A stretch of 64,000 nucleotides of DNA. It comes from Anaerolineales bacterium. GTDB taxonomy: Bacteria > Chloroflexota > Anaerolineae > Anaerolineales > Villigracilaceae. The stretch is from positions 186,001 through 250,000 of the forward strand of contig JAUXUL010000001.1 of assembly GCA_030680795.1 (NCBI GenBank), read 5' to 3'. Below the pieces are notes generated by a model. The model made no database searches. It saw only the letters and a program-made list of their open reading frames with translations, and was not told the DNA's origin. Position 1 is the stretch's first letter; each line of letters begins with the position of its first letter. A program made the position numbers and the translations under genes. Of this stretch, positions 1 through 64,000 are shown piece by piece.

Positions 1-217
1 CATCAACTGCCGCGATTGACCCCGCATACGCAACCTGCGTCTGCAGCGCCATTTGGGTTTGCATGGCCTGTGTGGCAAGAAGGCGCACCTGGTCGCGTTG
101 GTTGTTCAAGCGGTTCAGTTCTTCAAGGCGTGAATTGAACTCAATCAGAAATAAGATCAAAACAAAAATCCCGGCAAAAATCGCTACGCGCCGAAAACTA
201 AAGGGAATCTGAGGCAT
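1..217 (-). CDS. FtsB/DivIC-like septum formation initiator (5' part, runs off the window)
   Basis: The minus strand reads from an ATG at 217 to the window edge. About 72 residues are visible: a short basic N-terminus, one membrane segment (about residues 10-24, rich in Ile/Phe/Leu/Val), then a Leu/Asn/Gln/Arg-rich stretch that looks like the start of a coiled coil (ELNRLNNQRDQVRLLATQ). This is the layout of small bitopic division proteins of the FtsB/DivIC family, which act at the septum with FtsL. It is divergent from rplI. The C-terminal part is outside the window, so the family is inferred from architecture only; another single-pass coiled-coil protein is possible. Confidence 0.55.
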   Translation of the reverse strand, partial: MPQIPFSFRRVAIFAGIFVLILFLIEFNSRLEELNRLNNQRDQVRLLATQAMQTQMALQTQVAYAGSIAAVD

Positions 218-244
218 ACCTTATCTTAATCGTATTTTGTTGCA

Positions 245-275
245 TTGGCAAGAAAGGATTTCTTTATGGTACAAT
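245..275 (+). promoter_or_regulatory. Candidate promoter of rplI
   Basis: TTGGCA at 245-250 and TACAAT at 270-275 are separated by 19 bp, longer than optimal. The -10 match is good and the -35 fair. It lies 60 bp upstream of rplI in the gap between divergent genes. Confidence 0.35.
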
Positions 276-338
276 CCTGCCCCGCAGGGCGTAGTACCCT
301 TCGTCCTGACATATCCTGCCAGAAAGGGCTTATAGAAA

Positions 339-902
339 ATGAAAGTATTGCTTGTTAAAGATGTTTACAAACTTGGACGCGCCGGGGATATTAAGAAAGT
401 AGCTGATGGCTTTGGCCGTAACTTCCTTATCCCGCAGGGATTTGCTGTGCTTGCCACCGAAGGCGCACTGAAGCAGATCCAGAAGATCAAGGCACAGGCT
501 GAGATCCGCCGCAGCGCTCAAAACGATGAACTCAAAGGTATTGCCGACCAGATCAAGGAAGTTACTCTTACCTTCCCGGCCAAGGCTGGTGATACCGGCA
601 AATTGTACGGTTCCATCACCAACCAGGATATCGCCACCGCGCTTTCCGAACAAATCCGCTTTGAAGTGAAACGCCAGCAGGTGGATATTCAACCCATCCG
701 CTCACTCGGCGAATTCATTGCCCGCATCCGCCTGACGATGGACCTCGTTCCAGAGATCAAGATCATCGTCCACCGCGAAGGTGAAAGTCTTGAAAGCGCA
801 ATGGAAAAAACGGAAGCTGAAACGGTTGAGAAACCTCAAAAGAGTTCTCATAAGCCAAAAGAAGTAGCTACGGCGGGAGAACCCGCTGCTACAACCGAAT
901 AA
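339..902 (+). CDS. rplI: 50S ribosomal protein bL9
   Basis: bL9 binds 23S rRNA near the L1 stalk base. The N-terminal RNA-binding domain is clear: MKVLLVKDVYKLGRAGDI followed by a GFGRNFLIPQG signature, then the long connecting helix (about 40-75) and the C-terminal domain (about 80-148). At 187 residues it is longer than the usual ~150. The excess is a C-terminal Glu/Lys/Ala/Pro-rich tail (about 150-187) that is probably disordered. The ATG at 339 follows AGAAAGGGCTTATAGAAA, a weak GGG-type ribosome binding site. It is followed 54 bp later by the RodZ-like gene, which appears to have its own promoter. Confidence 0.95.
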   Translation: MKVLLVKDVYKLGRAGDIKKVADGFGRNFLIPQGFAVLATEGALKQIQKIKAQAEIRRSAQNDELKGIADQIKEVTLTFPAKAGDTGKLYGSITNQDIATALSEQIRFEVKRQQVDIQPIRSLGEFIARIRLTMDLVPEIKIIVHREGESLESAMEKTEAETVEKPQKSSHKPKEVATAGEPAATTE

Positions 903-944
903 GAACAACATCCCATCACCGGCGTAAGTCGGTGATGTTTGTAA

Positions 945-950
945 TACAAT
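945..950 (+). promoter_or_regulatory. -10 element giving a leaderless RodZ-like mRNA
   Basis: TACAAT ends 6 nt before the ATG at 957, so transcription would start at or next to the start codon. There is no Shine-Dalgarno sequence. The same spacing recurs at other genes of the window. Confidence 0.45.
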
Positions 951-956
951 ACAACC

Positions 957-2654
957 ATGCCAGAATCAATTGGTCAACGCCTGAAACAGATGCGCGAAGC
1001 CCGCTATCTCACGCTTGAAAAAGCGTCGGATGATACGCGCATTCGCGTAATTTTTTTGCAGGCATTGGAAGCGGATGATTACTCTGTCATACCATCTGCC
1101 GCGCAGGGGCGTGGATTTTTGCGGAACTATGCCGAATACCTCGGTCTCAATATGGATGAGATGATCGCAGACATTCAGAAAAATGCGCCTGCCCCCGCCG
1201 AAGTAAGCGGACCTCTGCCGCAGGTCAACCTCGTTGAAACAGAAATCCCTCCATTAACCGATTCACAGGATGAAAAAAAAGCGCCTCCTTTCTGGACCGT
1301 TTGGTTTGCCCGCCGTCCGAAAGCAGAATCGGTGACTGAGACAGAATCCACCCTTCGACAGGCTCAGGACAACGCCGAACCTGTGCTGGAAGAATCTCCC
1401 GCTCCAATTGCAGAAACTGAAGAAATGGAACAACCCAAGCCGCACGGCAGGAAGAAAAAGAAAATTGAAGAAGAGCCTCCCCCGCCAGCAGAAGGGACGG
1501 AAATAAAAGCCGAAGCTGCGACTCTGCCGCTTGAGATTGAGCAGGTTGAGGTTAAGGATGAGGCGAAACCGGGTCTCATATCGAAGTTAATTTCCTTTAT
1601 CCATTTCCGAAAGAAAAAAGAATTAGATACTGTCCCTGAAATTGAAGAGGAAAGCGCACCCGCGATGGAGTCGGAAATAATAACGCCAGCCCTGCCTGCG
1701 GATGTGATCTTTGCGGAGATTGGCGTGCAGTTGCGTGCGCGGCGTGAGTTGATCAGCCTGACCGTTGAAGAAGTGGAACGTCATACGCGTTTACGCGCAG
1801 TGTTTGTAAAGGCTTTGGAGGCAGGCTTGTTCGATAAATTGCCTTCACCCGTACAAACGCGCGGGATGCTTGCAAATTATTCAACTTTTCTTGGCCTGGA
1901 TGCCGATGTTATTTTGTTGCGCTTTGCGGATGCATTACTGGCCAGGCGGCGTGAGAAGTATGCGGAAACGCCGCGTGAAAAGATACAGATGGAAGTGGTC
2001 CCATCCATGCCGCTCCTGCGGACTTTTATTGCAGGTGATCTGATCTTTGGTTTGTTGATGATCGTCATTCTGGTTGCGCTTGCAATTTGGGGCGTGGGAC
2101 GCGTGGCCAGTTCGCAGGATGATCGAAATCAAATTGTCCAGCCTGCTGCGCCTGCAATCGTGGATGTGCTTGGCGATGCGCCCCTGCCGACCGCTTCTTT
2201 GGAATTAACCTTTGTGGCGGTTGCTGATAATCCGTTGGTTACATCCCCCGCTGGGGAGGCGCTCACTACGCCGGATGCGCCGACTCCGGGCACGAATGCG
2301 AATGTGGTGGTCAGCGTCTTTGCTGTGGAACGCACTTTTGTGAGGATTTCAGTGGATGGGGCAGTAGCTTTTGAAGGGCGCATGGCTCCGCGTGAGATGA
2401 AAGTTTTTGAAGCCGATAACCAGGTTGTGGTACTGACCGGTAATGCTGCGGCAATCCGAGTCACTTATAATGGGCGTGATCTTGGTTTGATGGGCGGTGT
2501 GGGCCAGGTAGTGAGCCGCGTCTATTTGATCTCCGGGGTTGTCACGCCGACCGCAACGATTCCGCCAACGCCGACCACTACGCGTACCCCGCTGGTCACA
2601 CCGACATTGACGCCTACAATTACCCCAACTGTGACTCCGCCGGATGGCGGTTAG
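957..2654 (+). CDS. RodZ-like protein with two helix-turn-helix domains and one membrane span
   Basis: Two Cro/C1-type HTH_25 domains are visible: residues about 5-75 (GQRLKQMREARYLTLEKASDD, ending in a GRGFLRNYAEYLGL signature) and about 255-325 (GVQLRARRELISLTVEEVE, then TRGMLANYSTFLGL). They are separated by a charged, low-complexity linker. A membrane segment follows (about 356-380), then an extracytoplasmic RodZ C-terminal-like domain (about 415-525) and a Thr/Pro tail. RodZ family proteins link the cytoskeleton and cell wall or act as membrane regulators; the tandem HTH arrangement is unusual. Residues about 132-140 are encoded by an intergenic-type palindromic repeat fragment (1351-1376) in the disordered linker. 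565 residues. The precise role is not shown by the sequence. Confidence 0.85.
   Translation: MPESIGQRLKQMREARYLTLEKASDDTRIRVIFLQALEADDYSVIPSAAQGRGFLRNYAEYLGLNMDEMIADIQKNAPAPAEVSGPLPQVNLVETEIPPLTDSQDEKKAPPFWTVWFARRPKAESVTETESTLRQAQDNAEPVLEESPAPIAETEEMEQPKPHGRKKKKIEEEPPPPAEGTEIKAEAATLPLEIEQVEVKDEAKPGLISKLISFIHFRKKKELDTVPEIEEESAPAMESEIITPALPADVIFAEIGVQLRARRELISLTVEEVERHTRLRAVFVKALEAGLFDKLPSPVQTRGMLANYSTFLGLDADVILLRFADALLARRREKYAETPREKIQMEVVPSMPLLRTFIAGDLIFGLLMIVILVALAIWGVGRVASSQDDRNQIVQPAAPAIVDVLGDAPLPTASLELTFVAVADNPLVTSPAGEALTTPDAPTPGTNANVVVSVFAVERTFVRISVDGAVAFEGRMAPREMKVFEADNQVVVLTGNAAAIRVTYNGRDLGLMGGVGQVVSRVYLISGVVTPTATIPPTPTTTRTPLVTPTLTPTITPTVTPPDGG
1351..1376 (+). repeat. Repeat fragment (TTCGACAGGCTCAGG type) inside the RodZ-like gene
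   Basis: CCCTTCGACAGGCTCAGGAC matches the half-palindrome of a short repeat that is common between genes in many bacteria (from memory). Here it is translated in frame as LRQAQDNAE in the linker after the first HTH domain. Confidence 0.5.
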
Positions 2655-2721
2655 GTTATTTTTCTGGTGCTTCTTGCGCCGAGGACGGCGGCTTGAGCAA
2701 GAGCCGGATGGCGGTTAGGTT
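2639..2721 (+). repeat. Small palindromic insertion flanked by an exact 19-bp direct repeat
   Basis: GCCGGATGGCGGTTAGGTT occurs at 2639-2657 and again at 2703-2721. The first copy contains the TAG stop (2652-2654) of the RodZ-like gene. The 45 bp between the copies contain GAGGACGGCGGCTTGAGCAA, a sequence also related to the insertion after folC (11219-11271). The exact flanking duplication suggests insertion with target duplication, or tandem duplication, at the gene end. Confidence 0.65.
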
Positions 2722-2744
2722 TAATTTATGGTTAGGAAAATAAT

Positions 2745-4127
2745 GTGACAAAAAATACTTTTCATTTGGTTTCCCTGGGCTGCGCAAAGAATACAGTCGA
2801 TTCTGATTCGATGGCGCAGTTGCTTTTGCGTGACGGTTACCGTTCCATGGATGACCCGTCAAAGGCGGCTGTATTGATCGTGAACACCTGCGGTTTTATT
2901 GGCCCTGCGAAAGAGGAATCCTATCGCGTCTTGGATGAGCTTGCAAAATCAAAACTCGATGGGCAGGTGTTGATTGCGGCCGGCTGCCTGACACAACGCT
3001 ATGGTGTGGAAGTTGCCCGGAAAGTGCCCGGCATTGACGGCATTCTCGGCACGCGCCGCTGGATGGATATTGTGCAGGTGGTGCGCGAGGTTCGCAAAGG
3101 CCCGCACCCTGAGCCGATCTATCATTTGCCTGAAACAGCAACAGTTGGTACGGATGAATACGATGCTTTGCGTGTCAGTATTGCCGGTGCGAGCGCCTAC
3201 ATCAAAGTGGCGGATGGCTGCCGCCGTCCCTGCGCCTTTTGCGCAATCCCATTGATTAAAGGCACGGCGGTTTCCCGCCCTATTGAGTCGATTATTCATG
3301 AAGCGCGCACCTTACGTGATGCCGGCCTGCGCGAACTGGTGTTGATCGCGCAAGATACAACGGATTATGGTCACGACCTGGGCATGAAGGACGGCCTCGC
3401 TATTTTGCTTGAACGATTATGTGACGAAGTGGCGGAACCAGCCCCCCTTCATGGGGGGAGCGAGGGGGGACTGGATTGGATTCGTGTGATGTACGCTTAT
3501 CCGGGTTATGTCAAAGATCGTTTGATCGAGGTGATGGCAACGCGCAAGCAGGTTTTGCCTTATCTGGATATGCCGCTTCAGCACGCGCACCCAAAAACCT
3601 TGTATCGCATGATGCGCCCGTCCAACATGGATTGGGTGTATAAAACGCTTGGAAAAATGCGCGAGGCGGTGAAAGACCTGTCCATGCGGACTACATTCAT
3701 CGTTGGGTATCCCGGCGAAACAGAAGAAGAATTCCAGGCTCTGTATGATTTCGTGAAAGAGATTCGATTTGATCGCGTCGGCACATTCCAATTTTCCTTC
3801 GAGCCAGGCACAACCTCCGCGCCTCTAGGTGACCCCGTGCCTGCTCCGGTTAAACAGGAAAGATACGAACGCCTGATGGAACTCCAGCAGAACATTTCGC
3901 TTCAGGTAAATCAGTCCTATGTCGGCAAGACACTGGATGTGTTGGTGGAGGGATTTGATAACGGCCTATCCATTGGCAGGTCTTATCGCGATGCGCCCGA
4001 AATTGACGGCCTGGTCTTAGTTGAAGGACAGGCAAAAGTAGGCGCGATCGTGCCAGTCAGGATCAGCGGCGCCATGGCTTATGATCTGACAGGCGCACTG
4101 GTCGAGCCAGCTTTGATAAAACTGTAA
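2745..4127 (+). CDS. rimO: Ribosomal protein uS12 methylthiotransferase RimO
   Basis: Radical-SAM methylthiotransferase that adds a methylthio group to an aspartate of ribosomal protein uS12. The UPF0004 domain (about 4-125) carries the cluster cysteines in LGCAKNTVDS, NTCGFIGPAKEES and AAGCLTQRYG. The radical-SAM CxxxCxxC is CRRPCAFC at about 160-167. A TRAM domain forms the C-terminus (about 395-458), with EGFDNGLSIGRSYRDAPEIDG typical of RimO rather than MiaB. The start is GTG at 2745 behind TTAGGAAAATAAT; the overlapping ATG at 2743 is followed at once by a stop. About 13 residues encoded by a palindromic repeat (3438-3474) sit before LDWIRVMYAYP. 460 residues, slightly long for the family. 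Confidence 0.95.
   Translation: MTKNTFHLVSLGCAKNTVDSDSMAQLLLRDGYRSMDDPSKAAVLIVNTCGFIGPAKEESYRVLDELAKSKLDGQVLIAAGCLTQRYGVEVARKVPGIDGILGTRRWMDIVQVVREVRKGPHPEPIYHLPETATVGTDEYDALRVSIAGASAYIKVADGCRRPCAFCAIPLIKGTAVSRPIESIIHEARTLRDAGLRELVLIAQDTTDYGHDLGMKDGLAILLERLCDEVAEPAPLHGGSEGGLDWIRVMYAYPGYVKDRLIEVMATRKQVLPYLDMPLQHAHPKTLYRMMRPSNMDWVYKTLGKMREAVKDLSMRTTFIVGYPGETEEEFQALYDFVKEIRFDRVGTFQFSFEPGTTSAPLGDPVPAPVKQERYERLMELQQNISLQVNQSYVGKTLDVLVEGFDNGLSIGRSYRDAPEIDGLVLVEGQAKVGAIVPVRISGAMAYDLTGALVEPALIKL
3438..3474 (+). repeat. Palindromic repeat inserted in frame in rimO
   Basis: CCAGCCCCCCTTCATGGGGG plus the following AGCGAGGGGGGACTGG forms a near-palindrome of the C-tract/G-tract kind usual between genes. 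It is translated as EPAPLHGGSEGG without breaking rimO. Confidence 0.7.
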
Positions 4128-4135
4128 TTTGCTTA

Positions 4136-4221
4136 ATAATTGACCTTACGCAGAATTCTCCCTCACCCCCAACCCTTCCCCCGAAGGGAAAGGGATCTGG
4201 TGAGGCGCGTAAGGTGAGTTA
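4136..4221. repeat. TIR-bounded small repeat element, copy A
   Basis: The left end TGACCTTACGCA (4141-4152) and right end GCGTAAGGTGAGTTA are inverted copies, related to the ends of the elements at 13781-13892 and 42545-42658. The interior is different: a CTCACCCCCAACCCTTCCCC palindrome. It starts about 9 bp after the rimO stop. Confidence 0.6.
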
Positions 4222-4262
4222 AAAAAAGAGACCTTTGCTTCTCATGGCAAAGGTCTCTTTTT
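4221..4262. terminator. Bidirectional intrinsic terminator between rimO and the CopD-like gene
   Basis: AAAGAGACCTTTGC (4225-4238) pairs perfectly with GCAAAGGTCTCTTT (4247-4260) around an 8-nt loop. A-tracts on one side and T-tracts on the other serve both convergent genes. Confidence 0.85.
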
Positions 4263-4264
4263 GA

Positions 4265-4771
4265 TTACGATACTCTTGCGACAGCGGTGGCTCCGAGGAT
4301 CAATGCAGAGAGCAATAAATTGATCCGCAAAAGATTTACTTCTTTTCTTTGCAGTATGGCGAGTTCCTCTTCATCCGCTTTTCCTTTTTTCATCAGCGTG
4401 CGCTGAATGGCGGGAAGCACTTCCCAGGTTTGAATGGCACTGACCACGACCATGATGACAGCCAGTCCATGTTTGATGAGGATTGCGAATGACCATTGTG
4501 TGCTGAGCGAGAGAAAGCCGTCGTAGTGCGGGCTGGTGCTCAATTGGAAGAGGCCTGTCACGAGTAATAATCCCATGCAGAACCAGGCCAGCGGCTCGAG
4601 TCTTTTTTGAAGGGCGGCGATAAAGCTGAGTTGGTCGGCCAGTTTCAAGGTCCGTTGGGAAGCGGGCAGGACCAGGATGTTGATCGCGGCGAGGCTTCCA
4701 ATCCATGTGACGGTTGCCAGCATGTGAAGCCAGAAGATGATCGCCAGTATCCAGGCAGAGGGTGTGACCAT
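4265..4771 (-). CDS. CopD-like four-helix membrane protein
   Basis: 168 residues with four hydrophobic segments (about 8-30, 55-77, 88-110, 146-165). The conserved-looking start of helix 1, FWLHMLATVTWIGSLAAINI, and a His in HGLAVIMVVVSAIQTW recall the PcoD/CopD family of copper-resistance membrane proteins, though many such homologues have no demonstrated copper role. The cytoplasmic loop 115-145 is Lys/Glu-rich. Translation starts at ATG 4771, 3 bp after the TPR gene, so the two form one unit. The substrate is unknown; copper transport is only suggested by family. Confidence 0.65.
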   Translation of the reverse strand: MVTPSAWILAIIFWLHMLATVTWIGSLAAINILVLPASQRTLKLADQLSFIAALQKRLEPLAWFCMGLLLVTGLFQLSTSPHYDGFLSLSTQWSFAILIKHGLAVIMVVVSAIQTWEVLPAIQRTLMKKGKADEEELAILQRKEVNLLRINLLLSALILGATAVARVS

Positions 4772-4774
4772 GGA

Positions 4775-5806
4775 TTATGGGGTTGGTGTAGGTTCTGCTG
4801 TTGGCGCTGCTTCCGTTGTGGCAATGGTGGTAGGCTCGATAATCGCGGTTGGCAGGTAACATTGTTGGAAGGCCTGGTTGGAGTTATTTGCTGAGGCTGC
4901 CTCCAACGCGCCCATGGCAGCTGCGATTTGATATTGTTCATAGGCGGCGCAGTATTCCTGGCGCAGGAAGAGATCATCACCATAGCGCATGGACGCGATA
5001 AAGTATCGTTGTGAGGCGGTCATGGTGCCGTCCCAGAGAGAGGGCCAGCCGGCGCTTACTTCGATGAAGTATTGCACTGCCTGCCGCCAGTCCAGTTCCC
5101 AGAAACTTGCGCCGGTGATGTATGCGCGCGCGGCCTCACGAAGACCGATGGCTGAGTTATCCAATGGGCCGAAGCGTTCGGCTAAGGTCAGGTGATAGAT
5201 GCCGCCTTCAAGATTGCCTTGTTTTGTGATCAGATCGTATCCGTAATTGCGCAAGGCAAAGTAATACATGCCGTCCACTTGCGCGGTTTTGTAGCTCTTG
5301 TCCAGTTTGCGGATGGTATCCAGTGCTGAGAGCGCAGCGGGCCAATCCTGCGCAAGAATAAGTTGTTGGGCGCGTTGAAATGCATTTTCTGCGCCGCTGA
5401 AATCAGGCGTGGCTGTGAGGGTAGGAGTTGGAGCAGGGGTGGGGATGGAACTCAATACCAAAACCTCGGTTAATTTCCCTTGTGCGCCGGGGAAACCCGG
5501 ATCGTTCTTAATAATGAATTCGAGGCGCTGCCGTGCGTTTTCATAACGCCCGAATTCAATATCCACCAGCGCAAAGGAGAATTGTTCAGAAAGTTGTTGT
5601 GAAATAATGGCGTCTTCCGCGGCTTTGCGGGTTCCAATACCGGAAGAATATCCGCCAAATCCGCCCAGCCCGACGAGTAGGAGAAAGCCCAGGATACTGA
5701 TAAGGATGGAACGCCAGCGCGGGGTTTTTTTAACAGGCTTGATCGGTTGGGTGTCATCTTCCTTGAAAGGTTGAAGGGGTTGTGTGTTTCCAGTTTGTTC
5801 AGACAT
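4775..5806 (-). CDS. Membrane-anchored TPR-type protein of unknown function
   Basis: 343 residues: a short cytoplasmic N-terminus rich in Gln/Pro/Lys, one membrane segment (about 34-53, SILGFLLLVGLGGFGGYSSG), then an extracytoplasmic region of helical repeats (ALVDIEFGRYENARQRLEFI and FQRAQQLILAQDWPAALSAL look like tetratricopeptide units). Low-complexity Pro/Thr segments lie at about 120-135 and at the C-terminus. It heads an operon with the CopD-like gene. No catalytic motif is visible. A TATAAT 7 nt before the ATG (5814-5819) suggests a leaderless transcript. Confidence 0.65.
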   Translation of the reverse strand: MSEQTGNTQPLQPFKEDDTQPIKPVKKTPRWRSILISILGFLLLVGLGGFGGYSSGIGTRKAAEDAIISQQLSEQFSFALVDIEFGRYENARQRLEFIIKNDPGFPGAQGKLTEVLVLSSIPTPAPTPTLTATPDFSGAENAFQRAQQLILAQDWPAALSALDTIRKLDKSYKTAQVDGMYYFALRNYGYDLITKQGNLEGGIYHLTLAERFGPLDNSAIGLREAARAYITGASFWELDWRQAVQYFIEVSAGWPSLWDGTMTASQRYFIASMRYGDDLFLRQEYCAAYEQYQIAAAMGALEAASANNSNQAFQQCYLPTAIIEPTTIATTEAAPTAEPTPTP

Positions 5807-5813
5807 GATGGTA

Positions 5814-5819
5814 ATTATA
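5814..5819 (-). promoter_or_regulatory. -10 element for a leaderless TPR-protein mRNA
   Basis: On the minus strand TATAAT lies 7 nt before the ATG at 5806, and no ribosome binding site is seen. Confidence 0.45.
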
Positions 5820-5877
5820 CTTCCCTTTGAATTGGCGAAATTTTTTCTTATCTGCGTTTTATTTCATCCCGTAGGTT

Positions 5878-5956
5878 ACGCTCCCTCACCCTCTCCCGTT
5901 TTTGGGAGAGGGGACTCCCTTCCCCGTTCGTCGGGGAAGGGTTGGGGATGGGGCGA
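5878..5956. repeat. Double C-tract palindromic repeat
   Basis: CTCACCCTCTCCCGTTTTTG pairs with GGAGAGGGG, and CCTTCCCCGTTCGTCGGGG forms a second hairpin ending in AAGGGTTGGGG. It belongs to the CTCACCCC(A)ACCC family that is also seen at 4160, 20740 and 50330. It fills the gap between murJ and the TPR gene and may terminate murJ. Confidence 0.6.
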
Positions 5957-5957
5957 A

Positions 5958-7493
5958 TTACAAATTAAAAAGCTGCTTCGCATCAGACCAGACAATCGCC
6001 AGCGCGATCAATCCGCCAATGACCATGCCGATCAGTGCGGTGACAATGGCGCCGCCGGGCAAGTATAACGCAACAGCATAGGTGATCGCTCCACCGATGA
6101 CAGCCGCAATCAGCCCTTTGACTACCGCGCCGCCCACGCGGATCGACTCATGCGTGCGTTTGGATAACCAACCGAACAAGACGATGGCTTCTATTAATAA
6201 AGCGATCTCTGCAAAGGCAATGATCGGCGCGCCGATCCCTTTGAAGAATGCAAGTCCTATAATGCCAATTCCCAGGAACATGGCGAGACGCAATATCACA
6301 GTGTAAAGCGGGAACATGGGTTCCTTGCGTGCATAAAAGGAACGTGCCGCGATTTCGTGGATCGAGTAGCCTGTCAGTGTCATCAAATAGGCGCGGGTTG
6401 TCCATGTGATCAGGGTAGAGGTGGCTTCGTCGAAGCCGAAGACTCCGCGCACGAGTGGGTGAATCCCAGCCGCCATGACCGCCGTGATCGGGATGGTGAG
6501 TGAGATCAAAACCCGCAGGGCGCGTTCGATCGTTGAGCGGAACTCTGCCCAGTCGCCGCGCGAAGCGAGTTCTGAAAGTGTCGGTAACATTGCGGTGGCA
6601 ATCGCAGTCCCAAGAATGGTCTCAGGCACTTGCATGATCATCCAGCCATAAGTAAGTGAAGTCACCGCGCCGACCTGGTCGAGTCGTGAGGCTAAATTAT
6701 CACGTGCCAGTACAATGATCTGAATTCCGCCCATAGTCAATAAACGCGGCCCCATTAATTTCAAGGCTTCAATCAAACCTGAGTGACGTAAATCCAACGA
6801 CGGAGTCCAGCGGAAGCCGAATTTAACCAACGCGGGAATTTGAATGAGCAGGTGCATCGCTGCGCCGAGGATGACGCCATAGACGAGTCCATGAATGCCA
6901 AATAGCGGTACAAGAAAGATCGCGCCGAAGATCTGGCCGATGTTATACATGCTGGGCGCAATGGCAGGAAAAACAAAATGTTGATTCGCTTGCAGCGAAG
7001 CCATCACCAAACCGCTGATCGAAAAAATGATCGTGCCAATCAGGTTCAAGCGCATAAGTTCCGCGAGCAATGCGCGTTGTTCCTGCCCAAAACCAGGTGC
7101 GATGCCGAGTTTCGCATCCACGAGCGGTTGTGCGAAGACGGCGATCAGAATGGCAATTGAACCTGTCACCAGAAAGGCAACGTTTGCCACGCGCGAAAAC
7201 AGATCCCACGCAGCGGCGCGATCTTTGGTGGTGAGATACTCTGTCAGTAATGGGATGAATGCCATTGCCAATGCGCCGCCAGAGATGAGTGCGAACAGCA
7301 CATCAGGTAAATTATTCGCGGCATTGAATGTATCCAACAAATGCACTGAATCTGAATATTGCCGCGAGATAATGCCCGTGCGAACGAAGGCGAGAACTTT
7401 GTCTATTAAGAAAAAGAAGGCGATGATGAGGGAGTTACGGGTAAGCCGTGAAAGTTTTCTCATTTGGGTTTCAATGTTCAAACGTTCTAACAT
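5958..7493 (-). CDS. murJ: Lipid II flippase MurJ (MviN)
   Basis: About 511 residues with some 13-14 hydrophobic helices and the MurJ/MviN fold of the MOP exporter superfamily, which moves lipid-linked peptidoglycan precursor across the membrane. The N-terminal region with LIDKVLAFVRTGIISRQYSD and the NNLPDVLFALISGGALAMAF segment are typical. The start is uncertain: ATG at 7493 (MLERLNIE), a TTG 6 bp upstream, or a later ATG before RKLSRLTRNS. None has a good ribosome binding site. It follows a small CxxC protein gene by about 11 bp, probably in the same transcript. Confidence 0.9.
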   Translation of the reverse strand: MLERLNIETQMRKLSRLTRNSLIIAFFFLIDKVLAFVRTGIISRQYSDSVHLLDTFNAANNLPDVLFALISGGALAMAFIPLLTEYLTTKDRAAAWDLFSRVANVAFLVTGSIAILIAVFAQPLVDAKLGIAPGFGQEQRALLAELMRLNLIGTIIFSISGLVMASLQANQHFVFPAIAPSMYNIGQIFGAIFLVPLFGIHGLVYGVILGAAMHLLIQIPALVKFGFRWTPSLDLRHSGLIEALKLMGPRLLTMGGIQIIVLARDNLASRLDQVGAVTSLTYGWMIMQVPETILGTAIATAMLPTLSELASRGDWAEFRSTIERALRVLISLTIPITAVMAAGIHPLVRGVFGFDEATSTLITWTTRAYLMTLTGYSIHEIAARSFYARKEPMFPLYTVILRLAMFLGIGIIGLAFFKGIGAPIIAFAEIALLIEAIVLFGWLSKRTHESIRVGGAVVKGLIAAVIGGAITYAVALYLPGGAIVTALIGMVIGGLIALAIVWSDAKQLFNL

Positions 7494-7504
7494 TGTCAAC
7501 GATA

Positions 7505-7711
7505 TTAATGCTCATGCGGTTGCGAGTCGGCGGGCGGCGCGATCTCCACGCCAGGTAATTTGTCTGCAAGCAGGTGAATCTTATGGATCAAAACCGGGAA
7601 ACATTGCGCGCAAATATATTTTGGTGCACTTTTGAAGGACAGAGTTATCAATGGAATTTGTTCGTCTGTGCGATTGCAATTCATACACACTTTTTCATTT
7701 TGTTCGTTCAT
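7505..7711 (-). CDS. Small double-CxxC (zinc-ribbon-like) protein
   Basis: 68 residues with two CxxC pairs (C9/C12 and C34/C37), consistent with one structural zinc site, followed by a helix (PVLIHKIHLLADKLPG) and a Pro/His-rich tail. The ATG is preceded by GGAGAAACC. It is immediately upstream of murJ on the same strand. No function can be assigned; small cytoplasmic zinc ribbons of this kind are usually annotated as hypothetical. Confidence 0.7.
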   Translation of the reverse strand: MNEQNEKVCMNCNRTDEQIPLITLSFKSAPKYICAQCFPVLIHKIHLLADKLPGVEIAPPADSQPHEH

Positions 7712-7730
7712 GGTTTCTCCAATCGTTGTA

Positions 7731-7768
7731 TGTCATTGCGTCGGGAAGAACGGCTCCTCGCAATGACA
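7731..7768. repeat. TGTCATTGCG...CGCAATGACA palindromic repeat
   Basis: TGTCATTGCG (7731-7740) and CGCAATGACA (7759-7768) are perfect inverted ends around GTCGGGAAGAACGGCTCC-like sequence. Related copies lie at 53804, 58896 and 61298. It separates the SDR gene from the small CxxC gene. Confidence 0.7.
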
Positions 7769-7773
7769 TGATT

Positions 7774-8565
7774 CTAAATCGTGCCCTTGTACATGCCACC
7801 GTCTACACTTAACATGACGCCGGTGATATAAGAAGCGGCAGGGGAGACCATGAACACAGCGGCATTTGCAAACTCTTCAGGATCAGCCATCCTCCCAAAC
7901 GGACTCTCTGACGCCTGCCGTTTCGCCTCTTCCTCGACCGTTGTGTTGTTCGCTTTTGCCCGGGCAGTCATCAACTCTGTGACTCTTTCCGTCTTCGTCC
8001 AGCCTGGCAGAATGGAGTTGACACGAATGCCTTCCTTGCCGAGTTCCAACGCCAGTGTTTTGGTTAATCCAATCGTCGCCGAACGGATACTGTTTGACAA
8101 AAGCAAATTTGCAATGGGTTGTTTTACGGAGTACGAAGTTACAGTCAATATACTCGCCGCCTGCGATTTTCGTAGATAAGGAAGCGCGGCCTTTATCAAG
8201 CGGACATGTGCCATCAGGCACACGTCTATGCCTTTTTGCCAGGCTGCATCATCGAGCGAATCAATCGTGCCAGGTGGAGGTCCGCCTGCGTTGGTGATGA
8301 GAATATCCAAACCGCCAAATGCCTCGGCAGTTTGCTGAACCAGTTTTTCAGGCACATCGGGCAGGCTGACATCGCCTGCTGACCCAATTACCTGTGTGCC
8401 GGTTTCCTTGCTTAACTTCTCCGCCGTACTTTTTATCTTTACTTCATCACGTCCATTGATGGCGACCTGACAGCCTTCTTTTGCCAATGCCAGCGCGGCG
8501 GCGTAACCAAGTCCGCGTGATGAGCCGGTGACGAGAGCGCGTTTGTCTTTGAGTTTTAGATCCAT
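7774..8565 (-). CDS. Short-chain dehydrogenase/reductase (divergent FabG-like)
   Basis: 263 residues from ATG 8565, which has AAAGGAG 8 nt upstream; reading further upstream lacks a site. Rossmann motif TGSSRGLGYAAALALAKEG (about 12-30), the NAG motif (ITNAGGPPPG, about 90) and the C-terminal PGWTKTERV region are clear. The canonical YxxxK catalytic pair is not obvious. In its place are TSYSVKQPIANLLLSNSIRS and a following TKTLA, a variant known from a branch of 3-oxoacyl-ACP-reductase-like SDRs. NAD(P)-dependent oxidoreductase; substrate unknown. Confidence 0.85.
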   Translation of the reverse strand: MDLKLKDKRALVTGSSRGLGYAAALALAKEGCQVAINGRDEVKIKSTAEKLSKETGTQVIGSAGDVSLPDVPEKLVQQTAEAFGGLDILITNAGGPPPGTIDSLDDAAWQKGIDVCLMAHVRLIKAALPYLRKSQAASILTVTSYSVKQPIANLLLSNSIRSATIGLTKTLALELGKEGIRVNSILPGWTKTERVTELMTARAKANNTTVEEEAKRQASESPFGRMADPEEFANAAVFMVSPAASYITGVMLSVDGGMYKGTI

Positions 8566-8587
8566 AGTTGGTTCTCCTTTTTTTTCT

Positions 8588-8652
8588 AAACACGAAGGAC
8601 ACAAAGGGTACGAAGGTTTAAAACTTTGTGTACTTCGTGTCCTTTGTGTTTA
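8588..8652. repeat. Palindromic repeat that supplies the stop codon of the DUF503 gene
   Basis: AAACACGAAGGACACAAAGG and its imperfect inverted partner ending CTTCGTGTCCTTTGTGTTT form a 65-bp palindrome. On the minus strand the TAA stop of the DUF503 gene (8650-8652) lies in its terminal TTTTAAACAC, so the element defines the C-terminus of that protein. Confidence 0.65.
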
Positions 8653-8931
8653 AAAGACTTCAATTTTTTCATCAATTACCTGTCCATCAGGCCAATTCGC
8701 TGCCACCCATTTTGCCACACTTTGCAAGGACTGTTGCAATGTCACTGCATCTGAGTTGACCATTGCACAGGCAATCACCGCCTCCTGCCATTTGTCCTGC
8801 AAATCCATCTCTGCCACGGAGACGTTGAACTCACGATGCAGGCGCGAGATAAGCGGCTTGAGCCGTCCGCGCTTTTCTTTGAGGGAGGCGCAGGTGGGGA
8901 GGTGCAGGTGGATGGTGAGGATGGCAAGCAT
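8650..8931 (-). CDS. DUF503 (YlxP-like) protein
   Basis: 93 residues matching the small DUF503/YlxP family: MLAILTIHLHLPTCASLKEK at the start, a Lys-rich RLKPLISRLHREFNVSVAE segment, then an acidic second half. In other bacteria ylxP is found among ribosome-maturation genes (nusA-infB-rbfA); here it is not. The biochemical role is unknown. The stop codon is provided by the palindromic repeat at 8588-8652. Confidence 0.85.
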   Translation of the reverse strand: MLAILTIHLHLPTCASLKEKRGRLKPLISRLHREFNVSVAEMDLQDKWQEAVIACAMVNSDAVTLQQSLQSVAKWVAANWPDGQVIDEKIEVF

Positions 8932-8973
8932 GGTTTGATTTGTCGAGATTGATATATTTCAACTTCTACAGCT

Positions 8974-9699
8974 TTATAACATCGCCCGCTCTGCAAGTAT
9001 ACTGGCAGAAATTTTAGTATGTAGTTCTGACACAGAATCATAATTCCAGAATTTTACGAACGGTTTGATGGATGTAAAAGCACTAAATCCAATTTTGCTG
9101 TCAAACTCTGCTCGCCTTTGATTATCTGCCACAATATAGAAATTTATCCTGAAATCTTGAAACTCAACAAACTTTAGCAATGAGTTGTAAATATCCGTTG
9201 AATGTTCTATTTCAAAAAATGAATTGGGGTATTTCCTGGAATTAATCCAAGTTACATCAATTGTTAATGCGCGGCGCAACACTTCGTCGCAGGTGAATTC
9301 GTATAATTTTGAAACTGTTGTAACGTCTCCCAATTTTTGTTTTGAAAAAGGCTTGTTCTTGTCTTGTGATGGCACAAATGTTTGAAAACCTTTCATATTG
9401 CCAATTTCAACAACCAACCCCTGAAAAAAGTAATGGGAATATTCCCGTTCTTTTTTTGATTCTTTTGCATTGGAGAATAATTCCATCACTTTTACTTTTT
9501 CTGAAGTTAATGCCCAGAGTCCTGAACGAACTTTGAAAAATTCGCCACGCGTTTGTACGATTCTTCTTATAGTTGCAAATGGCGTTTTTGTCCCCCATTT
9601 GCAATCGGAAATATTAGTCGCGGCTTGATATAACTGACCAAGCGTTGCATAGCCGCCGTTTTGTTTCATGGCTAGAATCACTGCTTCATGTTGTTTCAT
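8974..9699 (-). CDS. HARE-HTH protein with a restriction-nuclease-like C-terminal domain
   Basis: About 241 residues. Residues 1-75 resemble the HARE-HTH domain: AVILAMKQNGGYATLGQLYQ, then TKTPFATIRRIVQ and FFKVRSGLWAL. The C-terminal half has RRALTIDVTWINSRKYPNSF followed by FEIEHSTDIYNSLLKFVEF, an arrangement (D, then ExE on a strand, then a helix) that recalls PD-(D/E)XK-type nuclease folds. HARE-HTH modules are known fused to restriction endonucleases and are tied to DNA modification. The gene is clearly more AT-rich than its neighbours, which suggests transfer. The ATG at 9699 follows GGTGG; a TTG 6 bp upstream is less likely. Nuclease activity is inference. Confidence 0.6.
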   Translation of the reverse strand: MKQHEAVILAMKQNGGYATLGQLYQAATNISDCKWGTKTPFATIRRIVQTRGEFFKVRSGLWALTSEKVKVMELFSNAKESKKEREYSHYFFQGLVVEIGNMKGFQTFVPSQDKNKPFSKQKLGDVTTVSKLYEFTCDEVLRRALTIDVTWINSRKYPNSFFEIEHSTDIYNSLLKFVEFQDFRINFYIVADNQRRAEFDSKIGFSAFTSIKPFVKFWNYDSVSELHTKISASILAERAML

Positions 9700-9827
9700 T
9701 TGCAAACCACCATTTCAAGAAAGGCTTTATGGGCTGGAAAAATAAATGTTTTTTGTGTTGAACAGATATTAATTTTCCCTTTTCCAATATCTTCAAAAAC
9801 CCAAAAATATTTTAACCGTTGGTCTAT

Positions 9828-9833
9828 TATAAT
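9828..9833 (+). promoter_or_regulatory. -10 element giving a leaderless folC mRNA
   Basis: A perfect TATAAT ends 6 nt before the ATG at 9840. No Shine-Dalgarno sequence is present. Confidence 0.5.
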
Positions 9834-9839
9834 CTTCGC

Positions 9840-11219
9840 ATGGATATAGAAACTTCCTATAACAAAGCCCTCGATTACCTCTACTCTTTTGTGGATTATA
9901 GCCTGAAACATTCCTCCGAACTTGCCAAGGCGGACTTCAACCTCGGCCGTATGTTCGCGTTGATGGAGTCAATGGGGAAGCCACAGAATAAGTATCCCAT
10001 CATTCACGTGGCGGGGACGAAGGGCAAAGGCTCGGTTTCAGCGCTTTGTGCGGTGGGAATGCAGGCTGCCGGATATAAGACGGGGTTGTATACGTCGCCG
10101 CACTTGCTGGATTACGCAGAGCGGATCCAAATCAATGGCGAACCGATCTCGCATGAGCAGTTGGTTGAGATAGTGGAAGAGATCAAGCCGCATGTGGTGA
10201 AGATAGAAAAACTAACTACGTTTGAGATCACTACGGCGCTGGCATTCATGGCGTTTGCAAAGCATGGAGTCAATGCGGCGGTGTTTGAAGTAGGCTTGGG
10301 TGGACGGCTCGACGCGACCAATATTGTCACGCCTAAGGTTTCGGTTATCACTTCATTGTCGTACGATCACATGGCTGTGCTTGGGAATACTCTGGCTTTG
10401 ATCGCGGGGGAGAAGGCCGGTATTATCAAACGTGGCATACCAGTGGTTTCCTCCCCACAAAAGGAAGAAGCCCTCGAAGTTTTGGAACGCGCAGCCAAAC
10501 TAAAGAATGCAGAGCTAACTTTGGTGGGGCGGGATGTAAAGTTTAAGTTGATCGAGTCATCTTTGGAAGGGCAAAAGCTGACGGTGGACGGTGGGCGGTG
10601 GACGGTGGACGATGGTCAAAAATCGAAGGTCGAAGATCAGTTGTCTACGGTCTACGGTCCATCGTCCTTCGTCGAATTGCAAATTCCCCTGCTTGGCTCT
10701 CATCAACTTGAAAACGCGGCGACGGCTTATACAGCTTTGAAAGTCAGCGGGATTCCACTTACCGATGAACACATCCAAAAAGGGTTTTCACAAATACAAT
10801 GGCGCGCCCGCTTTGAAGTAGCGCGGCGCGACCCGCCGGTGATTTTTGACTCAGCGCATAATCAGGATTCGTTTGCGAAGTTGAGCGAAACCCTGCAAAC
10901 ATACTTTCCCGATAAAATGGTTTATCTCATCTTTGGCGCGTCGGAGGATAAGAACATCCCCGGCATGTTTGCGGAGCTGAAATCGAAGATCAGGAAAATT
11001 ATCATCACGCGCGCCGATCATCCACGCGCATTGGAAGTGGAAAAAATTCAATCGTTGGCAGAGCAGGCTGGGGTGGAGTCGGAGGCGGTTGTCCCGGTCA
11101 ATCATGCTTTGGCGCGGGCGTTAGGATTGTCGTCAAAAGATGGTAGCATTGTATTATCCGCTGGCTCGATGTTTGTGACGGCGGAAGTGATGAGGGAATG
11201 GAAATTATTAAATGAGTAA
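9840..11219 (+). CDS. folC: Folylpolyglutamate synthase / dihydrofolate synthase
   Basis: Mur-ligase-family enzyme that adds glutamate to folates (and to dihydropteroate in bifunctional forms) using ATP. The P-loop is HVAGTKGKGSVSAL (about 52-65); TSPHLLDYAERIQING, VFEVGLGGRLDATN and SYDHMAVLG are family signatures; the C-terminal domain has FDSAHNQDSF and ADHPRALE. About 30 residues between ESSLEGQ and ELQIPLLGSHQLENAATAY are repeat-encoded (10574-10674). ATG 9840 is chosen because it lies 6 nt after TATAAT; a TTG 21 bp upstream is possible. The last 13 codons are a diverged duplicate of sequence now lying just before lon. 459 residues. Confidence 0.92.
   Translation: MDIETSYNKALDYLYSFVDYSLKHSSELAKADFNLGRMFALMESMGKPQNKYPIIHVAGTKGKGSVSALCAVGMQAAGYKTGLYTSPHLLDYAERIQINGEPISHEQLVEIVEEIKPHVVKIEKLTTFEITTALAFMAFAKHGVNAAVFEVGLGGRLDATNIVTPKVSVITSLSYDHMAVLGNTLALIAGEKAGIIKRGIPVVSSPQKEEALEVLERAAKLKNAELTLVGRDVKFKLIESSLEGQKLTVDGGRWTVDDGQKSKVEDQLSTVYGPSSFVELQIPLLGSHQLENAATAYTALKVSGIPLTDEHIQKGFSQIQWRARFEVARRDPPVIFDSAHNQDSFAKLSETLQTYFPDKMVYLIFGASEDKNIPGMFAELKSKIRKIIITRADHPRALEVEKIQSLAEQAGVESEAVVPVNHALARALGLSSKDGSIVLSAGSMFVTAEVMREWKLLNE
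10574..10674 (+). repeat. GTGGACGGT-type repeats translated inside folC
   Basis: GGTGGACGGTGGGCGGTGGA and nearby GGTGGACGATGG, then GTCTACGGTCCATCGTCC, form a degenerate inverted repeat. The same words occur between genes at 63453-63480. The reading frame stays open through all of it. Confidence 0.65.
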
Positions 11220-11310
11220 TTGCTCGAGGCGGCGTCCTCGCCTCCGTCCCCGGCGGCTTGAGCAATAAGCAGTGGAAATAATGAGAGAATGGAAAGCATT
11301 GAATGAGTCA
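11181..11310 (+). repeat. Palindromic insertion with duplicated folC/lon junction
   Basis: A 39-bp segment at 11181-11219 (the folC 3' end) reappears at 11272-11310 with 31 of 39 bases identical; the second copy contains the lon ATG (11303). Between them is a palindrome with TTGCTC/GAGCAA ends and a GC-rich core ending GGCGGCTTGAGCAA, related to the insertion at 2658-2702. Confidence 0.65.
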
Positions 11311-13774
11311 ACCAAACTGGAATGAAGAAGAAGATAATTTTGATCTAACGCTCTCGCAGCGGACCGAGGAACTGTATCGTATTCCGAGCATGGAGCCAAA
11401 AGCCGATGGCTTGATCGAGGCGGCTGTTTTGCCGTTGCGTGACATGGTTATTTTTCCGCGCATGGTTTCACCGATCTTTGTCGGGCGCGAGTCCTCCATA
11501 CTGGCGGTGCAGGGGGCGCACCGTAAAGAACAAACCCTGATCGGTTTAACGCAAAGGGACGCCGAACTGGACGACCCAAGCGCGGATGACTTTTTGCCAA
11601 TCGGTGTGGAGATGGCAGTGGGGCGTTTGCTGAGCATGCCGGATGGCTCACACTCCGCGCTTGTGCAGGGACGGCGGCGCGTGGAGATCGTGGAATTCAT
11701 ACAATTAAAGCCATATATCAAAGTGCGCGCACGCGTGACCTATGAATCGCAAACCGCGGACAGACAAACACAGGCGTTGATGCGCTCTGCGTTGAGTCTG
11801 TTTGAGCGTTGCGTGCAACTCGATCGTTCGATTCCTGAAGAGGCGCATTTATTTGCGTTGAATATTTCCGAACCCGGTTGGCTGACCGATATGATCGCCA
11901 CATCGCTTTCATTGACTTACGAAGCCAAGCTGCGTTTGCTGATGCTGGTTGATCCGAAAACGCGTCTGGGGCAATTGAACAGTTTGCTGGCGCAGGAAGT
12001 GGATGTGCTTGAACTTGAAGATGAGATCCACTCGCGTGTGCAGAATGAAGTGGATAAAAGCCAGCGAGAGTTTTATTTGCGCGAGCAGATGAAGCAGATC
12101 CAAAATGAATTGGGCGAAGGTGATATTTTCACGCGCGATGCTTCGGATCTAAAGAAAAAAGTGGATGCGGCTAATCTTCCTGAAGAAGCGAAGAAGGTTG
12201 CGTTGAAGGAATTGGAGCGCCTCAATCAAATGTCGCCGATGGCACCTGAGGTGGGTATTATCCGCACGTATATTGATTGGATCATTGACCTGCCGTGGAA
12301 TAATTCCACGCCTGATAATTTGGATGTAAGAAACGCAGCAAAAATCCTGGAGCGCGATCATTATGGTTTGAAGAAAGCCAAGGAAAGAATTCTGGAATAT
12401 ATCGCTGTGCGTTCCTTGAAACCAAAAAAGGAACGCCAGCCGATTTTATGTTTTGTGGGCCCGCCCGGCGTGGGTAAAACCTCCCTGGGTCGTTCCATTG
12501 CGGATGCGCTTGGGCGCAAATTTGTGCGTGTCTCACTTGGCGGCGTGCGCGACGAAGCGGAAATTCGCGGACATCGCCGCACCTACATCGGCGCATTGCC
12601 CGGGCGGATCATTCAGACGATGAAACGGGCTGGCACCGCCAATCCGCTTTTCATGCTGGATGAAATTGACAAGTTGTATTCAGACTTTCGCGGCGATCCG
12701 GCCTCGGCCATGCTTGAGGTGCTGGACCCTGAGCAGAACTTCGCTTTTAGCGACCACTACCTCGAACTGCCGTTTGATCTTTCCAAAGCCATGTTCGTGA
12801 CAACAGCCAATTCACTTTCCACGATTCCTGCGCCCTTGCTCGACCGCATGGAAGTGATCGAATTCCCCGGTTACATCGAAGAAGAAAAAATAGAGATCGC
12901 CAACCGCTATCTCATTCCACGCCAATTGGAAGAAAACGGAATTGACAACCTCGGTTTGGTTTTGGAACTGGCAGCACTGCAACGCATTATTCGTGAATAC
13001 ACCTATGAAGCCGGTGTGCGCGGATTGGAACGCGAGATCGGGCGCATCTGCCGTAAAGTGGCGCGGTTGAAAGCGGAGGGCAGGAAGTACCCTGTCTCGA
13101 TTGCTCCGGAGATGATCGAAAAATTATTGGGACCGCAACAGGTCTTTCCCTCTGAAGCCGAGCGGACGGATGAAGTTGGTGTGGCCACCAGCCTGGCCTG
13201 GACAGAGACCGGCGGCGAGATCATGGCGGTGGAAGTTGCCATCCTCGAAGGTAAAGGCGGCCTGCAAATGACCGGGCAGATGGGCGAGGTGATGCAGGAA
13301 TCAGGTCAAGCCGCGCTCACCTATATTAAGTCACGCGCCGCCGCGTTGAAAATTAACCTGGATGTTTTCGAGCGTTTGGATATTCATGTCCATATGCCTG
13401 AAGGCGGTATTCCGAAGGATGGCCCGTCCGCTGGAATTACAATGGCGACAGCAATCGTATCTGCATTGACGGGGCGTCCTGTTCACCGCCATGTGGGCAT
13501 GACCGGCGAGATCACCCTGCGCGGACGTGTGCTTCCGATTGGCGGTGTGCGCGAGAAAGTCCTGGCCGCCCACCGTGCCGGACTCAAAACCGTCATATTG
13601 CCGGAAAAGAATTTAAAGGATTTGGTGGATATGCCAAAGACCGCCAAATCTGAACTCAAGATCGTGCCCGTCAAACACATGGATGATGTATTGGCAATTG
13701 CACTTTCTAATAAAGTGACAGTTGAACCTCCCCGCCCGAAAAAACCTGCGCGTGAGGAAAATCAGGACGATTAA
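11303..13774 (+). CDS. lon: ATP-dependent Lon protease (LonA)
   Basis: Cytoplasmic AAA+ serine protease that degrades misfolded and regulatory proteins. The N-terminal substrate-binding LON domain (about 35-235) begins with AAVLPLRDMVIFPRMVSPIF. The Walker A is GPPGVGKTSLG at about 386; Walker B lies in PLFMLDEIDKL. The protease domain has the catalytic serine in GIPKDGPSAGIT (about 710) and the lysine in GVREKVLAAHRAG (about 752). 823 residues, normal length. The start ATG lies in the duplicated folC end; no good ribosome binding site is seen, so translational coupling may once have applied. Confidence 0.97.
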   Translation: MSQPNWNEEEDNFDLTLSQRTEELYRIPSMEPKADGLIEAAVLPLRDMVIFPRMVSPIFVGRESSILAVQGAHRKEQTLIGLTQRDAELDDPSADDFLPIGVEMAVGRLLSMPDGSHSALVQGRRRVEIVEFIQLKPYIKVRARVTYESQTADRQTQALMRSALSLFERCVQLDRSIPEEAHLFALNISEPGWLTDMIATSLSLTYEAKLRLLMLVDPKTRLGQLNSLLAQEVDVLELEDEIHSRVQNEVDKSQREFYLREQMKQIQNELGEGDIFTRDASDLKKKVDAANLPEEAKKVALKELERLNQMSPMAPEVGIIRTYIDWIIDLPWNNSTPDNLDVRNAAKILERDHYGLKKAKERILEYIAVRSLKPKKERQPILCFVGPPGVGKTSLGRSIADALGRKFVRVSLGGVRDEAEIRGHRRTYIGALPGRIIQTMKRAGTANPLFMLDEIDKLYSDFRGDPASAMLEVLDPEQNFAFSDHYLELPFDLSKAMFVTTANSLSTIPAPLLDRMEVIEFPGYIEEEKIEIANRYLIPRQLEENGIDNLGLVLELAALQRIIREYTYEAGVRGLEREIGRICRKVARLKAEGRKYPVSIAPEMIEKLLGPQQVFPSEAERTDEVGVATSLAWTETGGEIMAVEVAILEGKGGLQMTGQMGEVMQESGQAALTYIKSRAAALKINLDVFERLDIHVHMPEGGIPKDGPSAGITMATAIVSALTGRPVHRHVGMTGEITLRGRVLPIGGVREKVLAAHRAGLKTVILPEKNLKDLVDMPKTAKSELKIVPVKHMDDVLAIALSNKVTVEPPRPKKPAREENQDD

Positions 13775-13780
13775 TATTAA

Positions 13781-13892
13781 TAACTCACCTTACACAGTGT
13801 CATGCTGACCGAAGCAAAGCATCTCGTATTTCAGCAGTAGAGACCCTTCGCTCCTCTCAGGGCATCACGATTGAGTGTGTAAGGTCACTTAA
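13781..13892. repeat. TIR-bounded small repeat element, copy B
   Basis: Ends TAACTCACCTTACACA and TGTGTAAGGTCACTT are inverted. The interior (GTCATGCTGACCGAAGC, ATCTCGTATTTCAGCAGTAG, AGACCCTTCGCTCC) is the reverse complement of copy C at 42545-42658. It begins 7 bp after the lon stop. Confidence 0.7.
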
Positions 13893-14009
13893 TAATTATT
13901 TCATAACAAAACTTTTTGAAAGCGACATGGATGATAAAATATCCAAGTCGTTTATTTTATCGTCTTGAGCCGAGCAGTCGCAGGACGTATATAGTCTGAA
14001 AAATTATCC

Positions 14010-14819
14010 ATGTTGAATCTAGAAAATAAAGTTGTTCTCATCACTGGCGCATCTTCGGGTTTTGGCGAAGATGCCGCGCTCCTCTTCGCAAAAGAAGGAT
14101 GCAGGCTGGTACTCGCCGCGCGGCGCATAGACCGCCTGCAAAATCTTGCAGAAAGAATCCAGCAGGCAGGCGGCGAAGCGCTTGCCATCCCTGTGGATGT
14201 TACGGACCGCGCAGATATCGAATACATGCTTCAATCCGCGCTTGATCTATATGGGCAGATCGATATTCTCTTCAACAATGCAGGCATTGGTAGGGTGGCT
14301 TGGTACGAGAATCATACGCCCGAACGCGATATTGATTTGCTGGTGCAGGTCAATTTGATCGGGCTCATGCAAGTTACGCGTACCGTGTTGCCGCATATGC
14401 TGGGGCGCCGTCAGGGACATATCATCAATATGATTTCGGTTGCGGGACTGATCTCTCCGCCATTGATCGTATCCTACTCAGCCAGCAAATTTGGTGCGCG
14501 CGCCTTCACCGATGCGCTGCGCCGTGAAGTAGCGCCGCTTGGGATCAAAGTGAGCGGCATTTATCCCGGCCCCGCCGCTACGGAATTTGGCCAGCACATC
14601 GGTAGGAACGCAGCCTATGGTTCTATTCGATCCAAATTTAGATCGCGCATGTCATCCGAATATGTAGCCAGCCGCGTGGTGGCTGTTGCCAAACATCCGC
14701 GCCGCAGCCTCGTCATTCCGTGCTGGTTTCGGATCGTCACCTCCTTCGATATGCTTTTCCCCGTCGTTGTGGATTGGATTTCATACATCTTTTCAAAATC
14801 AAAACATAAATTGGATTAA
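14010..14819 (+). CDS. Short-chain dehydrogenase/reductase
   Basis: 269-residue classical SDR. The cofactor motif TGASSGFGEDAALLFAKEG (about 11-29), NNAGIGR (about 90), the catalytic serine in NMISVAG and the YSASKFG tyrosine/lysine pair (about 157-161) are all present. PGPAATEFGQ follows in the substrate region. The C-terminus ends with a hydrophobic stretch (FDMLFPVVVDWISYIF) that could associate with the membrane. Substrate unknown. It is followed 42 bp later by an M24 peptidase on the same strand. Confidence 0.88.
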   Translation: MLNLENKVVLITGASSGFGEDAALLFAKEGCRLVLAARRIDRLQNLAERIQQAGGEALAIPVDVTDRADIEYMLQSALDLYGQIDILFNNAGIGRVAWYENHTPERDIDLLVQVNLIGLMQVTRTVLPHMLGRRQGHIINMISVAGLISPPLIVSYSASKFGARAFTDALRREVAPLGIKVSGIYPGPAATEFGQHIGRNAAYGSIRSKFRSRMSSEYVASRVVAVAKHPRRSLVIPCWFRIVTSFDMLFPVVVDWISYIFSKSKHKLD

Positions 14820-14861
14820 CGCTCAAAACGCCGCCCCTGGCGGGGTTCATAGGAGACATTT

Positions 14862-15977
14862 ATGACTCGAACTCGACTCAACAACCTGACCGCCTCACTT
14901 CGAACCTCCGGGCTTGATGCGGTTATTCTGAATCCTGGTCCTACCCTGAAATATCTGAGCGGGTTGAACTTCCATTTGATGGAACGCCCGGTCGTCTTGT
15001 TTATTGTGCCAGATCAAGAGCCTGTGCTTGTGCTGCCTGAACTTGAATTACCCAAAGTGGATTTATTTCCATATAAGGTACAAGCCTTCGGGTATGGTGA
15101 GGATCCGTCCGAGTGGGATGATATTTTTCGAAACGCCGCGCAGACACTCGGTCTGACGCGAAGCGGGAGGAAGCGGATCGGAGTCGAACCGCGTCAATTG
15201 CGTTTGCTGGAATTCCGTCATGTCAAAGCAGGCGCACCCGCAGCGGATTATCCAGATGCAACGGATGTGCTGGCTGGGTTGCGCCTCAAAAAAGATAAAA
15301 CCGAAGTGGATGCAATGCGTCGCGCAGTGAAGATCGCTCAGGATGCGCTGGAAACGACAATTCTATTGATGAAGATCGGCATGACTGAGCGCGAGTTATC
15401 CTCTGAGCTGGTGATTCAATTGTTCAAACATGGCTCTGATCCTGAATTGCCCTTTGCGCCAATTGTCTCTAGCGGGCCGAACTCCACCAACCCGCACGCC
15501 TCACCGACTGAAAGAAAATTGCAAGCAGGCGACCTGCTGGTTGTGGATTGGGGCGCGGCTTATGACGGTTATATCTCGGATTTGACGCGCACCTTTGCAG
15601 TGGGCGAGGTGGACGATGAATATAAAAAGATCCACAAAATCGTGCAGGAGGCAAATGCCGCCGGCCGCGCCGCCGCCATGCCCGGCCTGCCTTGCGCGAA
15701 TGTGGATTATGCCGCGCGCGCTGTTATCGAGCAGGCGGGCTATGGAAAGTATTTTACGCATCGGACGGGTCATGGAATTGGCATGGAAGGGCACGAAGAC
15801 CCATATATACGCGGCGACAATCTGCAATTGCTCGAGCCAGGCATGGCATTCACCGTCGAACCAGGCATTTATTTGCCAGGCCGCAACGGCGTGAGGATCG
15901 AAGATAATCTGGTCATTACAGAAGACGGCGCGGAGTGTTTGTCAGATATGCCGAGGGAGATAAGAGTGGTGGGGTGA
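14862..15977 (+). CDS. M24-family metallopeptidase (Xaa-Pro aminopeptidase/dipeptidase type)
   Basis: 371 residues. N-terminal creatinase-like domain (about 1-130) and C-terminal pita-bread domain with the dinuclear metal ligands: VDWGAAYDGYISDLTRTF (two Asp), HRTGHGIGMEGHEDP (His), FTVEPGIYLPG (Glu) and GVRIEDNLVIT (Glu). Enzymes of this group remove residues next to proline or split Xaa-Pro dipeptides in the cytoplasm. The ATG follows AGGAGACATTT, a clear ribosome binding site. The symbol pepQ/pepP cannot be decided from sequence alone. Confidence 0.9.
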   Translation: MTRTRLNNLTASLRTSGLDAVILNPGPTLKYLSGLNFHLMERPVVLFIVPDQEPVLVLPELELPKVDLFPYKVQAFGYGEDPSEWDDIFRNAAQTLGLTRSGRKRIGVEPRQLRLLEFRHVKAGAPAADYPDATDVLAGLRLKKDKTEVDAMRRAVKIAQDALETTILLMKIGMTERELSSELVIQLFKHGSDPELPFAPIVSSGPNSTNPHASPTERKLQAGDLLVVDWGAAYDGYISDLTRTFAVGEVDDEYKKIHKIVQEANAAGRAAAMPGLPCANVDYAARAVIEQAGYGKYFTHRTGHGIGMEGHEDPYIRGDNLQLLEPGMAFTVEPGIYLPGRNGVRIEDNLVITEDGAECLSDMPREIRVVG

Positions 15978-16016
15978 TCAAAGAAAAAATCCGTAAAATA
16001 ATCTTTACTGTATCTT

Positions 16017-16022
16017 TATAAT
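16017..16022 (+). promoter_or_regulatory. -10 element upstream of the Met-rich secreted protein gene
   Basis: TATAAT lies 90 bp before the gene; no convincing -35 hexamer is seen at 17 bp, so an activator may be needed. It could be the target of the response regulator encoded downstream. Confidence 0.35.
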
Positions 16023-16111
16023 CGCTTTACACCCTCTTCAATGGAGAATCCTATACTTGCGTCATCAAACAACACACAAATGTGTGAATCGCAAACAAGA
16101 GGAGATTACCC

Positions 16112-16906
16112 ATGAACAAAACTTTGAGCACGACCCTAATCGTTATCGCAGTACTTGCGCTGGCAAGCGGCGTCTTTTTCGCTGGAAGCATGTATGCGCG
16201 CGCGAATTCTTATGGTCCCGCAATGATGTTTGGCTACGGCAATAACAACGCCTACGGCCCAGGCATGATGGACGGAAATGGTGGCTTCAGCAGGGGGCCT
16301 AGCATGATGGGCGGGTACGGCTGGAATAAAGGAACCAACTCCAACGTCGCGCCCCTGACCATTGACCAAGCCAGGACGGCGGCTGAGAAATACATCCAGT
16401 CCCTCAATATTCAGGGATTGGAGACGGGCGAAATCATGATCTTCGACAACAATGCCTATGTCATCGTCGAGGAATCCGAAACAGGGCTGGGCGCATTTGA
16501 ACTGCTGGTGGATCCCGCCTCGCAGGTTGCCTATCCTGAATACGGCCCCAATATGATGTGGAATCTCAAGTATGGCGGTCTCGGTCATGGCTCGATGATG
16601 GGCGGATATGGCGGCCTGATGGGACGGGGTATGATGAATGGTTGGAATAACCAAACCGCACCTTCCAAAAATATCTCCACCGAAATGACCGTCACCCCCG
16701 AACAGGCTGTGACATATGCCCAGCAGTACCTCGATACCAATTACGCGGGCACAACCGCCGTAACCGATCCCATGCAGTTCTATGGCTATTACACCCTCGA
16801 CTTCGAGAAGGACGGCCAGATCATCGGCATGTTGAGCGTCAATGGCTACAACGGACAGATCTTCCTGCACACTTGGCACGGGAAGTTCATCGAAGAAGCC
16901 GAGTAA
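16112..16906 (+). CDS. Met/Gly-rich secreted protein with two PepSY-like domains
   Basis: 264 residues. A signal peptide or anchor (about 5-30) is followed by methionine/glycine/tyrosine-rich segments (GPAMMFGYGNNNAYGPGMM at about 35-53, GPSMMGGYGWN, GSMMGGYGGLMGRGMMNG at about 168-185), which resemble Cu(I)-binding Met motifs. Two similar alpha/beta domains, PLTIDQARTAAEKYIQSL (about 76-150) and VTPEQAVTYAQQYL (about 195-264), look PepSY-like. The ATG has GAGGAGATTACCC upstream. It precedes a two-component system whose kinase also has a Met-rich loop. A role in extracytoplasmic copper binding or sensing is inferred. Confidence 0.7.
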   Translation: MNKTLSTTLIVIAVLALASGVFFAGSMYARANSYGPAMMFGYGNNNAYGPGMMDGNGGFSRGPSMMGGYGWNKGTNSNVAPLTIDQARTAAEKYIQSLNIQGLETGEIMIFDNNAYVIVEESETGLGAFELLVDPASQVAYPEYGPNMMWNLKYGGLGHGSMMGGYGGLMGRGMMNGWNNQTAPSKNISTEMTVTPEQAVTYAQQYLDTNYAGTTAVTDPMQFYGYYTLDFEKDGQIIGMLSVNGYNGQIFLHTWHGKFIEEAE

Positions 16907-17034
16907 TTTACAGCACCCAGGTAGAATGAACGCGCCGACGATGCACAATTCGGCGCGTTTTGTTTCCTGCAAATACAGTTACAATATCATCAAATGCCAA
17001 TCGGAAATCGTCAATCATAAATTGAGAATTTCAT

Positions 17035-17718
17035 ATGATAAAAATCCTTGTTATAGATGATGAGCCCTCCATCGTGAATCTGATCACGGCTTATCTCAAG
17101 CCCGAAGGCTACGAAGTCTACACGGCCATGGATGGCCCATCAGGACTCAAGGCCGCGCGTGCGTTCAAGCCCGACCTTGTTATATTGGACATCATGCTCC
17201 CCGGTATGGATGGGATAGAGCTGCTCTCCCGCCTGCGCCGCGAATCAGAAGTGTACGTGATCCTGCTTACCGCGAAAACGGAAGAGACCGATAAGATCGT
17301 CGGCCTTTCTGTTGGGGCGGATGATTACGTGACGAAACCATTCAGCCCGCGTGAGTTGACGGCACGTGTCAAGGCCGCGTTGAGGCGTATCCAAACGGGA
17401 GCAGGCTCGGGGTCCGAAATGGGCGTGTTATCTTTTCGTCACCTGCATATGGATATTGGCGCACATACGATCACGGTTGATGAAAATCCGATTGAGTTAA
17501 CTGCCATCGAATTTGATCTATTAAAAGCACTGGCTGAAAATCGCGGGCGCGTTTTATCGCGCGAGCAATTACTCGAAAAAGTTTGGGGCGGCGAATACTT
17601 CGGCGAATTGCGCGTGGTGGATGTGCACCTGGGGCACGTCCGCCAGAAACTTGGCCGCGAGGATTTGATCGCCACCGTGCGCAGCGTGGGCTACCGCTTT
17701 GAAGATGAGCCGCTTTAG
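17035..17718 (+). CDS. OmpR-family response regulator
   Basis: 227 residues. Receiver domain (1-120) with acidic pocket VIDDEPS, phosphoacceptor Asp in LVILDIMLPGMDG (about 51) and the conserved lysine in YVTKPFSPREL (about 101). A winged-helix DNA-binding domain (about 130-225) follows, with LTAIEFDLLKALAENRGRVL and RVVDVHLGHVRQKLG. It is followed 15 bp later by its probable kinase. The target genes are not shown; the adjacent Met-rich secreted protein is the obvious candidate. Confidence 0.92.
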   Translation: MIKILVIDDEPSIVNLITAYLKPEGYEVYTAMDGPSGLKAARAFKPDLVILDIMLPGMDGIELLSRLRRESEVYVILLTAKTEETDKIVGLSVGADDYVTKPFSPRELTARVKAALRRIQTGAGSGSEMGVLSFRHLHMDIGAHTITVDENPIELTAIEFDLLKALAENRGRVLSREQLLEKVWGGEYFGELRVVDVHLGHVRQKLGREDLIATVRSVGYRFEDEPL

Positions 17719-17732
17719 GGTTGTGAGGAATT

Positions 17733-18881
17733 ATGACCGACTACTTTCGCCGTCATTTGGGCGCTAAACTTCTACTGTCTTATCTCGCCATCATCGTTGT
17801 GGGTGTGGCAGTGCTGATCATAGCCAGCCAGTTCATCCTGCCGACCTCTTTCAATCGCCACATGTTTGGCATGGGGATGATGATGGACAATGGGACAGGC
17901 ATGGGAATAGGCAACCAGGGCGTTGGCAACTCTGGCTTGATGCCACAGTTGTACGTTGATTTCCGCGCCAGTTTCAATGAGGCTCTGACGTATGCGGCGC
18001 TGGCGGCTATGATTGTGGCTGTCGCATTCAGTCTATTTCTCAGCCGCAGTGTGATCGCACCCATACTAGCCATGTCGCTTGCTACACAGCGCATCTCAGA
18101 AGGACATTACGATGAACGCGTGCGTGTGAATGGCAAGGATGAACTTGCGCAACTCGCATTGTATTTTAACCAAATGGCTGAAAAACTGAATCAGATTGAA
18201 TCCATGCGCCGTCGTCTCATCGGCGATGTCAGTCACGAACTGCGCACACCGCTGACTGCCATCAAAGGCTCGATGGAAGGTTTGATGGATGGCCTTCTGC
18301 CCGCCACCCATGAAACCTATCAACAAATTCACACCGAGGCAGATCGCCTCAATCGCCTCGTGGATGACTTGCAGGAACTCAGCCGCGTCGAAGCCCGCGC
18401 CTATCAATTGGATATTCGGCCTTTGGATGTTTCCACCCTCGCGCGGATTATGACCAAACGACTCAAACCTCACGCGGAATCCAAACGCATCTCTCTGGAC
18501 CTCGAACTGGCTCCTGACCTTCCGCATATCCTAGCTGACGAAGACCGCGTAGTGCAAGTGCTAACGAATCTGACAGGCAATGCATTGCAATATACTCCCG
18601 CAGGCGGCAGGATAACCATCTCTTCAAAACAAGTTAACAATGAAGTCCAGATCGCTGTCCGAGATACTGGCATTGGCATTCCACCCGAACACCTATCGCA
18701 TATCTTTGACCGCTTTTACCGCGTGGATAAATCGCGCTCACGTCAAAGTGGAGGCGGAAGCGGCATCGGCCTGACGATTTCGCGCGCCCTCATCGAAGCA
18801 CACGGCGGACGCATCTGGGTCGAGTCAGCAGGAGAAGGACAGGGAAGTACTTTCACTTTCACATTGCCCATACAAAAATAG
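17733..18881 (+). CDS. Membrane sensor histidine kinase with a Met-rich sensor loop
   Basis: 382 residues. Two membrane helices (about 10-33 and 87-110) enclose a short extracytoplasmic loop containing MFGMGMMMDNGTGMGIG (about 45-61), a run of methionines like Cu(I) sites. HAMP domain (about 110-162), H-box GDVSHELRTPLTAIKGS, N-box NLTGNALQYTPAGG, G1 DTGIGIPPEHL, F-box FDRFYRVD and G2 GGGSGIGLTISRAL follow in order. It forms an operon with the response regulator. Copper sensing is inferred from the methionines and the gene neighbourhood. Confidence 0.9.
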   Translation: MTDYFRRHLGAKLLLSYLAIIVVGVAVLIIASQFILPTSFNRHMFGMGMMMDNGTGMGIGNQGVGNSGLMPQLYVDFRASFNEALTYAALAAMIVAVAFSLFLSRSVIAPILAMSLATQRISEGHYDERVRVNGKDELAQLALYFNQMAEKLNQIESMRRRLIGDVSHELRTPLTAIKGSMEGLMDGLLPATHETYQQIHTEADRLNRLVDDLQELSRVEARAYQLDIRPLDVSTLARIMTKRLKPHAESKRISLDLELAPDLPHILADEDRVVQVLTNLTGNALQYTPAGGRITISSKQVNNEVQIAVRDTGIGIPPEHLSHIFDRFYRVDKSRSRQSGGGSGIGLTISRALIEAHGGRIWVESAGEGQGSTFTFTLPIQK

Positions 18882-18918
18882 CAATAGCGGCGCGTCCATG
18901 AAACGCGCCGCTATTTTG
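18881..18918. terminator. Bidirectional terminator between the kinase and the Sec-protein operon
   Basis: AATAGCGGCGCGT (18883-18895) pairs perfectly with ACGCGCCGCTATT (18903-18915) around a 7-nt loop and is followed by TTTTGATTT. It serves two convergent transcripts. Confidence 0.85.
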
Positions 18919-18932
18919 ATTTATCATTTTAT

Positions 18933-19394
18933 TTACGGTATCCAGTTTGACAACACATTCACGATCAAATCGGGATTAGCAGGATCGTTAGTTTTGAGAT
19001 GAACCCCGAAGTTATGCGGACCGTCCATGCCTTCATGCATCATGAAGGCACTGGATTCGACGATCGTGCTTTCACCGGGCTTGAGTACCATCGAACCGAT
19101 GGTTAATTGAGGCGGTCAGCACCCCTCCAGGACTTCGATGTACGGTTCTTCCTTGAAACGCAGTGTGCCGTCGCCTGTGTTGGTGATTTTGATGGCAAAG
19201 GTTTTATTGACACCGAAATTCACATCGCCGTAATCAATCTTTTGCTGATCCACAGCGATGGATGGGGTTCCATTGCTATCTCCGCCTTGATTGGCAAAGA
19301 AAAATGCCGCAACGATCAACAGGATTCCGCCGAACACGACCAGCGGCCAGGGGAAGGTATTTCTTTGTTTTTGTCCCTTATGTTTTTTGCTCAT
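18933..19394 (-). CDS. DUF1573-like membrane-anchored protein with an in-frame TGA, predicted selenoprotein
   Basis: The frame from ATG 19394 (AAGGAG upstream) meets a TGA at 19118-19116 (codon 93) and continues to TAA at 18933, giving 153 residues. A Lys-rich start and one membrane helix (about 14-32, PWPLVVFGGILLIVAAFFF) precede a DUF1573-like beta domain. Before the TGA: IDYGDVNFGVNKTFAIKITN and EVLEGC. After it: PPQLTIGSMVLKPGES, MMHEGMDGPHNFGVHLKTND and PDLIVNVLSNWIP. The family pattern (PGE, then tNDP) continues across the TGA, so the motif reads GC-U-PP. A perfect hairpin follows (19103-19087). The start overlaps the stop of the upstream CuA-cytochrome gene as ATGA. If the TGA were a true stop, the domain would be cut in half. 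Sec insertion is inference, but well supported. Confidence 0.8.
19087..19118 (-). promoter_or_regulatory. Predicted bacterial SECIS element
   Basis: On the minus strand the TGA is followed after 12 nt by ACCATC-GGTTC-GATGGT, a perfect 6-bp stem (7 bp if G-C closes the loop). The apical loop begins 18 nt after the TGA and starts with GG, both inside the accepted limits for SelB-binding SECIS elements (16-37 nt; G among the first two loop bases). Confidence 0.7.
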
Positions 19395-20401
19395 TGAGTT
19401 ACTCCTTGATAATTGAATTGAAATGAGTATAGGTATGCAATTAAATCCCAGATTTGTTCTTCGGTAAATATCGAGCCCCACATCGGCATACCCGTGCCCA
19501 TGCCGCCGCGCAAAATTTTACCCTGTAACAATGCGGGACTTGCGCCGAGCATACGAGTTGGGTCGGTGAAATCTACGGGAGTCTGCATTGTCATGTTATC
19601 TGCGCCTGTCATTGTTTGCGTGGACGATTCTCCCGCCGCGGCAAGGTCATCTGCAAAGACTCCATCCCCCGCGCCGTTCTCGCCGTGACAGGCGGCGCAG
19701 TTTTGGGCGTAAAGCTGCTGTCCATTTGCGAGGGATTCGGCTGTGGTGTTGGATTGCCAAAGGTAAGCAGCCACATCCCAGCGTTGTGAATCTGTCATTG
19801 ATGTATTGGACAACTCACCGAATACTTGATAAGGTGAATTTGCGCGATAGTAATCTGTTGATCGGTCAATTGGTAAATTGGCTGCCAACTTTCGTCCGCT
19901 GCTTGCCGATGGCTGACTGCTCGGGATAACAGGTGCCTCGTGCGGAGCGTCAATGTCGAGGCCGAGAGTCACATACATCGGAACCCGTTCGACTTCGCCC
20001 AGGGCAGGCTCCGCAGGTATCGGGGAGTCCGAAGCGCCCGTCACTTCAATTGTCCCGCGCATCCGCCAGTGATTGAGTCCGCACCAGCGCGTACAGAAGA
20101 ATGTGTAAATCCCAGGTCTATCAAAAGTCAGAGTGATGTCAGTGACTTTGCCAGGCAGAACATCTACACTCTGCATATCCATCTGGCCGACAGCAAAACC
20201 GTGAACAACATCATCTGATGTCAGTTTCAAATGAAGCGGCTCGCCAACATTGACTTTGATGATATCGGGATTCCATCCGCCATCTTCTGCGATTTTAGCA
20301 TGGATAAGCGGCGTGCGCGCCCAGATAAAGAGCGGCGTTCCGACCGTCGCCAAAACTGCCACCGTAATCAAAATGCGGGAGAGGAGTTCCGAGCGTTTCA
20401 T
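19391..20401 (-). CDS. CuA-type cupredoxin fused to a cytochrome c domain
   Basis: 336 residues starting at ATG 20401, which overlaps the previous stop as ATGA. One N-terminal membrane helix (about 8-27) anchors a periplasmic COX2/NosZ-like cupredoxin domain (about 35-135) with VVHGFAVGQMDM and FFCTRWCGLNHWRMRG, the Cys-x3-Cys-x3-His-x2-Met set of a CuA centre. A linker leads to a mono-haem cytochrome c domain (about 225-335) with CAACHGENGAGDG and a candidate Met ligand in GGMGTGMPMWG. This is the electron-carrier part of a terminal-oxidase- or N2O-reductase-like chain, but no catalytic subunit is nearby. A longer upstream open frame is only a shadow of the next gene. Confidence 0.85.
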   Translation of the reverse strand: MKRSELLSRILITVAVLATVGTPLFIWARTPLIHAKIAEDGGWNPDIIKVNVGEPLHLKLTSDDVVHGFAVGQMDMQSVDVLPGKVTDITLTFDRPGIYTFFCTRWCGLNHWRMRGTIEVTGASDSPIPAEPALGEVERVPMYVTLGLDIDAPHEAPVIPSSQPSASSGRKLAANLPIDRSTDYYRANSPYQVFGELSNTSMTDSQRWDVAAYLWQSNTTAESLANGQQLYAQNCAACHGENGAGDGVFADDLAAAGESSTQTMTGADNMTMQTPVDFTDPTRMLGASPALLQGKILRGGMGTGMPMWGSIFTEEQIWDLIAYLYSFQFNYQGVTQ

Positions 20402-21735
20402 AGCAATAACCAGAGCATGGCAAGTGTGGCGATGAAACAATAGATGATGACGGGAATTGAAGATACTTTTACTTCGCCTGCGGCTTTTTGCGCGGTTCGT
20501 GCGGACCAGATCAAACCGCCGACAAGCGCCAATGTTTGCGCAGGCGCGAGAATGGAGGTGAGCATGGGTTGCCACGCGGTGTTTGCAGTGCCAAATAAAT
20601 TCCAACCGAGGCCAAGCGGATCGGATAATGAGACAAAAATGTAGGTTGCATTGGTAAGCACAAAGGATAAGCTGAAGGCGACCCAGAACATCAGACCGAG
20701 TGGAAGGAGGGCGGTTGCGAGAGAAGCAAATACCCTCACCCCAACCCCTCTCCCAGCGGGAGAGGGGTTGGGGCTGAGGGAGAGTGAGAAAGAAAATAAT
20801 CCTGGCAAAATAATAAAGATCATCCCAAGAAAAATAATGACATACATAAACCACGCACTTGTTCCGACGTTATATGCGGCATCCTTGAGCGCTCCCCACG
20901 GCCCGAGCAGAACGCCCGCATAGATCATGGCGGAACCAAACATGATGAAGGCTTTGAAGGCTTCATCCATTCTTGTGGATGGCTTGGAAAGATCAGCAGA
21001 AAATGGACGAAGGTTGATCGCGATGTTGTCGTGCGGGCAGGTGCGGATACATTCCATGCACAAGCCGCAATAAGTGTTTTTAGTTAATCCGCCAGGGAAG
21101 ACGTCCCAGGGGCAACCATACCCATTTGCAGAGCCATTGTAGCAAGGCTTGCCATCGCAGGTTACACAAACCTGCTTTTCTTTGATCCGCAATTCAATCG
21201 GCGCTGTTTGGGAATACAAGCCGATAAAACCACCAACGGGACAGAGATAACGGCAGAAAGAACGACGTTCGAAAATTGTACTAAGTCCAATGGCGGCGAA
21301 GAGCATGGCGGCAAGAACGATAGCGGTTATGTTTGGTGTAGTGAGAAGAACACTACTGAAGAGGGCCAGCAGGAGAAACGAAATATTTTGCAGCCAAATA
21401 TTTCGCAAGGCTTTCGGCCAGCGTAGGTTGAGCCACTTTGGTTTTTTATCTGGGGGAGTCAATACTGCGCCGCGTTGCAGCCATTCTCCAGGAAGCGGGA
21501 TGGGACAAACCGCGCACCAACCGCGCCCGAAGAATGGGACGGCCACGAGAATCAGGATCGCCCACCACGCGATCCACACGAAGACAATGCTGAAATTATG
21601 ACTTCCAACAGGCGTGCCGATGAGTCCCGCAAGGATGGCAAAAACATATCCAACCAGCATCACTATAAATACAGCCAGTTGTGGATAGCGGCTTTTGAGG
21701 GCGTTCTTTATAAAAGGGTTGCGGGTAAGTTCCAT
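20398..21735 (-). CDS. NapH/NosR-like membrane polyferredoxin
   Basis: 445 residues with about 8-9 membrane helices. Family features: FGRGWCAVCPIPLPGEW and RRSFCRYLCPVGGFIGLYS near membrane boundaries (the CxxxCP pairs of NapH/NosR proteins), then a cytosolic ferredoxin region with VCVTCDGKPC and YCGLCMECIRTCPHDNIAIN, at least one complete [4Fe-4S] motif. Such proteins pass electrons from quinol across the membrane. Between two helices near residue 320 a repeat (20736-20790) is translated as LSPNPSPAGRGVGVRV. The gene overlaps the downstream CuA-cytochrome gene by ATGA and follows the CuA cupredoxin gene by 15 bp. Confidence 0.85.
   Translation of the reverse strand: MELTRNPFIKNALKSRYPQLAVFIVMLVGYVFAILAGLIGTPVGSHNFSIVFVWIAWWAILILVAVPFFGRGWCAVCPIPLPGEWLQRGAVLTPPDKKPKWLNLRWPKALRNIWLQNISFLLLALFSSVLLTTPNITAIVLAAMLFAAIGLSTIFERRSFCRYLCPVGGFIGLYSQTAPIELRIKEKQVCVTCDGKPCYNGSANGYGCPWDVFPGGLTKNTYCGLCMECIRTCPHDNIAINLRPFSADLSKPSTRMDEAFKAFIMFGSAMIYAGVLLGPWGALKDAAYNVGTSAWFMYVIIFLGMIFIILPGLFSFSLSLSPNPSPAGRGVGVRVFASLATALLPLGLMFWVAFSLSFVLTNATYIFVSLSDPLGLGWNLFGTANTAWQPMLTSILAPAQTLALVGGLIWSARTAQKAAGEVKVSSIPVIIYCFIATLAMLWLLL
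20736..20790 (-). repeat. CTCACCCCAACCCC repeat translated inside the polyferredoxin gene
   Basis: CTCACCCCAACCCCTCTCCC pairs with GGGAGAGGGGTTGGGG across AGC; same family as the intergenic copies near 4160, 5880 and 50330. It encodes the extra loop SLSPNPSPAGRGVGVR in frame. Confidence 0.75.
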
Positions 21736-21750
21736 GGCAGCGAGCAGTTA

Positions 21751-22218
21751 TCAGTGAGCAGTAATCAGCGGTAGGAGACGAGGAAACATCAAGTACCCGA
21801 TGCTTCCGATTGTTGCGATGATGGAAAGTCCAATCGAACGGTAAAACCATTCATTCTGCCCCACACTTAACTTACCAATCATGAACGGGTGCATCGCTCC
21901 GCAGGTGACGTTACATCGAAAACGGAAAGAGCCTGGCTTGTCTGCGAGAAAGGTCAACGTTGCAGTTTGACCTGGGTCGGCTTCGACTGAAATATCGTAA
22001 CCATCCACATACAGTCCATGTACAACATCCGTGCTGACTAATTCGATGGTAATCGTATCGCCAGGGTTTACGCTCAACTCGGAAGGAGTATATGAAAATT
22101 GTCCCGCTTCAATCCGAAAGGTCCGCTCCTGAGGCGTAACGGGGCGGACTGGGAATGGCGCAAAGGCCATTACCAGTCCAGCTATTATAAAGAGGAGGAG
22201 AAAGAGACGGGAGCGCAT
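21751..22218 (-). CDS. CuA-type cupredoxin (COX2-like) membrane protein
   Basis: 155 residues: N-terminal membrane helix (about 4-20), periplasmic cupredoxin domain (about 30-122) with VVHGLYVDGYDIS and FRFRCNVTCGAMHPFMIGKL, and a second hydrophobic helix at the C-terminus (about 130-152). Ligands Cys-x3-Cys-x2-His-x2-Met and an upstream His agree with a dinuclear CuA site as in cytochrome oxidase subunit II. It lies between the PCYCGC lipoprotein and the polyferredoxin in a tight operon, 4 bp after the former. Confidence 0.82.
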   Translation of the reverse strand: MRSRLFLLLFIIAGLVMAFAPFPVRPVTPQERTFRIEAGQFSYTPSELSVNPGDTITIELVSTDVVHGLYVDGYDISVEADPGQTATLTFLADKPGSFRFRCNVTCGAMHPFMIGKLSVGQNEWFYRSIGLSIIATIGSIGYLMFPRLLPLITAH

Positions 22219-22222
22219 GGGA

Positions 22223-22660
22223 TTAAGGGATGTTCGATGGGCCGTACTTTGAATAGGTCGCGTCTATGTAAGTCCTGGCTTCCTGAGGACTTTTTCCTTC
22301 CCGCAGCATCCGCATGACATCCTGCGTAATATCCACGCAGATGGAACAACCAAGAGCATGATTGTCGAATTTGATATTGCCCTGAGTATCCACATCCGAA
22401 ACATAACAGTCGTAATTCGATGTATGCCCAATATCTCCACAACCGCAATAGCAGGGAATATTTTTTATTACATCGGGGTTGGCCGCGGCAAATTGATAAG
22501 CCGTTTGCACTGTCACAGGTGCGGACTGCACTTCCGCGGGCATTTGGTCCATGGACATCATTTGCAGATCAGTGGTTTGCTGAGCTGAGCACGCGGGCAG
22601 GCTGGCGAGCGGGATAACGCCGATTAGCACGACGAAAAGAAATTTACGGGAAGTTATCAT
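22223..22660 (-). CDS. PCYCGC-motif lipoprotein
   Basis: 145 residues from ATG 22660, which has GGAG 9 nt upstream; upstream in-frame codons lack a site. A lipoprotein signal ends at LASLPAC (Cys at about 24). The mature part has NIPCYCGCGDIGHTSNYDCY, the signature of the PCYCGC family, and later HALGCSICVDITQDV and SPQEARTYIDATYSKYG. The clustered Cys and His suggest metal binding (copper is plausible next to two CuA proteins), but the family's function is not established to my knowledge. First gene of the five-gene operon that ends with the DUF1573-like protein. Confidence 0.85.
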   Translation of the reverse strand: MITSRKFLFVVLIGVIPLASLPACSAQQTTDLQMMSMDQMPAEVQSAPVTVQTAYQFAAANPDVIKNIPCYCGCGDIGHTSNYDCYVSDVDTQGNIKFDNHALGCSICVDITQDVMRMLREGKSPQEARTYIDATYSKYGPSNIP

Positions 22661-22826
22661 TTGGGCCATCTCCATTTCAAGCTTCAATCATCATATCCAG
22701 ATGGCCATTTTCAAGCCAGTGACGAATGCCATGTTGCTTGATGAAAATTGACCTGATTTATCTATATATTTGCCAATCCAGAGTCAATGATAAAACTTGT
22801 GGTTGATGTCAGACAGCGTGAAATGG

Positions 22827-22859
22827 CGTCATAAGCCATACGCCAAATGGCTTATGACG
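22827..22859. terminator. Strong hairpin in a gene-poor gap
   Basis: CGTCATAAGCCAT (22827-22839) pairs perfectly with ATGGCTTATGACG (22847-22859). It has no long T-tract, so it may be a terminator or an operator-like palindrome. The sequence from 22688 to 22826 shows nothing else recognisable. Confidence 0.4.
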
Positions 22860-22881
22860 AATGTCGTCACTGTTTTTGATG

Positions 22882-23043
22882 TTAATCTTCCTCGATAGGG
22901 TGTTCCGCTTCGCCCGCCATGAACGGAACGGGTTTCTGCTCGAAGACACGCAAACAGGCGCGGGTGTAGAAATAGACTCGCTCGCCGCGATACAGGGCAC
23001 TTGGATAATTTGCTGGGTCTTTGAGTTTGCCTCCACAGACGTT
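22882..23043 (-). pseudogene. YHS-like domain fragment without a start codon
   Basis: On the minus strand an open stretch reads NVCGGKLKDPANYPSALYRG, then ERVYFYTRACLRVFEQKP and FMAGEAEHPIEED before a TAA. This is a recognisable YHS-type metal-binding domain, related to the sequence at 23910-24188. In-frame TAA and TGA codons lie just upstream and no start codon fits, so it is probably a decayed gene. YHS domains bind copper or accompany copper ATPases, which fits the neighbourhood. Confidence 0.4.
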
Positions 23044-23132
23044 TTATATTCAGGTCATTGAATAGTTGTGACGGTTTGAGGCAATTGCAGTTGTCAAAAA
23101 ATGATTGCAGTGATTGATCATCCGCAATACAT

Positions 23133-23169
23133 AAATAAAACTGCCTCCCCATAATTGTCGGGAGGCAGT
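23133..23169 (-). terminator. Terminator of the DoxX-like gene
   Basis: On the minus strand CTGCCTCC pairs with GGAGGCAG (23141-23148 with 23161-23168) and is followed by TTTTATTTAT. It lies 17 bp after the DoxX-like stop. Confidence 0.75.
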
Positions 23170-23184
23170 CGGGGTGAAACAATA

Positions 23185-23754
23185 TTATTTGCGTTGGAAC
23201 AACAGTCCAGGTTGCCAGGGAGTGCCGATCTGGACAAGAAGCCAGCGGTCGAGGCCGATCCAGCCTGCTGTTTTCCAGGCAAGGACAAGCAGAATGGACA
23301 GAATTAGAAATACAGGGTTGACACTGGCTGAACCTGCCATCATGAAGTTCCAATTCATGAAGCCACCGATGAAGGCTGAAAGCCAGATAAAAATGCCGAG
23401 GATCAGCGCGGCGCCAACCAGCAGTTCACCCACAACCACCAGCTTGGCAAACCAGACATAATTGCCGCTATCCAGCATGAATTGAATGAAATTTCGATAC
23501 CAATCGAAGGCGATCAGCGGACGCGCAGGCGCTTCAGGAATGAGGATGGCGCGTGCCCAGAAACCTTTCAGCGCTTCGCCGCCCTGCATCCAGGCAGGGT
23601 TGGTGATCTTGCCCCAGCCCGATTCGATCCACTGGTATCCCAGATACAGACGAATGACGAGCCACAGCCAGGACATGGACTTGCTTGTGAAGAGGGATTG
23701 AGTGAATGGAATATTGGCAAGCTGATATTCTTTGGACATGGTTTGTGTTGTCAT
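23185..23754 (-). CDS. DoxX-family membrane protein
   Basis: 189 residues from ATG 23754, chosen for AAGGAG 6 nt upstream. Four hydrophobic helices follow an N-terminal amphipathic region: SWLWLVIRLYLGYQWIESGW, WFAKLVVVGELLVGAALILG, IWLSAFIGGFMNWNFMMAGS and FLILSILLVLAWKTAGWIG. This matches DoxX/DoxD-like proteins, some of which are quinone-linked thiosulfate or sulfide oxidation subunits and others are of unknown function. Its position between copper and sulfur gene sets would suit a sulfur-redox role, but that is not shown. Confidence 0.8.
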   Translation of the reverse strand: MTTQTMSKEYQLANIPFTQSLFTSKSMSWLWLVIRLYLGYQWIESGWGKITNPAWMQGGEALKGFWARAILIPEAPARPLIAFDWYRNFIQFMLDSGNYVWFAKLVVVGELLVGAALILGIFIWLSAFIGGFMNWNFMMAGSASVNPVFLILSILLVLAWKTAGWIGLDRWLLVQIGTPWQPGLLFQRK

Positions 23755-23909
23755 TTTGTGCTCCTTGAGAGAAATTTTTTGTTCCTTGCTTCGAACCCAT
23801 CTTACATCTCGCACAAAAGAAACAACAGCGCATATCCGCTTGTTTTGAACTACGCTCTTCTGCTTATGATTTTTATCATGGGGATACCATTCTGAATATC
23901 ATACTGTCA

Positions 23910-24188
23910 TCAGGCTGGATGTTCGCCTTCGCCCGCCCTGAATGGATCGGAATCCAACAGAAACATATCGAGACAAGCCTGCGTACAGAAATAAATCCAT
24001 TCGCTGCGGTAGTCTGCGCCTCGATATTTGGATATATCCTTGCGCCAGCGATTCCACGGCCGGCCGATACCGATTCCCGCAATAGCGCCGACCACCCCTG
24101 ACAGCTGTTGAATCGGTTACGGCCTCACATCAAAAATGGCTTTGCCAACGATGAGATAGCCGAGAATGCCCAGTCCGAAGGACCACAT
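23910..24188 (-). pseudogene. YHS-like membrane protein gene with an in-frame TAA
   Basis: From ATG 24188 the minus strand reads MWSFGLGILGYLIVGKAIFD as a membrane helix, hits a TAA at 24119-24117, and continues in the same frame with PIQQLSGVVGAIAGIGIGRP, a DYRSEWIYFCTQACLDMF YHS-like segment and FRAGEGEHPA before TGA at 23910. The continuity on both sides of the stop points to a nonsense mutation in a former 92-residue gene. A GTG at 24095 could still start a short product. The rest of the 23755-24340 gap holds nothing else I recognise. Confidence 0.5.
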
Positions 24189-24340
24189 GTACACAACGAC
24201 AGGACATTCCTGCTTATACAACGATCAACAACATACCATTAACGTTGAAAGCTTAAGATTGCATTTTATTTGTACTGCTATTACCATAGTAGAGCAATTT
24301 TGCTCGCCTGGGCGTACGTTGTTTGGCGCATGGAAAAAAG

Positions 24341-24369
24341 TTGACAGTTCCCCATGAGAACATTACAAT
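24341..24369 (+). promoter_or_regulatory. Strong sigma-70-type promoter of the arsR operon
   Basis: TTGACA (24341-24346) and TACAAT (24364-24369) at the optimal 17-bp spacing, 33 bp upstream of the ArsR-family gene. Confidence 0.8.
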
Positions 24370-24387
24370 ATTCTAAATTTCTAATAT
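24368..24387 (+). promoter_or_regulatory. Candidate ArsR-family operator overlapping the promoter start site
   Basis: ATATTCTAAATTTCTAATAT is an imperfect palindrome (16 of 20 positions symmetrical) that overlaps the end of the -10 box and the expected +1. Autorepression by the first gene of the operon is inferred. Confidence 0.55.
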
Positions 24388-24401
24388 AAAGAAGATAACA
24401 A

Positions 24402-24746
24402 ATGACTGACCGTCAAATATATAAACTACATGCGAGCATCTGCCATACATTAGCCAATCCCAAACGGCTGGAGATCATTGACCGACTGCAAAACCGCGAA
24501 TTGTCAGTGACTGAACTGGCGGGAGCTTTGGAAATCAGCCAGGCTAACCTGTCGCAACATTTGGCAATTATGCGGCAGAGGGGCATTGTCACATCGCGAC
24601 GCGAGGGATTGAACGTTTTCTACAAGTTGAGCAATCCCAAGATCATCCAGGCTTGTGAATTGATGCGGCAAGTACTGTTGGAACATTTAGAGACATCGGT
24701 TGAGATGGCTCGAGGAAAAACGATGGAAAAGGAACCTGTTTCATGA
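24402..24746 (+). CDS. ArsR-family winged-helix transcriptional regulator
   Basis: 114 residues. Typical ArsR/SmtB helix-turn-helix: HASICHTLANPKRLEIIDRL, then LSVTELAGALEISQANLSQH and LAIMRQRGIVTSRREGLNVF. One cysteine lies in the N-terminal helix (SICHTL) and one in the C-terminal helix (QACELM). A CxxC sensor pair as in ArsR is absent, so the signal could be a thiol redox or sulfur species rather than a metal. It heads an operon with a DsrE-family protein (ATGA overlap), a ferredoxin and a sulfide:quinone-reductase-like flavoprotein. Confidence 0.9.
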   Translation: MTDRQIYKLHASICHTLANPKRLEIIDRLQNRELSVTELAGALEISQANLSQHLAIMRQRGIVTSRREGLNVFYKLSNPKIIQACELMRQVLLEHLETSVEMARGKTMEKEPVS

Positions 24747-25108
24747 CCGAAACCAAAAAGACAAACTGCCTACTCATTATCAACGATGGCCCTTATGGGA
24801 ATGAACGCCCCTATAACGCCTTGCGGCTCGCTATGAATCTCGCCAAACGACCCGAAACACATGTGCGCGTATTTTTGATGGGTGACGGCGTGCAGTGTGC
24901 CGCGCGCGGACAGGAAACACCACAGGGATACTACAACACCGAACGTATGTTGAGTTCTGTTCTGCGTGGCGGCGAAGTGGCAACCTGAGGCACATGCCAG
25001 AAGGCCCGAGGTCTCGGGCAGGACGCATTAATGGAAAACATCCAAAACGGGAGCATGGAATTGCTCACCGACTGGACGCTGGCAGCAGACAAGGTGCTGG
25101 TGTTTTAA
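24743..25108 (+). CDS. DsrE-family protein with an in-frame TGA, predicted selenoprotein
   Basis: The frame starts at ATG 24743, overlapping the arsR stop, reaches TGA at 24986-24988 (codon 82) and continues to TAA at 25106, giving 121 residues. Before the TGA: NCLLIINDGPYGNERPYNAL and VRVFLMGDGVQCA. After it: GTCQKARGLGQDALMENIQN and TDWTLAADKVLVF. In DsrE-like proteins the corresponding motif is CGTC near a RGL, so the TGA replaces the first cysteine (UGTC), the sulfur-carrier position. A perfect hairpin with a GGTC loop follows 21 nt later. DsrE-like selenoproteins have been described in environmental sequences (from memory). Likely a sulfurtransferase or persulfide carrier working with the downstream ferredoxin and flavoprotein. 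Confidence 0.85.
24986..25019 (+). promoter_or_regulatory. Predicted bacterial SECIS element
   Basis: GCCCGA (25004-25009), loop GGTC, TCGGGC (25014-25019): a perfect 6-bp stem whose loop begins 21 nt after the TGA. GGUC is the core of the loop in the E. coli fdhF SECIS (GGUCU). Confidence 0.75.
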
Positions 25109-25120
25109 CGCGAGGAATCT

Positions 25121-25351
25121 GTGACGCGCGAGATTCGCATCCAACTTCAGACCGACAACTGTCATGCCTGCCACCGCTGTCTGGCGGCTGAGGTTTGCAA
25201 AGTGCGCGCCATCATGCGGATTGACGATGATGAACCGCCCTACATTGACATCGAACGTTGCTATGACTGCCGCTTGTGCATCCCCGCCTGTCCCTTCGGC
25301 GCATTCCAAGTTATGAGCTACATTCGATTATCGGCAAACATCATATATTGA
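25121..25351 (+). CDS. Two-cluster ferredoxin-like protein
   Basis: 76 residues from GTG 25121 (GAGGA 5 nt upstream). The second cluster motif is classical: CYDCRLCIPACPFGAF (about 47-62). The first is CHACHRCLAAEVCKV (about 15-29), where three cysteines are spaced as usual but the fourth is further away and the usual proline is missing; it could still bind an iron-sulfur cluster. It sits between the DsrE-family gene and the flavoprotein with 12- and 16-bp gaps, suggesting electron transfer in the same sulfur pathway. Confidence 0.85.
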   Translation: MTREIRIQLQTDNCHACHRCLAAEVCKVRAIMRIDDDEPPYIDIERCYDCRLCIPACPFGAFQVMSYIRLSANIIY

Positions 25352-25367
25352 ATCTGGAGGTGAAATT

Positions 25368-26609
25368 ATGACTGGTAAAACTGTGCTTATCCTGGGCGGA
25401 GGCATCGGCGGGTTGGTCGCCGCCAACGAATTGCGGCTGCTATTACCTTCCAAACACCGCATCGTGTTGGTCGAGAAGAATCCTCAGCACGTTTTTGCGC
25501 CCTCCTTCCTGTGGCTGATGACTGGTGACCGCCAGCCGGGACAGATCACGCAGGATGTGCGCCAGCTCGTGCATCGCGGCGTCGAGTTGATCCTGGCTGA
25601 AGCGCAGGCGATTGACCTATCCAATCGCCGCGTGCAGACCAGCACGCAAACGATCAACTTTGATTATCTTATCGTTGCCCTCGGCGCGGAGCTCGCCCCC
25701 GGCGCGATCCCCGGTTTGGCGAAAGCCGCGCACACCTTTTACACATTCGATGGGGCGGCGAAATTGCGCGATACTTTGCGAAATTTCGCCGGTGGAAAGG
25801 TGGCGGTGGTTGTAAGCTCCCTGCCTTATAAATGTCCCGGCGCGCCGCATGAAGGCGCCATGCTGATTGCCAATACGCTTCGTCAGCGCGGCTTGAGCGA
25901 TACAACCGAGGTGCATCTGTTCACGCCGGAGCCGCAACCCATGCCAGTGGCGGGACCCGTCCTGGGTGATGCGGTGAAACAAATGCTGTCGGACCGAGGC
26001 GTTGCCTTTCATCCATTGCATAAATTGACGCAAGTGGATTCAAGCGCACATGAGCTTGCCTTCGATGGACAAGGATCGTTCCGCTACGACTTGCTGGTCG
26101 CCATCCCGCCTCACCGCGGGCCGCGCATCGCCCAGGAAGGTGGGATGACCAATGAGGCTGGCTGGATCCCGGTGGACCGATCTACTCTCCAGACGAAGCA
26201 CGCAAATGTGTACGCGATTGGCGACGCGACAGCCATCTCCATTCCCGGGCGCTGGAAGCCCGATGTGCCCATGATGTTGCCAAAAGCCGGCGTGTTTGCC
26301 CACGCCCAGGCTGAAGTGGTTGCGCGCCGCATCGCCGCTGAGATCGCGGGGGTGGGCGTGCAAGATAATTTCCCTGGCATCGGCTACTGTATGCTGGAAG
26401 CCGGTGAAAGTCTGGCAGGATTCGCGTATGGCAATTTCTTCGCCGAACCGTCGCCGCAGATCGAACTTCATAAGATGGGCAAATCCTGGCATCTTGGCAA
26501 AGTATTGTTCGAGCAGTGGTGGTTGTCTCCCCGCGGCTTGAAACGCGAGACACTGCGCCTGGCCCTGTCGCTTGGCGGCAGGATGCTCGGCATACCGATC
26601 AGCATTTAA
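25368..26609 (+). CDS. FAD-dependent sulfide:quinone-reductase-like oxidoreductase
   Basis: 413 residues. The FAD-binding GGGIGGLVAANELRLLL (about 9-25) and the second GD box VYAIGDATAI (about 281-290) place it in the two-dinucleotide-binding flavoprotein group; HVFAPSFLWLMTGDRQPGQI and PGAPHEGAMLIANTLRQRG are typical of SQR-like proteins. Cys-containing KCPGAP (about 160) and YCMLEAGESLAGF (about 344) may supply redox cysteines. It probably oxidises sulfide or polysulfide to quinone. The ATG has GGAGGTGAAATT upstream. Last gene of the ArsR-regulated unit. Confidence 0.87.
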   Translation: MTGKTVLILGGGIGGLVAANELRLLLPSKHRIVLVEKNPQHVFAPSFLWLMTGDRQPGQITQDVRQLVHRGVELILAEAQAIDLSNRRVQTSTQTINFDYLIVALGAELAPGAIPGLAKAAHTFYTFDGAAKLRDTLRNFAGGKVAVVVSSLPYKCPGAPHEGAMLIANTLRQRGLSDTTEVHLFTPEPQPMPVAGPVLGDAVKQMLSDRGVAFHPLHKLTQVDSSAHELAFDGQGSFRYDLLVAIPPHRGPRIAQEGGMTNEAGWIPVDRSTLQTKHANVYAIGDATAISIPGRWKPDVPMMLPKAGVFAHAQAEVVARRIAAEIAGVGVQDNFPGIGYCMLEAGESLAGFAYGNFFAEPSPQIELHKMGKSWHLGKVLFEQWWLSPRGLKRETLRLALSLGGRMLGIPISI

Positions 26610-26700
26610 TCTACCTTCGCGAATTCTTTATCGAATCTTTACATCAGCGTGGGAGAATGTAGGAAACGTAATTGAAAAAACTTTTGAAAGGAGAACGACT

Positions 26701-26991
26701 ATGTGTGGTTGTATGTTAATGCACGCGGCGATGGATCATGAGGGACACCAGACCTCCACCCAGCCCGCCTCCACGCCGCAAGCCAACGTGATGCCTGCCG
26801 CCAGCGGACAGCGATGTGCTCACTGTGACTTCCCACTGGGACAGGGTTTTGCTTTTTGTCCGAACTGTGGCATGAGTCTCAAAACGGCAGAGTGTTCGGC
26901 CTGCGGACAAAAGGTTGATCCGAATTGGAGCGCGTGCGCTTACTGCGGCTCTCCACTCGGCGAAGTGGAAAAACAACCAGCCCGTCATTAA
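26701..26991 (+). CDS. Double zinc-ribbon protein
   Basis: 96 residues from ATG 26701, chosen because AAAGGAGAACGACT precedes it. The N-terminus MCGCMLMHAAMDHEGHQ is rich in Cys, His and Met. Two CxxC pairs (CAHCDFPLGQGFAFCPNCG) form one zinc ribbon and ECSACGQKVDPNWSACAYCG a second. It resembles the zinc-ribbon tails of several membrane proteins in this region (27034, 31142, 33138, 33502). Function unknown; the metal-binding N-terminus and context suggest metal handling. Confidence 0.8.
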   Translation: MCGCMLMHAAMDHEGHQTSTQPASTPQANVMPAASGQRCAHCDFPLGQGFAFCPNCGMSLKTAECSACGQKVDPNWSACAYCGSPLGEVEKQPARH

Positions 26992-27033
26992 GTGCTGAGG
27001 TGTTTTGCCAGAAAATAAATCTTGAAGGAGTGA

Positions 27034-27375
27034 ATGATGAACAAAGTTAATTGGACTGTGGTTGTTGTGACCGTCATTATCGCCCTACTCGTCTTGATGT
27101 TTGGCGCAAGTCTGTTGGGCGGTTCGGGATATGCCAGATGGGGATATGGCGGGTGGGGAATGATGGGCCCATGGATGATGGGCGGCATGTTCTTCATGTG
27201 GCTGATTCCCATTGGCTTTCTCGTATTGACTATATTTGGCATCGCCTGGCTGGTACGGGCGATAAGCGGCGGAAACACTCCACCCGCCCATACTCTTACC
27301 TGCCCCTCCTGCGGGCGCGGCGCGCAGGCTGATTGGAAAAACTGTCCATATTGTGGATCAGCATTGGCGAAGTAA
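27034..27375 (+). CDS. Met/Gly-rich two-helix membrane protein with zinc ribbon
   Basis: 113 residues: helix 1 (about 7-28), a Gly/Trp/Met segment WGYGGWGMMGPWMMGGMFFM (about 42-61), helix 2 (about 60-82) and a C-terminal zinc ribbon, CPSCGRGAQADWKNCPYCG. The paralogue at 33138 has the same plan; truncated or divergent relatives lie at 30900, 31142 and 33502. GAAGGAGTGATG precedes the start, with ATG 27037 an equal alternative. The Met-rich loop could bind Cu(I). No function is known to me. Confidence 0.8.
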   Translation: MMNKVNWTVVVVTVIIALLVLMFGASLLGGSGYARWGYGGWGMMGPWMMGGMFFMWLIPIGFLVLTIFGIAWLVRAISGGNTPPAHTLTCPSCGRGAQADWKNCPYCGSALAK

Positions 27376-27390
27376 CCCATTCCGTAAACG

Positions 27391-27430
27391 ATAGTGGGCA
27401 CAGAGATTTCTCTGTGCCCACTATTTTTTT
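27391..27430. terminator. Bidirectional terminator
   Basis: ATAGTGGGCACAGAGA (27391-27406) pairs perfectly with TCTCTGTGCCCACTAT (27409-27424) and is followed by TTTTTTT. It lies between convergent genes. Confidence 0.9.
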
Positions 27431-27806
27431 ATTCCACGATCAACTTGCCGCGCAACATCCCCATCTGGCATTGGAAGCCATACTCGCCAGATTTATCGGG
27501 CGTGAATTCAAGTGTCACTTGTTCGCCTTCAGGCAATAACGCGTTTTGATTGAAATCGGGGAACAGGACTTTTTCGGAGCAGGCTGAACTTTCCTGGCGC
27601 GTGAACGTCAAGCGCACGGGGCGGTTCTTCTGAACGACGATCACATCGGGTGTGTAACCGCCCTTCACGGTGATCGCCACTTCCTGCGCGCCCGATTCAG
27701 AGACTGCAACGCGTGTCTGTGCCTTGGTTGCGAACCAGAAATACCAGGCAATCAGGATCGTTAGAACGATGCCTGAAAGAATTACGAAGATTTGCAGATT
27801 GGACAT
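27429..27806 (-). CDS. Membrane-anchored cupredoxin-domain protein
   Basis: 125 residues. One N-terminal membrane helix (about 5-25), then a cupredoxin-like domain: VAITVKGGYTPDVIVVQKNR, PVRLTFTRQESSACSEKVLF, GEQVTLEFTPDKSGEYGFQC and QMGMLRGKLIVE. This small family, often beside CopA genes, has a Cys in SSACSEK and a C-x-MGM end as candidate copper ligands. It lies one base upstream of the thioredoxin-like gene stop, so the order of transcription is copA, thioredoxin-like, cupredoxin. Confidence 0.82.
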   Translation of the reverse strand: MSNLQIFVILSGIVLTILIAWYFWFATKAQTRVAVSESGAQEVAITVKGGYTPDVIVVQKNRPVRLTFTRQESSACSEKVLFPDFNQNALLPEGEQVTLEFTPDKSGEYGFQCQMGMLRGKLIVE

Positions 27807-27807
27807 C

Positions 27808-28119
27808 TTATGTTCCTTTATATTGTTTGAGTTGTTGTTTCAGCATTGCAACGGTTGGAAAACCTTTAATGCCTTCTGGCGTTGCATAGATACGACAACT
27901 CAATGAATAATTTTCACGTTCCTCAGACCAAAGGTCTTGACCATCTACGCGGAAGTGCGGTGAGCCAAGAAACTTCAATCGAGCCGCGTCGTTATCGTCG
28001 TTCACTCTAACCATCTCCACAGAAGCGGTCAGGCCTTCTTCTTCAAGAGTAGTTTCCAGATTCTTCAATCCGTTTTTCCATGAGGGACAGCCATCGAAAT
28101 AGAGAAGTTCAATTTTCAT
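27808..28119 (-). CDS. Small thioredoxin-like protein
   Basis: 103 residues. MKIELLYFDGCPSWKNGLKN places a single cysteine (GCPSW) at the tip of the first helix, as in thioredoxin-like proteins found next to mercury and copper genes. LKFLGSPHFRVDGQDLW is the family's substrate-side loop, and TPEGIKGFPTVAMLKQQL closes the domain. Lack of a CxxC suggests a carrier or one-cysteine role. It is located 6 bp after copA and just before the cupredoxin gene, all on the minus strand. Confidence 0.78.
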   Translation of the reverse strand: MKIELLYFDGCPSWKNGLKNLETTLEEEGLTASVEMVRVNDDNDAARLKFLGSPHFRVDGQDLWSEERENYSLSCRIYATPEGIKGFPTVAMLKQQLKQYKGT

Positions 28120-28125
28120 CCTGCC

Positions 28126-30762
28126 TCATTTCACGCTGAACTTGGGCTTGAATCCGCGCAGACGATTGGCGTTGCCCACAACCGTGACCGACGAGAACGC
28201 CATCGCCGCGCCAGCAATCAACGGATTGAGCAGAAGCCCGAAGAAGGGGAACAGCAGTCCCATCGCAACGGGCACGCCGAGTGTATTGTAAATGAACGCG
28301 CCGACCAGGTTTTGATAGATGTTCTTCATCGTGGCACGGCTGACTTCGATGGCGGTGACCACGCCTTTGAGACTGCCCTTGATGAGCGTGATATCGGAGG
28401 CTTCGATGGCGACGTCTGTGCCTGTACCGATGGCGAGACCGACATCCGCTTGCGCAAGCGCGGGAGCATCGTTGATGCCGTCGCCAACCATCGCAACCTT
28501 TTTGCCTTCTGCCTGTAATAATTGAATATTGTTTGCCTTATCTTCAGGAAGGACTTCAGCCAATACACGCGTCACGCCGACCCTGCGCGCAATGGCTTCG
28601 GCGGTGCGGCGGTTGTCGCCCGTGATCATCACCACTTCGATGCCCATACCTTGCAAGACTTTGATGGCTTCAGCGGAATCTTCCTTGACCGTATCTGCCA
28701 CTGCAATGATGCCCGCGGCCTTGCCATCGAGCGCGATAAACATCGGAGTCTTGCCATCATCGGCAATTGACTTTGATTGTTCTTCCAATGAGCCGAGGGC
28801 AATCTTCTCGCGGTTCATCAACTTGAGATTGCCGATTAATATGTTTCTTCCCTCGACCTTTGCCGAGACACCGTGACCAGGAATTGCGTCAAAGTCCTTT
28901 ACTTCTGCCAGTTCCAATTTGCGAGCCTGAGCGCCTTCCACAATCGCCTGAGCTAATGGATGTTCGCTGACTTTTTCAACCGAAGCCGCCAACTTCAATA
29001 ACTGATCACTGGTTACTGACGACTGCTCACTGATTACTATGTCAGTTAATTCAGGTTTCCCTTTCGTGATCGTACCTGTTTTATCCAGCACAACCGTATT
29101 CAAAGCGCGCGCGGTTTGAAGTGCTTCACCCGAACGAATTAGAATCCCATTTTCGGCGCCTTTGCCAATACCAACCATCAGGCTCATCGGTGTGGCAAGT
29201 CCCAGCGCACATGGACAGGCAATGATCAGCACGGTCACACTCGTAACCAGCGCATAAACCAGTTGAGGTTGCGGCCCAACCACGAACCAGGTGACGAAGG
29301 TCCATACAGCCAGTATCATCACAACGGGAACGAAATAACCGGAAACCGTATCGGCAAGGCGGGCAATCGGCGCTTTGGAATTCTGCGCGTCCTGCACCAT
29401 CTTGACGATTTGCGCCAGTGCGGTATCTTTGCCAACTTTTGTTGTGCGGAACTTGAACGCGCCCGTCTTGTTGATCGTCGCGCCGATGACTTCATCGCCC
29501 ATCTTTTTGGAAGAGGGCAATGATTCACCTGTCAGCATGGATTCGTCTACTGCGGAACTACCTTCGACGATGACGCCGTCCACCGGGATTTTCTCGCCAG
29601 GGCGAACCTGGATCACATCACCGACCAAAACTTCTTCAACGGGTAGATCCATCTCTTTGCCATCGCGGATGACACGCGCAGTTTTGGCTTGCAAGCCAAG
29701 CAGTTTCTTGATCGCTGAGCTGGATTGTCCTTTGGCGCGTAGTTCAAGCGCCTGTCCCAAAACAACCAACGCGATGACCACTGAAACAACATCATAAAAA
29801 GGCTCTGATGTCCCTTCTGGGAAAACAGATGGAAATAAAATCGCAAAGGTCGAATATAACCACGCCGCACCTGTGCCGAGCGCAATCAGCGTGTTCATGT
29901 TTGCCGAGCGATGTTTGAACGACGCCCATGCCCCTGTAAAGAAATCACTACCCGACCAGAACATGACGGGCAATGTCAAAAGCGCAGTCACACCCCATAA
30001 CAAACGCAATGTGTCCATGTTCAAGTTTTTCAGGAACGGCACGAACTGATAATAAGCCGTTGCCAGCACAGGCACAGAGATCGCGGTTGCGAACCAAAAC
30101 TTATTCATCAAGCGGCGATACTCGCGCGCGTGGGCTTCTTCCTGCTGGTCCACGGGCGCGTCGCTCAATGCGGGGCGCGGCTTGTAGCCCCAGGTTTCAA
30201 TCGCCGCATTCAATTGCGAGAGCGTGGTCTTTTGCGGAAGATAATCCACCGTCGCTTCCTGCGTCGCAATGTTGACGGTCGCATTCAAAACGCCTTGTGT
30301 GGCTTTCAATTCATCTTCGATGGACTTCACACACGACGCGCAACGCAGATTTTCGATTCCGATTTTGACGTTCGCGCCGCCGATTTGAAAGCCAATAGAT
30401 TTGACCGCGCCCACGAGTCGCGACACATCCACCTTCTGCGCGTCATACTGGACCTCAAGCCTGTTCGCTGTTACATTGACTTTCACATCACCTACGCCGT
30501 CGAGCGCGCGCAGAGCAGAATCAAGGTGAGTCGAATGCTCCTTTAACGGCAAGCCGCTCACGGGTAGTTCGATGCGGGTGAGAGTCCGTTCGGGGTTGAA
30601 TCCCGTCGTCGCGGAGGTCATCACATAATTGTGCGGGTCATTGTCGAATTGATCCAGACAGGATTGAGAGCAAAAATTAAACGTCTGCCCCATGTGCTCG
30701 CGTTTGGCGAAAGCGCTTTGAGGTTCGATTTCCATTCCACAAACCGGGTCATGTAGTTTCAT
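28126..30762 (-). CDS. copA: Copper-exporting P1B-type ATPase with N-terminal YHS domain
   Basis: 878 residues. An N-terminal YHS/TRASH domain (1-50: [29 protein letters not shown]) is followed by a degenerate heavy-metal domain without CxxC (about 62-128) and a true one with [11 protein letters not shown] (about 135-200). The P-type core has the CPC metal site in [13 protein letters not shown] (about 515), the phosphorylated Asp in [11 protein letters not shown] (about 559) and [20 protein letters not shown] (about 758). CPC plus MxxSS-type C-terminal helix ([18 protein letters not shown]) indicates Cu(I) export. GGAAGG precedes the ATG. A palindromic operator candidate (30843-30860) overlaps the -10 box of its promoter. 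Confidence 0.95.
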
Positions 30763-30837
30763 AGTTTACCTTCCTTGTAAGAGATGAGAATAGTATATGC
30801 CGATTTGATGAGGCGGGATAGCGGTTATCGGCCTGGT

Positions 30838-30879
30838 TCATTATAAGCAAAATGGCCTATTGGAAAATAGGCCATTTGA
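30838..30879 (-). promoter_or_regulatory. copA promoter with 18-bp operator and overlapping hairpin
   Basis: ATAAGCAAAATGGCCTAT (30843-30860) is a copy of the shared palindrome. On the minus strand it runs into TATAAT (30843-30838), an extended -10 box of copA. Half of it also forms a hairpin, AAATGGCCTATT with AATAGGCCATTT (30851-30879), that may terminate the upstream unit, so termination and operator share bases. Confidence 0.7.
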
Positions 30880-30899
30880 AAAGGTGCGAATATGCTTTT

Positions 30900-31118
30900 T
30901 TATTTCAATGCCGTGCCGCAGTAGGGACAATTTTGCCAGTCGGCTTGCACGCCTTTCCCGCAATTGGGGCAGGGACTCTGAGAAGATGGCGGCGTGCTAT
31001 TGCTGACGTTCCGCACAAGCCAGGCAATGCCCAGCACGGTCAGCACGAGGAAGCCGAGGGGGATCAGCCACATGAAGATCATGCCGATCCATCCAAAGGG
31101 AGAGTAACCCCAGCCCAT
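30900..31118 (-). CDS. Truncated Met/Gly zinc-ribbon membrane protein
   Basis: 72 residues from ATG 31118: GWGYSPFGWIGMIFMWLIPL, one membrane helix, then CPNCGKGVQADWQNCPYCG. From this point it is nearly identical to the 33138 gene, but the first membrane helix and the Met/Gly segment are missing. The sequence just upstream is the end of the next zinc-ribbon gene (31142) in another frame, so a deletion has probably joined the two. Whether it is expressed is unclear; no good ribosome binding site precedes the ATG. Confidence 0.55.
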   Translation of the reverse strand: MGWGYSPFGWIGMIFMWLIPLGFLVLTVLGIAWLVRNVSNSTPPSSQSPCPNCGKGVQADWQNCPYCGTALK

Positions 31119-31141
31119 CCCGCAATACCCGCGTGCCCGGA

Positions 31142-31564
31142 TCAAGGCCGCGTTGCTTGTGCGACCAGCGCCGCGCCGCAATAGGGGCAGGTTGTCCAAT
31201 CGGTTTCTACAGGGCGTTCGCAGTTCCAGCACGCAGCGGGTTGGGGCTGTCCCGGCTTTTCACGGAACAGCGCATAGAGCAACGATCCGACCATCCCCAC
31301 AAACGCCAAAATCATCACCAGCCCGACCGCGCCGGTGTATCCGCCCAAGAGACCACGATTGGCAGGCGCGCCCATCATCGTCGTGTGGTCACCGGATATG
31401 TCCATTCCACCCATCATCTCCGTGTGATCGCCGCTCTCCATCATGCCGGTGCCGGGTTGCCCACTCAATAATAGCCAGATGCCCATCACGCCGACAGAGG
31501 CCGTCAGCAGGAGGGCGACGGCGACGATGACGATTGTGCGCGCATTCCACTGGAAGGTTTTCAT
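31142..31564 (-). CDS. Met/His-rich two-helix membrane protein with zinc ribbon
   Basis: 140 residues from ATG 31564 (AAGGAGG upstream). Helix 1 (about 9-30), an extracytoplasmic loop rich in Met, His and Asp (GTGMMESGDHTEMMGGMDIS, DHTTMMGAP; about 35-65), helix 2 (about 70-95), then a zinc ribbon CWNCERPVETDWTTCPYCG. The loop has repeated MM and H residues of the kind that bind copper. It follows the NapH-like gene by 11 bp. A divergent relative of the 27034/33138 family; function unknown. Confidence 0.78.
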   Translation of the reverse strand: MKTFQWNARTIVIVAVALLLTASVGVMGIWLLLSGQPGTGMMESGDHTEMMGGMDISGDHTTMMGAPANRGLLGGYTGAVGLVMILAFVGMVGSLLYALFREKPGQPQPAACWNCERPVETDWTTCPYCGAALVAQATRP

Positions 31565-31575
31565 CTCGGCCTCCT

Positions 31576-33027
31576 TCATGATACCCGCGTAACCATGGGC
31601 AGGGCAAACAGCGCGATGAAGACCGCCGCATACAGTATAGCCAACATCATGTATGGTGCAGTCGCGAGCGGGCGAGGGCAATTTCCTTTAGCCGCGCCGC
31701 AGATGCGCCGGATGGCCCACACGGAGATGATTAATCCTACAACTACCAGCCCAATCTCCAGCACCTGCCAAAGCCACAAGTTGGGCGCGCCTTCAGCGGC
31801 AGCCTGTGGAAGTTTACCCACCAGTCCGGCCAGCGCGCCCGGCACCAGCGCGTATCCATTGAACAGATGCCCGAGATTATGGCCGATATGCGTAAGCAGG
31901 GCCAGCGGCAGGAAGGCAAATCCGAAGCGGCACATCTCGGCGTGGCACGACTGATGGGTGAGACGCGCGTAAATCTGCGACGCCAGAAAGAATAATCCTG
32001 TTGCGAGGCCGACGCACGCGAGAATCAACGCGCCGTAGAGCACAGCATCGTTCGAGAGCAAGGGCAGGGACGCGGCGGCGTACTCACGCAGGGTCGCCCA
32101 TGGTTCCGTCATCACCAATCCCTGAAAAATCACCACGCCGATGGCGACCACGCTAATCAGCGCGTTCTCCAGCACTTCTTTCTTTTGGGTGACAAACTCA
32201 CGGCTGGGCGGGCGCAGGCGAATGCTGATGGCGTCGTTGGGGCAAGCCTTGAGGCAGTTGCCGCACGTCGAGCAATAGCGGTTAGTCTCCATGATCTTGG
32301 GCACTTGATGGAAGGGGCAGCCCGGCAGATCGTCGCGCCCAAAGTAACAGTAAATGCCCTTGCAGTGATTCGCCAGGCACACGTTGGGATCGGCGCGCAC
32401 TTCCACCACGCTGCTCATGGCGAACACGCCCGACCACGCGCCCAGCGGGCACAAGTGGCGACACCATGTCCAGCGCTCAAAGACCAGCCCGCTCACCACC
32501 GCGCCAATGGTGAAACTCCACAGGATGAAGCCGGTGATCAGCGGCGAGACCGAGGCGCGCGTGACTTCTTCAATCCAGGCCTGATACAGAATCGCAATAC
32601 CCAACAGGACGGCAACCAACCAGCGTTTCTTGAACAGTTCTGGCGCTTTGAGGTTGAGACCGATCCTGCGGTGGACAATATCAGACAGTGCGCCCATGGG
32701 GCAGACCGCGCACCACACGCGGCCAACGACCAAATAACTGATCGCCAACAGGGGCCACCACACGACCCAACTCATCACCGTGGCGAAGTTGAGGCGCGGG
32801 TCGCGCGGACCGAAGAAGGCGGAATAGGCGAGGGCGATGAGAAAGCCTATCATCATCCATCGGCCCACCCAGGGGAAGAACGGGTGCTTGAGCAAGCGTT
32901 TGCCGTAATGCTCAAACGCTCCCATCAATCCGGGACGTGGCGGGGTGGCACCTACCTTGAGCGGCCCGGCGGCCAGTGTTTCAAGCAGGATGATGGATTG
33001 AGGATTGTCCTTCGGTGGATCGCTCAT
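31576..33027 (-). CDS. NapH/NosR-like membrane polyferredoxin, second copy
   Basis: 483 residues with about 9-10 membrane helices. VVGRVWCAVCPMGALSD and ERWTWCRHLCPLGAWSG are the membrane-boundary CxxxCP motifs; the cytosolic part has CLANHCKGIYC, GCPFHQVPK and YCSTCGNCLKACPNDAISIR, giving at least one standard [4Fe-4S] site. The C-terminal half is longer than in the copy at 20398 and has His-rich helices (THIGHNLGHLFNG) that could bind haem. It likely relays electrons from quinol to an extracytoplasmic acceptor. An 18-bp operator candidate (33104-33121) lies 77 bp upstream. Confidence 0.85.
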   Translation of the reverse strand: MSDPPKDNPQSIILLETLAAGPLKVGATPPRPGLMGAFEHYGKRLLKHPFFPWVGRWMMIGFLIALAYSAFFGPRDPRLNFATVMSWVVWWPLLAISYLVVGRVWCAVCPMGALSDIVHRRIGLNLKAPELFKKRWLVAVLLGIAILYQAWIEEVTRASVSPLITGFILWSFTIGAVVSGLVFERWTWCRHLCPLGAWSGVFAMSSVVEVRADPNVCLANHCKGIYCYFGRDDLPGCPFHQVPKIMETNRYCSTCGNCLKACPNDAISIRLRPPSREFVTQKKEVLENALISVVAIGVVIFQGLVMTEPWATLREYAAASLPLLSNDAVLYGALILACVGLATGLFFLASQIYARLTHQSCHAEMCRFGFAFLPLALLTHIGHNLGHLFNGYALVPGALAGLVGKLPQAAAEGAPNLWLWQVLEIGLVVVGLIISVWAIRRICGAAKGNCPRPLATAPYMMLAILYAAVFIALFALPMVTRVS

Positions 33028-33103
33028 AGCGGGTCCTAATGTTGCGTAGTTTGGGATTGCTACTACACCTTGCGAGTCTGAGGTTTAGCTACCCAACTTT
33101 TGG

Positions 33104-33121
33104 ATAGGCAATTTACGAAGG
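33104..33121 (-). promoter_or_regulatory. Half-conserved copy of the 18-bp operator
   Basis: ATAGGCAATTTACGAAGG keeps the first half and core of the shared palindrome but not the second half. It is 77 bp upstream of the NapH-like start, the same distance as in other copies. Confidence 0.4.
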
Positions 33122-33137
33122 CGCAATATGAATTTTT

Positions 33138-33488
33138 TTATTTCAATGCCGTGCCGCAGTAGGGACAATTTTGCCAGTCGGCTTGCACACCCTTCCCGCA
33201 ATTGGGGCAGGAATTCTGAGAAGCTGGCGGCGTGGAATTGCCGATATTTCGCACGAGCCAGGCAACGCCGAATACTGCCAGAACAATGAGGCCGAGGGGG
33301 ATCAGCCACATGAAGAGCATACCGATCCAGCCGAAGGGAGAGTATCCCCAGCCGCCCATCATGCCAGGTCCGCCCATCATGCCCCAGCCACCGTAGCCCC
33401 AGCCACTCATCATCATGCCTCCTCCAAACAGGAGCAGGAGAACAATGATACTTATAACTGCAACAACCAACCAATTGATTTTTTTCAT
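33138..33488 (-). CDS. Met/Gly-rich two-helix membrane protein with zinc ribbon
   Basis: 116 residues, the fullest member of the family: helix 1 (about 6-24), GGGMMMSGWGYGGWGMMGGP and GMMGGWGYSPFGW (about 22-55), helix 2 (about 53-80), zinc ribbon CPNCGKGVQADWQNCPYCG. The methionine-glycine segment between the helices faces outside if the ribbon is cytoplasmic, suggesting Cu(I) binding outside and zinc inside. It follows the small zinc-ribbon gene at 33502 by 13 bp. Function unknown. Confidence 0.8.
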   Translation of the reverse strand: MKKINWLVVAVISIIVLLLLFGGGMMMSGWGYGGWGMMGGPGMMGGWGYSPFGWIGMLFMWLIPLGLIVLAVFGVAWLVRNIGNSTPPASQNSCPNCGKGVQADWQNCPYCGTALK

Positions 33489-33501
33489 TTTCTTTTTCCT
33501 T

Positions 33502-33675
33502 TTACAAAGTCTGTCCGCAGTGCGGGCAGTTTTTCCAGTCGTCCTGCGCCGCTTGATTGCAATGCGGGCAGGCGCGGCTGGCGGCAGGTTTCAGGACATT
33601 GACAAGATTATTGCCTGAGACGGCGTAGACCACCAATCCGATCAGTAACAGAGGGACAATCCACATGAGAAACAT
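33502..33675 (-). CDS. Small one-helix zinc-ribbon protein
   Basis: 57 residues from ATG 33675, with AAAGGAGTAAATC upstream. One membrane helix (FLMWIVPLLLIGLVVYAVSG, 2-21) then a zinc ribbon, CPHCNQAAQDDWKNCPHCG (36-54), close to those of the 27034 and 33138 proteins. It appears to be the minimal version of the family: second helix plus ribbon. First gene of a unit with 33138. Confidence 0.75.
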   Translation of the reverse strand: MFLMWIVPLLLIGLVVYAVSGNNLVNVLKPAASRACPHCNQAAQDDWKNCPHCGQTL

Positions 33676-33789
33676 GATTTACTCCTTTTTTGATGATCCA
33701 AGAATATCAGGCATGATTAAAGATTTTGTAAAGACCACAAAAAGAGTAGATGAAGATTCTTGAGAGATTTTGCCTCGCAGAAACAAGCA

Positions 33790-33818
33790 GAATGGCTTGT
33801 CCAAAAGACAGGCCATTC
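33790..33818. terminator. Hairpin after the YHS-domain gene
   Basis: GAATGGCTTGTC pairs with GACAGGCCATTC (one mismatch region) around AAAA. It lies 18 bp past the YHS stop on the minus strand and resembles the hairpin at 30851-30879, including a preceding AAGCAGAATGGC word. The T-tract is weak. Confidence 0.45.
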
Positions 33819-33835
33819 AAGGAGAAGAGAAGATG

Positions 33836-34015
33836 CTAATGCTGGTGCGCGTGTTCGTCAGCTTTACCGAGATACTTCTCAGGCTCTTTATCGAAAGCCT
33901 GCTTACAGCCGAGAGAGCAGAAGTAATAGGTTTGTCCGTTGTACTCAGACTTACCAGCGGCGATGACGGGGTCAATGTCCATGCCGCAGACAGGGTCATA
34001 TACTGTAGTTGCCAT
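33836..34015 (-). CDS. Small YHS-domain metal-binding protein
   Basis: 59 residues: YDPVCGMDIDPVIAAGKSEY, then YYFCSLGCKQAFDKEPEKYL and a His-rich end (ADEHAHQH). This is a stand-alone YHS domain, like the N-terminal domain of the nearby copper ATPase; the family binds heavy metals through the paired cysteines. GGAGATAGCC precedes the ATG at 34015. The 18-bp operator copy at 34099-34116 is 84 bp upstream, so it is probably co-regulated with copA. Confidence 0.85.
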   Translation of the reverse strand: MATTVYDPVCGMDIDPVIAAGKSEYNGQTYYFCSLGCKQAFDKEPEKYLGKADEHAHQH

Positions 34016-34098
34016 AGGCTATCTCCTTTTGTTTGATTTGATTGTCAATTGTCGTATTAAATAGACTTGTCTGACCAGAACCGTAATATCCAAATGAT

Positions 34099-34116
34099 AT
34101 ATGCAATTTTGCCTAT
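34099..34116 (-). promoter_or_regulatory. 18-bp palindromic operator upstream of the YHS gene
   Basis: ATATGCAATTTTGCCTAT, near-perfect match to the shared consensus. It sits between the rhodanese stop and the YHS gene; a TATA-like -10 (CATATA) overlaps it on the minus strand. Confidence 0.7.
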
Positions 34117-34118
34117 AT

Positions 34119-34541
34119 TTATTTCTCAAGCGGATAGCCCGCCTGTTCCCATTCCACCATGCCGCCAGTGAGATTCCAAATATTGGTATATCCAAGCGAA
34201 ACAAGTTTCTCTGCCGCGATTTCGCTCATGCGGCCGCTGCGGCAGTACAAAACGATTTTCGCATTTATATCGGCGGGCAATTGCGACAGGTATGCTGGCC
34301 CAGTGATCTGATCATACGGAATGGATAAATCCGTGTTTGCAATGTTCCCTTCAAATGGGATATGCACATTCACGAACACAAAGTCCTTGTTCTTCAGCAT
34401 GGCGTTCAATTCCTGCGCGTTGAGGTTGGTGTATGCGCCGCCGCCCGCGCTGACTTTTTCGCCAGAGATTTCCACGGGCTGGCCCTGGCACGCAGTCAGA
34501 AAAAAGAAAGTTGCAAGGAGTAGAAATAAAAATCGTTTCAT
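34119..34541 (-). CDS. Rhodanese-domain lipoprotein
   Basis: 140 residues. A lipoprotein signal ends at FFLTACQGQ (Cys at about 18). The rhodanese domain (about 40-138) has NVHIPFEGNIANTDLSIPYD, the active-site loop LYCRSGRMSEIAAEKL with a catalytic Cys, and GYTNIWNLTGGMVEWEQAGY. It would handle sulfane sulfur or act as a redox protein on the outer face of the membrane, fitting the sulfur genes of this region. CAGGAGAACACA precedes the ATG. Confidence 0.88.
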   Translation of the reverse strand: MKRFLFLLLATFFFLTACQGQPVEISGEKVSAGGGAYTNLNAQELNAMLKNKDFVFVNVHIPFEGNIANTDLSIPYDQITGPAYLSQLPADINAKIVLYCRSGRMSEIAAEKLVSLGYTNIWNLTGGMVEWEQAGYPLEK

Positions 34542-34565
34542 TGTGTTCTCCTGTTGTAAGTCAGA

Positions 34566-34630
34566 TTGACCCTTCGGCTGTGCTCACTTGTGCCTGCGGC
34601 ACTGGCGCAGGCAGGGCAGGCAATCCGACC
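34566..34630. repeat. Short GC-rich palindromic repeat
   Basis: GACCCTTCGGCTGTGCTCAC and TGCCTGCGGCACTGGCGCAG form nested imperfect hairpins of the intergenic repeat kind, lying between the cytochrome c stop and the rhodanese start. Confidence 0.45.
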
Positions 34631-34648
34631 TATGGATTGAGTGTATGC

Positions 34649-35158
34649 CTACGGCAAAGTTTTTAAGTACTCGAACAAATCCGCAAGATCATCCTCGTTG
34701 AACGTCCAGCGGGGCATATCCCTATCAAGCGATTCGCCATCAGGATGCTGGCCCAGGACAACAGCCTGCCGAAAGGTCTCCAGATCATATTCTCCAGCAT
34801 GGGTATCGCCGCTTCCATGTTCGTCCGCCTCGCTGGCCAGCGCCGCGTAGCGTATATCGGGCGCATCCATCTGTTGCATGTGCATCCAATGCAGTCCGCC
34901 GCGTCCATCTATACCATGACAGGAAACACAGGCTAACTGCCCGCCCATCATGCCACCATAAGCCGGACCACCAGTGTAAGAAATGTAATCACCTTTGTCA
35001 TTGACAGCGGTGAAGTAAATTTGTTCACCATTGGAAGCATAGTTCCAGTTTGAAACAGGACTCATGCCGCGTGGAGACATGCCGGCAGGCCAGGAAATTC
35101 CGCAGGCCATCACAAACATGCCGCCCAGGATTATCAGAAGTACAGGTTTCGGTTTCAT
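34649..35158 (-). CDS. Lipoprotein mono-haem cytochrome c
   Basis: 169 residues. Signal with a lipobox-like FVMACG (Cys at about 19). One haem c site CVSCHGIDGRGG (about 77-88) and a possible distal Met in LDRDMPRWTF (about 147). Met/His-rich insert between them (LHWMHMQQMDAP). The start ATG overlaps the stop of the methyltransferase gene (ATGA), so they are co-translated. It is probably an outer-face electron carrier for the copper/sulfur redox proteins encoded around it. Confidence 0.87.
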   Translation of the reverse strand: MKPKPVLLIILGGMFVMACGISWPAGMSPRGMSPVSNWNYASNGEQIYFTAVNDKGDYISYTGGPAYGGMMGGQLACVSCHGIDGRGGLHWMHMQQMDAPDIRYAALASEADEHGSGDTHAGEYDLETFRQAVVLGQHPDGESLDRDMPRWTFNEDDLADLFEYLKTLP

Positions 35159-35814
35159 AATCCTAAATCGTCCTTGCTTACACGGGCCACGATCATCTTG
35201 AAAATACCGCTCATACCAAGTTCCTCTATTTGCTCGATTTCCAACCCGGCTTTACGAACATTATCAACGGTCTGGCGATTGATGTTGGCGCCCATCATGC
35301 GAACCACCAGCGGGTTGAGCCAGTCCATGATCCGCCCTAGCGCAGGATTGGATGAACGCATATGTTCAAGCAATAATATTTTTCCACCGGGTTTGACCAC
35401 CCGTTTCATTTCCCGGAGACCGAGCACGGGCTCTGACACGGAGCAAAAGACGAAGGTAGCAAGAGCAGTGTCGAAGGATGAATCTGGAAAACCCAATGCC
35501 TGGGCATCGCCCAGATGCAGGTCCACCTGTGATTGGATGCCCAGCCTCTGCATCCGCTTCTCGGCGTGTACAAGCATGCCCGGCGTCAGGTCAATGGCAG
35601 TGACGCGGACGCGGCTCGGATAACAGTGCATATTTTTGCCTGTACCCACACCGACTTCAAGTATGGAGGCGCCGTTTACCTGTCCCCAAAGCCGATCCCG
35701 CCAGGGACGAAAGCGCCTCTCAGCCATGGCCTCCATCACGTCATAAAAACCGGACAGGCGTTGGTAGCGGCGGCGGGTGATTTCGGTGGCGCGTTGGTCG
35801 ATTGTGAGATTCAT
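35155..35814 (-). CDS. Class I SAM-dependent methyltransferase
   Basis: 219 residues from ATG 35814 (GGAGGATC upstream); an upstream extension would overlap the decayed ccdA. SAM-binding motif I is ILEVGVGTGKNMHCYPSRV (about 48-66); VDLHLGDAQALGFPDSSFD and a post-motif GGKILLLEHMRS follow. It resembles the UbiE/phospholipid N-methyltransferase group. Neither the substrate nor a link to the adjacent cytochrome is visible from the sequence. Confidence 0.85.
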   Translation of the reverse strand: MNLTIDQRATEITRRRYQRLSGFYDVMEAMAERRFRPWRDRLWGQVNGASILEVGVGTGKNMHCYPSRVRVTAIDLTPGMLVHAEKRMQRLGIQSQVDLHLGDAQALGFPDSSFDTALATFVFCSVSEPVLGLREMKRVVKPGGKILLLEHMRSSNPALGRIMDWLNPLVVRMMGANINRQTVDNVRKAGLEIEQIEELGMSGIFKMIVARVSKDDLGL

Positions 35815-35824
35815 GATCCTCCAT

Positions 35825-36202
35825 TCACAGCCTGCCCGCCCAAGCAGCCGATATAGGCTGGCACAAGCGGCTACACACATGGCGAAAGAAAATGCCCATC
35901 AAACCAGAACTTGGGTAAGTTCCGCGGGCCGTGTATCGAGCGGGTGTCTCCGCATAGAACCAGGGGATGCAGTTCACTTCCAAAGTTGCGAGACCAAAAA
36001 TAATTATGACCACTCCCCCGATACGTCCCAGTTCGTATTTGTACGCTCCCAATAATTGGCCAAGCACCGTCACCGAACCGCCCCAACCGACGACAAAGAC
36101 CAGCGATAAGCCAAGCACGAACAGAAGCGCGCGCAAAAATATTTTCAGTCTTTCGCCTTGAGATGAAACCAGTGCAGTTGCCGTTTCAGATGTCGTGAAC
36201 AT
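35825..36202 (-). pseudogene. Decayed ccdA (cytochrome c biogenesis) remnant
   Basis: The open frame reads ERLKIFLRALLFVLGLSLVF, then IGGVVIIIFGLATLEVN, IPWFYAET and YTARGTYPSSGLMGIFF, the middle part of a CcdA thiol-disulfide transporter. After GIFF the frame no longer matches. Instead, in another frame, FLSPCV, a TAG stop, then PLVPAYIGCLGGQAV appears, which is the beginning of a CcdA protein. A deletion or rearrangement between the two repeated halves plus point mutation would explain it. An 18-bp operator copy remains 76 bp upstream. Confidence 0.6.
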
Positions 36203-36277
36203 ACCTGCTTAAAATGAGATGGGTAGATGATAAGCAAAACCCCACTTCTGCATCAGCGCAGGATGGCGGGGATATGA

Positions 36278-36295
36278 ATAGGCAATACGGCTTAT
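36278..36295 (-). promoter_or_regulatory. 18-bp palindromic operator upstream of the ccdA remnant
   Basis: ATAGGCAATACGGCTTAT, one of the symmetrical copies of the shared site; 76 bp before the remnant's ATG. On the minus strand it continues into a TATTCA-like -10. Confidence 0.6.
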
Positions 36296-36354
36296 TATTT
36301 TTGGCCCCGCGCGAACGCCCTATCCACATGATATAGGAGAAATACCTTCTCACA

Positions 36355-36486
36355 TCATGGGTACTTTCCTCTCACAATATTGACCTCTTCCTTCGCCAAC
36401 CCATACAACTTATAGGCCACTTGATCAATCTCCTCCTCCCACTTGGACGTATCCGCCTGCCGAAGGTCCCGCTGCTGGGCGTACTC
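36355..36486 (-). pseudogene. C-terminal fragment of a restriction-modification methyltransferase
   Basis: An open stretch without a start reads EYAQQRDLRQADTSKWEEEI, DQVAYKLYGLAKEEVNIV and ends RGKYP. The IDxxVYxLYGLxxEE pattern closes the C-terminus of many DNA methyltransferase/restriction proteins. Only this tail is left, joined to the DUF3105-like fragment. Confidence 0.5.
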
Positions 36487-36613
36487 CCTGCCTGATAATA
36501 ATACCGATAACCGCAATTACAGCCGCTCCAACTCCGTCCCAAATGAGCTTGGCTGTCATTTTATGTTTGCGGTTGCGTTCCCACCTTTGCTCTCGTTTCG
36601 TTTTTGAACTCAT
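36425..36613 (-). pseudogene. N-terminal fragment of a DUF3105-like membrane protein
   Basis: From ATG 36613: SSKTKREQRWERNRKHKMTA, a membrane helix (LIWDGVGAAVIAVIGIIIRQ) and GVRPAAG, like the cytoplasmic tail and anchor of DUF3105 proteins. The frame then runs out of frame into the methyltransferase fragment and stops. The extracytoplasmic domain is missing, so this is a chimeric remnant. Confidence 0.45.
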
Positions 36614-36707
36614 AAAAACTCCATCATTATCGAAGCAGGCGTCAACAACCAACTGACGCCCGCTTCACCCAGTGAGTGACCGGATCTGCACCCCAATCAA
36701 CCACTTG

Positions 36708-37130
36708 TTATTTGACGGTAATTGGCAGCATCATACCTGCTTCATAATGACCTGGCGTGTGGCAGGCAAACTCAAGACTTCCAGCAGGCGCAGGCTCGGT
36801 AAAAGTATAGTCAAAGGAGGCTGTTGCGCCAGGAGTCAGTTCATCTGCCTCGATCATGGCCAGGGCTGTTTCGTCCAATGCTTCCATATCCATGGCCATA
36901 CCCATTTGGCTTTCCTGCAATGGCGCCATGATCATGATTTCATGCTCCACTGAACCTGCATTGGTCACCACGAAATGATAGGGAACACCTGCTTTGAAGT
37001 CGGTTATGGATGATTCAAATCCAAACTCCGTCAAGGTGATCTTGACATCGTTAGTTTTCTGTCCCCCGCAGGCGGTCAACAGCAATCCTGCGGTAAGCAA
37101 AACAACAAAATATTTTCTAAATTTGGACAT
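36708..37130 (-). CDS. Plastocyanin-like copper lipoprotein
   Basis: 140 residues. Lipoprotein signal ending LLLTACGGQ (Cys at about 21). Cupredoxin domain with SVEHEIMIMAP supplying the N-terminal His and FACHTPGHYEAGMMLPITVK supplying Cys, His and Met, the usual type-1 copper ligand order. A Met-rich insert (QMGMAMDMEALDE) lies in the middle. It is an outer-face one-electron carrier or copper buffer. Operator copy 37168-37185 is 38 bp upstream, close to TATAAT (minus strand 37156-37151 region). Confidence 0.85.
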   Translation of the reverse strand: MSKFRKYFVVLLTAGLLLTACGGQKTNDVKITLTEFGFESSITDFKAGVPYHFVVTNAGSVEHEIMIMAPLQESQMGMAMDMEALDETALAMIEADELTPGATASFDYTFTEPAPAGSLEFACHTPGHYEAGMMLPITVK

Positions 37131-37167
37131 TTTTTCTCCTTTTGGAATGAATTATATCATACCAAGT

Positions 37168-37185
37168 TTAGGCAATTTGGCCTAT
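37168..37185 (-). promoter_or_regulatory. 18-bp palindromic operator upstream of the plastocyanin-like gene
   Basis: TTAGGCAATTTGGCCTAT; matches the shared consensus with one end base changed. It overlaps the stop codon of the upstream 37182 gene. Confidence 0.65.
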
Positions 37186-37550
37186 GCGCGATTTGATATT
37201 CGGGCAGGCAGTTTTCCCTCCAAAGCGTTCTTGATGGCAGCCACTGTTTTTATATTTGTTTTCTGGTTGGGAGTATCTGCAATTGAAAGCCATGTCTGTC
37301 CATCATTGCCATGCAGAATCAACGTGACTGGTTCCAGCGCTTCGCCATAAACGAGCAGAACGAGCATCTGGCAGTCGCATGCGCTTGTCCCATGATGAGG
37401 ACAGGGACAATCTTTCAGCGCATGACGCGCAGTATGCAGGTCAAAAGTCCGCATGACGCGCAATCCGCTCTTCATTAGGTTTTGGCTTGACCATTGCAGA
37501 GCCTCGTCACAGGAACAATCTAGGGTGAGAAATGGGGAGAACATATTCAT
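37182..37550 (-). CDS. Cys/His-containing protein of unknown function
   Basis: 122 residues from ATG 37550, preceded by GAGGCGCGTT. Notable groups: DCSCDEALQW (about 10-19), DCPCPHHGTSACDCQMLVLL (about 47-66) and VTLILHGNDGQTWLSI (about 74-89). The concentration of Cys and His in the middle suggests a metal site. I do not recognise the family. An operator copy lies 77 bp upstream and another at its end, placing it in the copper/redox regulon. Confidence 0.65.
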   Translation of the reverse strand: MNMFSPFLTLDCSCDEALQWSSQNLMKSGLRVMRTFDLHTARHALKDCPCPHHGTSACDCQMLVLLVYGEALEPVTLILHGNDGQTWLSIADTPNQKTNIKTVAAIKNALEGKLPARISNRA

Positions 37551-37626
37551 AACGCGCCTCAGGTTTGGTAACGCTATTTTAGGGATTCCTTCAATAAACA
37601 TTCAGGGCTACTTCACTTATTTATAT

Positions 37627-37644
37627 ATAAGCAAAATTGCCTAT
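37627..37644 (-). promoter_or_regulatory. 18-bp palindromic operator, best copy
   Basis: ATAAGCAAAATTGCCTAT, with a TATATA -10-like sequence directly adjoining on the minus strand (TTGCTTATATATA). 77 bp before the 37550 start. Confidence 0.75.
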
Positions 37645-37754
37645 CGCCCTCAACCGCCATCTGGCGCAAGGCAATCTCTTGGCCTTTGAGCGGTGGAAGC
37701 GCTACATGCGATCAGCTCTTACCGGAAAGCGGTTTATGTTTTCACTTTGCAGGG

Positions 37755-37760
37755 TAAAAT
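37755..37760 (+). promoter_or_regulatory. -10 element giving a leaderless tag mRNA
   Basis: TAAAAT ends 6 nt before the ATG at 37767; no ribosome binding site. Confidence 0.4.
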
Positions 37761-37766
37761 TATTAC

Positions 37767-38312
37767 ATGATCACTTACTGCGATTACTGTAATTCTCGTC
37801 CTGAAGATGCATTTAATAAAAGCTATCATGATACTCAATACGGTTTTCCCTTAACTGATGATAGCCTGCTCTTCGAACGTCTCATTCTTGAGATCAATCA
37901 GGCCGGGCTTTCATGGATTACGATTTTGAAGAAGGCCGACAATTTCCGCTCCGCGTATGGTCAATTTGATGTTGATATCATCGCATCTTATGGCGAATCA
38001 GATCGTTCTCGATTGCTGAGCGATGCTGGGATCATTCGAAATCGTCTCAAGGTTAATGCTGCGATTGAGAATGCACGGCGTATCCAGGGGCTGCGTAGTG
38101 AGTGCGACTCATTCAAGAATTGGTTAGATACCCATCACCCGCAAACATTGGAGAACTGGACCAAACTTTTTAAACGCACTTTCATATTTACAGGTAGTGA
38201 AATTGTCAAAGAATTTCTTATGAGCACAGGATATCTTCCAGGTGCTCATACATCTGATTGCCCAATTTTTGGAATTGTCCTTGCTAAGCGGCCGGCCTGG
38301 CATGTGCGATGA
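37767..38312 (+). CDS. tag: DNA-3-methyladenine glycosylase I
   Basis: 181 residues. Excises 3-methyladenine from alkylated DNA. Family hallmarks: CDYCNSRPEDAFNKSYHDTQ with the zinc-binding Cys near the start, FERLILEINQAGLSWITILK (the helix-hairpin with catalytic Glu), IIRNRLKVNAAIENAR and a C-terminal HTSDCPIF with zinc His/Cys. Base composition is lower in GC than its neighbours. A degenerate copy of the last third follows at 38394-38529, suggesting this gene replaced an older tag. Confidence 0.92.
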   Translation: MITYCDYCNSRPEDAFNKSYHDTQYGFPLTDDSLLFERLILEINQAGLSWITILKKADNFRSAYGQFDVDIIASYGESDRSRLLSDAGIIRNRLKVNAAIENARRIQGLRSECDSFKNWLDTHHPQTLENWTKLFKRTFIFTGSEIVKEFLMSTGYLPGAHTSDCPIFGIVLAKRPAWHVR

Positions 38313-38393
38313 ATTCCAAAAATACCTTTTATAGAAATAAACCCGTTGAAAGTACCATCCTTTTTTCGCAGGTATTGTGTTCAAGTCTGTAAA

Positions 38394-38529
38394 AAACCAT
38401 CGTCTTCACTGGCGGTGAGATCGTAATGAGTTTCTTATGTCCACGGGATATTTGCGCGGTGCGCATCAGAAGGATTGTCCCATTTATCAAAATGTTGCCG
38501 CGCAAAAACCGGCGTGGATGAGAAAGTAA
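38394..38529 (+). pseudogene. Remnant of a second tag gene (3' end)
   Basis: KTIVFTGGEIV, then after a frameshift FLMSTGYLRGAHQKDCPIYQ and NVAAQKPAWMRK with a TAA stop. It aligns with FIFTGSEIVKEFLMSTGYLP and the end of the intact tag just upstream, but is a distinct, diverged copy. Confidence 0.7.
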
Positions 38530-38547
38530 TAAGTTCGCGTTACCTTG

Positions 38548-38553
38548 TATACT
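38548..38553 (+). promoter_or_regulatory. -10 element 7 nt before the PfkB gene
   Basis: TATACT with TG upstream (TTGTATACT); the ATG is at 38561. GGGG in between could instead serve as a weak ribosome binding site. Confidence 0.4.
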
Positions 38554-38560
38554 TGGGGAA

Positions 38561-39580
38561 ATGATGAGTCCAACATTTGTCATAGCCGGTATTCTCACTC
38601 GGGAATATATCCTGCCTCCATTGGGCAACCCGCTGATCGATTCGCCTGGCGGCAATTTGCTGTATGCGGCAGGCGGGCTTGCGGTTTGGGACGCGAACGC
38701 GAATGCAGGCCTGCTTGGGCGTGTAAGCGAGGACTATCCACATGCATGGCTGCGCGACCTCGAAAAACGCGGCTTTGATATTCGCGGTATTCTCAGACTT
38801 CATGAATCACAAAAGATTGAGCCTCGCAGTTTCATTGCATACACTAATTCAAATGAACGCAGCCATTCCAATGCAGTTTCGCATTTTGCACGCCGCCAGC
38901 TCACTTTTCCAAAAGCCCTGCTTGGCTATCACCCTGTGGATGAAGCGCGCAAAGACCTGCGCGAACCAGATGCCGCCTCTCCTGCCGCGCTGGATATGCC
39001 AAAAGATTTTCGGGATGTCCGCTATGTGCATCTCTGCCCCTTTGACTTTGTCAGCCAGAGCCAGATGGTCAACCTCTTCAAAGGCGGCGAGGATCAAACC
39101 GTCAGCCTGGACCCTGCTCCCGGCTATATGACTCCAAGCTTTTGGCGTGACCTGCGTTTGGTATTGCAAGGTGTTACAGTCTTTCAACCATCAGAAGATG
39201 AAATGCGCGCGCTCTTCTGGGGTGAGACCAATGATTTGTGGGAGATGGCGCGCAAGGTCAGTGACTATGGGCCGCAGATCATTGTCATCAAACGCGGTTC
39301 CCTTGGTCAACTCGTATATGATGCGGCCGGTAATCATCGCTATGAGATTCCTGCCTACCCCTCGCGGCTGGCAGACCCAACCGGCGCAGGTGATGCATTC
39401 TGCGGCGGCTACCTGGCAGGCTTTCAGAAGACAAATGACCCTCTCATGGCGGCAATATATGGAAGCGTTTCCGCTTCACTGAAAATCGAAGGCAGCGGAC
39501 CATTCTATCCGCTGGAGGTTCTGCCCGGGCTGGCTGAAGCGCGTTTACACTCCTTAAAAGAAATGGCGCGGGAGATATAA
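38561..39580 (+). CDS. PfkB/ribokinase-family carbohydrate kinase
   Basis: 339 residues. The C-terminal ATP-binding signature LADPTGAGDAFCGGYLAGFQ (about 276-295) holds the catalytic Asp, and SPGGNLLYAAGGLAVWDANA (about 28-47) is the N-terminal sugar-binding signature. It phosphorylates a sugar or nucleoside; the substrate is not evident. An ATG three bases later would serve equally well as start. Confidence 0.85.
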   Translation: MMSPTFVIAGILTREYILPPLGNPLIDSPGGNLLYAAGGLAVWDANANAGLLGRVSEDYPHAWLRDLEKRGFDIRGILRLHESQKIEPRSFIAYTNSNERSHSNAVSHFARRQLTFPKALLGYHPVDEARKDLREPDAASPAALDMPKDFRDVRYVHLCPFDFVSQSQMVNLFKGGEDQTVSLDPAPGYMTPSFWRDLRLVLQGVTVFQPSEDEMRALFWGETNDLWEMARKVSDYGPQIIVIKRGSLGQLVYDAAGNHRYEIPAYPSRLADPTGAGDAFCGGYLAGFQKTNDPLMAAIYGSVSASLKIEGSGPFYPLEVLPGLAEARLHSLKEMAREI

Positions 39581-39643
39581 AGGATGAAGTGGAACTTTCA
39601 ACATTTAATGTTTAAAGTTCAACGTGCATTCCTTGTCTACCTG

Positions 39644-39649
39644 TGTACT
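39644..39649 (+). promoter_or_regulatory. -10-like element 7 nt before the M20 peptidase gene
   Basis: TGTACT before ATG 39657, spacing as at other presumed leaderless genes. Confidence 0.3.
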
Positions 39650-39656
39650 TACACCC

Positions 39657-40757
39657 ATGAATAATCTTCCAACACAAATCATTGACCTTGCCATCCGAAT
39701 ACAACAAATCCCTGCGCCAACTTTTGCGGAAGGCCCGCGCGGTGAATTTGTGCGAGCTCTTTTTATCAAAGAAAAACTTAAAGATGTTTCAATGGATTCA
39801 TCGGGAAATGTCTTCGCGCGATTGCCGGGGAAACAGAAAAAGGCGCAGGCGTTGGTCGTATCTGCTCATTTGGATACCGTCTTCCCTGCCAGTATCAACT
39901 CGCAGATTAAAGAAGAAGCGGAAAGGATCGTCGCGCCGGGCATCGGAGATAATTCCATCGGCGTTGCGGCGTTGTTTGGTATCATCTGGTCTTTGCGTGA
40001 AAGAAAAATTGATTTGAAACACGATGTTTGGTTTGTAGCAAATGTAGGTGAGGAGGGGCTGGGTGACCTGCGCGGAATGCGCGGGGTGGTGGAAAGGTTT
40101 GGCAAGGGTGTGTTTGGTTATCTCGTGCTTGAAGGGCTTGCACTTGGGCATGTCTATCATCGCGCAATTGGCGTGAAGAGGTATCGCATTACCGCAAAAA
40201 CTGCGGGCGGACATTCATGGTCGGATTATGGCCAACCTTCGGCGGTGCATGAGCTTGCTTCATTGATCACACAACTGACTGCGATCCGATTGCCGCGTAA
40301 ACCGCGCACGACGATGAACGTTGGCACGATTGGCGGAGGTACGGGCGTCAATGTGCTGGCCTCAGAAGCAAAATGTGAATTAGACTTGCGTTCGGAAGAT
40401 CCAAACATGCTGGCGAAGCTGGTGCATCAAGTGGAAGAATTGATCATTCAGGCAAGCCGCGCAGGTGTGAAGATCGTGGCGGAAGTCATTGGTGAAAGAC
40501 CTGCGGGCGCGATTTCGGCAGAGCATGAATTAGTGCAATTGGCAGTTAAGTGTTCACAGGAACAAGGTTTGGATGTAATCCTCACGACAGGCTCAACCGA
40601 CGCGAATATTCCATTGAGCCAAAATATTCCCGCCGTTGTCATGGGAATTACAACAGGCGGCGGCGCACATACAACCAATGAATATATTGATATCAATCCA
40701 TTGAAAAAGGGGATAGAAAGTTTGGTGAGGTTTGTAGAGTTGGCGGGGGAGAAGTAG
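39657..40757 (+). CDS. M20-family metallopeptidase
   Basis: 366 residues from ATG 39657 (MNNLPTQIIDLAIRIQQIPA). Dizinc site: SAHLDTVFPA (His, Asp), GIGDNSIGVAALFGI (bridging Asp), NVGEEGLGDLRGMRG (Glu catalytic pair), and a C-terminal His in GGGAHTTNEYIDI. The lid/dimerisation domain lies at about 175-290. Resembles peptidase T-like or carboxypeptidase-type M20 enzymes; the substrate is unknown. It converges with the cyclase gene, whose stop abuts it with no gap. Confidence 0.87.
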   Translation: MNNLPTQIIDLAIRIQQIPAPTFAEGPRGEFVRALFIKEKLKDVSMDSSGNVFARLPGKQKKAQALVVSAHLDTVFPASINSQIKEEAERIVAPGIGDNSIGVAALFGIIWSLRERKIDLKHDVWFVANVGEEGLGDLRGMRGVVERFGKGVFGYLVLEGLALGHVYHRAIGVKRYRITAKTAGGHSWSDYGQPSAVHELASLITQLTAIRLPRKPRTTMNVGTIGGGTGVNVLASEAKCELDLRSEDPNMLAKLVHQVEELIIQASRAGVKIVAEVIGERPAGAISAEHELVQLAVKCSQEQGLDVILTTGSTDANIPLSQNIPAVVMGITTGGGAHTTNEYIDINPLKKGIESLVRFVELAGEK

Positions 40758-42509
40758 TCACTTCAACCCAAGCACCGTAAACACCTCCAGCGGATGCACC
40801 TTGCCTTTCACTTTCATTTCGGCATGGGGTTTGGCTTCCACCTGTTTCTTGACTCGTTCATACGCATCCTTGCTGATCAGGATCTGGTTGTTGGCCGAGT
40901 TCTCCTGGATGCGTTTGGCTGTGTTGACACTGTCGCTGATCGCAGTGTACTCCAATCTTTTATCGGTGCCGATCAAACCGAGCACTGCGTCACCGTAATG
41001 AATGCCAACGCCAAAGGCCAGGTGTGCATCTTGCGGCAATTCTTTGTATAAATTTTCAACGGAAGCGCGGATGGCAAGCGCGGTTTTTACTGCTCGCAAG
41101 GTGTGGTCCGGTTGAGGCACAGGCGCATTGAACCATGCCATGATGGCGTCGCCCATGAATTTATCAATCGTGCCTTCCTGCATGAGCACGGCTTCAGCCA
41201 TTGCGGCAAGATAGCGGTTTAAGATACGCACCAGTTTTTCCGGGGCTTTTTTTTCGCTATAGGTTGTAAAGCCGCGGATATCAGCGAACAAAACGGTGAT
41301 GTCCACACGTTTTCCGCCGAGTTGTAAACTGTTCGGGTCAAGCTGCTCGATGACAGCGGGGGAGACCATGCGTTCAAAGAGACGGCGCTGCGCTTCCAAC
41401 TTCTTTCGTTCTGTCAGGTCGTCGAGCACGATTGCCACACCTTGAGTTTTCTGCCCCGCATCTTTGAGAGGTGAGAGGTTCAACCGCCAGTCCACCATGC
41501 CATGCCTGGGTAGGTTGTGGCTGATCTCAAGGTCTACGATGGCTTTGTCCGTTATGCGGACTTGCGTCAGATGCGGCTCAAGCTCACTTGAAACAGAAGC
41601 AAGCGCCTCGTTAAGATGATGACCGATAATGTCACTTGAGGCGGCGCCGAGAATCTGTTCTGCGGCTCGATTTGCAAGAGTGACCTGATTCTGCACATCC
41701 GCAGTGATCACCCCGCTGGCGATGGATGCGAAAACGTTGTCCATCAGGTTTTTGAGCGCGGTCACTTCTTCGAGCGTGTGTTTGAGCGAGGAGAACAGGC
41801 GCGCGTTTTCAATGGCCACTGCGGCCTGGTTTGCAAACGCGGTGAGCAGGTCCCTTTCACTTTCGGCGAAGATGCCCGTGCGGATGCGGTTATCGGCATA
41901 GATGACGCCGATCAGTTCGTTTTTTACTTTGAGGGGTACGCACAAAATGGAACGCAGGTTAAACGCAACGATGCTTTCCTGATCCAAAAAGCGCTGGTCT
42001 TCCTGGGCATTGGTGGTGACAATGGCTTCACCTGTTTCGATCACGCGCCCCACAACGGTGCTGCTGACATTCTTTTCTGATGAATTGATGGATTCCATTT
42101 CCCAATTGCGTCCCATGCGAATGGTCATTTCGCCTGTTTCATCCCGTAACATCAGGAAGCCGCGCTCTGCTTTTGTCAGGCGCACGATGTTGTCCATCAC
42201 GATGCGGAGCACTTCATCGAGTTCAAGTGATGAATTGACCACCTGTCCAACATCGGCAAGCGCCAGCATGTTGCTGCGTTCCTTTTGAAAGGCTTGTATC
42301 TTTTCGCTGATTTGTACCAGTGATGTTTGCAGGTTACGCAGATCGCCAGTTGTATTTTTGGGAAGTTTTAGTTTGCTGGCTTCCAGTTCAGTACGGACTT
42401 TTCCTGCCTGAGCACTGAGCGTGAGAAGTTGGTCATGCACGGTTGTCGGGCGGGTATTGTCAGAATTCATAAAGGATGCCAATTGAGTATTTGTTGTGTT
42501 TTTTGCCAA
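40758..42509 (-). CDS. Adenylate/guanylate cyclase with GAF and PAS domains
   Basis: 583 residues: coiled N-terminus (about 20-80), GAF domain (about 85-235), PAS domain (about 255-375; FASIASGVITADVQNQVTLA), then a class III cyclase domain (about 395-580). Catalytic features: VLFADIRGFTTYSEKKAPEK (metal Asp), GTIDKFMGDAIMAWFNAP (second metal Asp) and YTAISDSVNTAKRIQ (Asn/Arg for transition state; Asp before SVN fits adenine recognition). It is cytoplasmic, with no membrane segment. It would make cAMP in response to ligands of GAF/PAS. Confidence 0.93.
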   Translation of the reverse strand: MAKNTTNTQLASFMNSDNTRPTTVHDQLLTLSAQAGKVRTELEASKLKLPKNTTGDLRNLQTSLVQISEKIQAFQKERSNMLALADVGQVVNSSLELDEVLRIVMDNIVRLTKAERGFLMLRDETGEMTIRMGRNWEMESINSSEKNVSSTVVGRVIETGEAIVTTNAQEDQRFLDQESIVAFNLRSILCVPLKVKNELIGVIYADNRIRTGIFAESERDLLTAFANQAAVAIENARLFSSLKHTLEEVTALKNLMDNVFASIASGVITADVQNQVTLANRAAEQILGAASSDIIGHHLNEALASVSSELEPHLTQVRITDKAIVDLEISHNLPRHGMVDWRLNLSPLKDAGQKTQGVAIVLDDLTERKKLEAQRRLFERMVSPAVIEQLDPNSLQLGGKRVDITVLFADIRGFTTYSEKKAPEKLVRILNRYLAAMAEAVLMQEGTIDKFMGDAIMAWFNAPVPQPDHTLRAVKTALAIRASVENLYKELPQDAHLAFGVGIHYGDAVLGLIGTDKRLEYTAISDSVNTAKRIQENSANNQILISKDAYERVKKQVEAKPHAEMKVKGKVHPLEVFTVLGLK

Positions 42510-42544
42510 TTTGCTATTTGCTAATTGTATCCTAAGATAAAGAG

Positions 42545-42658
42545 TTTAACTCGCCTTACGCAGTCAGCCGTGATTCCCTGAGTGTAGCGCGAAGGGTCTC
42601 TACTGTTGAAATACGAGATGCTTCGCTCAGCATGACACTATGTAAGGTGAGAGTTTAA
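42545..42658. repeat. TIR-bounded small repeat element, copy C
   Basis: Ends TTTAACTCGCCTTACGCAG (42545-42563) and TATGTAAGGTGAGAGTTTAA (42640-42658 region) are inverted. The interior is the reverse complement of copy B. Its right end supplies the TAA stop (42657-42655) of the transglutaminase gene. Confidence 0.7.
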
Positions 42659-44958
42659 GTAAGACGCATGATTATGGTTTGATAGACGATGCTCCATGCC
42701 GCACGACGTGCAATTTGTACATTCCCTCCGTGCGGACTGAACAAGGTGGATTGATATTCATGTAATAAGGTTGCAATGGGTGCGGCGGCGGAGGGAATAA
42801 CCTCTTGCAGGATGGCAGCGCGTTCTGCGGCTGTGATGTGAAGGGGTTGCGGTTTTCCGATCCACTGCAGGCTGGCGTTGATGCTGTGAAAATATCTTTC
42901 GATGGGGGTGATCATTGCCCAGCGCGCCCATTTGTTTAACCAAGCCGGGGTTTCCCAGCCGCTGCGCTCAACCAGAGTTTTTAGGATGATTGCTGTTTGT
43001 GTATTTGGCGCGTAACGTCTCTTAAAGAAGAGGGCAAGGTAGGCAAGGATTAATCCGCTTGCAAGGATACTGATTCGGAAAATTTGGGTGCGGGAAGTTA
43101 TTGCCAGCGGCCTTTCCAAAGGGATTTGAAATTGAGGTTCTTCCTGTTGGAGTGCTTCCAATTCCAGCGGGTTGTTGGTCTGATCTGTGGTGAGTGTTTC
43201 CTCCCGTTCCTGCGGACGTTCAACAGGGTCCTGGTTTCCGGTCGGCTCAAATTCGATCCATCCATACCCCGGGAAATATACTTCGGGCCAGGCGTGCGCG
43301 TCACGTTCACGCACTGTGTAAAAAGTGTTTTGTAGGTTCGGTTCGCCTTGCGCAAAGCCAACTGCAAGCCGCACAGGCACACCCACCGAACGAAGCATTA
43401 ACACTTCCGCACTGGCGTAATAATTACAAAAACCTTGTTTGCCCTCAAATAAAAAATACTCCAGTCTGTCAACAGTACCTTCCGGAAAGGAGACGGAGGG
43501 GGCATACTCGATTTCCGAACGCAGATAGTTCGTGATCGCAGCAGCTTTATCGTACGGGTTATCGTAAGCGGCAGTAATTTCCAATGCAAGCGCTTGTATG
43601 CGCGCGGAGAAATCCGCCGGCAATTGCAGATATTTATCTGTGATCCATTCGGGATACTCCTGTCCGGCTTCCTGCAATTCAGGGATGGTTGGATTGGCAA
43701 GTAGGGCATTGGCGTGATACGTCTCTCCCGCTTCAAGATAGGGCGAGGCCTGCAGCGTCACAATATCCATGACCTGTTCCTCTTCCTCTTCGGCAGGTAT
43801 CTTGGTATGGACGATATTGGCTGGATGGCTTACCCAAACGGGCTGCGCTGCAGTGTAAAGGATGGCCTGGCCTTTAATATACACGTTAAAAGTGAAATTC
43901 AGATTTTCGCGGTTTTCCGTATCTGGGATCTCAAAATTGCCGTCTTGTGGTTCGTAGTTTTTGCCTTCCACATCAGAAGTCAACCAACGGCCATCTTCAA
44001 AGCGGTCATAGACACGTCCACGCCAGTACAGCCGCGGAAAATCCTGCGCGGCGGCAGGTGCATAAACCAGAAAGGCCACAGACTCGCTCTGTGAGATGTG
44101 TGTCCCAAGCGGCAATTCATTTCGATAAAAATCACGGGATGGCAGGTTATCCTTTTTGACCGATGCAAACATATTTTCAAAGCGTTCATCCTCCGAGAAC
44201 CAGTTCCTGGATATTCTCTGCCATGCCTTCCTTGCCTGCGGGTTTAAAGGCAGAGTGCTTGGAACCACCCATACCAGCAGGATCAAAACTGCAGCGCTGA
44301 CCAGGATGGTGTTATTGAAATCCGTGCCGCTTTCCACGGAAATCTGCACGCGTTTTTCTCTCCATTTCTTTCGGTCAGTCAGAAATTTTTGACGTCCCAG
44401 CAGGAGCAGAGCAATGAATAGATAAGCGCCGAATAGCCAGCTGTAATCCTTGGTGGTGTAATGGTTTAGGTAAATGACGAACATCAGGATGCCGCTCGGT
44501 AAAACAGCGGCAAGGCCATTTGTATAGCGCGTCAATTGATACCCGCTGAATAAACCACTGAACCAGTAGGGGATGGACAGCAGCGCCACAAAAAACAAAG
44601 GGTCCTTAACAGGCCTGTTTGAAGCAAATTCGCTCAATCCCAGCAATAACCTGCCAACCAGCATTAAAAGTTTATCGCCTAAATAGGTTTCTTCTTCTGT
44701 AAATTCCATAAAGCCAAGCCATTGCCAGCAGAAAACGACCAGCATATACCCGATGGATAAAAGCACAACCCCGCGCCTTTGATATCGGCTTTGTCCCAAC
44801 GCCAGCCCGACGATCAATCCCAGCAAAGCCACGCTGCCAGCATATTCAAGCCCATCCGTCCAGTTTGTAGATTGCAGTCTCCATGCTGAGAACAGGATCG
44901 CAAGAAATAAAAAAATAGCCGAGGGAAGGTCCCACCAGCGAACAGGAGATTTTTCCAT
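42655..44958 (-). CDS. Transglutaminase-like membrane protein (TgpA type)
   Basis: 767 residues from ATG 44958. About six or seven N-terminal membrane helices (about 10-215) lead to an extracytoplasmic region with a transglutaminase core: KQGFCNYYASAEVLMLRSVG holds the catalytic Cys (about 528) and RDAHAWPEVYFPGYGWIEFE the His and Asp (about 570-585). A further membrane helix (about 655-675) precedes a DUF4129-like tail. Such proteins are probable cell-envelope proteases or cross-linkers. TACACT 6 nt before the ATG (44965-44970) suggests a leaderless transcript. The stop codon lies in a repeat element. Confidence 0.85.
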   Translation of the reverse strand: MEKSPVRWWDLPSAIFLFLAILFSAWRLQSTNWTDGLEYAGSVALLGLIVGLALGQSRYQRRGVVLLSIGYMLVVFCWQWLGFMEFTEEETYLGDKLLMLVGRLLLGLSEFASNRPVKDPLFFVALLSIPYWFSGLFSGYQLTRYTNGLAAVLPSGILMFVIYLNHYTTKDYSWLFGAYLFIALLLLGRQKFLTDRKKWREKRVQISVESGTDFNNTILVSAAVLILLVWVVPSTLPLNPQARKAWQRISRNWFSEDERFENMFASVKKDNLPSRDFYRNELPLGTHISQSESVAFLVYAPAAAQDFPRLYWRGRVYDRFEDGRWLTSDVEGKNYEPQDGNFEIPDTENRENLNFTFNVYIKGQAILYTAAQPVWVSHPANIVHTKIPAEEEEEQVMDIVTLQASPYLEAGETYHANALLANPTIPELQEAGQEYPEWITDKYLQLPADFSARIQALALEITAAYDNPYDKAAAITNYLRSEIEYAPSVSFPEGTVDRLEYFLFEGKQGFCNYYASAEVLMLRSVGVPVRLAVGFAQGEPNLQNTFYTVRERDAHAWPEVYFPGYGWIEFEPTGNQDPVERPQEREETLTTDQTNNPLELEALQQEEPQFQIPLERPLAITSRTQIFRISILASGLILAYLALFFKRRYAPNTQTAIILKTLVERSGWETPAWLNKWARWAMITPIERYFHSINASLQWIGKPQPLHITAAERAAILQEVIPSAAAPIATLLHEYQSTLFSPHGGNVQIARRAAWSIVYQTIIMRLT

Positions 44959-44964
44959 CCTTTG

Positions 44965-44970
44965 AGTGTA
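44965..44970 (-). promoter_or_regulatory. -10 element for a leaderless transglutaminase mRNA
   Basis: On the minus strand TACACT lies 6 nt before ATG 44958. Confidence 0.4.
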
Positions 44971-45028
44971 CAATAAAGGGAGCGTCTTCGTCAATTGCAA
45001 TACGATTAAAAATCTACTGGAGGACCGT

Positions 45029-46009
45029 ATGCAGACCTTGATTGATCGTGGAATTGCTTTTGTGATTGCCATACAAAGTATGGGTGATGGGTTAATCGCT
45101 CCCATGCATTTCTTTAGCTATCTTGGCACTGAGGATTTCTTTTTCCTTGCTCTGCCTTTGATCTACTGGAGCATCGACTCTGCGCTTGGTTTGCGTGTGG
45201 GGTTTATCCTCGTCACCAGCAGCATGTTCAACTACATGGGCAAATTGCTCTTTGCAGGACCGCGCCCCTATTGGGTGAGCTCACACGTCCGCGCGCTGTG
45301 GGCGGAAACATCATTCGGTGTTCCCTCTGGTCATGCGCAAAATGCCATGAGCGTTTGGGGCATCATTGCCGCATCCCGCCGGCAGGTTTGGGTGCGGGTT
45401 GGTGCCCTGCTGCTTATTTTCCTGATCGGTTTTTCACGCATTTACCTCGGTGCCCACTTCCCGCATGACGTGATCGTTGGATGGCTGTTTGGCGCAGTGC
45501 TTTTGTGGGCATTTGTACGCTTTTGGGATCCGGCTGCCGCATGGCTTGGTAATAAAACATTCAGACAACAAACCATGATTGCATTTATTGTTTCGATGGT
45601 TTTCGTTGCAATGGGATTGGCTGTCGTTTCATTAAGGAGCAGCTTTCAACTCCCTGTTTCGTGGGTGGAAAACGCGCTTCGCGGCGGGAACGTGGAGCCT
45701 GCTCCGGTAGACCCGAACGGAATCTTCACCTCAGCAGGGACCTTCTTCGGGCTGGCGTTTGGGCTCGCGTGGATCGCATCCATGGGCGGGTATCAGGCTT
45801 CAGGTCCAGTATGGATGCGCGTGCTTCGTTACGTCATCGGCTTGATCGGCGTCCTCATCCTTTGGATGGGGTTGGGTGAAATTTTCCCGCGCGGCGATGG
45901 CGCCCTTGTTTATTCCTTGCGCTTTGTTCGTTATGCCCTGGTGGGTTGGTGGGTGACGGGCGGCGCGCCCTGGGTGTTCATGCGTTTCAAGTTAATTGAA
46001 GAACATTAG
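45029..46009 (+). CDS. PAP2-family membrane phosphatase
   Basis: 326 residues from ATG 45029 (CTGGAGGACCGT upstream). The phosphatase motif is complete: KLLFAGPRPYW (KxxxxxxRP), GVPSGHAQNAMS (PSGH) and SRIYLGAHFPHDVIVGW (SRxxxxxHxxxD). About eight membrane helices; the catalytic loops face outward in this family. It dephosphorylates lipid phosphates such as undecaprenyl pyrophosphate or phosphatidic acid. Longer than simple PAP2 proteins because of a C-terminal membrane region of four helices (about 190-320) of unknown use. Confidence 0.9.
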   Translation: MQTLIDRGIAFVIAIQSMGDGLIAPMHFFSYLGTEDFFFLALPLIYWSIDSALGLRVGFILVTSSMFNYMGKLLFAGPRPYWVSSHVRALWAETSFGVPSGHAQNAMSVWGIIAASRRQVWVRVGALLLIFLIGFSRIYLGAHFPHDVIVGWLFGAVLLWAFVRFWDPAAAWLGNKTFRQQTMIAFIVSMVFVAMGLAVVSLRSSFQLPVSWVENALRGGNVEPAPVDPNGIFTSAGTFFGLAFGLAWIASMGGYQASGPVWMRVLRYVIGLIGVLILWMGLGEIFPRGDGALVYSLRFVRYALVGWWVTGGAPWVFMRFKLIEEH

Positions 46010-46039
46010 ATACTTGATGACCGAAGGGAAATTAACAAC

Positions 46040-46990
46040 TTACTCCCCATTATATTTTATCGGCTCGATATCCCTCTTCGCGCCATCTTTCGGTCTTCTC
46101 TCCCGGGCATAATAAAAAGTCTCGCGTAATTGCGGGGTGATGAGGCTGGTTTCGCGGTGTCCCATGCGCGTGCCGTGAAATTGCATAAAGCGAAACCAGA
46201 AGATCGAAGCGATGTTTTTCCATAACTTACGTTCACGCGCGGCGTGCCACAGGTCACTCAAAATATTTGTTGTGGTCAGGCGCAAAAAATCATACACATT
46301 AAAATGTGATTCAGGATATATTTTTTTGAACGCCATGGCTTCACGACGATAACGATTGAAGACACTATGCGCCGTTTCATTATGCACATGGACAATCTCG
46401 GCCTCGGCCATATACGCAATCGTATGTCCCTGCTCTTTGGCCCACTTCGCCCACGCCAAATCTTCCAAGCCCGTCAACGTTTCGTCGTATTGATTCTGCT
46501 CCCACAAACTTTTTCGTATCGCGGCATTCGCGTTATTGCAAAAGGAGGTCTCCTGTTTTGATTTGCTCGCATCGGGATACCATTGATGAAAAATCTGTTG
46601 TTCGGCATATTTTGCAAACTCAGGTCCGCGCTGCTTGCCATAAGTTAATCCAATACTGTCATCTTGAAATGGGCGAATCAAAGCCTCCAGCCAGTCGGGA
46701 TAGACGGGATAAACATGCGCGCTGGCGATGACGATAAACTCGCGCTTCGCTTCTTTGATCCCGTAGTTGAGCGAGCGTCCGAAAGTGAATTCCTCGGGAC
46801 GGATGTTCACGACATGCGCTCCAAACGACTCAGCAATCGAGACGGTTGAATCGCTGGAGCCAGAGTCAACCAGGATCACTTCCACATCTTTGAGCGTTTG
46901 CTGACGAATCCCCTCGAGCAAACGTCCAAGATGTTTTTCTTCGTTATAGGCTCGGATGATGATTGAACAATTCAAGTGGAAAAGTCTCAA
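46040..46990 (-). CDS. Family 2 glycosyltransferase
   Basis: 316 residues. GT-A start: CSIIIRAYNEEKHLGRLLEG, VILVDSGSSDSTVSIAE and an HVYPVYPDWLEALIRPF acceptor-side segment; TGLEDLAWAKWAKEQGH carries the base region. Similar to rhamnosyltransferases acting on surface polysaccharide. The start is TTG 46990 overlapping the stop of the upstream membrane-protein gene (TTGA), so translation is coupled. Donor and acceptor are unknown. Confidence 0.87.
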   Translation of the reverse strand: MRLFHLNCSIIIRAYNEEKHLGRLLEGIRQQTLKDVEVILVDSGSSDSTVSIAESFGAHVVNIRPEEFTFGRSLNYGIKEAKREFIVIASAHVYPVYPDWLEALIRPFQDDSIGLTYGKQRGPEFAKYAEQQIFHQWYPDASKSKQETSFCNNANAAIRKSLWEQNQYDETLTGLEDLAWAKWAKEQGHTIAYMAEAEIVHVHNETAHSVFNRYRREAMAFKKIYPESHFNVYDFLRLTTTNILSDLWHAARERKLWKNIASIFWFRFMQFHGTRMGHRETSLITPQLRETFYYARERRPKDGAKRDIEPIKYNGE

Positions 46991-48453
46991 CTCAATTTAC
47001 ATAGACGAATAAAAAACCAGAGCAATCCGTAGTAATTGACAAGTACACCGACGAGGATAAGCAGACGCATGCCGAAGGAAAGACGCTGACCAGCGCCAAA
47101 AGCCAGCAAACATAAAAGCGGAACAATCAGGTCCATCAAAAAACGAAAGCCGAACTGGAAACTGCCATTATTAAAATAAAGCAATAAAGGCAATAACAAG
47201 AGCAGAACAGAAAACCAGGCAGACCACACCCACAAAGATTTTCCGCGGGCCTTGTATAGGAATATCAACGCTGGAGTTGTAATCAAGATGCTCATCCCAT
47301 TGCCATCTGGCGCTGGGAATCCACAGGAAGGATTCCAACGCGGCAAGGCAAAAAACATGGTGGTCAAGTTATCCATAACAAAATGAAAATTGAATTGACC
47401 ATAAGCAGCCAGGGCAGGTTTCAAATAATCGCCCACATTCATTGTTTGATAGCCAAAATCAAAGGGCGAGTCAAACCGAATGAAGTTGTACCAAAGCAAA
47501 CCAGATATCGCCAACCCTATTGGAAGCGCAGAGAATAAAACGGGCTTTATTGATCGCCGTAGATAGTCTTGGCTGGTCAGCGCATTCAATTCAAAATACA
47601 AAGCGTACAGTAAAGGCCACATCAGTACAATCGTTGGTCGCGCAAGCATCCCGATCGCAAGAGCAAGAGAGGCGAGCACAAGAGATCGGGTTTCCAGCAA
47701 CAAAAAGACTGCCAACGCGGCAAAAGTCACTGTAACGATCTGGCTGAGATACCAGATATGACCAACGAGCGACATATACCAATGCACTGAACCAAACGCA
47801 AACAGGACCGTGAGCCACAAATTACCGGCGCGATTAAGGCTTGTCAAGCTATGGCGTGCCAATAATTCAAGGATAGCGAATGCCAGAGCCGCATTTAACG
47901 CCCCGAAAAAAATAGTAAACTGCACAGTGTTCACAGAATCAACATCTTGCATGGCAATTTGAGGCAACATCAAGAGGGATGGCAAAGGAGGAAAAGCCAC
48001 GTACAACTCCCCTTGATAACTGGTCAGGTCGGTGACAGAACTGGGGTCTGTAAGATATGTTTTACCTTCTAAAAATGCACCGGCCAGTTGGGGGAAATAT
48101 ACTGTTTTTTTGGGCGTCTTCCAAACCAGGCTGACAAAATAGGATGAACTTAAATAGATCAACCAGATCCCTAAAAATACACCGGCCAGCCTGCTGTAAA
48201 GCAAAAACCTGTCTTTCTGGTTTGGCTTATATTTGGATAATAAAATAAATAAAACGATCAAGACAATAACGATCAAGACGAGCTCGATATTGGGCAGGAT
48301 GCCTTTTCTAATAAAATGCCTGGCAAGAAGATTGAAATTTTGAGGTTTGACTGCGCGTCTTGAAATTGTGTCAATCAGAATTAATCCCGCCGTGGCAAGA
48401 CAACAGAGGATGATAAATAATTCTGGCAGTAATGCTTTCTTTGTGGGCGTCAT
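46987..48453 (-). CDS. Polytopic membrane protein, probable lipid-linked sugar glycosyltransferase
   Basis: 488 residues with 10-12 hydrophobic helices. The first extracytoplasmic loop region (about 125-170) has FPQLAGAFLEGKTYLTDPSS and GELYVAFPPLPSLLMLPQIA, in the place where GT39/GT-C proteins keep catalytic acidic residues. No motif decides the family, so the assignment is by architecture and by its position between a glycosyltransferase and a sulfotransferase. Probably part of surface glycan assembly. Confidence 0.6.
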   Translation of the reverse strand: MTPTKKALLPELFIILCCLATAGLILIDTISRRAVKPQNFNLLARHFIRKGILPNIELVLIVIVLIVLFILLSKYKPNQKDRFLLYSRLAGVFLGIWLIYLSSSYFVSLVWKTPKKTVYFPQLAGAFLEGKTYLTDPSSVTDLTSYQGELYVAFPPLPSLLMLPQIAMQDVDSVNTVQFTIFFGALNAALAFAILELLARHSLTSLNRAGNLWLTVLFAFGSVHWYMSLVGHIWYLSQIVTVTFAALAVFLLLETRSLVLASLALAIGMLARPTIVLMWPLLYALYFELNALTSQDYLRRSIKPVLFSALPIGLAISGLLWYNFIRFDSPFDFGYQTMNVGDYLKPALAAYGQFNFHFVMDNLTTMFFALPRWNPSCGFPAPDGNGMSILITTPALIFLYKARGKSLWVWSAWFSVLLLLLPLLLYFNNGSFQFGFRFLMDLIVPLLCLLAFGAGQRLSFGMRLLILVGVLVNYYGLLWFFIRLCKLS

Positions 48454-48475
48454 GAATCAATATTATCCATACATA

Positions 48476-49333
48476 TCACCAAGCATTATACTTTTCATAT
48501 CCCAACCTCACCAACAAATCTCCCGCCACATCTTTGAAAATCTTTTTATGCTCATCAGTGAAATGCTTCTTCCACTCGCCTGTCTTTCCAGAACGGAAGG
48601 TCGGGGACTTTTTCGGGTTGATGGAGGCTTCGAGGGAGTTTAGAATCAACTGTCGGGTAGCATGAAGCGGGGTGCGGGCGAGGAGGTGGTTCATAATACG
48701 GGTCAATGCAGCGGAGCGGTCCAATATCAAATCCTCAAAATGGATCGCCATTACTTCAGGTTGATCGAGCCAATCAAGATAAGGTGCAAAGCGCCCTGCA
48801 ATATCTGGAAATTCCGCATCGGAATCAGGAAGCCCCAAAATGCTGACGTTGAGTCGCGCATTGAAATCGGGAAGCGATTGATAATAATCGTGATGAACGT
48901 GGCGCGCTTCCATAGCGGTGACATAAAAAACGTGTGAGACGACCACATCGCGCGGGTCGCGAAAAATAAAGTAAGGAACGAAGGCAGGCGAGCACACGCG
49001 CTTGATCGCATCCGGCTGCGCAAAGAGGTGCGCGGATGCAACATCACGCGGACGAAGCGCAGCGAGCCAGGCGAGAGCTTGTTCAGGTTTGCGCTTTGCA
49101 CCGCTTTCGCCTTCGTATTCGGCATAAAAAGAATGCACACGTTTTGCAAACGGCGCGACATTTGCAAAACCAAGTAAAATTTGGTCGAGCAGATGTGTGC
49201 CGCTTTTGGGAAAGGAGATGCCGAGCAGAGTCGGCCAGTCGTTTTTAGGACTGGGTACAGATGCAAAGCGGACACTTTGTATCTGTTTTTCTGTTTCATA
49301 AATAATAGTGCGGAGAGATGATTTCAATGCCAT
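48476..49333 (-). CDS. Sulfotransferase-family protein
   Basis: 285 residues from ATG 49333, or 294 from a GTG at 49360; neither has a clear ribosome binding site. PAPS-binding motifs: GISFPKSGTHLLDQILLG (5'-phosphosulfate loop, about 45-62), YFIFRDPRDVVVSHVFYV (3'-phosphate site, about 120) and FRSGKTGEWKKHFTDEHKKI near the C-terminus. It transfers sulfate to an alcohol or amine, here possibly a surface glycan or lipid given the adjacent glycosyltransferases. Confidence 0.87.
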   Translation of the reverse strand: MALKSSLRTIIYETEKQIQSVRFASVPSPKNDWPTLLGISFPKSGTHLLDQILLGFANVAPFAKRVHSFYAEYEGESGAKRKPEQALAWLAALRPRDVASAHLFAQPDAIKRVCSPAFVPYFIFRDPRDVVVSHVFYVTAMEARHVHHDYYQSLPDFNARLNVSILGLPDSDAEFPDIAGRFAPYLDWLDQPEVMAIHFEDLILDRSAALTRIMNHLLARTPLHATRQLILNSLEASINPKKSPTFRSGKTGEWKKHFTDEHKKIFKDVAGDLLVRLGYEKYNAW

Positions 49334-49499
49334 TCGGATATTTAACCACAGATTCACCAAGATTGAACGCTTATATTAATACCTGCATTATCGTACATCT
49401 GTACGGTAGAGAATTAATACCAAAATGTGGACTGAAGTCCCTGTCCCTTTTTGAGAGACGCAAACGAAATTTCAGGGTTACATAGTTGAGGATAAAAAT

Positions 49500-50093
49500 T
49501 TGAAAACCACCCTATTCAACACCCCCATTCTCAGCATATTTCTACGCATGATCGCAAATTTGATTCTCCGCATGGTCGGCTGGCGTGTGGAGGGAATATT
49601 ACCGGACATCCCAAAATTTGTTTTGATCGGCGCACCGCACACCTCCAACTGGGATTTCGTGCTGTTCCTCGGGATCATTTTCCATCTTCGTGCAAACGTC
49701 CGCTTTATGGGGAAGGCGGAGTTGTTCCGCAATCCCTTCGGATGGTTTTTTTATTGGTGCGGCGGCATTCCCGTGGACCGTAAGAAGTCGCAAGGACTCG
49801 TTGAGCAAATGGTGGCTGCCTGCGAAAAATCAGACAAATTCATTTTGACCATCACTCCCGAAGGCACGCGGTATTTTGTCAGCGAATGGAAGATGGGCTT
49901 TTATCACATCGCCAAAAAAGCAGGGATTCCCGTGGTGATGGCGATTGTAGACGGCGCAAATAAAGTAGTACGCGTTGGGCAGGTATTTAATCTTACTGAG
50001 GATATGGAAGCAGATATTAAAGTGATTAAGGGATTTTTCGCTGGGATGGTGGGCATCAATCCGAGGAAGAAGTATATAACGTTGAAGTATTGA
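49500..50093 (+). CDS. 1-acylglycerol-3-phosphate acyltransferase-like protein
   Basis: 197 residues. PlsC-type motifs: APHTSNWDFVLFLG for HxxxxD (about 43-56), FMGKAELFRNPFGWFF, GGIPVDRKK and ILTITPEGTRYFVSEWKMGF (PEGTR). N-terminal hydrophobic helix (about 8-25). It acylates a lysophospholipid or related lipid at the membrane. The start appears to be TTG 49500 behind TGAGGATAAAAAT; the gap 49361-49499 otherwise shows nothing recognisable. Confidence 0.87.
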   Translation: MKTTLFNTPILSIFLRMIANLILRMVGWRVEGILPDIPKFVLIGAPHTSNWDFVLFLGIIFHLRANVRFMGKAELFRNPFGWFFYWCGGIPVDRKKSQGLVEQMVAACEKSDKFILTITPEGTRYFVSEWKMGFYHIAKKAGIPVVMAIVDGANKVVRVGQVFNLTEDMEADIKVIKGFFAGMVGINPRKKYITLKY

Positions 50094-50117
50094 TCTTATT
50101 TGATAGAACGCGTCCCC

Positions 50118-50145
50118 TTGACTTATTTCCATTTCTGCCTATAAT
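50118..50145 (+). promoter_or_regulatory. Promoter of the branched-chain amino acid operon
   Basis: TTGACT (50118-50123) and TATAAT (50140-50145), 16-bp spacing. Predicted start near 50152, a few bases before the leader ORF. Confidence 0.75.
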
Positions 50146-50164
50146 CGGACGAAATCACAAGCCC

Positions 50165-50269
50165 ATGAATCCAACTTTGTTCAGCCTCTCCCTTATTGTG
50201 GTCGTCCTTGCGGTCCTTATTATTAAGGATCAATTTTCAGTTAGGATGGCAACGGTGAGAGTAAAGTAA
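50165..50269 (+). CDS. Leader peptide of the ilv/leu operon (attenuator)
   Basis: A 34-codon ORF, MNPTLFSLSLIVVVLAVLII followed by KDQFSVRMATVRVK. Between codons 5 and 20, twelve of sixteen residues are Leu, Ile or Val, as in leader peptides that sense charged branched-chain tRNAs. It starts about 13 nt after the predicted transcription start and ends 20 nt before an intrinsic terminator that precedes ilvD. No Shine-Dalgarno sequence is seen. Alternatively it could be a tiny membrane peptide, because the same run is hydrophobic. The position between promoter and terminator favours attenuation. Confidence 0.6.
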   Translation: MNPTLFSLSLIVVVLAVLIIKDQFSVRMATVRVK

Positions 50270-50289
50270 TTCACTGAGTAAGTAGTACG

Positions 50290-50323
50290 AAGAGCCGCCC
50301 TAACCACGGGCGGCTCTTTTTTT
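50290..50323 (+). terminator. Attenuator terminator before ilvD
   Basis: AAGAGCCGCCC (50290-50300) pairs perfectly with GGGCGGCTCTT (50308-50318), 7-nt loop, followed by TTTTT. It lies inside the leader of the operon, between the leader ORF and ilvD. Confidence 0.85.
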
Positions 50324-50327
50324 ATCC

Positions 50328-50368
50328 ACCCTCACCCCCAGCCCTCTCCCAAAAAGGAGAGGGGAGTT
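50328..50368 (+). repeat. CTCACCCCCAGCCCTCTCCC repeat
   Basis: CACCCTCACCCCCAGCCCTC with an inverted GGAGAGGGG at its end; same family as copies at 4160, 5880 and 20740. It lies between the attenuator and ilvD. Confidence 0.6.
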
Positions 50369-50380
50369 AGAAGGAACAGT

Positions 50381-52048
50381 ATGCGTTCAGATACAGTCAA
50401 AAAAGGTTATGAAAAAGCGCCGCACCGTGCATTGTTACGTGCCACAGGTTTGCAGGACGATGATTTCAATAAACCATTTGTTGCGATCGTTAATTCTTAT
50501 GTGGATATTGTCCCCGGGCATATGCATTTGCAGGATTTCGGCAAACTGGTCAAGGATGCTGTCCGCGCGGCGGGCGGCGTGCCGTTTGAGTTCAACACCA
50601 TCGGTGTGGATGATGGCATCGCGATGGGTCATGCGGGGATGAAGTACTCGCTTCCTTCGCGCGAACTAATTGCTGACTGCGTCGAGACCATGATCGAAGC
50701 TCATAGATTCGACGCCATGGTCTGCATCCCGAACTGCGACAAGATTGTGCCTGGCATGTTGCTGGCTGCGATGCGCGTCAACGTGCCGACTATTTTTGTC
50801 TCTGGTGGAGCCATGAAGGCGGGTATGACTCCAGAGGGCGAGACGATTGACTTGATCTCGGTCTTTGAAGGCGTAGGAGCATTCTCAGCGGGAAAGATCG
50901 ACGAAAAGCGATTAGCTATTTTGGAAAAATTTGCATGTCCTTCCTGTGGTTCGTGTTCTGGCATGTTTACCGCCAACTCAATGAACTGTTTGATGGAAGT
51001 GTTAGGTCTTGCCTTACCTTATAACGGTTCTGCATTGGCGAAGACTCCAGAACGCGAAGCATTGGCGAAACAAGCCGCCGCGCAAGTGATGACCCTGATC
51101 GAACGCGACATCAAGCCGCGCGACATTGTCACAGCCGATGCGATTGACGACGCCTTTGCATTGGATATGGCAATGGGCGGTTCGTCGAATACCGTGTTGC
51201 ACACTTTGGCATTAGCCAACGAAGCAGGCGTGGACTATCCGCTGGAACGAATCAACTCAGTCGCAGACAAAGTGCCGCATATCTGCAAGGTGAGTCCAGC
51301 AGGCAAATGGCACATGGAAGATGTTCATCGCGCGGGCGGAATCCCTGCGATATTGAACGAAGTCCAACGGGGGACAGGCATGTTGCATTTTGACCGCATG
51401 ACGGTCACAGGTATGACGCTGGGGGAATCTATTCAAGGCAAAGACATACAGGATGAAGAAGTCATTCGACGTTATGACAACGCGCATTCCAAGCGCGGCG
51501 GTTTGTCCATTTTGTTTGGTAATCTCGCACCCAAAGGCGCGGTTGTGAAAGTGGGCAGCGTGAGTAAAGCCATGATGAGGTTTGATGGCCCCGCAGTTAT
51601 TTTTGAATCACAGGATGATGCCATGGCAGGAATTATTGCTGGAAAAGTCAAAGCAGGTGATGTGGTTGTTGTCCGTTATGAAGGGCCAAAAGGCGGACCT
51701 GGGATGCAGGAGATGCTGTCGCCCACGTCCGCGATCATGGGCATGGGACTCGGCGATAAGGTCGCGCTCATCACTGATGGACGTTTCAGCGGCGGGACTC
51801 GCGGGGCGTGCATTGGGCATGTGTCGCCGGAGGCGGCTGCGGGCGGTCCGATTGCGGCGTTGAAGGATGGGGATATCGTCCAAATTGATTTGGTGGCGCG
51901 CAGTCTCAACGTCAAATTGAGCGAGGCGGAAATTCAGAGTCGGCTTGAGGAGTTGCCTCCGTTCAAATCCACGACCACATCCAAGTGGTTAAAGCGCTAT
52001 TCATATTTTGTGACTAGTGCAGATACGGGTGCAACCTTAGAAAGTTAA
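50381..52048 (+). CDS. ilvD: Dihydroxy-acid dehydratase
   Basis: 555 residues. Dehydrates 2,3-dihydroxy acids to the 2-keto acids of valine and isoleucine. Cluster cysteines occur in [13 protein letters not shown] (about 120) and [19 protein letters not shown] (about 186-204); [19 protein letters not shown] and [20 protein letters not shown] are family signatures. Normal length. First structural gene after the attenuator; AGAAGGAACAGT precedes the ATG. Confidence 0.97.
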
Positions 52049-52104
52049 CTCTGGAGTGCGACAACTTGCTGTCGCACATGCAGGCGCAAGCTCCTGTACT
52101 CCGG
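52049..52104 (+). repeat. TGGAGTGCG...CGCACTCCA-type repeat between ilvD and ilvB
   Basis: CTGGAGTGCGACAACTTGCT with GTCGCAC forms one hairpin, and GCGCAAGCTCCTGTACTCCGG closes the larger palindrome. A related copy lies before ilvE (62416-62483). Confidence 0.6.
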
Positions 52105-52119
52105 AATAAAGGAGAGTCA

Positions 52120-53802
52120 ATGAAAAAAACAGGTGCTGAAATTTTGTGGGAGTGCCTGGTGCGCGAAGGTGTGGAGGTGGTCTTCGGGTATCCAGGCGGG
52201 GCGAACATGCCGATCTATGATGCGATGCTAAGCTATCCAGTGCATCATGTATTGGTGCGGCATGAGCAGGGCGGGGCGCACATGGCAGATGGATATGCGC
52301 GCGCCTCGGGCAAGGTGGGCATGGCAATGGCGACCTCCGGCCCCGGTGCGACGAATTTGGTGACGGGTATTGCCACGGCGATGATGGATTCTGTTCCCGT
52401 TGTTTTTGTTACGGGACAGGTTGCCGCGCACTTGATCGGTGGGGACGCGTTTCAGGAAGTGGACGTGACGGGCATTACATTGCCGATCACAAAACATAAT
52501 TACCTTGTAACACGCGCCGATGAAATTGCAGAAGTTGTGCGCGAAGCATTTTACATTGCGCGCAGCGGCCGACCTGGGCCTGTGTTGATTGATATTTGCA
52601 AGAACGCGCAAGTGGAACAGACTGAGTTTATTTATCCCGAGGATGTGAAATTGCCTGGCTATCAACCTGTGGATCATGCGCCGAAAGATTCACTGGAGCG
52701 CGCAGTCAAGTTGATCGAGAAGGCGCAGCGTCCGATCATTTTGTGCGGACATGGAGTCCTGGTTTCCAAAGCCGAAGAAGTTTTGGCGAACTTTGCGGTG
52801 AAGACGCAAACGCCCGTTGCCAGCACATTGCTTGGACTCGGCGCGTTCCCTGCTTCGCATGAGTTGAGCCTTGGCATGATGGGCATGCACGGCGAAGTCC
52901 ATACCAACATGGCGATCCAGAACTCCGATCTTATTCTTGCCTTTGGAATGCGCTTCGATGACCGCGTGACTGGCACGTTGAAGACGTATGCGCCGCATGC
53001 GAAGAAAATCCACATCGAAATTGACCCATCGGAAATGCATAAGAATGTGGCGGTGGATGTTCCGCTCGTGGGTGATTTGAAAACCGTGTTGACCGATCTT
53101 GTACCGATGGTGGATGAATACGATCACGATGCTTGGTTGAAAGAGATCAGCGGTTGGAAATCCGAAGCTGACACGCGCAATATTATTAACTGGCCTGATG
53201 ACGGCAAGTTATATGTGCCTCATCTAATTGCTAATATTTGGAAGGCGACAGGCGGCGGCGCGATCATGACGACGGACGTCGGCCAACATCAAATGTGGGC
53301 CGCGCAATATTATGCATTGGATAAACCAAATCGCTGGCTCACTTCGGGCGGCGCAGGCACGATGGGCTTTGGACTGCCCGCGGCGATTGGCGCATGGTTC
53401 GCGGACAAAGATCAGGAAATCTGGGCAGTTGCCGGTGACGGTGGATTTCAAATGACCGCCGCGGAACTCACAACTGCTGTGCAAGAGGGCGCGAACGTGA
53501 AGGTGGCGATCATGAACAATAGCTTCCTCGGCATGGTACGTCAGTGGCAGGAGTTCTTCTTCGAGAAGCGTTACTCTGCCGTGAATATGCTTTCCCCTGA
53601 TTTTGTGAAACTCGCCGAGGCGCACGGAGTCCCTGCAAGGCGAGTCACCAAACGCGAAGAAGTTAACGAAGCCATTGCATGGGCACGCAAGACTCAGGGT
53701 CCCGTTGTGCTTGAATTCGTCGTGGAGCAGGAAGACGCGGTGTATCCAATGGTTCCCGCAGGAGCGGCTTTGGATCAGATGATACAGAGACCTGTGAAAT
53801 AA
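52120..53802 (+). CDS. ilvB: Acetolactate synthase large subunit
   Basis: 560 residues from ATG 52120 (AAAGGAGAGTCA upstream). Thiamine-diphosphate enzyme condensing pyruvate with pyruvate or 2-oxobutyrate. FGYPGGANMPIYDAM and VRHEQGGAHMADGYARASG (catalytic Glu) lie in the N-terminal domain; the FAD/central domain follows; VAGDGGFQMTAAELTTAVQE plus NNSFLGMVRQWQE is the ThDP-binding region. Ile/Val/Leu pathway, partner of ilvN, which follows. Confidence 0.97.
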   Translation: MKKTGAEILWECLVREGVEVVFGYPGGANMPIYDAMLSYPVHHVLVRHEQGGAHMADGYARASGKVGMAMATSGPGATNLVTGIATAMMDSVPVVFVTGQVAAHLIGGDAFQEVDVTGITLPITKHNYLVTRADEIAEVVREAFYIARSGRPGPVLIDICKNAQVEQTEFIYPEDVKLPGYQPVDHAPKDSLERAVKLIEKAQRPIILCGHGVLVSKAEEVLANFAVKTQTPVASTLLGLGAFPASHELSLGMMGMHGEVHTNMAIQNSDLILAFGMRFDDRVTGTLKTYAPHAKKIHIEIDPSEMHKNVAVDVPLVGDLKTVLTDLVPMVDEYDHDAWLKEISGWKSEADTRNIINWPDDGKLYVPHLIANIWKATGGGAIMTTDVGQHQMWAAQYYALDKPNRWLTSGGAGTMGFGLPAAIGAWFADKDQEIWAVAGDGGFQMTAAELTTAVQEGANVKVAIMNNSFLGMVRQWQEFFFEKRYSAVNMLSPDFVKLAEAHGVPARRVTKREEVNEAIAWARKTQGPVVLEFVVEQEDAVYPMVPAGAALDQMIQRPVK

Positions 53803-53803
53803 C

Positions 53804-53838
53804 GTGTCATTGCGGGGAGAGCGCCCTCGCAACGACAT
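53804..53838. repeat. TGTCATTGCG...CGCAACGACA palindromic repeat
   Basis: GTGTCATTGCGGGGAGAGCG and CCTCGCAACGACA are inverted ends. It begins next to the ilvB stop and ends 20 bp before ilvN; related to copies at 7731, 58896 and 61298. Confidence 0.65.
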
Positions 53839-53857
53839 TAATATGATGGAGAATATT

Positions 53858-54418
53858 ATGAACTACACATTTATTGCATTAGTTGAAAACAAACCTGGCG
53901 TGTTGAACCGCGTCGCTTCGCTGTTCCGCCGCCGCAATTTCAATATTGAATCGCTCGCTGTCGGACGGACGGAGAATCCCGAAGTCTCACGCATGACCGT
54001 GGTTGTAGACTGTCCCAATGGGGATTATGACGCGCACAAGATCGAGGCGAATCTATACAAACTGGTCAACGTGATTGATGTTCAGGATGTCACGCGTCAG
54101 CCTTCGGTAACCCGTGATCTGGCTCTGATCAAAATAAAGGTCGGACCCGAAAAACGCGCCGAAGTCAACGGCCTCGCCGAAATATTCCGCGCCCGTATCG
54201 TGGACGTGGCAGTAGATTCCGTGATCGTCGAGATCACTGGCACGGAGGATAAGATCGAAGGCATGATCGAGTTGTTGCGCCCGCTTGGCATCGTGGAAAT
54301 GGTGCGCACGGGACAAGTGGCCATGACCCGCGGCGTGAATGATGGAGTCCGCCGTGTGCAAGGGGTGTTGGGGAATCGGTATGAAGATGTGTCTGAGTTG
54401 GCGGAGATGGCGCCGTAG
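53858..54418 (+). CDS. ilvN: Acetolactate synthase small (regulatory) subunit
   Basis: 186 residues from ATG 53858, preceded by ATGGAGAATATT. ACT domain at the N-terminus (FIALVENKPGVLNRVASLFR, RRNFNIESLAVGRTE) binds valine for feedback control; the C-terminal domain (about 85-165) activates the large subunit. Standard position after ilvB. Confidence 0.95.
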   Translation: MNYTFIALVENKPGVLNRVASLFRRRNFNIESLAVGRTENPEVSRMTVVVDCPNGDYDAHKIEANLYKLVNVIDVQDVTRQPSVTRDLALIKIKVGPEKRAEVNGLAEIFRARIVDVAVDSVIVEITGTEDKIEGMIELLRPLGIVEMVRTGQVAMTRGVNDGVRRVQGVLGNRYEDVSELAEMAP

Positions 54419-54442
54419 GGGAAAGGATGAATGATGAAAATT

Positions 54443-54485
54443 CTGTTGGTTGAGTAGGCGGCGTTCGCCCGCCGTATCGAAACCA
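54443..54485. repeat. GGTTGAGTAGGCGGCG...CGATACGAAACCACC-type repeat
   Basis: TTGGTTGAGTAGGCGGCGTT and CGCCCGCCGTATCGAAACC form a palindrome of a type frequent between genes in many bacteria. It lies between ilvN and ilvC. Confidence 0.55.
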
Positions 54486-54518
54486 CCGATATATAAAAAT
54501 AATAGGAGAACAGGTATC

Positions 54519-55574
54519 ATGGCAAAGATCAATTTTGGCGGTACGGAAGAGGAAGTAGTAACACGCGATGAATTTCCGCTCGAGAAAGCGCGTGAGGTTT
54601 TGAAGAATGAAGTTGTGGCAGTGCTTGGCTATGGTGTGCAGGGACCCGCGCAGGCGATGAACATGCGCGACAATGGGATCAACGTGATCGTCGGTCAGCG
54701 TGAAGGCACGAAAAATTGGGATAAGGCTGTTGCAGATGGCTGGGTCCCAGGCAAGACATTATTTAATATTGAAGAAGCCGCAGAAAAAGGAACTGTCGTT
54801 CAGTATCTGCTTTCAGATGCAGGTCAGCGCTCACAATGGTCGAAGATCGTTGAATGTTTGAACGAAGGCGACATGCTGTATTTCTCGCACGGCTTCTCTG
54901 TCACCTTCAAGGATGACACGGGCGTTATCCCGCCTCCGCACGTGGATGTGGCTTTGGTCGCGCCGAAGGGTTCTGGCACGAGCGTCCGTCGCAACTTCCT
55001 CGCTGGTAGCGGAATCAATGCCAGTTTTGCGGTTCACCAGGATCACACAGGCCGCGCAAATGAACGCGCGATTGCGCTCGGCATTGCCATCGGCGCGGGC
55101 TACTTGTTCCCAACTACTTTCAAGAATGAAGTTTATAGCGATCTGACAGGCGAACGCGGCGTTCTCATCGGCGCATTGTCTGGCGTGATGGAAGCGCAGT
55201 ACAACGTCCTTCGCAAGCATGGACATTCTCCGTCCGAAGCCTTCAACGAAACTGTCGAAGAACTGACGCAGTCGTTGATCCGTCTCGTCGGTGAGAACGG
55301 CATGGATTTCATGTATGCCAACTGCTCCACGACCGCTCAACGCGGCGCATTGGACTGGCATCCGCGCTTCCGCGACGCGGTTGCGCCTGTGTTTGATGAA
55401 TTGTATGAATCTGTTCTAAGCGGTAACGAAGCCCGCATTACTCTCGAAGCCAACAGCCGCGTAGACTATCGCGAAAAGTTGGAAGAAGAACTCAGCGCTA
55501 TCCATAGTTCTGAAATGTGGCAGGCAGGCGCGGCGGTGAGGTCGTTGCGACCTGAGAATTGGATGAAGAGTTAG
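54519..55574 (+). CDS. ilvC: Ketol-acid reductoisomerase
   Basis: 351 residues from ATG 54519 (AATAGGAGAACAGGTATC upstream). NADPH-dependent isomerisation and reduction of acetolactate. Rossmann motif VAVLGYGVQGPAQAMNMRDN (about 33-52), where the usual SQGHAHA is changed to VQGPAQA; VALVAPKGSGTSVRRNFLAG and the metal-binding DLTGERGVLIGALSGVMEAQ. The variant loop could affect cofactor choice. Confidence 0.95.
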   Translation: MAKINFGGTEEEVVTRDEFPLEKAREVLKNEVVAVLGYGVQGPAQAMNMRDNGINVIVGQREGTKNWDKAVADGWVPGKTLFNIEEAAEKGTVVQYLLSDAGQRSQWSKIVECLNEGDMLYFSHGFSVTFKDDTGVIPPPHVDVALVAPKGSGTSVRRNFLAGSGINASFAVHQDHTGRANERAIALGIAIGAGYLFPTTFKNEVYSDLTGERGVLIGALSGVMEAQYNVLRKHGHSPSEAFNETVEELTQSLIRLVGENGMDFMYANCSTTAQRGALDWHPRFRDAVAPVFDELYESVLSGNEARITLEANSRVDYREKLEEELSAIHSSEMWQAGAAVRSLRPENWMKS

Positions 55575-55579
55575 TGAGT

Positions 55580-55620
55580 AGGTCACGTTTCCCCCTTCGG
55601 GGACTATGCAAACATGACCT
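55580..55620 (+). repeat. Inverted repeat between ilvC and leuA
   Basis: AGGTCACGTTTCCCC and GGGG-actatgc-AAACATGACCT are near-inverted around CTTC. It sits just before the leuA ribosome binding site (TAGGAG) and could form a hairpin in the mRNA. Confidence 0.45.
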
Positions 55621-55635
55621 GTAGGAGTTGCATGC

Positions 55636-57276
55636 ATGCCAAATAATTATGTCAAAATTTTCGATACAACCCTGCGCGATGGCGAACAGTCCCCGGGTGC
55701 AACGATGACTTCTGCCGAGAAGTTGGAATTGGCGCATCATCTCGCGCGCCTCGGCGTGGATATTATCGAGGCTGGATTTCCTGCCGCCTCACCTGATGAC
55801 CTGGAAGCCGTTAGACGAATTGCTGTTGAAGTGGGGCAACCAGCCGTCGGCGCGGATAAAGAAGCGCGAGTCCCCGTCATCGCGGGATTGGCGCGCGCGA
55901 ATAAACCCGATATTGATAAGGCCTGGGAAGCGGTCAAAGAGGCGCAGAAACCGCGCATCCATACCTTCCTTGCGACTTCTGAAATTCACATGAAACACAA
56001 ATTGAAAATGGATCCCGAAGATGTTGTCCAGCGCGTTTCAGAAATGGTTACTTACGCGCGGACTTTATGCGCGGATGTTGAGTTCTCACCCGAAGATGCG
56101 GGGCGCTCCGACCCTGAATTTTTATATGTTGTCCTGGGCGAAGCCATCAAGGCTGGCGCGACCACGTTGAATATTCCTGATACGGTGGGTTACACCACGC
56201 CCGATGAATTTTATAAATTGATCGCTGGCATTATCAAGCACACACCGGGCATGCATGATGGCATTACGATCTCTGTGCATTGCCATGATGATCTTGGACT
56301 CGCAACTGCGAACGCATTGGCGGGCATTCAGGCGGGCGCGCGTCAGGCTGAAGTGACTGTCAATGGGATTGGCGAACGTGCCGGCAACACATCGCTCGAA
56401 GAAGTTGTGATGACGTTGAAGACTCGCAAACCTGTCTTCAATCTTGAAACGGGAATTGAGACGACTCAAATTTCGCGCATCAGCAAGATCGTCAGCAATT
56501 ATACGGGCATTGTTGTCCAGCCGAATAAAGCCATCGTTGGTTCAAATGCTTTTGCTCATGAAGCAGGCATTCATCAGGATGGAATGTTGAAACACCAAAC
56601 CACGTATGAGATCATGCGTCCCGAAGATGTCGGCGTCAATCAATCGAAACTTGTGTTGGGTAAACATTCAGGCCGCCATGCGCTGCGCTCGCGTCTCGCT
56701 GAAATGGGTCACTCGCTCGATGAAGTTGAACTCGATAAAGCCTTCGCGCGTTTCAAAGAACTCGCTGATCGCAAGAAGACCGTCACCGATCTTGATCTCG
56801 AAGCCCTCATTGCCGATGAGTTCTATCGTCCGCGCGATGTGTATTTGCTGAGCGGTATGCAAGTTTCATGCGGCACGATGGGCATGCCCACAGCCACAGT
56901 CCGTTTGCGCGGACCTGATGGCGTGATTCACACTGTCGCCGCGATCGGCACAGGTCCCGTGGATGCAACGTATAAAGCGATTGATTCGATCGTCAATGTG
57001 CCATGTACCTTGCTTGAGTTTAATATTCATGCCATTACAGCGGGCATTGACGCGCTTGGCGAGGTCACTGTCCGCATTCAAAGTGATAATGGCAAATCAA
57101 CCATGGACGCGCAAAGCGAAGTCGAATACTTGCGCGTCTACGGCGGTCACGGCGCGGATACCGACATCATCGTCGCCAGCGCCAAGGCGTACATCAATGC
57201 CTTGAATAAACTCATCATCGCGCAAACCGAAGGGACTGAAAAAGTCCAGAACGATTTCGGTGTGATGCTTGGGTAA
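55636..57276 (+). CDS. leuA: 2-isopropylmalate synthase
   Basis: 546 residues. First step of leucine synthesis: acetyl-CoA plus 2-oxoisovalerate. [20 protein letters not shown] at the start of the TIM barrel, [20 protein letters not shown] (metal His) and [19 protein letters not shown] are signatures; [15 protein letters not shown] marks the linker. The C-terminal regulatory domain (about 395-540) for leucine feedback is present. GTAGGAGTTGCATGC precedes the ATG. Confidence 0.95.
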
Positions 57277-57289
57277 AAGGAGAAATCAA

Positions 57290-57487
57290 ATGACCACTCA
57301 AGATGAAAAGCAGGACACTGTCCAGACCTCAGCCTACAACCCGTTCCCCGAACCACAAACCATCCCCTCGGGCTGGGATACAAGTGGATTCTTGTCCGCC
57401 CCCGAACCTGCTCCCATTAGCGAAGCAGAGGACTCCGCTGAAAACGAGCAACGTAAACACGGAACACGCCTGTTTACTGATAACTGA
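57290..57487 (+). CDS. Small acidic protein of unknown function between leuA and leuC
   Basis: 65 residues from ATG 57290 with a strong ribosome binding site, AAAAGGAGAAATCAA. Composition is polar and Pro/Glu/Ser-rich ([36 protein letters not shown]), without a fold signature and probably disordered. It is 13 bp after leuA and 5 bp before leuC. The reading frame is intact, so it is probably translated. I do not recognise it. Confidence 0.55.
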
Positions 57488-57492
57488 AACCT

Positions 57493-58893
57493 ATGCCAAA
57501 AACTCTCTTCCAAAAAATATGGGACACTCATGTTGTCGCTGAACAACCCGAATCCCCGGCCGTGCTCTACATTGACTTGCACCTCGTGCACGAAGTCACC
57601 TCACCGCAAGCCTTCACGGGTCTGCGCCAGCGCGGACTCAAAGTCCGTCGCCCCGATAAAACTCTCGCGACGATGGATCATTCGATTCCAACCACGCCGA
57701 TAAATGTTCCTGTCGCGGACGTAATGGCTGCCGCGCAGATCAAACAAATGGAAACCAATGCCGCCGAATTCGGGATCACATTGCACGGCATGACCAGCCC
57801 GCATCGCGGCATCGTTCACGTCATTGGCCCGGAACTCGGTCGCACCCAGCCAGGCATGACCATTGTCTGCGGTGATAGTCACACCGCTACGCATGGCGCG
57901 TTCGGCGCGCTCGCGTTTGGCATCGGCACATCCGAAGTGGAACACGTGCTTGCGTCTCAATGCTTATTGCAACGCAAAGCAAAGACGTATGAAGTTCGAG
58001 TCAATGGCACACTTGCAAAAGGCATTTCAGCCAAAGACATTATTCTCGCGTTGATTGCGAAGATCGGCGTTGGTGGGGGAACGGGTCACGTCTTCGAGTT
58101 CACCGGCGAAGCCATCCGCGGCTTGACGATGGAACAGCGCATGACTATCTGCAATATGTCGATTGAAGGCGGTGCACGCGCGGGCATGATCGCCCCCGAT
58201 GAAGTCACCTTCGAATACCTCAAAGGCCGCGAGTTTGTTCCTACAGGCGGGGATTGGGATAAAGCCGTTGCTTATTGGAAAACATTACCAAGCGATGAAG
58301 GCGTGGTCTATGACAAGTCCATCACACTTGATGCCTCTGAACTCGAGCCAATGATCACCTACGGCACAAATCCAGGCATGGGCATGAAGATCACAGACCG
58401 AGTCCCCACCGTTGAATCATTTACTGAACCATCACAAAAGACCGCCTTCGAAAAAGCATTGACCTACATGGGCTTACAGCCTGGTCAATCTCTCTTGGGA
58501 CAAAAGGTTGATGTTGTCTTCATCGGTTCATGCACCAACTCGCGTATTTCTGATTTACGTCTCGCCGCAGCAATGCTCAAGGATCGCAAGGTTGCGGACG
58601 GATTACGTCTCATGGTTGTGCCTGGTTCACAGGATGTGAAGAAACAAGCCGAACAGGAAGGTTTGGATAAAATCTTTAAGGAAGCAGGAGGCGAATGGCG
58701 TGAAGCAGGCTGCTCAATGTGTATTGCGATGAATCCAGATCAATTAACGCCGGGGCAATACGCTGTATCAACCAGCAATCGCAACTTTGAAGGTCGCCAG
58801 GGCAAAGGCGGACGTACATTTTTAGCAAGCCCCATTACTGCCGCGGCAACTGCGATCAATGGCATTGTCACTGACCCGCGCACGTTGATCTAG
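57493..58893 (+). CDS. leuC: 3-isopropylmalate dehydratase large subunit
   Basis: 466 residues. Aconitase-family enzyme with a [4Fe-4S] cluster: [20 protein letters not shown] (first cysteine) and [20 protein letters not shown] (the other two). [13 protein letters not shown] and [20 protein letters not shown] are N-terminal signatures. Works with leuD, which follows after a repeat. Confidence 0.96.
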
Positions 58894-58895
58894 CA

Positions 58896-59058
58896 TTTCA
58901 TTGCGAGCCGCGAGCCTCAAACGGCGAGTGTGGCGAAGCAATCCCCAGTCAAGCGGAGAAATCTCATCGAAGAATTTCTACAACTTAATCGGAGATTACT
59001 CACCGCACTGGCGTACGGCGCAAGTGTCGTCGGGAAGAACACCCTCTTCGCAATGACA
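58896..59058. repeat. TTTCATTGCGAG...CGCAATGACA repeat block between leuC and leuD
   Basis: Ends TTTCATTGCGAG (58896-58907) and TTCGCAATGACA (59047-59058) are inverted; the interior contains GGCGAAGCAATCCCC and other nested fragments (GAGATTACTCACCGCACTGG). A longer member of the TGTCATTGCG family. Confidence 0.6.
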
Positions 59059-59095
59059 TTTATCAAATCGTAAATCAATAATCGGAAGTCAAACA

Positions 59096-59683
59096 ATGGC
59101 AAATTTCACAACACTCACCTCCCGTATCATGCCTCTGCCCGTCAACGACATTGACACGGATCAGATCATCCCTGCGCAGTTCTTGAAAGTCACAGACAAG
59201 CACGGACTCGCCGACGCGCTCTTCTTCAACTGGCGCTACAACGATGACAAATCCATCAAAACAGATTTCATCATCAACAAGCCTGAATCAGCTGGCTGCC
59301 AGATCCTTTTAGCGGGTGGCAACTTCGGGTGCGGTTCGAGCCGCGAACACGCTCCCTGGGCGCTCACCAGTTACGGCTTCCGCGCCGTCATCTCCACTTC
59401 CTTCGCAGACATCTTCCGTAACAATTCTTTGAAGAATGGACTCATCCCGATCGTCGTGGATGACATGACTCACAAGATGCTCTTTGACCTTGTGGAAGAA
59501 GCGCCGCGCGCCGAACTGACAGTTGATCTTGCGACACAAACATTGTCCTACCCTGGCGGCTCGGTCACATTCCCGATTGACCCGTTCAATAAAACATGTT
59601 TATTAAATGGCGTCGATGAACTCGGATACATCCTCGGCTTTGAAAAACAAATCGCAGAATTTGAATCAATAACCAATCTCTAA
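59096..59683 (+). CDS. leuD: 3-isopropylmalate dehydratase small subunit
   Basis: 195 residues. Swivel domain of the dehydratase: LPVNDIDTDQIIPAQFLK, GGNFGCGSSREHAPWALTSY and RAVISTSFADIFRNNSLKNG. Slightly longer than the shortest LeuD, with a complete C-terminus. The upstream 200 bp are taken up by a repeat block. Confidence 0.95.
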   Translation: MANFTTLTSRIMPLPVNDIDTDQIIPAQFLKVTDKHGLADALFFNWRYNDDKSIKTDFIINKPESAGCQILLAGGNFGCGSSREHAPWALTSYGFRAVISTSFADIFRNNSLKNGLIPIVVDDMTHKMLFDLVEEAPRAELTVDLATQTLSYPGGSVTFPIDPFNKTCLLNGVDELGYILGFEKQIAEFESITNL

Positions 59684-59727
59684 TCTCTAATTCTCCAGTC
59701 TCTTCATTACGCACCACGGAACAACTT

Positions 59728-61290
59728 ATGACCTTACCCCTCATCCAAATCTACGACACCACCCTCCGCGACGGCACACAGTCCGAAGGCTTCACGCTTT
59801 CGAGCAATGACAAAGTCCGCATCGCGCAAAAACTCGACGGCATTGGCGTTGCCTTTATTGAGGGCGGCTGGCCTGGCTCAAATCCAAAAGATGTTGAATT
59901 CTTCGAACGCGCCCGCGACATGCAATGGAAGAATGCGCTCATTGCTGCGTTCGGTTCAACGTGCCGCGTCAAAGGCGGGCCCGAAGATGACGCCAACATC
60001 AAAGCCCTGCTTGATTCCAATACGCCTGTCTGCACCCTCTTCGGCAAAACGTGGACGCTTCACGTCATGGAAGTTTTGCAGACAACAACCGAAGATAACC
60101 TTCGCATTATCGAGCAATCGGTTGCGTATCTCAAAGCCAATGGCAAGCACGTGATCTACGACGCTGAACATTTCTTCGACGGCTACAAAGCGGATTCATC
60201 CTACGCACTCGAAACGTTGCAAGCTGCGATTCGCGGCGGCGCGGAGACGGTTGTCTTATGCGATACCAACGGCGGGACATTGCCCTGGGAAGTGGAACGC
60301 ATTGTCCGCGAGTTAAAGCCCGTGCTTGATCATCCATTTGGGATTCATACGCACAATGATTCGGAATGTGCTGTGGTCAATTCGTTGACCGCGATCCGCG
60401 AAGGCGCAATTCAAGTACAGGGCACGATCAATGGTGTCGGTGAGCGCTGCGGCAATGCCAACTTAATTTCCATCATGGCTGACCTTGAACTCAAGATGGA
60501 GTATCCATGTTTACCTGAAGGCATGCTGGAACATTTATATGAACTCTCGCATTTCGTGGCTGAAGTTGCCAACCTCGCACCCGATGAACATTTGCCGTTT
60601 GTGGGCAAGTCTGCATTTGCGCATAAAGGCGGCGTGCATGTTGCCGCGATGCGACGTTCGCCGCAATCGTATCAACACAGTGAGCCGGAAAAGGTCGGCA
60701 ATAAAATGCGCGTGGTGGTCTCTGATCTTTCGGGCCGCGGTAATTTGTTGAGCAAAGCCGAAGAACACGGCGTGGAAGTGGAAGGCGAAGAAGTCGTTGG
60801 TGTGCTCAATGACATCAAGGAGCTTGAGTCGCGCGGCTTTTCATTTGAAGCCGCCGAAGCCTCTGTGACCATGATGTTGAAGCGGCAGGAGTACGGTTAT
60901 AAAGCTCCCTTCGAACTCGTGGACTTTTTCGTCAATGTCGAACATCGTCAGGGACGCGGCATCTTCGCCGAAGCCATGGTCAAGGTGCGTGTGCAGGGTG
61001 AGTTGCTGCACACGGCCGCAGAAGGTAACGGTCCCGTCAATGCACTGGACAATGCTTTGCGAAAAGCATTGGTGGGTTATTATCCGCAAATCGCAAATTT
61101 CCATCTGTCCGATTACAAAGTGCGTATCCTGGATTCAGACCATGGCACCGAAGCAATCACGCGCGTATTGATCGACACGCGCAACAGCACAGGCCGCTGG
61201 AGCACTGTCGGCGCAAGCACGAATATTATCGAAGCCTCGTGGCGCGCATTGGCTGATTCAATGGAATACGGTTTGATGGTGGCGCACTAA
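59728..61290 (+). CDS. cimA: Citramalate synthase
   Basis: 520 residues. DTTLRDGTQSEGFTLSSNDK, EGGWPGSNPKDVEFF and GIHTHNDSECAVVNSLTAI identify the CimA branch of the isopropylmalate-synthase family (EGGWPGSNPKD is characteristic). It condenses acetyl-CoA with pyruvate, giving 2-oxobutyrate after LeuCD/LeuB action, for isoleucine without threonine deaminase. C-terminal regulatory domain about 380-515. No ilvA is present in the operon, in keeping with this route. Confidence 0.93.
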   Translation: MTLPLIQIYDTTLRDGTQSEGFTLSSNDKVRIAQKLDGIGVAFIEGGWPGSNPKDVEFFERARDMQWKNALIAAFGSTCRVKGGPEDDANIKALLDSNTPVCTLFGKTWTLHVMEVLQTTTEDNLRIIEQSVAYLKANGKHVIYDAEHFFDGYKADSSYALETLQAAIRGGAETVVLCDTNGGTLPWEVERIVRELKPVLDHPFGIHTHNDSECAVVNSLTAIREGAIQVQGTINGVGERCGNANLISIMADLELKMEYPCLPEGMLEHLYELSHFVAEVANLAPDEHLPFVGKSAFAHKGGVHVAAMRRSPQSYQHSEPEKVGNKMRVVVSDLSGRGNLLSKAEEHGVEVEGEEVVGVLNDIKELESRGFSFEAAEASVTMMLKRQEYGYKAPFELVDFFVNVEHRQGRGIFAEAMVKVRVQGELLHTAAEGNGPVNALDNALRKALVGYYPQIANFHLSDYKVRILDSDHGTEAITRVLIDTRNSTGRWSTVGASTNIIEASWRALADSMEYGLMVAH

Positions 61291-61297
61291 CGAATCA

Positions 61298-61341
61298 TGT
61301 CATTGCTTCGGGCAAAAAGCAAGAGCGCCCTCGCAACGACA
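61298..61341. repeat. TGTCATTGC...GCAACGACA palindromic repeat
   Basis: TGTCATTGCTTCGGGC and GCGCCCTCGCAACGACA are inverted ends. It lies between cimA and leuB. Confidence 0.6.
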
Positions 61342-61356
61342 TAGACACGGAGACTC

Positions 61357-62415
61357 ATGAAAGCAAACATTGTTTTACTCCCCGGCGACGGCATCGGCCC
61401 CGAAGTGGTCTGTGAAGCTGTGCGCGTGCTGGATTTCGTTGCCAGTAAATACAATCACACTTTCAAATTCACCGAACGATTAATGGGCGGTTGTTCGATT
61501 GATAAATACGGCTCATCGTTGACCGATGAAACCCTTGCCGATTGCCAGTCTGCGGATGCGGTTTTGCTTGGCGCGGTGGGCGGTCCCAAATGGGATGACC
61601 TTGCCGCGAAAGATCGCCCTGAGCGTGGGCTGCTCGCTTTGCGAAAAGGACTGGGTGTATTCGCGAATCTGCGACCTGTCAAAGTACATCCCGCGCTGAT
61701 GGAGTGGTCACCGCTCAAGCCTGAGAAATTGCAAGGCGTGGATATTCTCGTCGTGCGCGAACTCACTGGCGGGCTGTATTTCGGTTGGCCCAAAGGACGC
61801 GATATCAAAGATGGCCGCGAGCGCGCTGTGGATACGCTTGAATATTATGATTACGAAATCCGCCGCGTGGTGGAACTTGCTTTCAAACTGGCAAAGGGAC
61901 GCAAGAAAAAAGTGACTTCAGTGGATAAAGCCAACGTTTTAGAGTCATCTCGTTTGTGGCGCCAGATCGCAACCAAAGTTGGCGCGGAAAATAAAGATGT
62001 TGAGCTTGATCATATGCTAGTGGATACCGCTTCTATGCGGCTGATCACTGATCCCGCGTGGATGGATGTGATCGTCACTGAAAACATGTTCGGCGATATT
62101 CTCACGGACGAGGCCTCGGTCTTGGCAGGATCAATGGGGATGTTGCCTTCTGCCAGTTTGGGCGAATCAGGCCTCGGGTTGTTTGAACCGATCCACGGGT
62201 CTGCGCCAGATATCGCAGGCAAGGGAATCGCAAATCCAACTGGCACGATTCTTTCATCTGCAATGCTGTTACGTCATTCATTAAAGTTGGAAACCGAAGC
62301 CGCGGCGATTGAAAGAGCAGTTGATGAAACCATCACCGCTGGCGCACGCACCGCAGACATCGGCGGTAAGTTAACCACCCGTCAGATGGCGGATGAAATT
62401 ATCAATAGAACCTAA
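61357..62415 (+). CDS. leuB: 3-isopropylmalate dehydrogenase
   Basis: 352 residues. NAD-dependent oxidative decarboxylase: [20 protein letters not shown] at the start, [31 protein letters not shown] (catalytic Lys) and [20 protein letters not shown] with metal Asp residues. [20 protein letters not shown] closes the active site. The GGGYFG-type loop has WPKGRD in place of a shorter sequence. Confidence 0.96.
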
Positions 62416-62483
62416 ACTCTGGAGTCCGAACTCTGGATTCCGACAGCTTGCTGTCGGTGTGGGAGCAAGCTCACGCACTCCAA
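62416..62483 (+). repeat. TGGAGTCCG...CGCACTCCA repeat before ilvE
   Basis: CTCTGGAGTCCGAACTCTGG, then CCGACAGCTTGCTGTCGG as an internal hairpin, and GAGCAAGCTCACGCACTCCA. Same family as the element between ilvD and ilvB. It begins directly after the leuB stop. Confidence 0.65.
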
Positions 62484-62504
62484 AATTTAAAAGGAAAATT
62501 TATC

Positions 62505-63425
62505 ATGGGCATGGAATCGAAATTCATCTGGATGAACGGCGAAATGGTGCCGTTCGAGAAAGCTACTATTCATATGCTGACGCCCGCGTTACATTACGGC
62601 GCGGCGGTGTTCGAAGGCATTCGCGCATATAACACGGCTAAGGGGTCTGCGGTATTTCGGTTGAAGGAACATACCGAACGCCTGTTTGACTCGGCGCGTG
62701 TATTGGGCTTTCGCCAATTTCCGTGGACAGTGGCCCAGATCAACGAAGCGATCAAAGACACGGTGCGTGTCAACGGATTTAAGGATTGTTATATTCGTCC
62801 GTTGATGTATCTGGATGGCGGCGGCTGGAATTTGAATGTGGACGGCGGAAAACCATCGCTGGCGATTGCGGTTTGGGAATGGGGCAACTATCTCGGTGAA
62901 GAAGCGCTGGCAAAAGGCATTCGCGCCAACATCTCATCGTTCACGCGCCATCATCCAAATGTGATGATGACCAAAGCCAAGATCTCCGGCAACTATGCCA
63001 ATAGTTTTCTTGCCAAGACGGAGTCGGTGCGATTGGGATTTGAAGAAGCGATCATGCTCGACCCGCAAGGTTATATCGCCGAATGCACGGGCGAGAATCT
63101 TTTCGTTGTGCGTCATGGTAAGATCATCACGCCCTCCACGGCGCCTGTACTCGAAGGCATTACACGTCATTCCATCCACACCATTGCACAGGATTTGGGA
63201 TACAAGATTTTGGAACAGCCCATCTCACGCGACCAACTCTACATCGCAGACGAAGTCTTTGTGTGCGGTACTGCCGCTGAGTGCATCGGCTTGAGCGAGA
63301 TTGATTTCCGCAAGATTGGCGACGGCAAGACGGGCAAGGTGACTCGTGAGATACAAAATGTGTATCACGACGCGATTCGAGGGAGGATTGTAAAATATGA
63401 AAGTTGGTGTGATTACTTGGAATAG
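62505..63425 (+). CDS. ilvE: Branched-chain amino acid aminotransferase
   Basis: 306 residues from ATG 62505 (AAGGAAAATTTATC upstream); an ATG two codons later is possible. Fold-type IV PLP enzyme: FIWMNGEMVPFEKATIHMLT, HYGAAVFEGIRAYNT, the PLP lysine in MMTKAKISGNYANSFLAKTE, and the ECTGENLFVVRHGKIITPST loop. Makes Val, Leu and Ile from the keto acids. Last gene of the operon. Confidence 0.96.
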   Translation: MGMESKFIWMNGEMVPFEKATIHMLTPALHYGAAVFEGIRAYNTAKGSAVFRLKEHTERLFDSARVLGFRQFPWTVAQINEAIKDTVRVNGFKDCYIRPLMYLDGGGWNLNVDGGKPSLAIAVWEWGNYLGEEALAKGIRANISSFTRHHPNVMMTKAKISGNYANSFLAKTESVRLGFEEAIMLDPQGYIAECTGENLFVVRHGKIITPSTAPVLEGITRHSIHTIAQDLGYKILEQPISRDQLYIADEVFVCGTAAECIGLSEIDFRKIGDGKTGKVTREIQNVYHDAIRGRIVKYESWCDYLE

Positions 63426-63452
63426 AAGTTTAATGAATACAACCGACTGACT

Positions 63453-63480
63453 TTAGCGGTCCATCGTCTGCGGGTCTATG
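63453..63480. repeat. GGTCCATCGTCTGCGGGTCTATGG-type repeat fragment
   Basis: GCGGTCCATCGTCTGCGGGT shares words with the repeat translated inside folC (10574-10674). Confidence 0.45.
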
Positions 63481-63487
63481 GTCGGAA

Positions 63488-63516
63488 TTTTAGCACCGAG
63501 AATCCTGTGTTATAAT
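63488..63516 (+). promoter_or_regulatory. Promoter of rpsB
   Basis: TATAAT (63511-63516) with a weak -35 TTTTAG 17 bp upstream. Start predicted near 63523. Confidence 0.55.
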
Positions 63517-63523
63517 CCCGTCG

Positions 63524-63600
63524 CTTTGAAAAAAGCATACTTTGCCTGGGACGGGCAATAAGCGTCCCTGAGCGGGTTCGAATCCCCGCTAAACTCATCC
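63524..63600 (+). ncRNA. Structured 5' leader of rpsB
   Basis: Two hairpins are visible: GGGACG with CGTCCC (around 63549-63574), then AGCGGG-TTCGAATC-CCCGCT (around 63573-63592), inside TGAG...CTCA. The second looks like a tRNA T-arm with one extra loop base. A structured leader before a ribosomal protein operon suggests autoregulation by S2; this is inference. Confidence 0.45.
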
Positions 63601-63664
63601 GTTCCATGCCAGTCTTTGAATTTACACTGCGTATTGGAGAACGGCAAAAGTTAAGGAGTAATAA

Positions 63665-64000
63665 ATGGCTGTCATTTCCATGAAGGCCCTGCTTGAGAGC
63701 GGCGTCCATTTTGGACATCGCACGAACAAGTGGGATCCCCGCATGAAACCATACATCTTCACTGAGCGTAACGGTATTCATATTCTTGACCTGCAGCAGA
63801 CTGTCAAGATGTTGAATCAGGGCTATAATGTCATTCGTGATGTTGTTGCAAATGGCGGAACTGTTTTGTTTGTTGGAACCAAACGACAGGCGCAGGAAAC
63901 AGTAGCTGAAGAAGCAGCTCGCTGTGGAATGCCTTATGTAACAGAGCGCTGGATGGGTGGTATGCTCACAAACTGGGCTACCATGTACAAGCGCATTCAG
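63665..64000 (+). CDS. rpsB: 30S ribosomal protein uS2 (5' part, runs off the window)
   Basis: 112 codons are visible from ATG 63665 (AAGGAGTAATAA upstream). [20 protein letters not shown] and [20 protein letters not shown] are the bS2/uS2 N-terminus; [20 protein letters not shown] and [19 protein letters not shown] follow. Binds the 30S head and bridges to S1. The rest of the gene is beyond the window edge. Confidence 0.97.

Follow-up and report, generated by a model that had tools for sequence, protein, structure and literature searches.

Genes and features of the locus

The window, i.e. the whole stretch of DNA that was analysed (64,000 nucleotides), contains on its minus strand an operon with the gene order PCYCGC protein, CuA cupredoxin, NapH-like Fe-S protein, CuA-cytochrome c protein and GCU selenoprotein. 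The PCYCGC-motif protein (CYCXC family; 22223–22687, minus strand) matches Pfam PF13798 with 104 bits and NF041379 with 70.4 bits, the cut-off of the latter being 90. A selenoprotein form of the CYCXC/PCYCGC family (PF13798, NF041379) is listed in PMC13188914, whereas the window copy contains Cys only and lies below the NF041379 cut-off. It is followed by a cupredoxin with a CuA motif (CNVTCGAMHPFM; 21751–22218, minus strand), which matches Pfam Cupredoxin_1 and COX2, and by a NapH-like membrane 4Fe-4S protein (20398–21735, minus strand), which matches Pfam Fer4_5 and scores below the cut-off of the NCBIfam napH_ model. The next gene (19391–20401, minus strand; Pfam COX2 and Cytochrom_C) encodes a CuA domain (CTRWCGLNHWRM) fused to a cytochrome c (CAACHG). 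Its longest open reading frame (19391–20854, minus strand) begins about 450 nt early, and translation probably starts with MKRSELL at 20401. Both CuA proteins of the window contain C-x3-C-x3-H-x2-M, which we take to be the CuA pattern.

The GCU gene (18933–19394, minus strand) extends from an ATG at 19394 to a TAA ending at 18933. It is predicted to encode 153 amino acids with selenocysteine (Sec) at position 93, based on the translation with TGA as U, the homologues, the AlphaFold2 model and the fold matches. The ATG and the stop codon of the preceding CuA-cytochrome c gene overlap in the sequence ATGA, and a Shine–Dalgarno-like AAGGAG is found at 19402–19407 (minus strand). The predicted Sec codon is the TGA of codon 93 (19116–19118, minus strand) in the motif EGC-U-PP; the context is EVLEGC-U-PPQLTIGSMVLKPGES, and 60 sense codons follow before the TAA. 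A first-pass annotation of this DNA had placed a selenoprotein at the end of a copper/redox operon, and this core claim is supported by the analysis below. Its details are also found on the minus strand: the 60 codons after the TGA encode KPGES, MMHEGMDGPHNF and LKTNDPANPDL, and a Cys directly precedes the TGA (GC-U-PP). The perfect hairpin that it had described is present as well (ACCATC-GGTTC-GATGGT; 19087–19103, minus strand); the distance from the TGA is 12 nt for the start of its stem and 18 nt for the start of its GGTTC loop. SECIS elements are hairpins that lie a short distance 3′ of the UGA and contain a G in the loop, and we assign this one as such based on synonymous entropy and covariation. 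An intrinsic terminator-like stem of 15 pairs (18883–18915, minus strand) begins 17 nt after the read-through TAA; the scanned region contains nine terminator-like sites vs 5.8 expected, among which this stem is the longest.

The region 16112–18881 (plus strand), which is convergent to the selenoprotein operon, encodes a Met-rich protein, a response regulator and a histidine kinase, the last with a Met-rich N-terminal stretch (MFGMGMMMDNGTGMGIG). Relatives of the three are found at 23, 31 and 25, respectively, of 140 loci (a redundant set). It is possible that they form a copper sensor.

The window contains a second gene with the same arrangement, as had also been noticed earlier. It is a DsrE-like selenoprotein gene (24743–25108, plus strand; Pfam DsrE, PF02635) with AT-U-GTC at codon 82, the TGA lying at 24986 and being followed by a hairpin with a GGTC loop. 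With the TGA read as Cys, the protein matches PF02635 with 61.3 bits, and the DsrE domain carries the UxxC motif; TGA is present in all four distinct homologues among the fetched loci. DsrE-like selenoproteins (UxxC) appear in the tables of PMC9312934 and PMC13188914, and the window gene (UGTC, GGTC-loop hairpin) is an ordinary member of this listed family, unrelated to the GCU protein. The gene lies in a cluster of ArsR, DsrE(Sec), a ferredoxin-like protein and an SQR-like flavoprotein (25368–26609, plus strand). The best NCBIfam match of the flavoprotein is the selenoprotein subtype of type III sulfide quinone reductase, with 230 bits vs a cut-off of 525, and its frame contains no internal TGA.

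Chance occurrence of a TGA followed by a hairpin

A TGA of the window was considered eligible if its frame is open on both sides, with at least 40 codons before and at least 25 after it. A loose SECIS-like hairpin follows five of the 192 eligible TGAs. The base rate of such a hairpin is about 2% for any triplet (TGA 46/2533, TGC 58/2574, TGG 44/2423, TGT 33/1712). A TGA with a hairpin in a single sequence is therefore within chance; we rejected the hairpin alone as proof and judged the claim by comparison. Concerning the other three of the five TGAs with a hairpin (45466 on the plus strand, 15503 and 6150 on the minus strand), their frames appear to be non-coding, and they were set aside as candidates.

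Distribution of the GCU protein and conservation of the in-frame TGA

Of the 122 distinct rows of homologues, 115 have TGA at residue 93 and four have Cys, and the residue is missing in three truncated rows. One of the 115 rows is the front piece (L214) of a frameshifted copy (L100), and two rows (L204 and L205) are counted as truncated through parsing only, since the phylum search gives one TGA for each. The homologues do not end at this TGA, which the first-pass annotation had named as an outcome that would refute it. Within the order Anaerolineales, the protein is encoded (E ≤ 1e-6) in 70 of 301 genomes, 68 of which have the TGA form. The fetched loci contain 76 distinct genes: 73 are intact with TGA, one is the frameshifted L100 (also TGA) and two are Cys forms (L071 of genome G190 and L091 of G290). 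The alignments and the counts of 73 do not include L100, which belongs, together with L214, to a second GCU copy of genome G021 (G021:C1:4125077-4125534), which is frameshifted after the Sec site; the other G021 copy is intact.

Of 118 confirmed relatives in named genomes, the best 80 loci were considered; in this set, which overlaps the order set, 78 have TGA and two Cys (L179 and L185). All but four of these 80 bear names of Chloroflexota groups, some of which we presume to belong there. Loci with the labels Acidobacteria, Acidimicrobiia and Pseudomonadota may come from misbinned genomes; almost all genomes sampled are MAGs. A sample of 400 genomes of the phylum gave 22 matches: 12 from the same order, one from the same class and nine from other classes. 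The nine matches from other classes contain one TGA each, and the match from the same class (G491) is a CGC-type protein without TGA. The family has no match in plasmids, and 20 pattern matches in viral contigs yielded no confirmed member. Identical GCU gene DNA is found in L030 and L031, which are from different families, and in L033, L034 and L035, which are from different genera; either the module was transferred recently or the genomes are misbinned.

The first-pass annotation had suggested looking for Cys at codon 93 in homologues, and natural Cys forms are the four given above (L071, L091, L179 and L185). On a tree of 116 of the 122 rows (L160, L204, L205, L217 and two pieces of L214 were left out), they need four separate changes, the tree having a midpoint root only and the four Cys rows lying on long branches. 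This fits repeated replacement of Sec by Cys. The region after the TGA and hairpin is under purifying selection, with dN of 0.02–0.16 and dS of at least 0.58 in the six computable pairs out of nine (dS was not computable in three).

Conservation of the SECIS hairpin

Codons +5, +6, +7 and +8 after the TGA have a synonymous entropy of 0.00 bits in the 73 genes, vs 1.90, 1.39, 1.84 and 2.42 bits, respectively, expected from the same genes. Based on an alignment of 37 sequences (A4; 24 of the 73 order genes and 13 distant ones, other classes included), 97.7% of the stem cells are paired, vs 18–67% for control stems slid along the alignment. There are 44 stem cells with a double change and the covariation score is 0.480; none of 500 shuffles is as high for either value. 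Double changes are found in five of the seven stem pairs (9/500 shuffles as high), and the pair types are no more numerous than those of the shuffles (284/500). The 73 order sequences (A2; 73 of the 76 distinct genes, without L100 and the two Cys forms) are 92.9% paired and contain 32 double-change cells, neither value being reached by any of 500 shuffles; three pairs show double changes, as many as in 428 of the 500 shuffles. Distant members keep the hairpin in other letters, e.g. GTCGT-AGGTCCT-ACGAC. The predicted folds of the four Cys forms do not contain the hairpin. For three Sec genes (L042, L052 and L064), the minimum-energy fold favours another pairing.

Selenocysteine machinery and reading of the TGA

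The source genome (3.45 Mb, 97% complete), of which the window is C35:186001-250000, contains selA (543.8 bits), selB (349.5 bits) and selD (361.6 bits), all above the cut-offs, and a tRNA-Sec at C10:33794-33886 (64.9 bits vs a cut-off of 47), which ARAGORN reports as tRNA-SeC(tca) with a UCA anticodon. The selA, selB, selC and selD genes, on which the earlier call had been made to depend, are thus all found. The SelD of this genome itself has an in-frame TGA (CAG-U). A strong selA match (E ≤ 1e-100) is present in 66 of the 68 genomes with the TGA form; the exceptions are G026, with a weak match, and G173, with none, which are drafts of 93 and 88% completeness. As for the two genomes with Cys forms, one contains selA and the other (G290) has no selA match. 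The association of selA with the TGA form, against the rest of the 301 genomes, has a Fisher P of 2e-5, the genomes not being independent.

Because the TGA and the hairpin are conserved, the site is otherwise occupied by Cys and the sel machinery is present, we conclude that 18933–19394 (minus strand) almost certainly encodes a selenoprotein in which the TGA is decoded as Sec. An in-frame TGA alone would also agree with UGA being read as another residue (Trp, Gly or Cys), through a changed code or plain read-through. This is very improbable: TGA serves as the stop codon of 17 of the 73 family genes, the genome has the Sec machinery, the Sec forms retain the hairpin whereas it is absent from the predicted folds of the Cys forms, and Cys is the sole replacement seen at the site. 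A changed genetic code was rejected on the window as well, where TGA is the last codon in 10 of the 41 open reading frames that have at least 200 codons, counting overlapping frames. That TGA count, and the chance level of TGA plus hairpin in a single sequence, would be in keeping with an ordinary stop followed by a decayed or meaningless frame, or with a sequencing error, but the presence of this TGA in 115 distinct homologue rows, drawn from many genomes, the conserved residues on its 3′ side, dN far below dS after it and the covarying hairpin leave this hardly any probability, and we regard it as already refuted by the synonymous entropy of the hairpin, the homologue rows, the tree and the covariation.

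Predicted fold and conserved residues

The AlphaFold2 model of the GCU protein has a pLDDT of 87.8 and consists of a helix (residues 16–34) followed by a beta sandwich. It was based on an alignment of 61 rows (A1; 61 of the 76 distinct sequences, L100 and 14 close relatives being left out). Residues 41–153 of the model match 2qsv (Z 13.1, rmsd 2.5 over 107 residues) and HYDIN 2e6j (Z 10.3, rmsd 2.5 over 102 residues), and Foldseek gives a match to OCRL1 with E 8e-6. The model thus has the ASH/PapD-like Ig fold of ASH, HYDIN, PapD and MSP domains. Such a match of a predicted fold shows no function for the GCU protein. The basic N-terminus and the single helix very probably anchor the Ig domain outside the cytoplasm.

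The family has Cys-Sec-Pro at the Sec site, and Gly precedes it in 118 of the 122 rows (Cys forms included) and Ser in one. A Met/His loop, MMHxGMxGxH, is found after the Sec, in which M119, M123 and H127 are each conserved in 118 of the 122 rows; H120 (109/122) and H132 (104/122) are less strict. A divergent member (L217) keeps Cys-Sec, as SCU, and the Met/His cluster is absent from it. In the general Ig topology, the C-D loop and the E-F loop are at the same end of the domain. Presumably, Cys92-Sec93 lies in the C-D loop and the Met/His residues in the E-F loop of the GCU protein, so by this topology the pair would be close to the Met/His loop.

Relation to DUF1573 and to published selenoproteins

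The first-pass annotation had labelled the protein DUF1573-like and had stated that no selenoprotein is described in that family. Concerning the label, the window protein matches Pfam DUF1573 (PF07610) with 17.6 bits, below the cut-off of 26.1, and is therefore filed as DUF1573-related and not as DUF1573. With the TGA read through, 10 DUF1573 matches of 28.8–39.1 bits are found in nine other genomes of the 121 searched, among them those of G027 (39.1 bits) and G106 (38.8 bits). The label thus holds for relatives of the window protein, which pass the Pfam cut-off, and not for the window protein itself. Comparing the GCU family by hhalign with six DUF1573 proteins of the CGC type gives a probability of 98.6% (E 8.6e-16). 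Since relatives pass the cut-off and the profile comparison matches, the GCU family is, judged by its sequences, a distinct subfamily related to DUF1573.

The statement that the family has no described selenoprotein was too strong, as a DUF1573 (PF07610) selenoprotein with the motif UGC is listed in the tables of two reviews (PMC9312934 and PMC13188914); PMC13188914 gives it the accession MDJ0815992.1 and credits this form to its Olavius algarvensis symbiont reference. The UGC form is the sole DUF1573 entry of Table 1 of PMC13188914, which has no GCUPP form. By the rule of that paper, another Sec position or motif makes a distinct subfamily, and GCU would therefore be a new subfamily, not the first in the superfamily. 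The main text of the deep-Sep paper (PMC12013277) does not mention DUF1573, Chloroflexi or Anaerolin-. The GCU form is unreported in the open-licence literature as far as titles and the starts of abstracts among the matches listed are concerned, and no model of NCBIfam release 20 recognises the GCU protein above its cut-off.

The GCU and UGC proteins belong to the same superfamily by hhalign and have the Sec in or beside the same loop. They differ in that the window protein has GCUPP and neither the UGC motif of the known selenoprotein nor the CGC(T) motif of the canonical DUF1573 members compared, and the GCU family also has the Met/His cluster and CuA neighbours. Sec93 aligns with the Gly of CGC (MAFFT) or with the Thr after CGC (hhalign) and never with the first Cys, which is the place expected for Sec from the published UGC motif, the known UGC form being compared by its motif. 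A divergent DUF1573-like protein (L218; G431:C226) contains GGCT-U followed by a hairpin with a GGTTC loop and is possibly another Sec position in the DUF1573 superfamily. Most characterised selenoproteins are thioredoxin-like in fold (PMC13188914), whereas the predicted fold of the GCU protein is not.

Gene neighbourhood across genomes

A CuA-motif or PCYCGC gene is found within 4.5 kb of the GCU gene at 83 of 104 distinct loci, and at 57 of the 67 distinct loci with at least 4 kb on both sides. Of the ten exceptions among these 67, four (L066, L076, L082 and L174) adjoin CcmF, CcmH and TlpA-type genes, and three of these (L066, L076 and L174) are close relatives on the tree. One (L070) adjoins CcdA-like genes, and CuA genes and cytochrome c maturation genes are both absent from the other five. 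A neighbour at some isolated loci (L076:7514-8509) has no Pfam family match. Looking at the 301 genomes, the GCU gene is accompanied by the NapH-like gene (E ≤ 1e-40) in 58 and occurs without it in 12, and 15 contain NapH only and 216 neither; the Fisher P of about 1e-35 is indicative only, the genomes not being independent. In G261 and G269, the two genes are on different contigs.

Proposed function

Sco1 and PCuAC are small anchored extracytoplasmic proteins which have Cys or Met/His copper ligands and act near CuA subunits. The window protein has no Pfam match to them at E ≤ 0.01, PCuAC being absent among the three Pfam families listed at this threshold, and its predicted fold is ASH/PapD-like Ig instead. 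By analogy, it may nevertheless be like them in function. Based on the neighbours and the conserved residues, we propose the following. UGA93 is almost certainly decoded as Sec by the organism's own SelA, SelB, SelD and tRNA-Sec, directed by the hairpin, as the comparison of homologues shows. The helix after the basic N-terminus would place the Ig domain outside the cytoplasm, beside the CuA and cytochrome c partners. There, Cys92-Sec93 would form one site with Met119, Met123 and His127, and with the less strict His120 and His132, capable of redox and/or Cu(I)-handling chemistry. Such a site could keep the cysteines of CuA centres, and perhaps of c-type heme sites, reduced and/or deliver Cu(I) when the adjacent CuA and CuA-cytochrome c proteins are assembled or repaired. 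Sco and PCuAC proteins play a comparable role at CuA sites elsewhere.

Taken as a whole, Sec decoding, an anchored Ig domain and a role at CuA or heme sites are our best explanation of the locus, with a probability of roughly 0.55. That the GCU protein is an extracytoplasmic Cys-Sec factor for the assembly or maintenance of CuA (perhaps also heme c) sites is put forward tentatively, at somewhat less than even odds. Its most specific form is a Sec-dependent copper-site assembly factor with a non-thioredoxin Ig fold, in which Cys-Sec and the Met/His residues load Cu(I) or keep CuA and heme c reduced in an electron-transfer module of Chloroflexota; we consider this possible, at odds well below even. 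PMC13188914 lists a selenoprotein form, with a CU motif, of the CopZ family of copper chaperones.

The adjacent Cys-Sec pair could also belong to a plain thiol-disulfide (selenol) reductase, an extracytoplasmic relay which passes electrons, e.g. from a CcdA/DsbD-like protein to apocytochromes, with no copper involved, and the CcmF, CcmH, TlpA-type and DsbD_TM genes of some loci agree with it. We regard such a relay as less likely: it has no need for the highly conserved Met119, Met123 and His127, and CuA-motif or PCYCGC genes adjoin 57 of the 67 well-flanked loci. Metal or metalloid resistance, in which the pair would sequester Cu(I), Hg(II) or As(III) outside the cytoplasm, is improbable. Relatives of the Cu-ATPase gene of the window are found at 37 of 140 loci (a redundant set), and the CU-motif SaoL, SaoC, HgcA, MbdU and CopZ-family forms are related to metals or organometals by name (PMC13188914), but the commonest partners are CuA, NapH-like and PCYCGC genes, and some loci are cytochrome c maturation clusters.

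The family adds a selenoprotein subfamily, with the TGA form present in 68 of the 301 genomes of the order and in nine genomes of other classes among the 400 sampled; an annotation that stops at the TGA would drop the C-terminal 40% of the GCU protein. Given the non-thioredoxin fold and the usual partners, which are CuA and cytochrome c proteins, the roles of DUF1573-type domains and of the CuA/NapH-like/PCYCGC module become testable, and this module is a candidate meeting place of selenium and copper handling. If the proposed Sec-dependent copper-site factor is real, it would be a direct link of selenium to the biogenesis of respiratory copper centres, and selenium may help to build or service the copper and heme centres that carry electrons.
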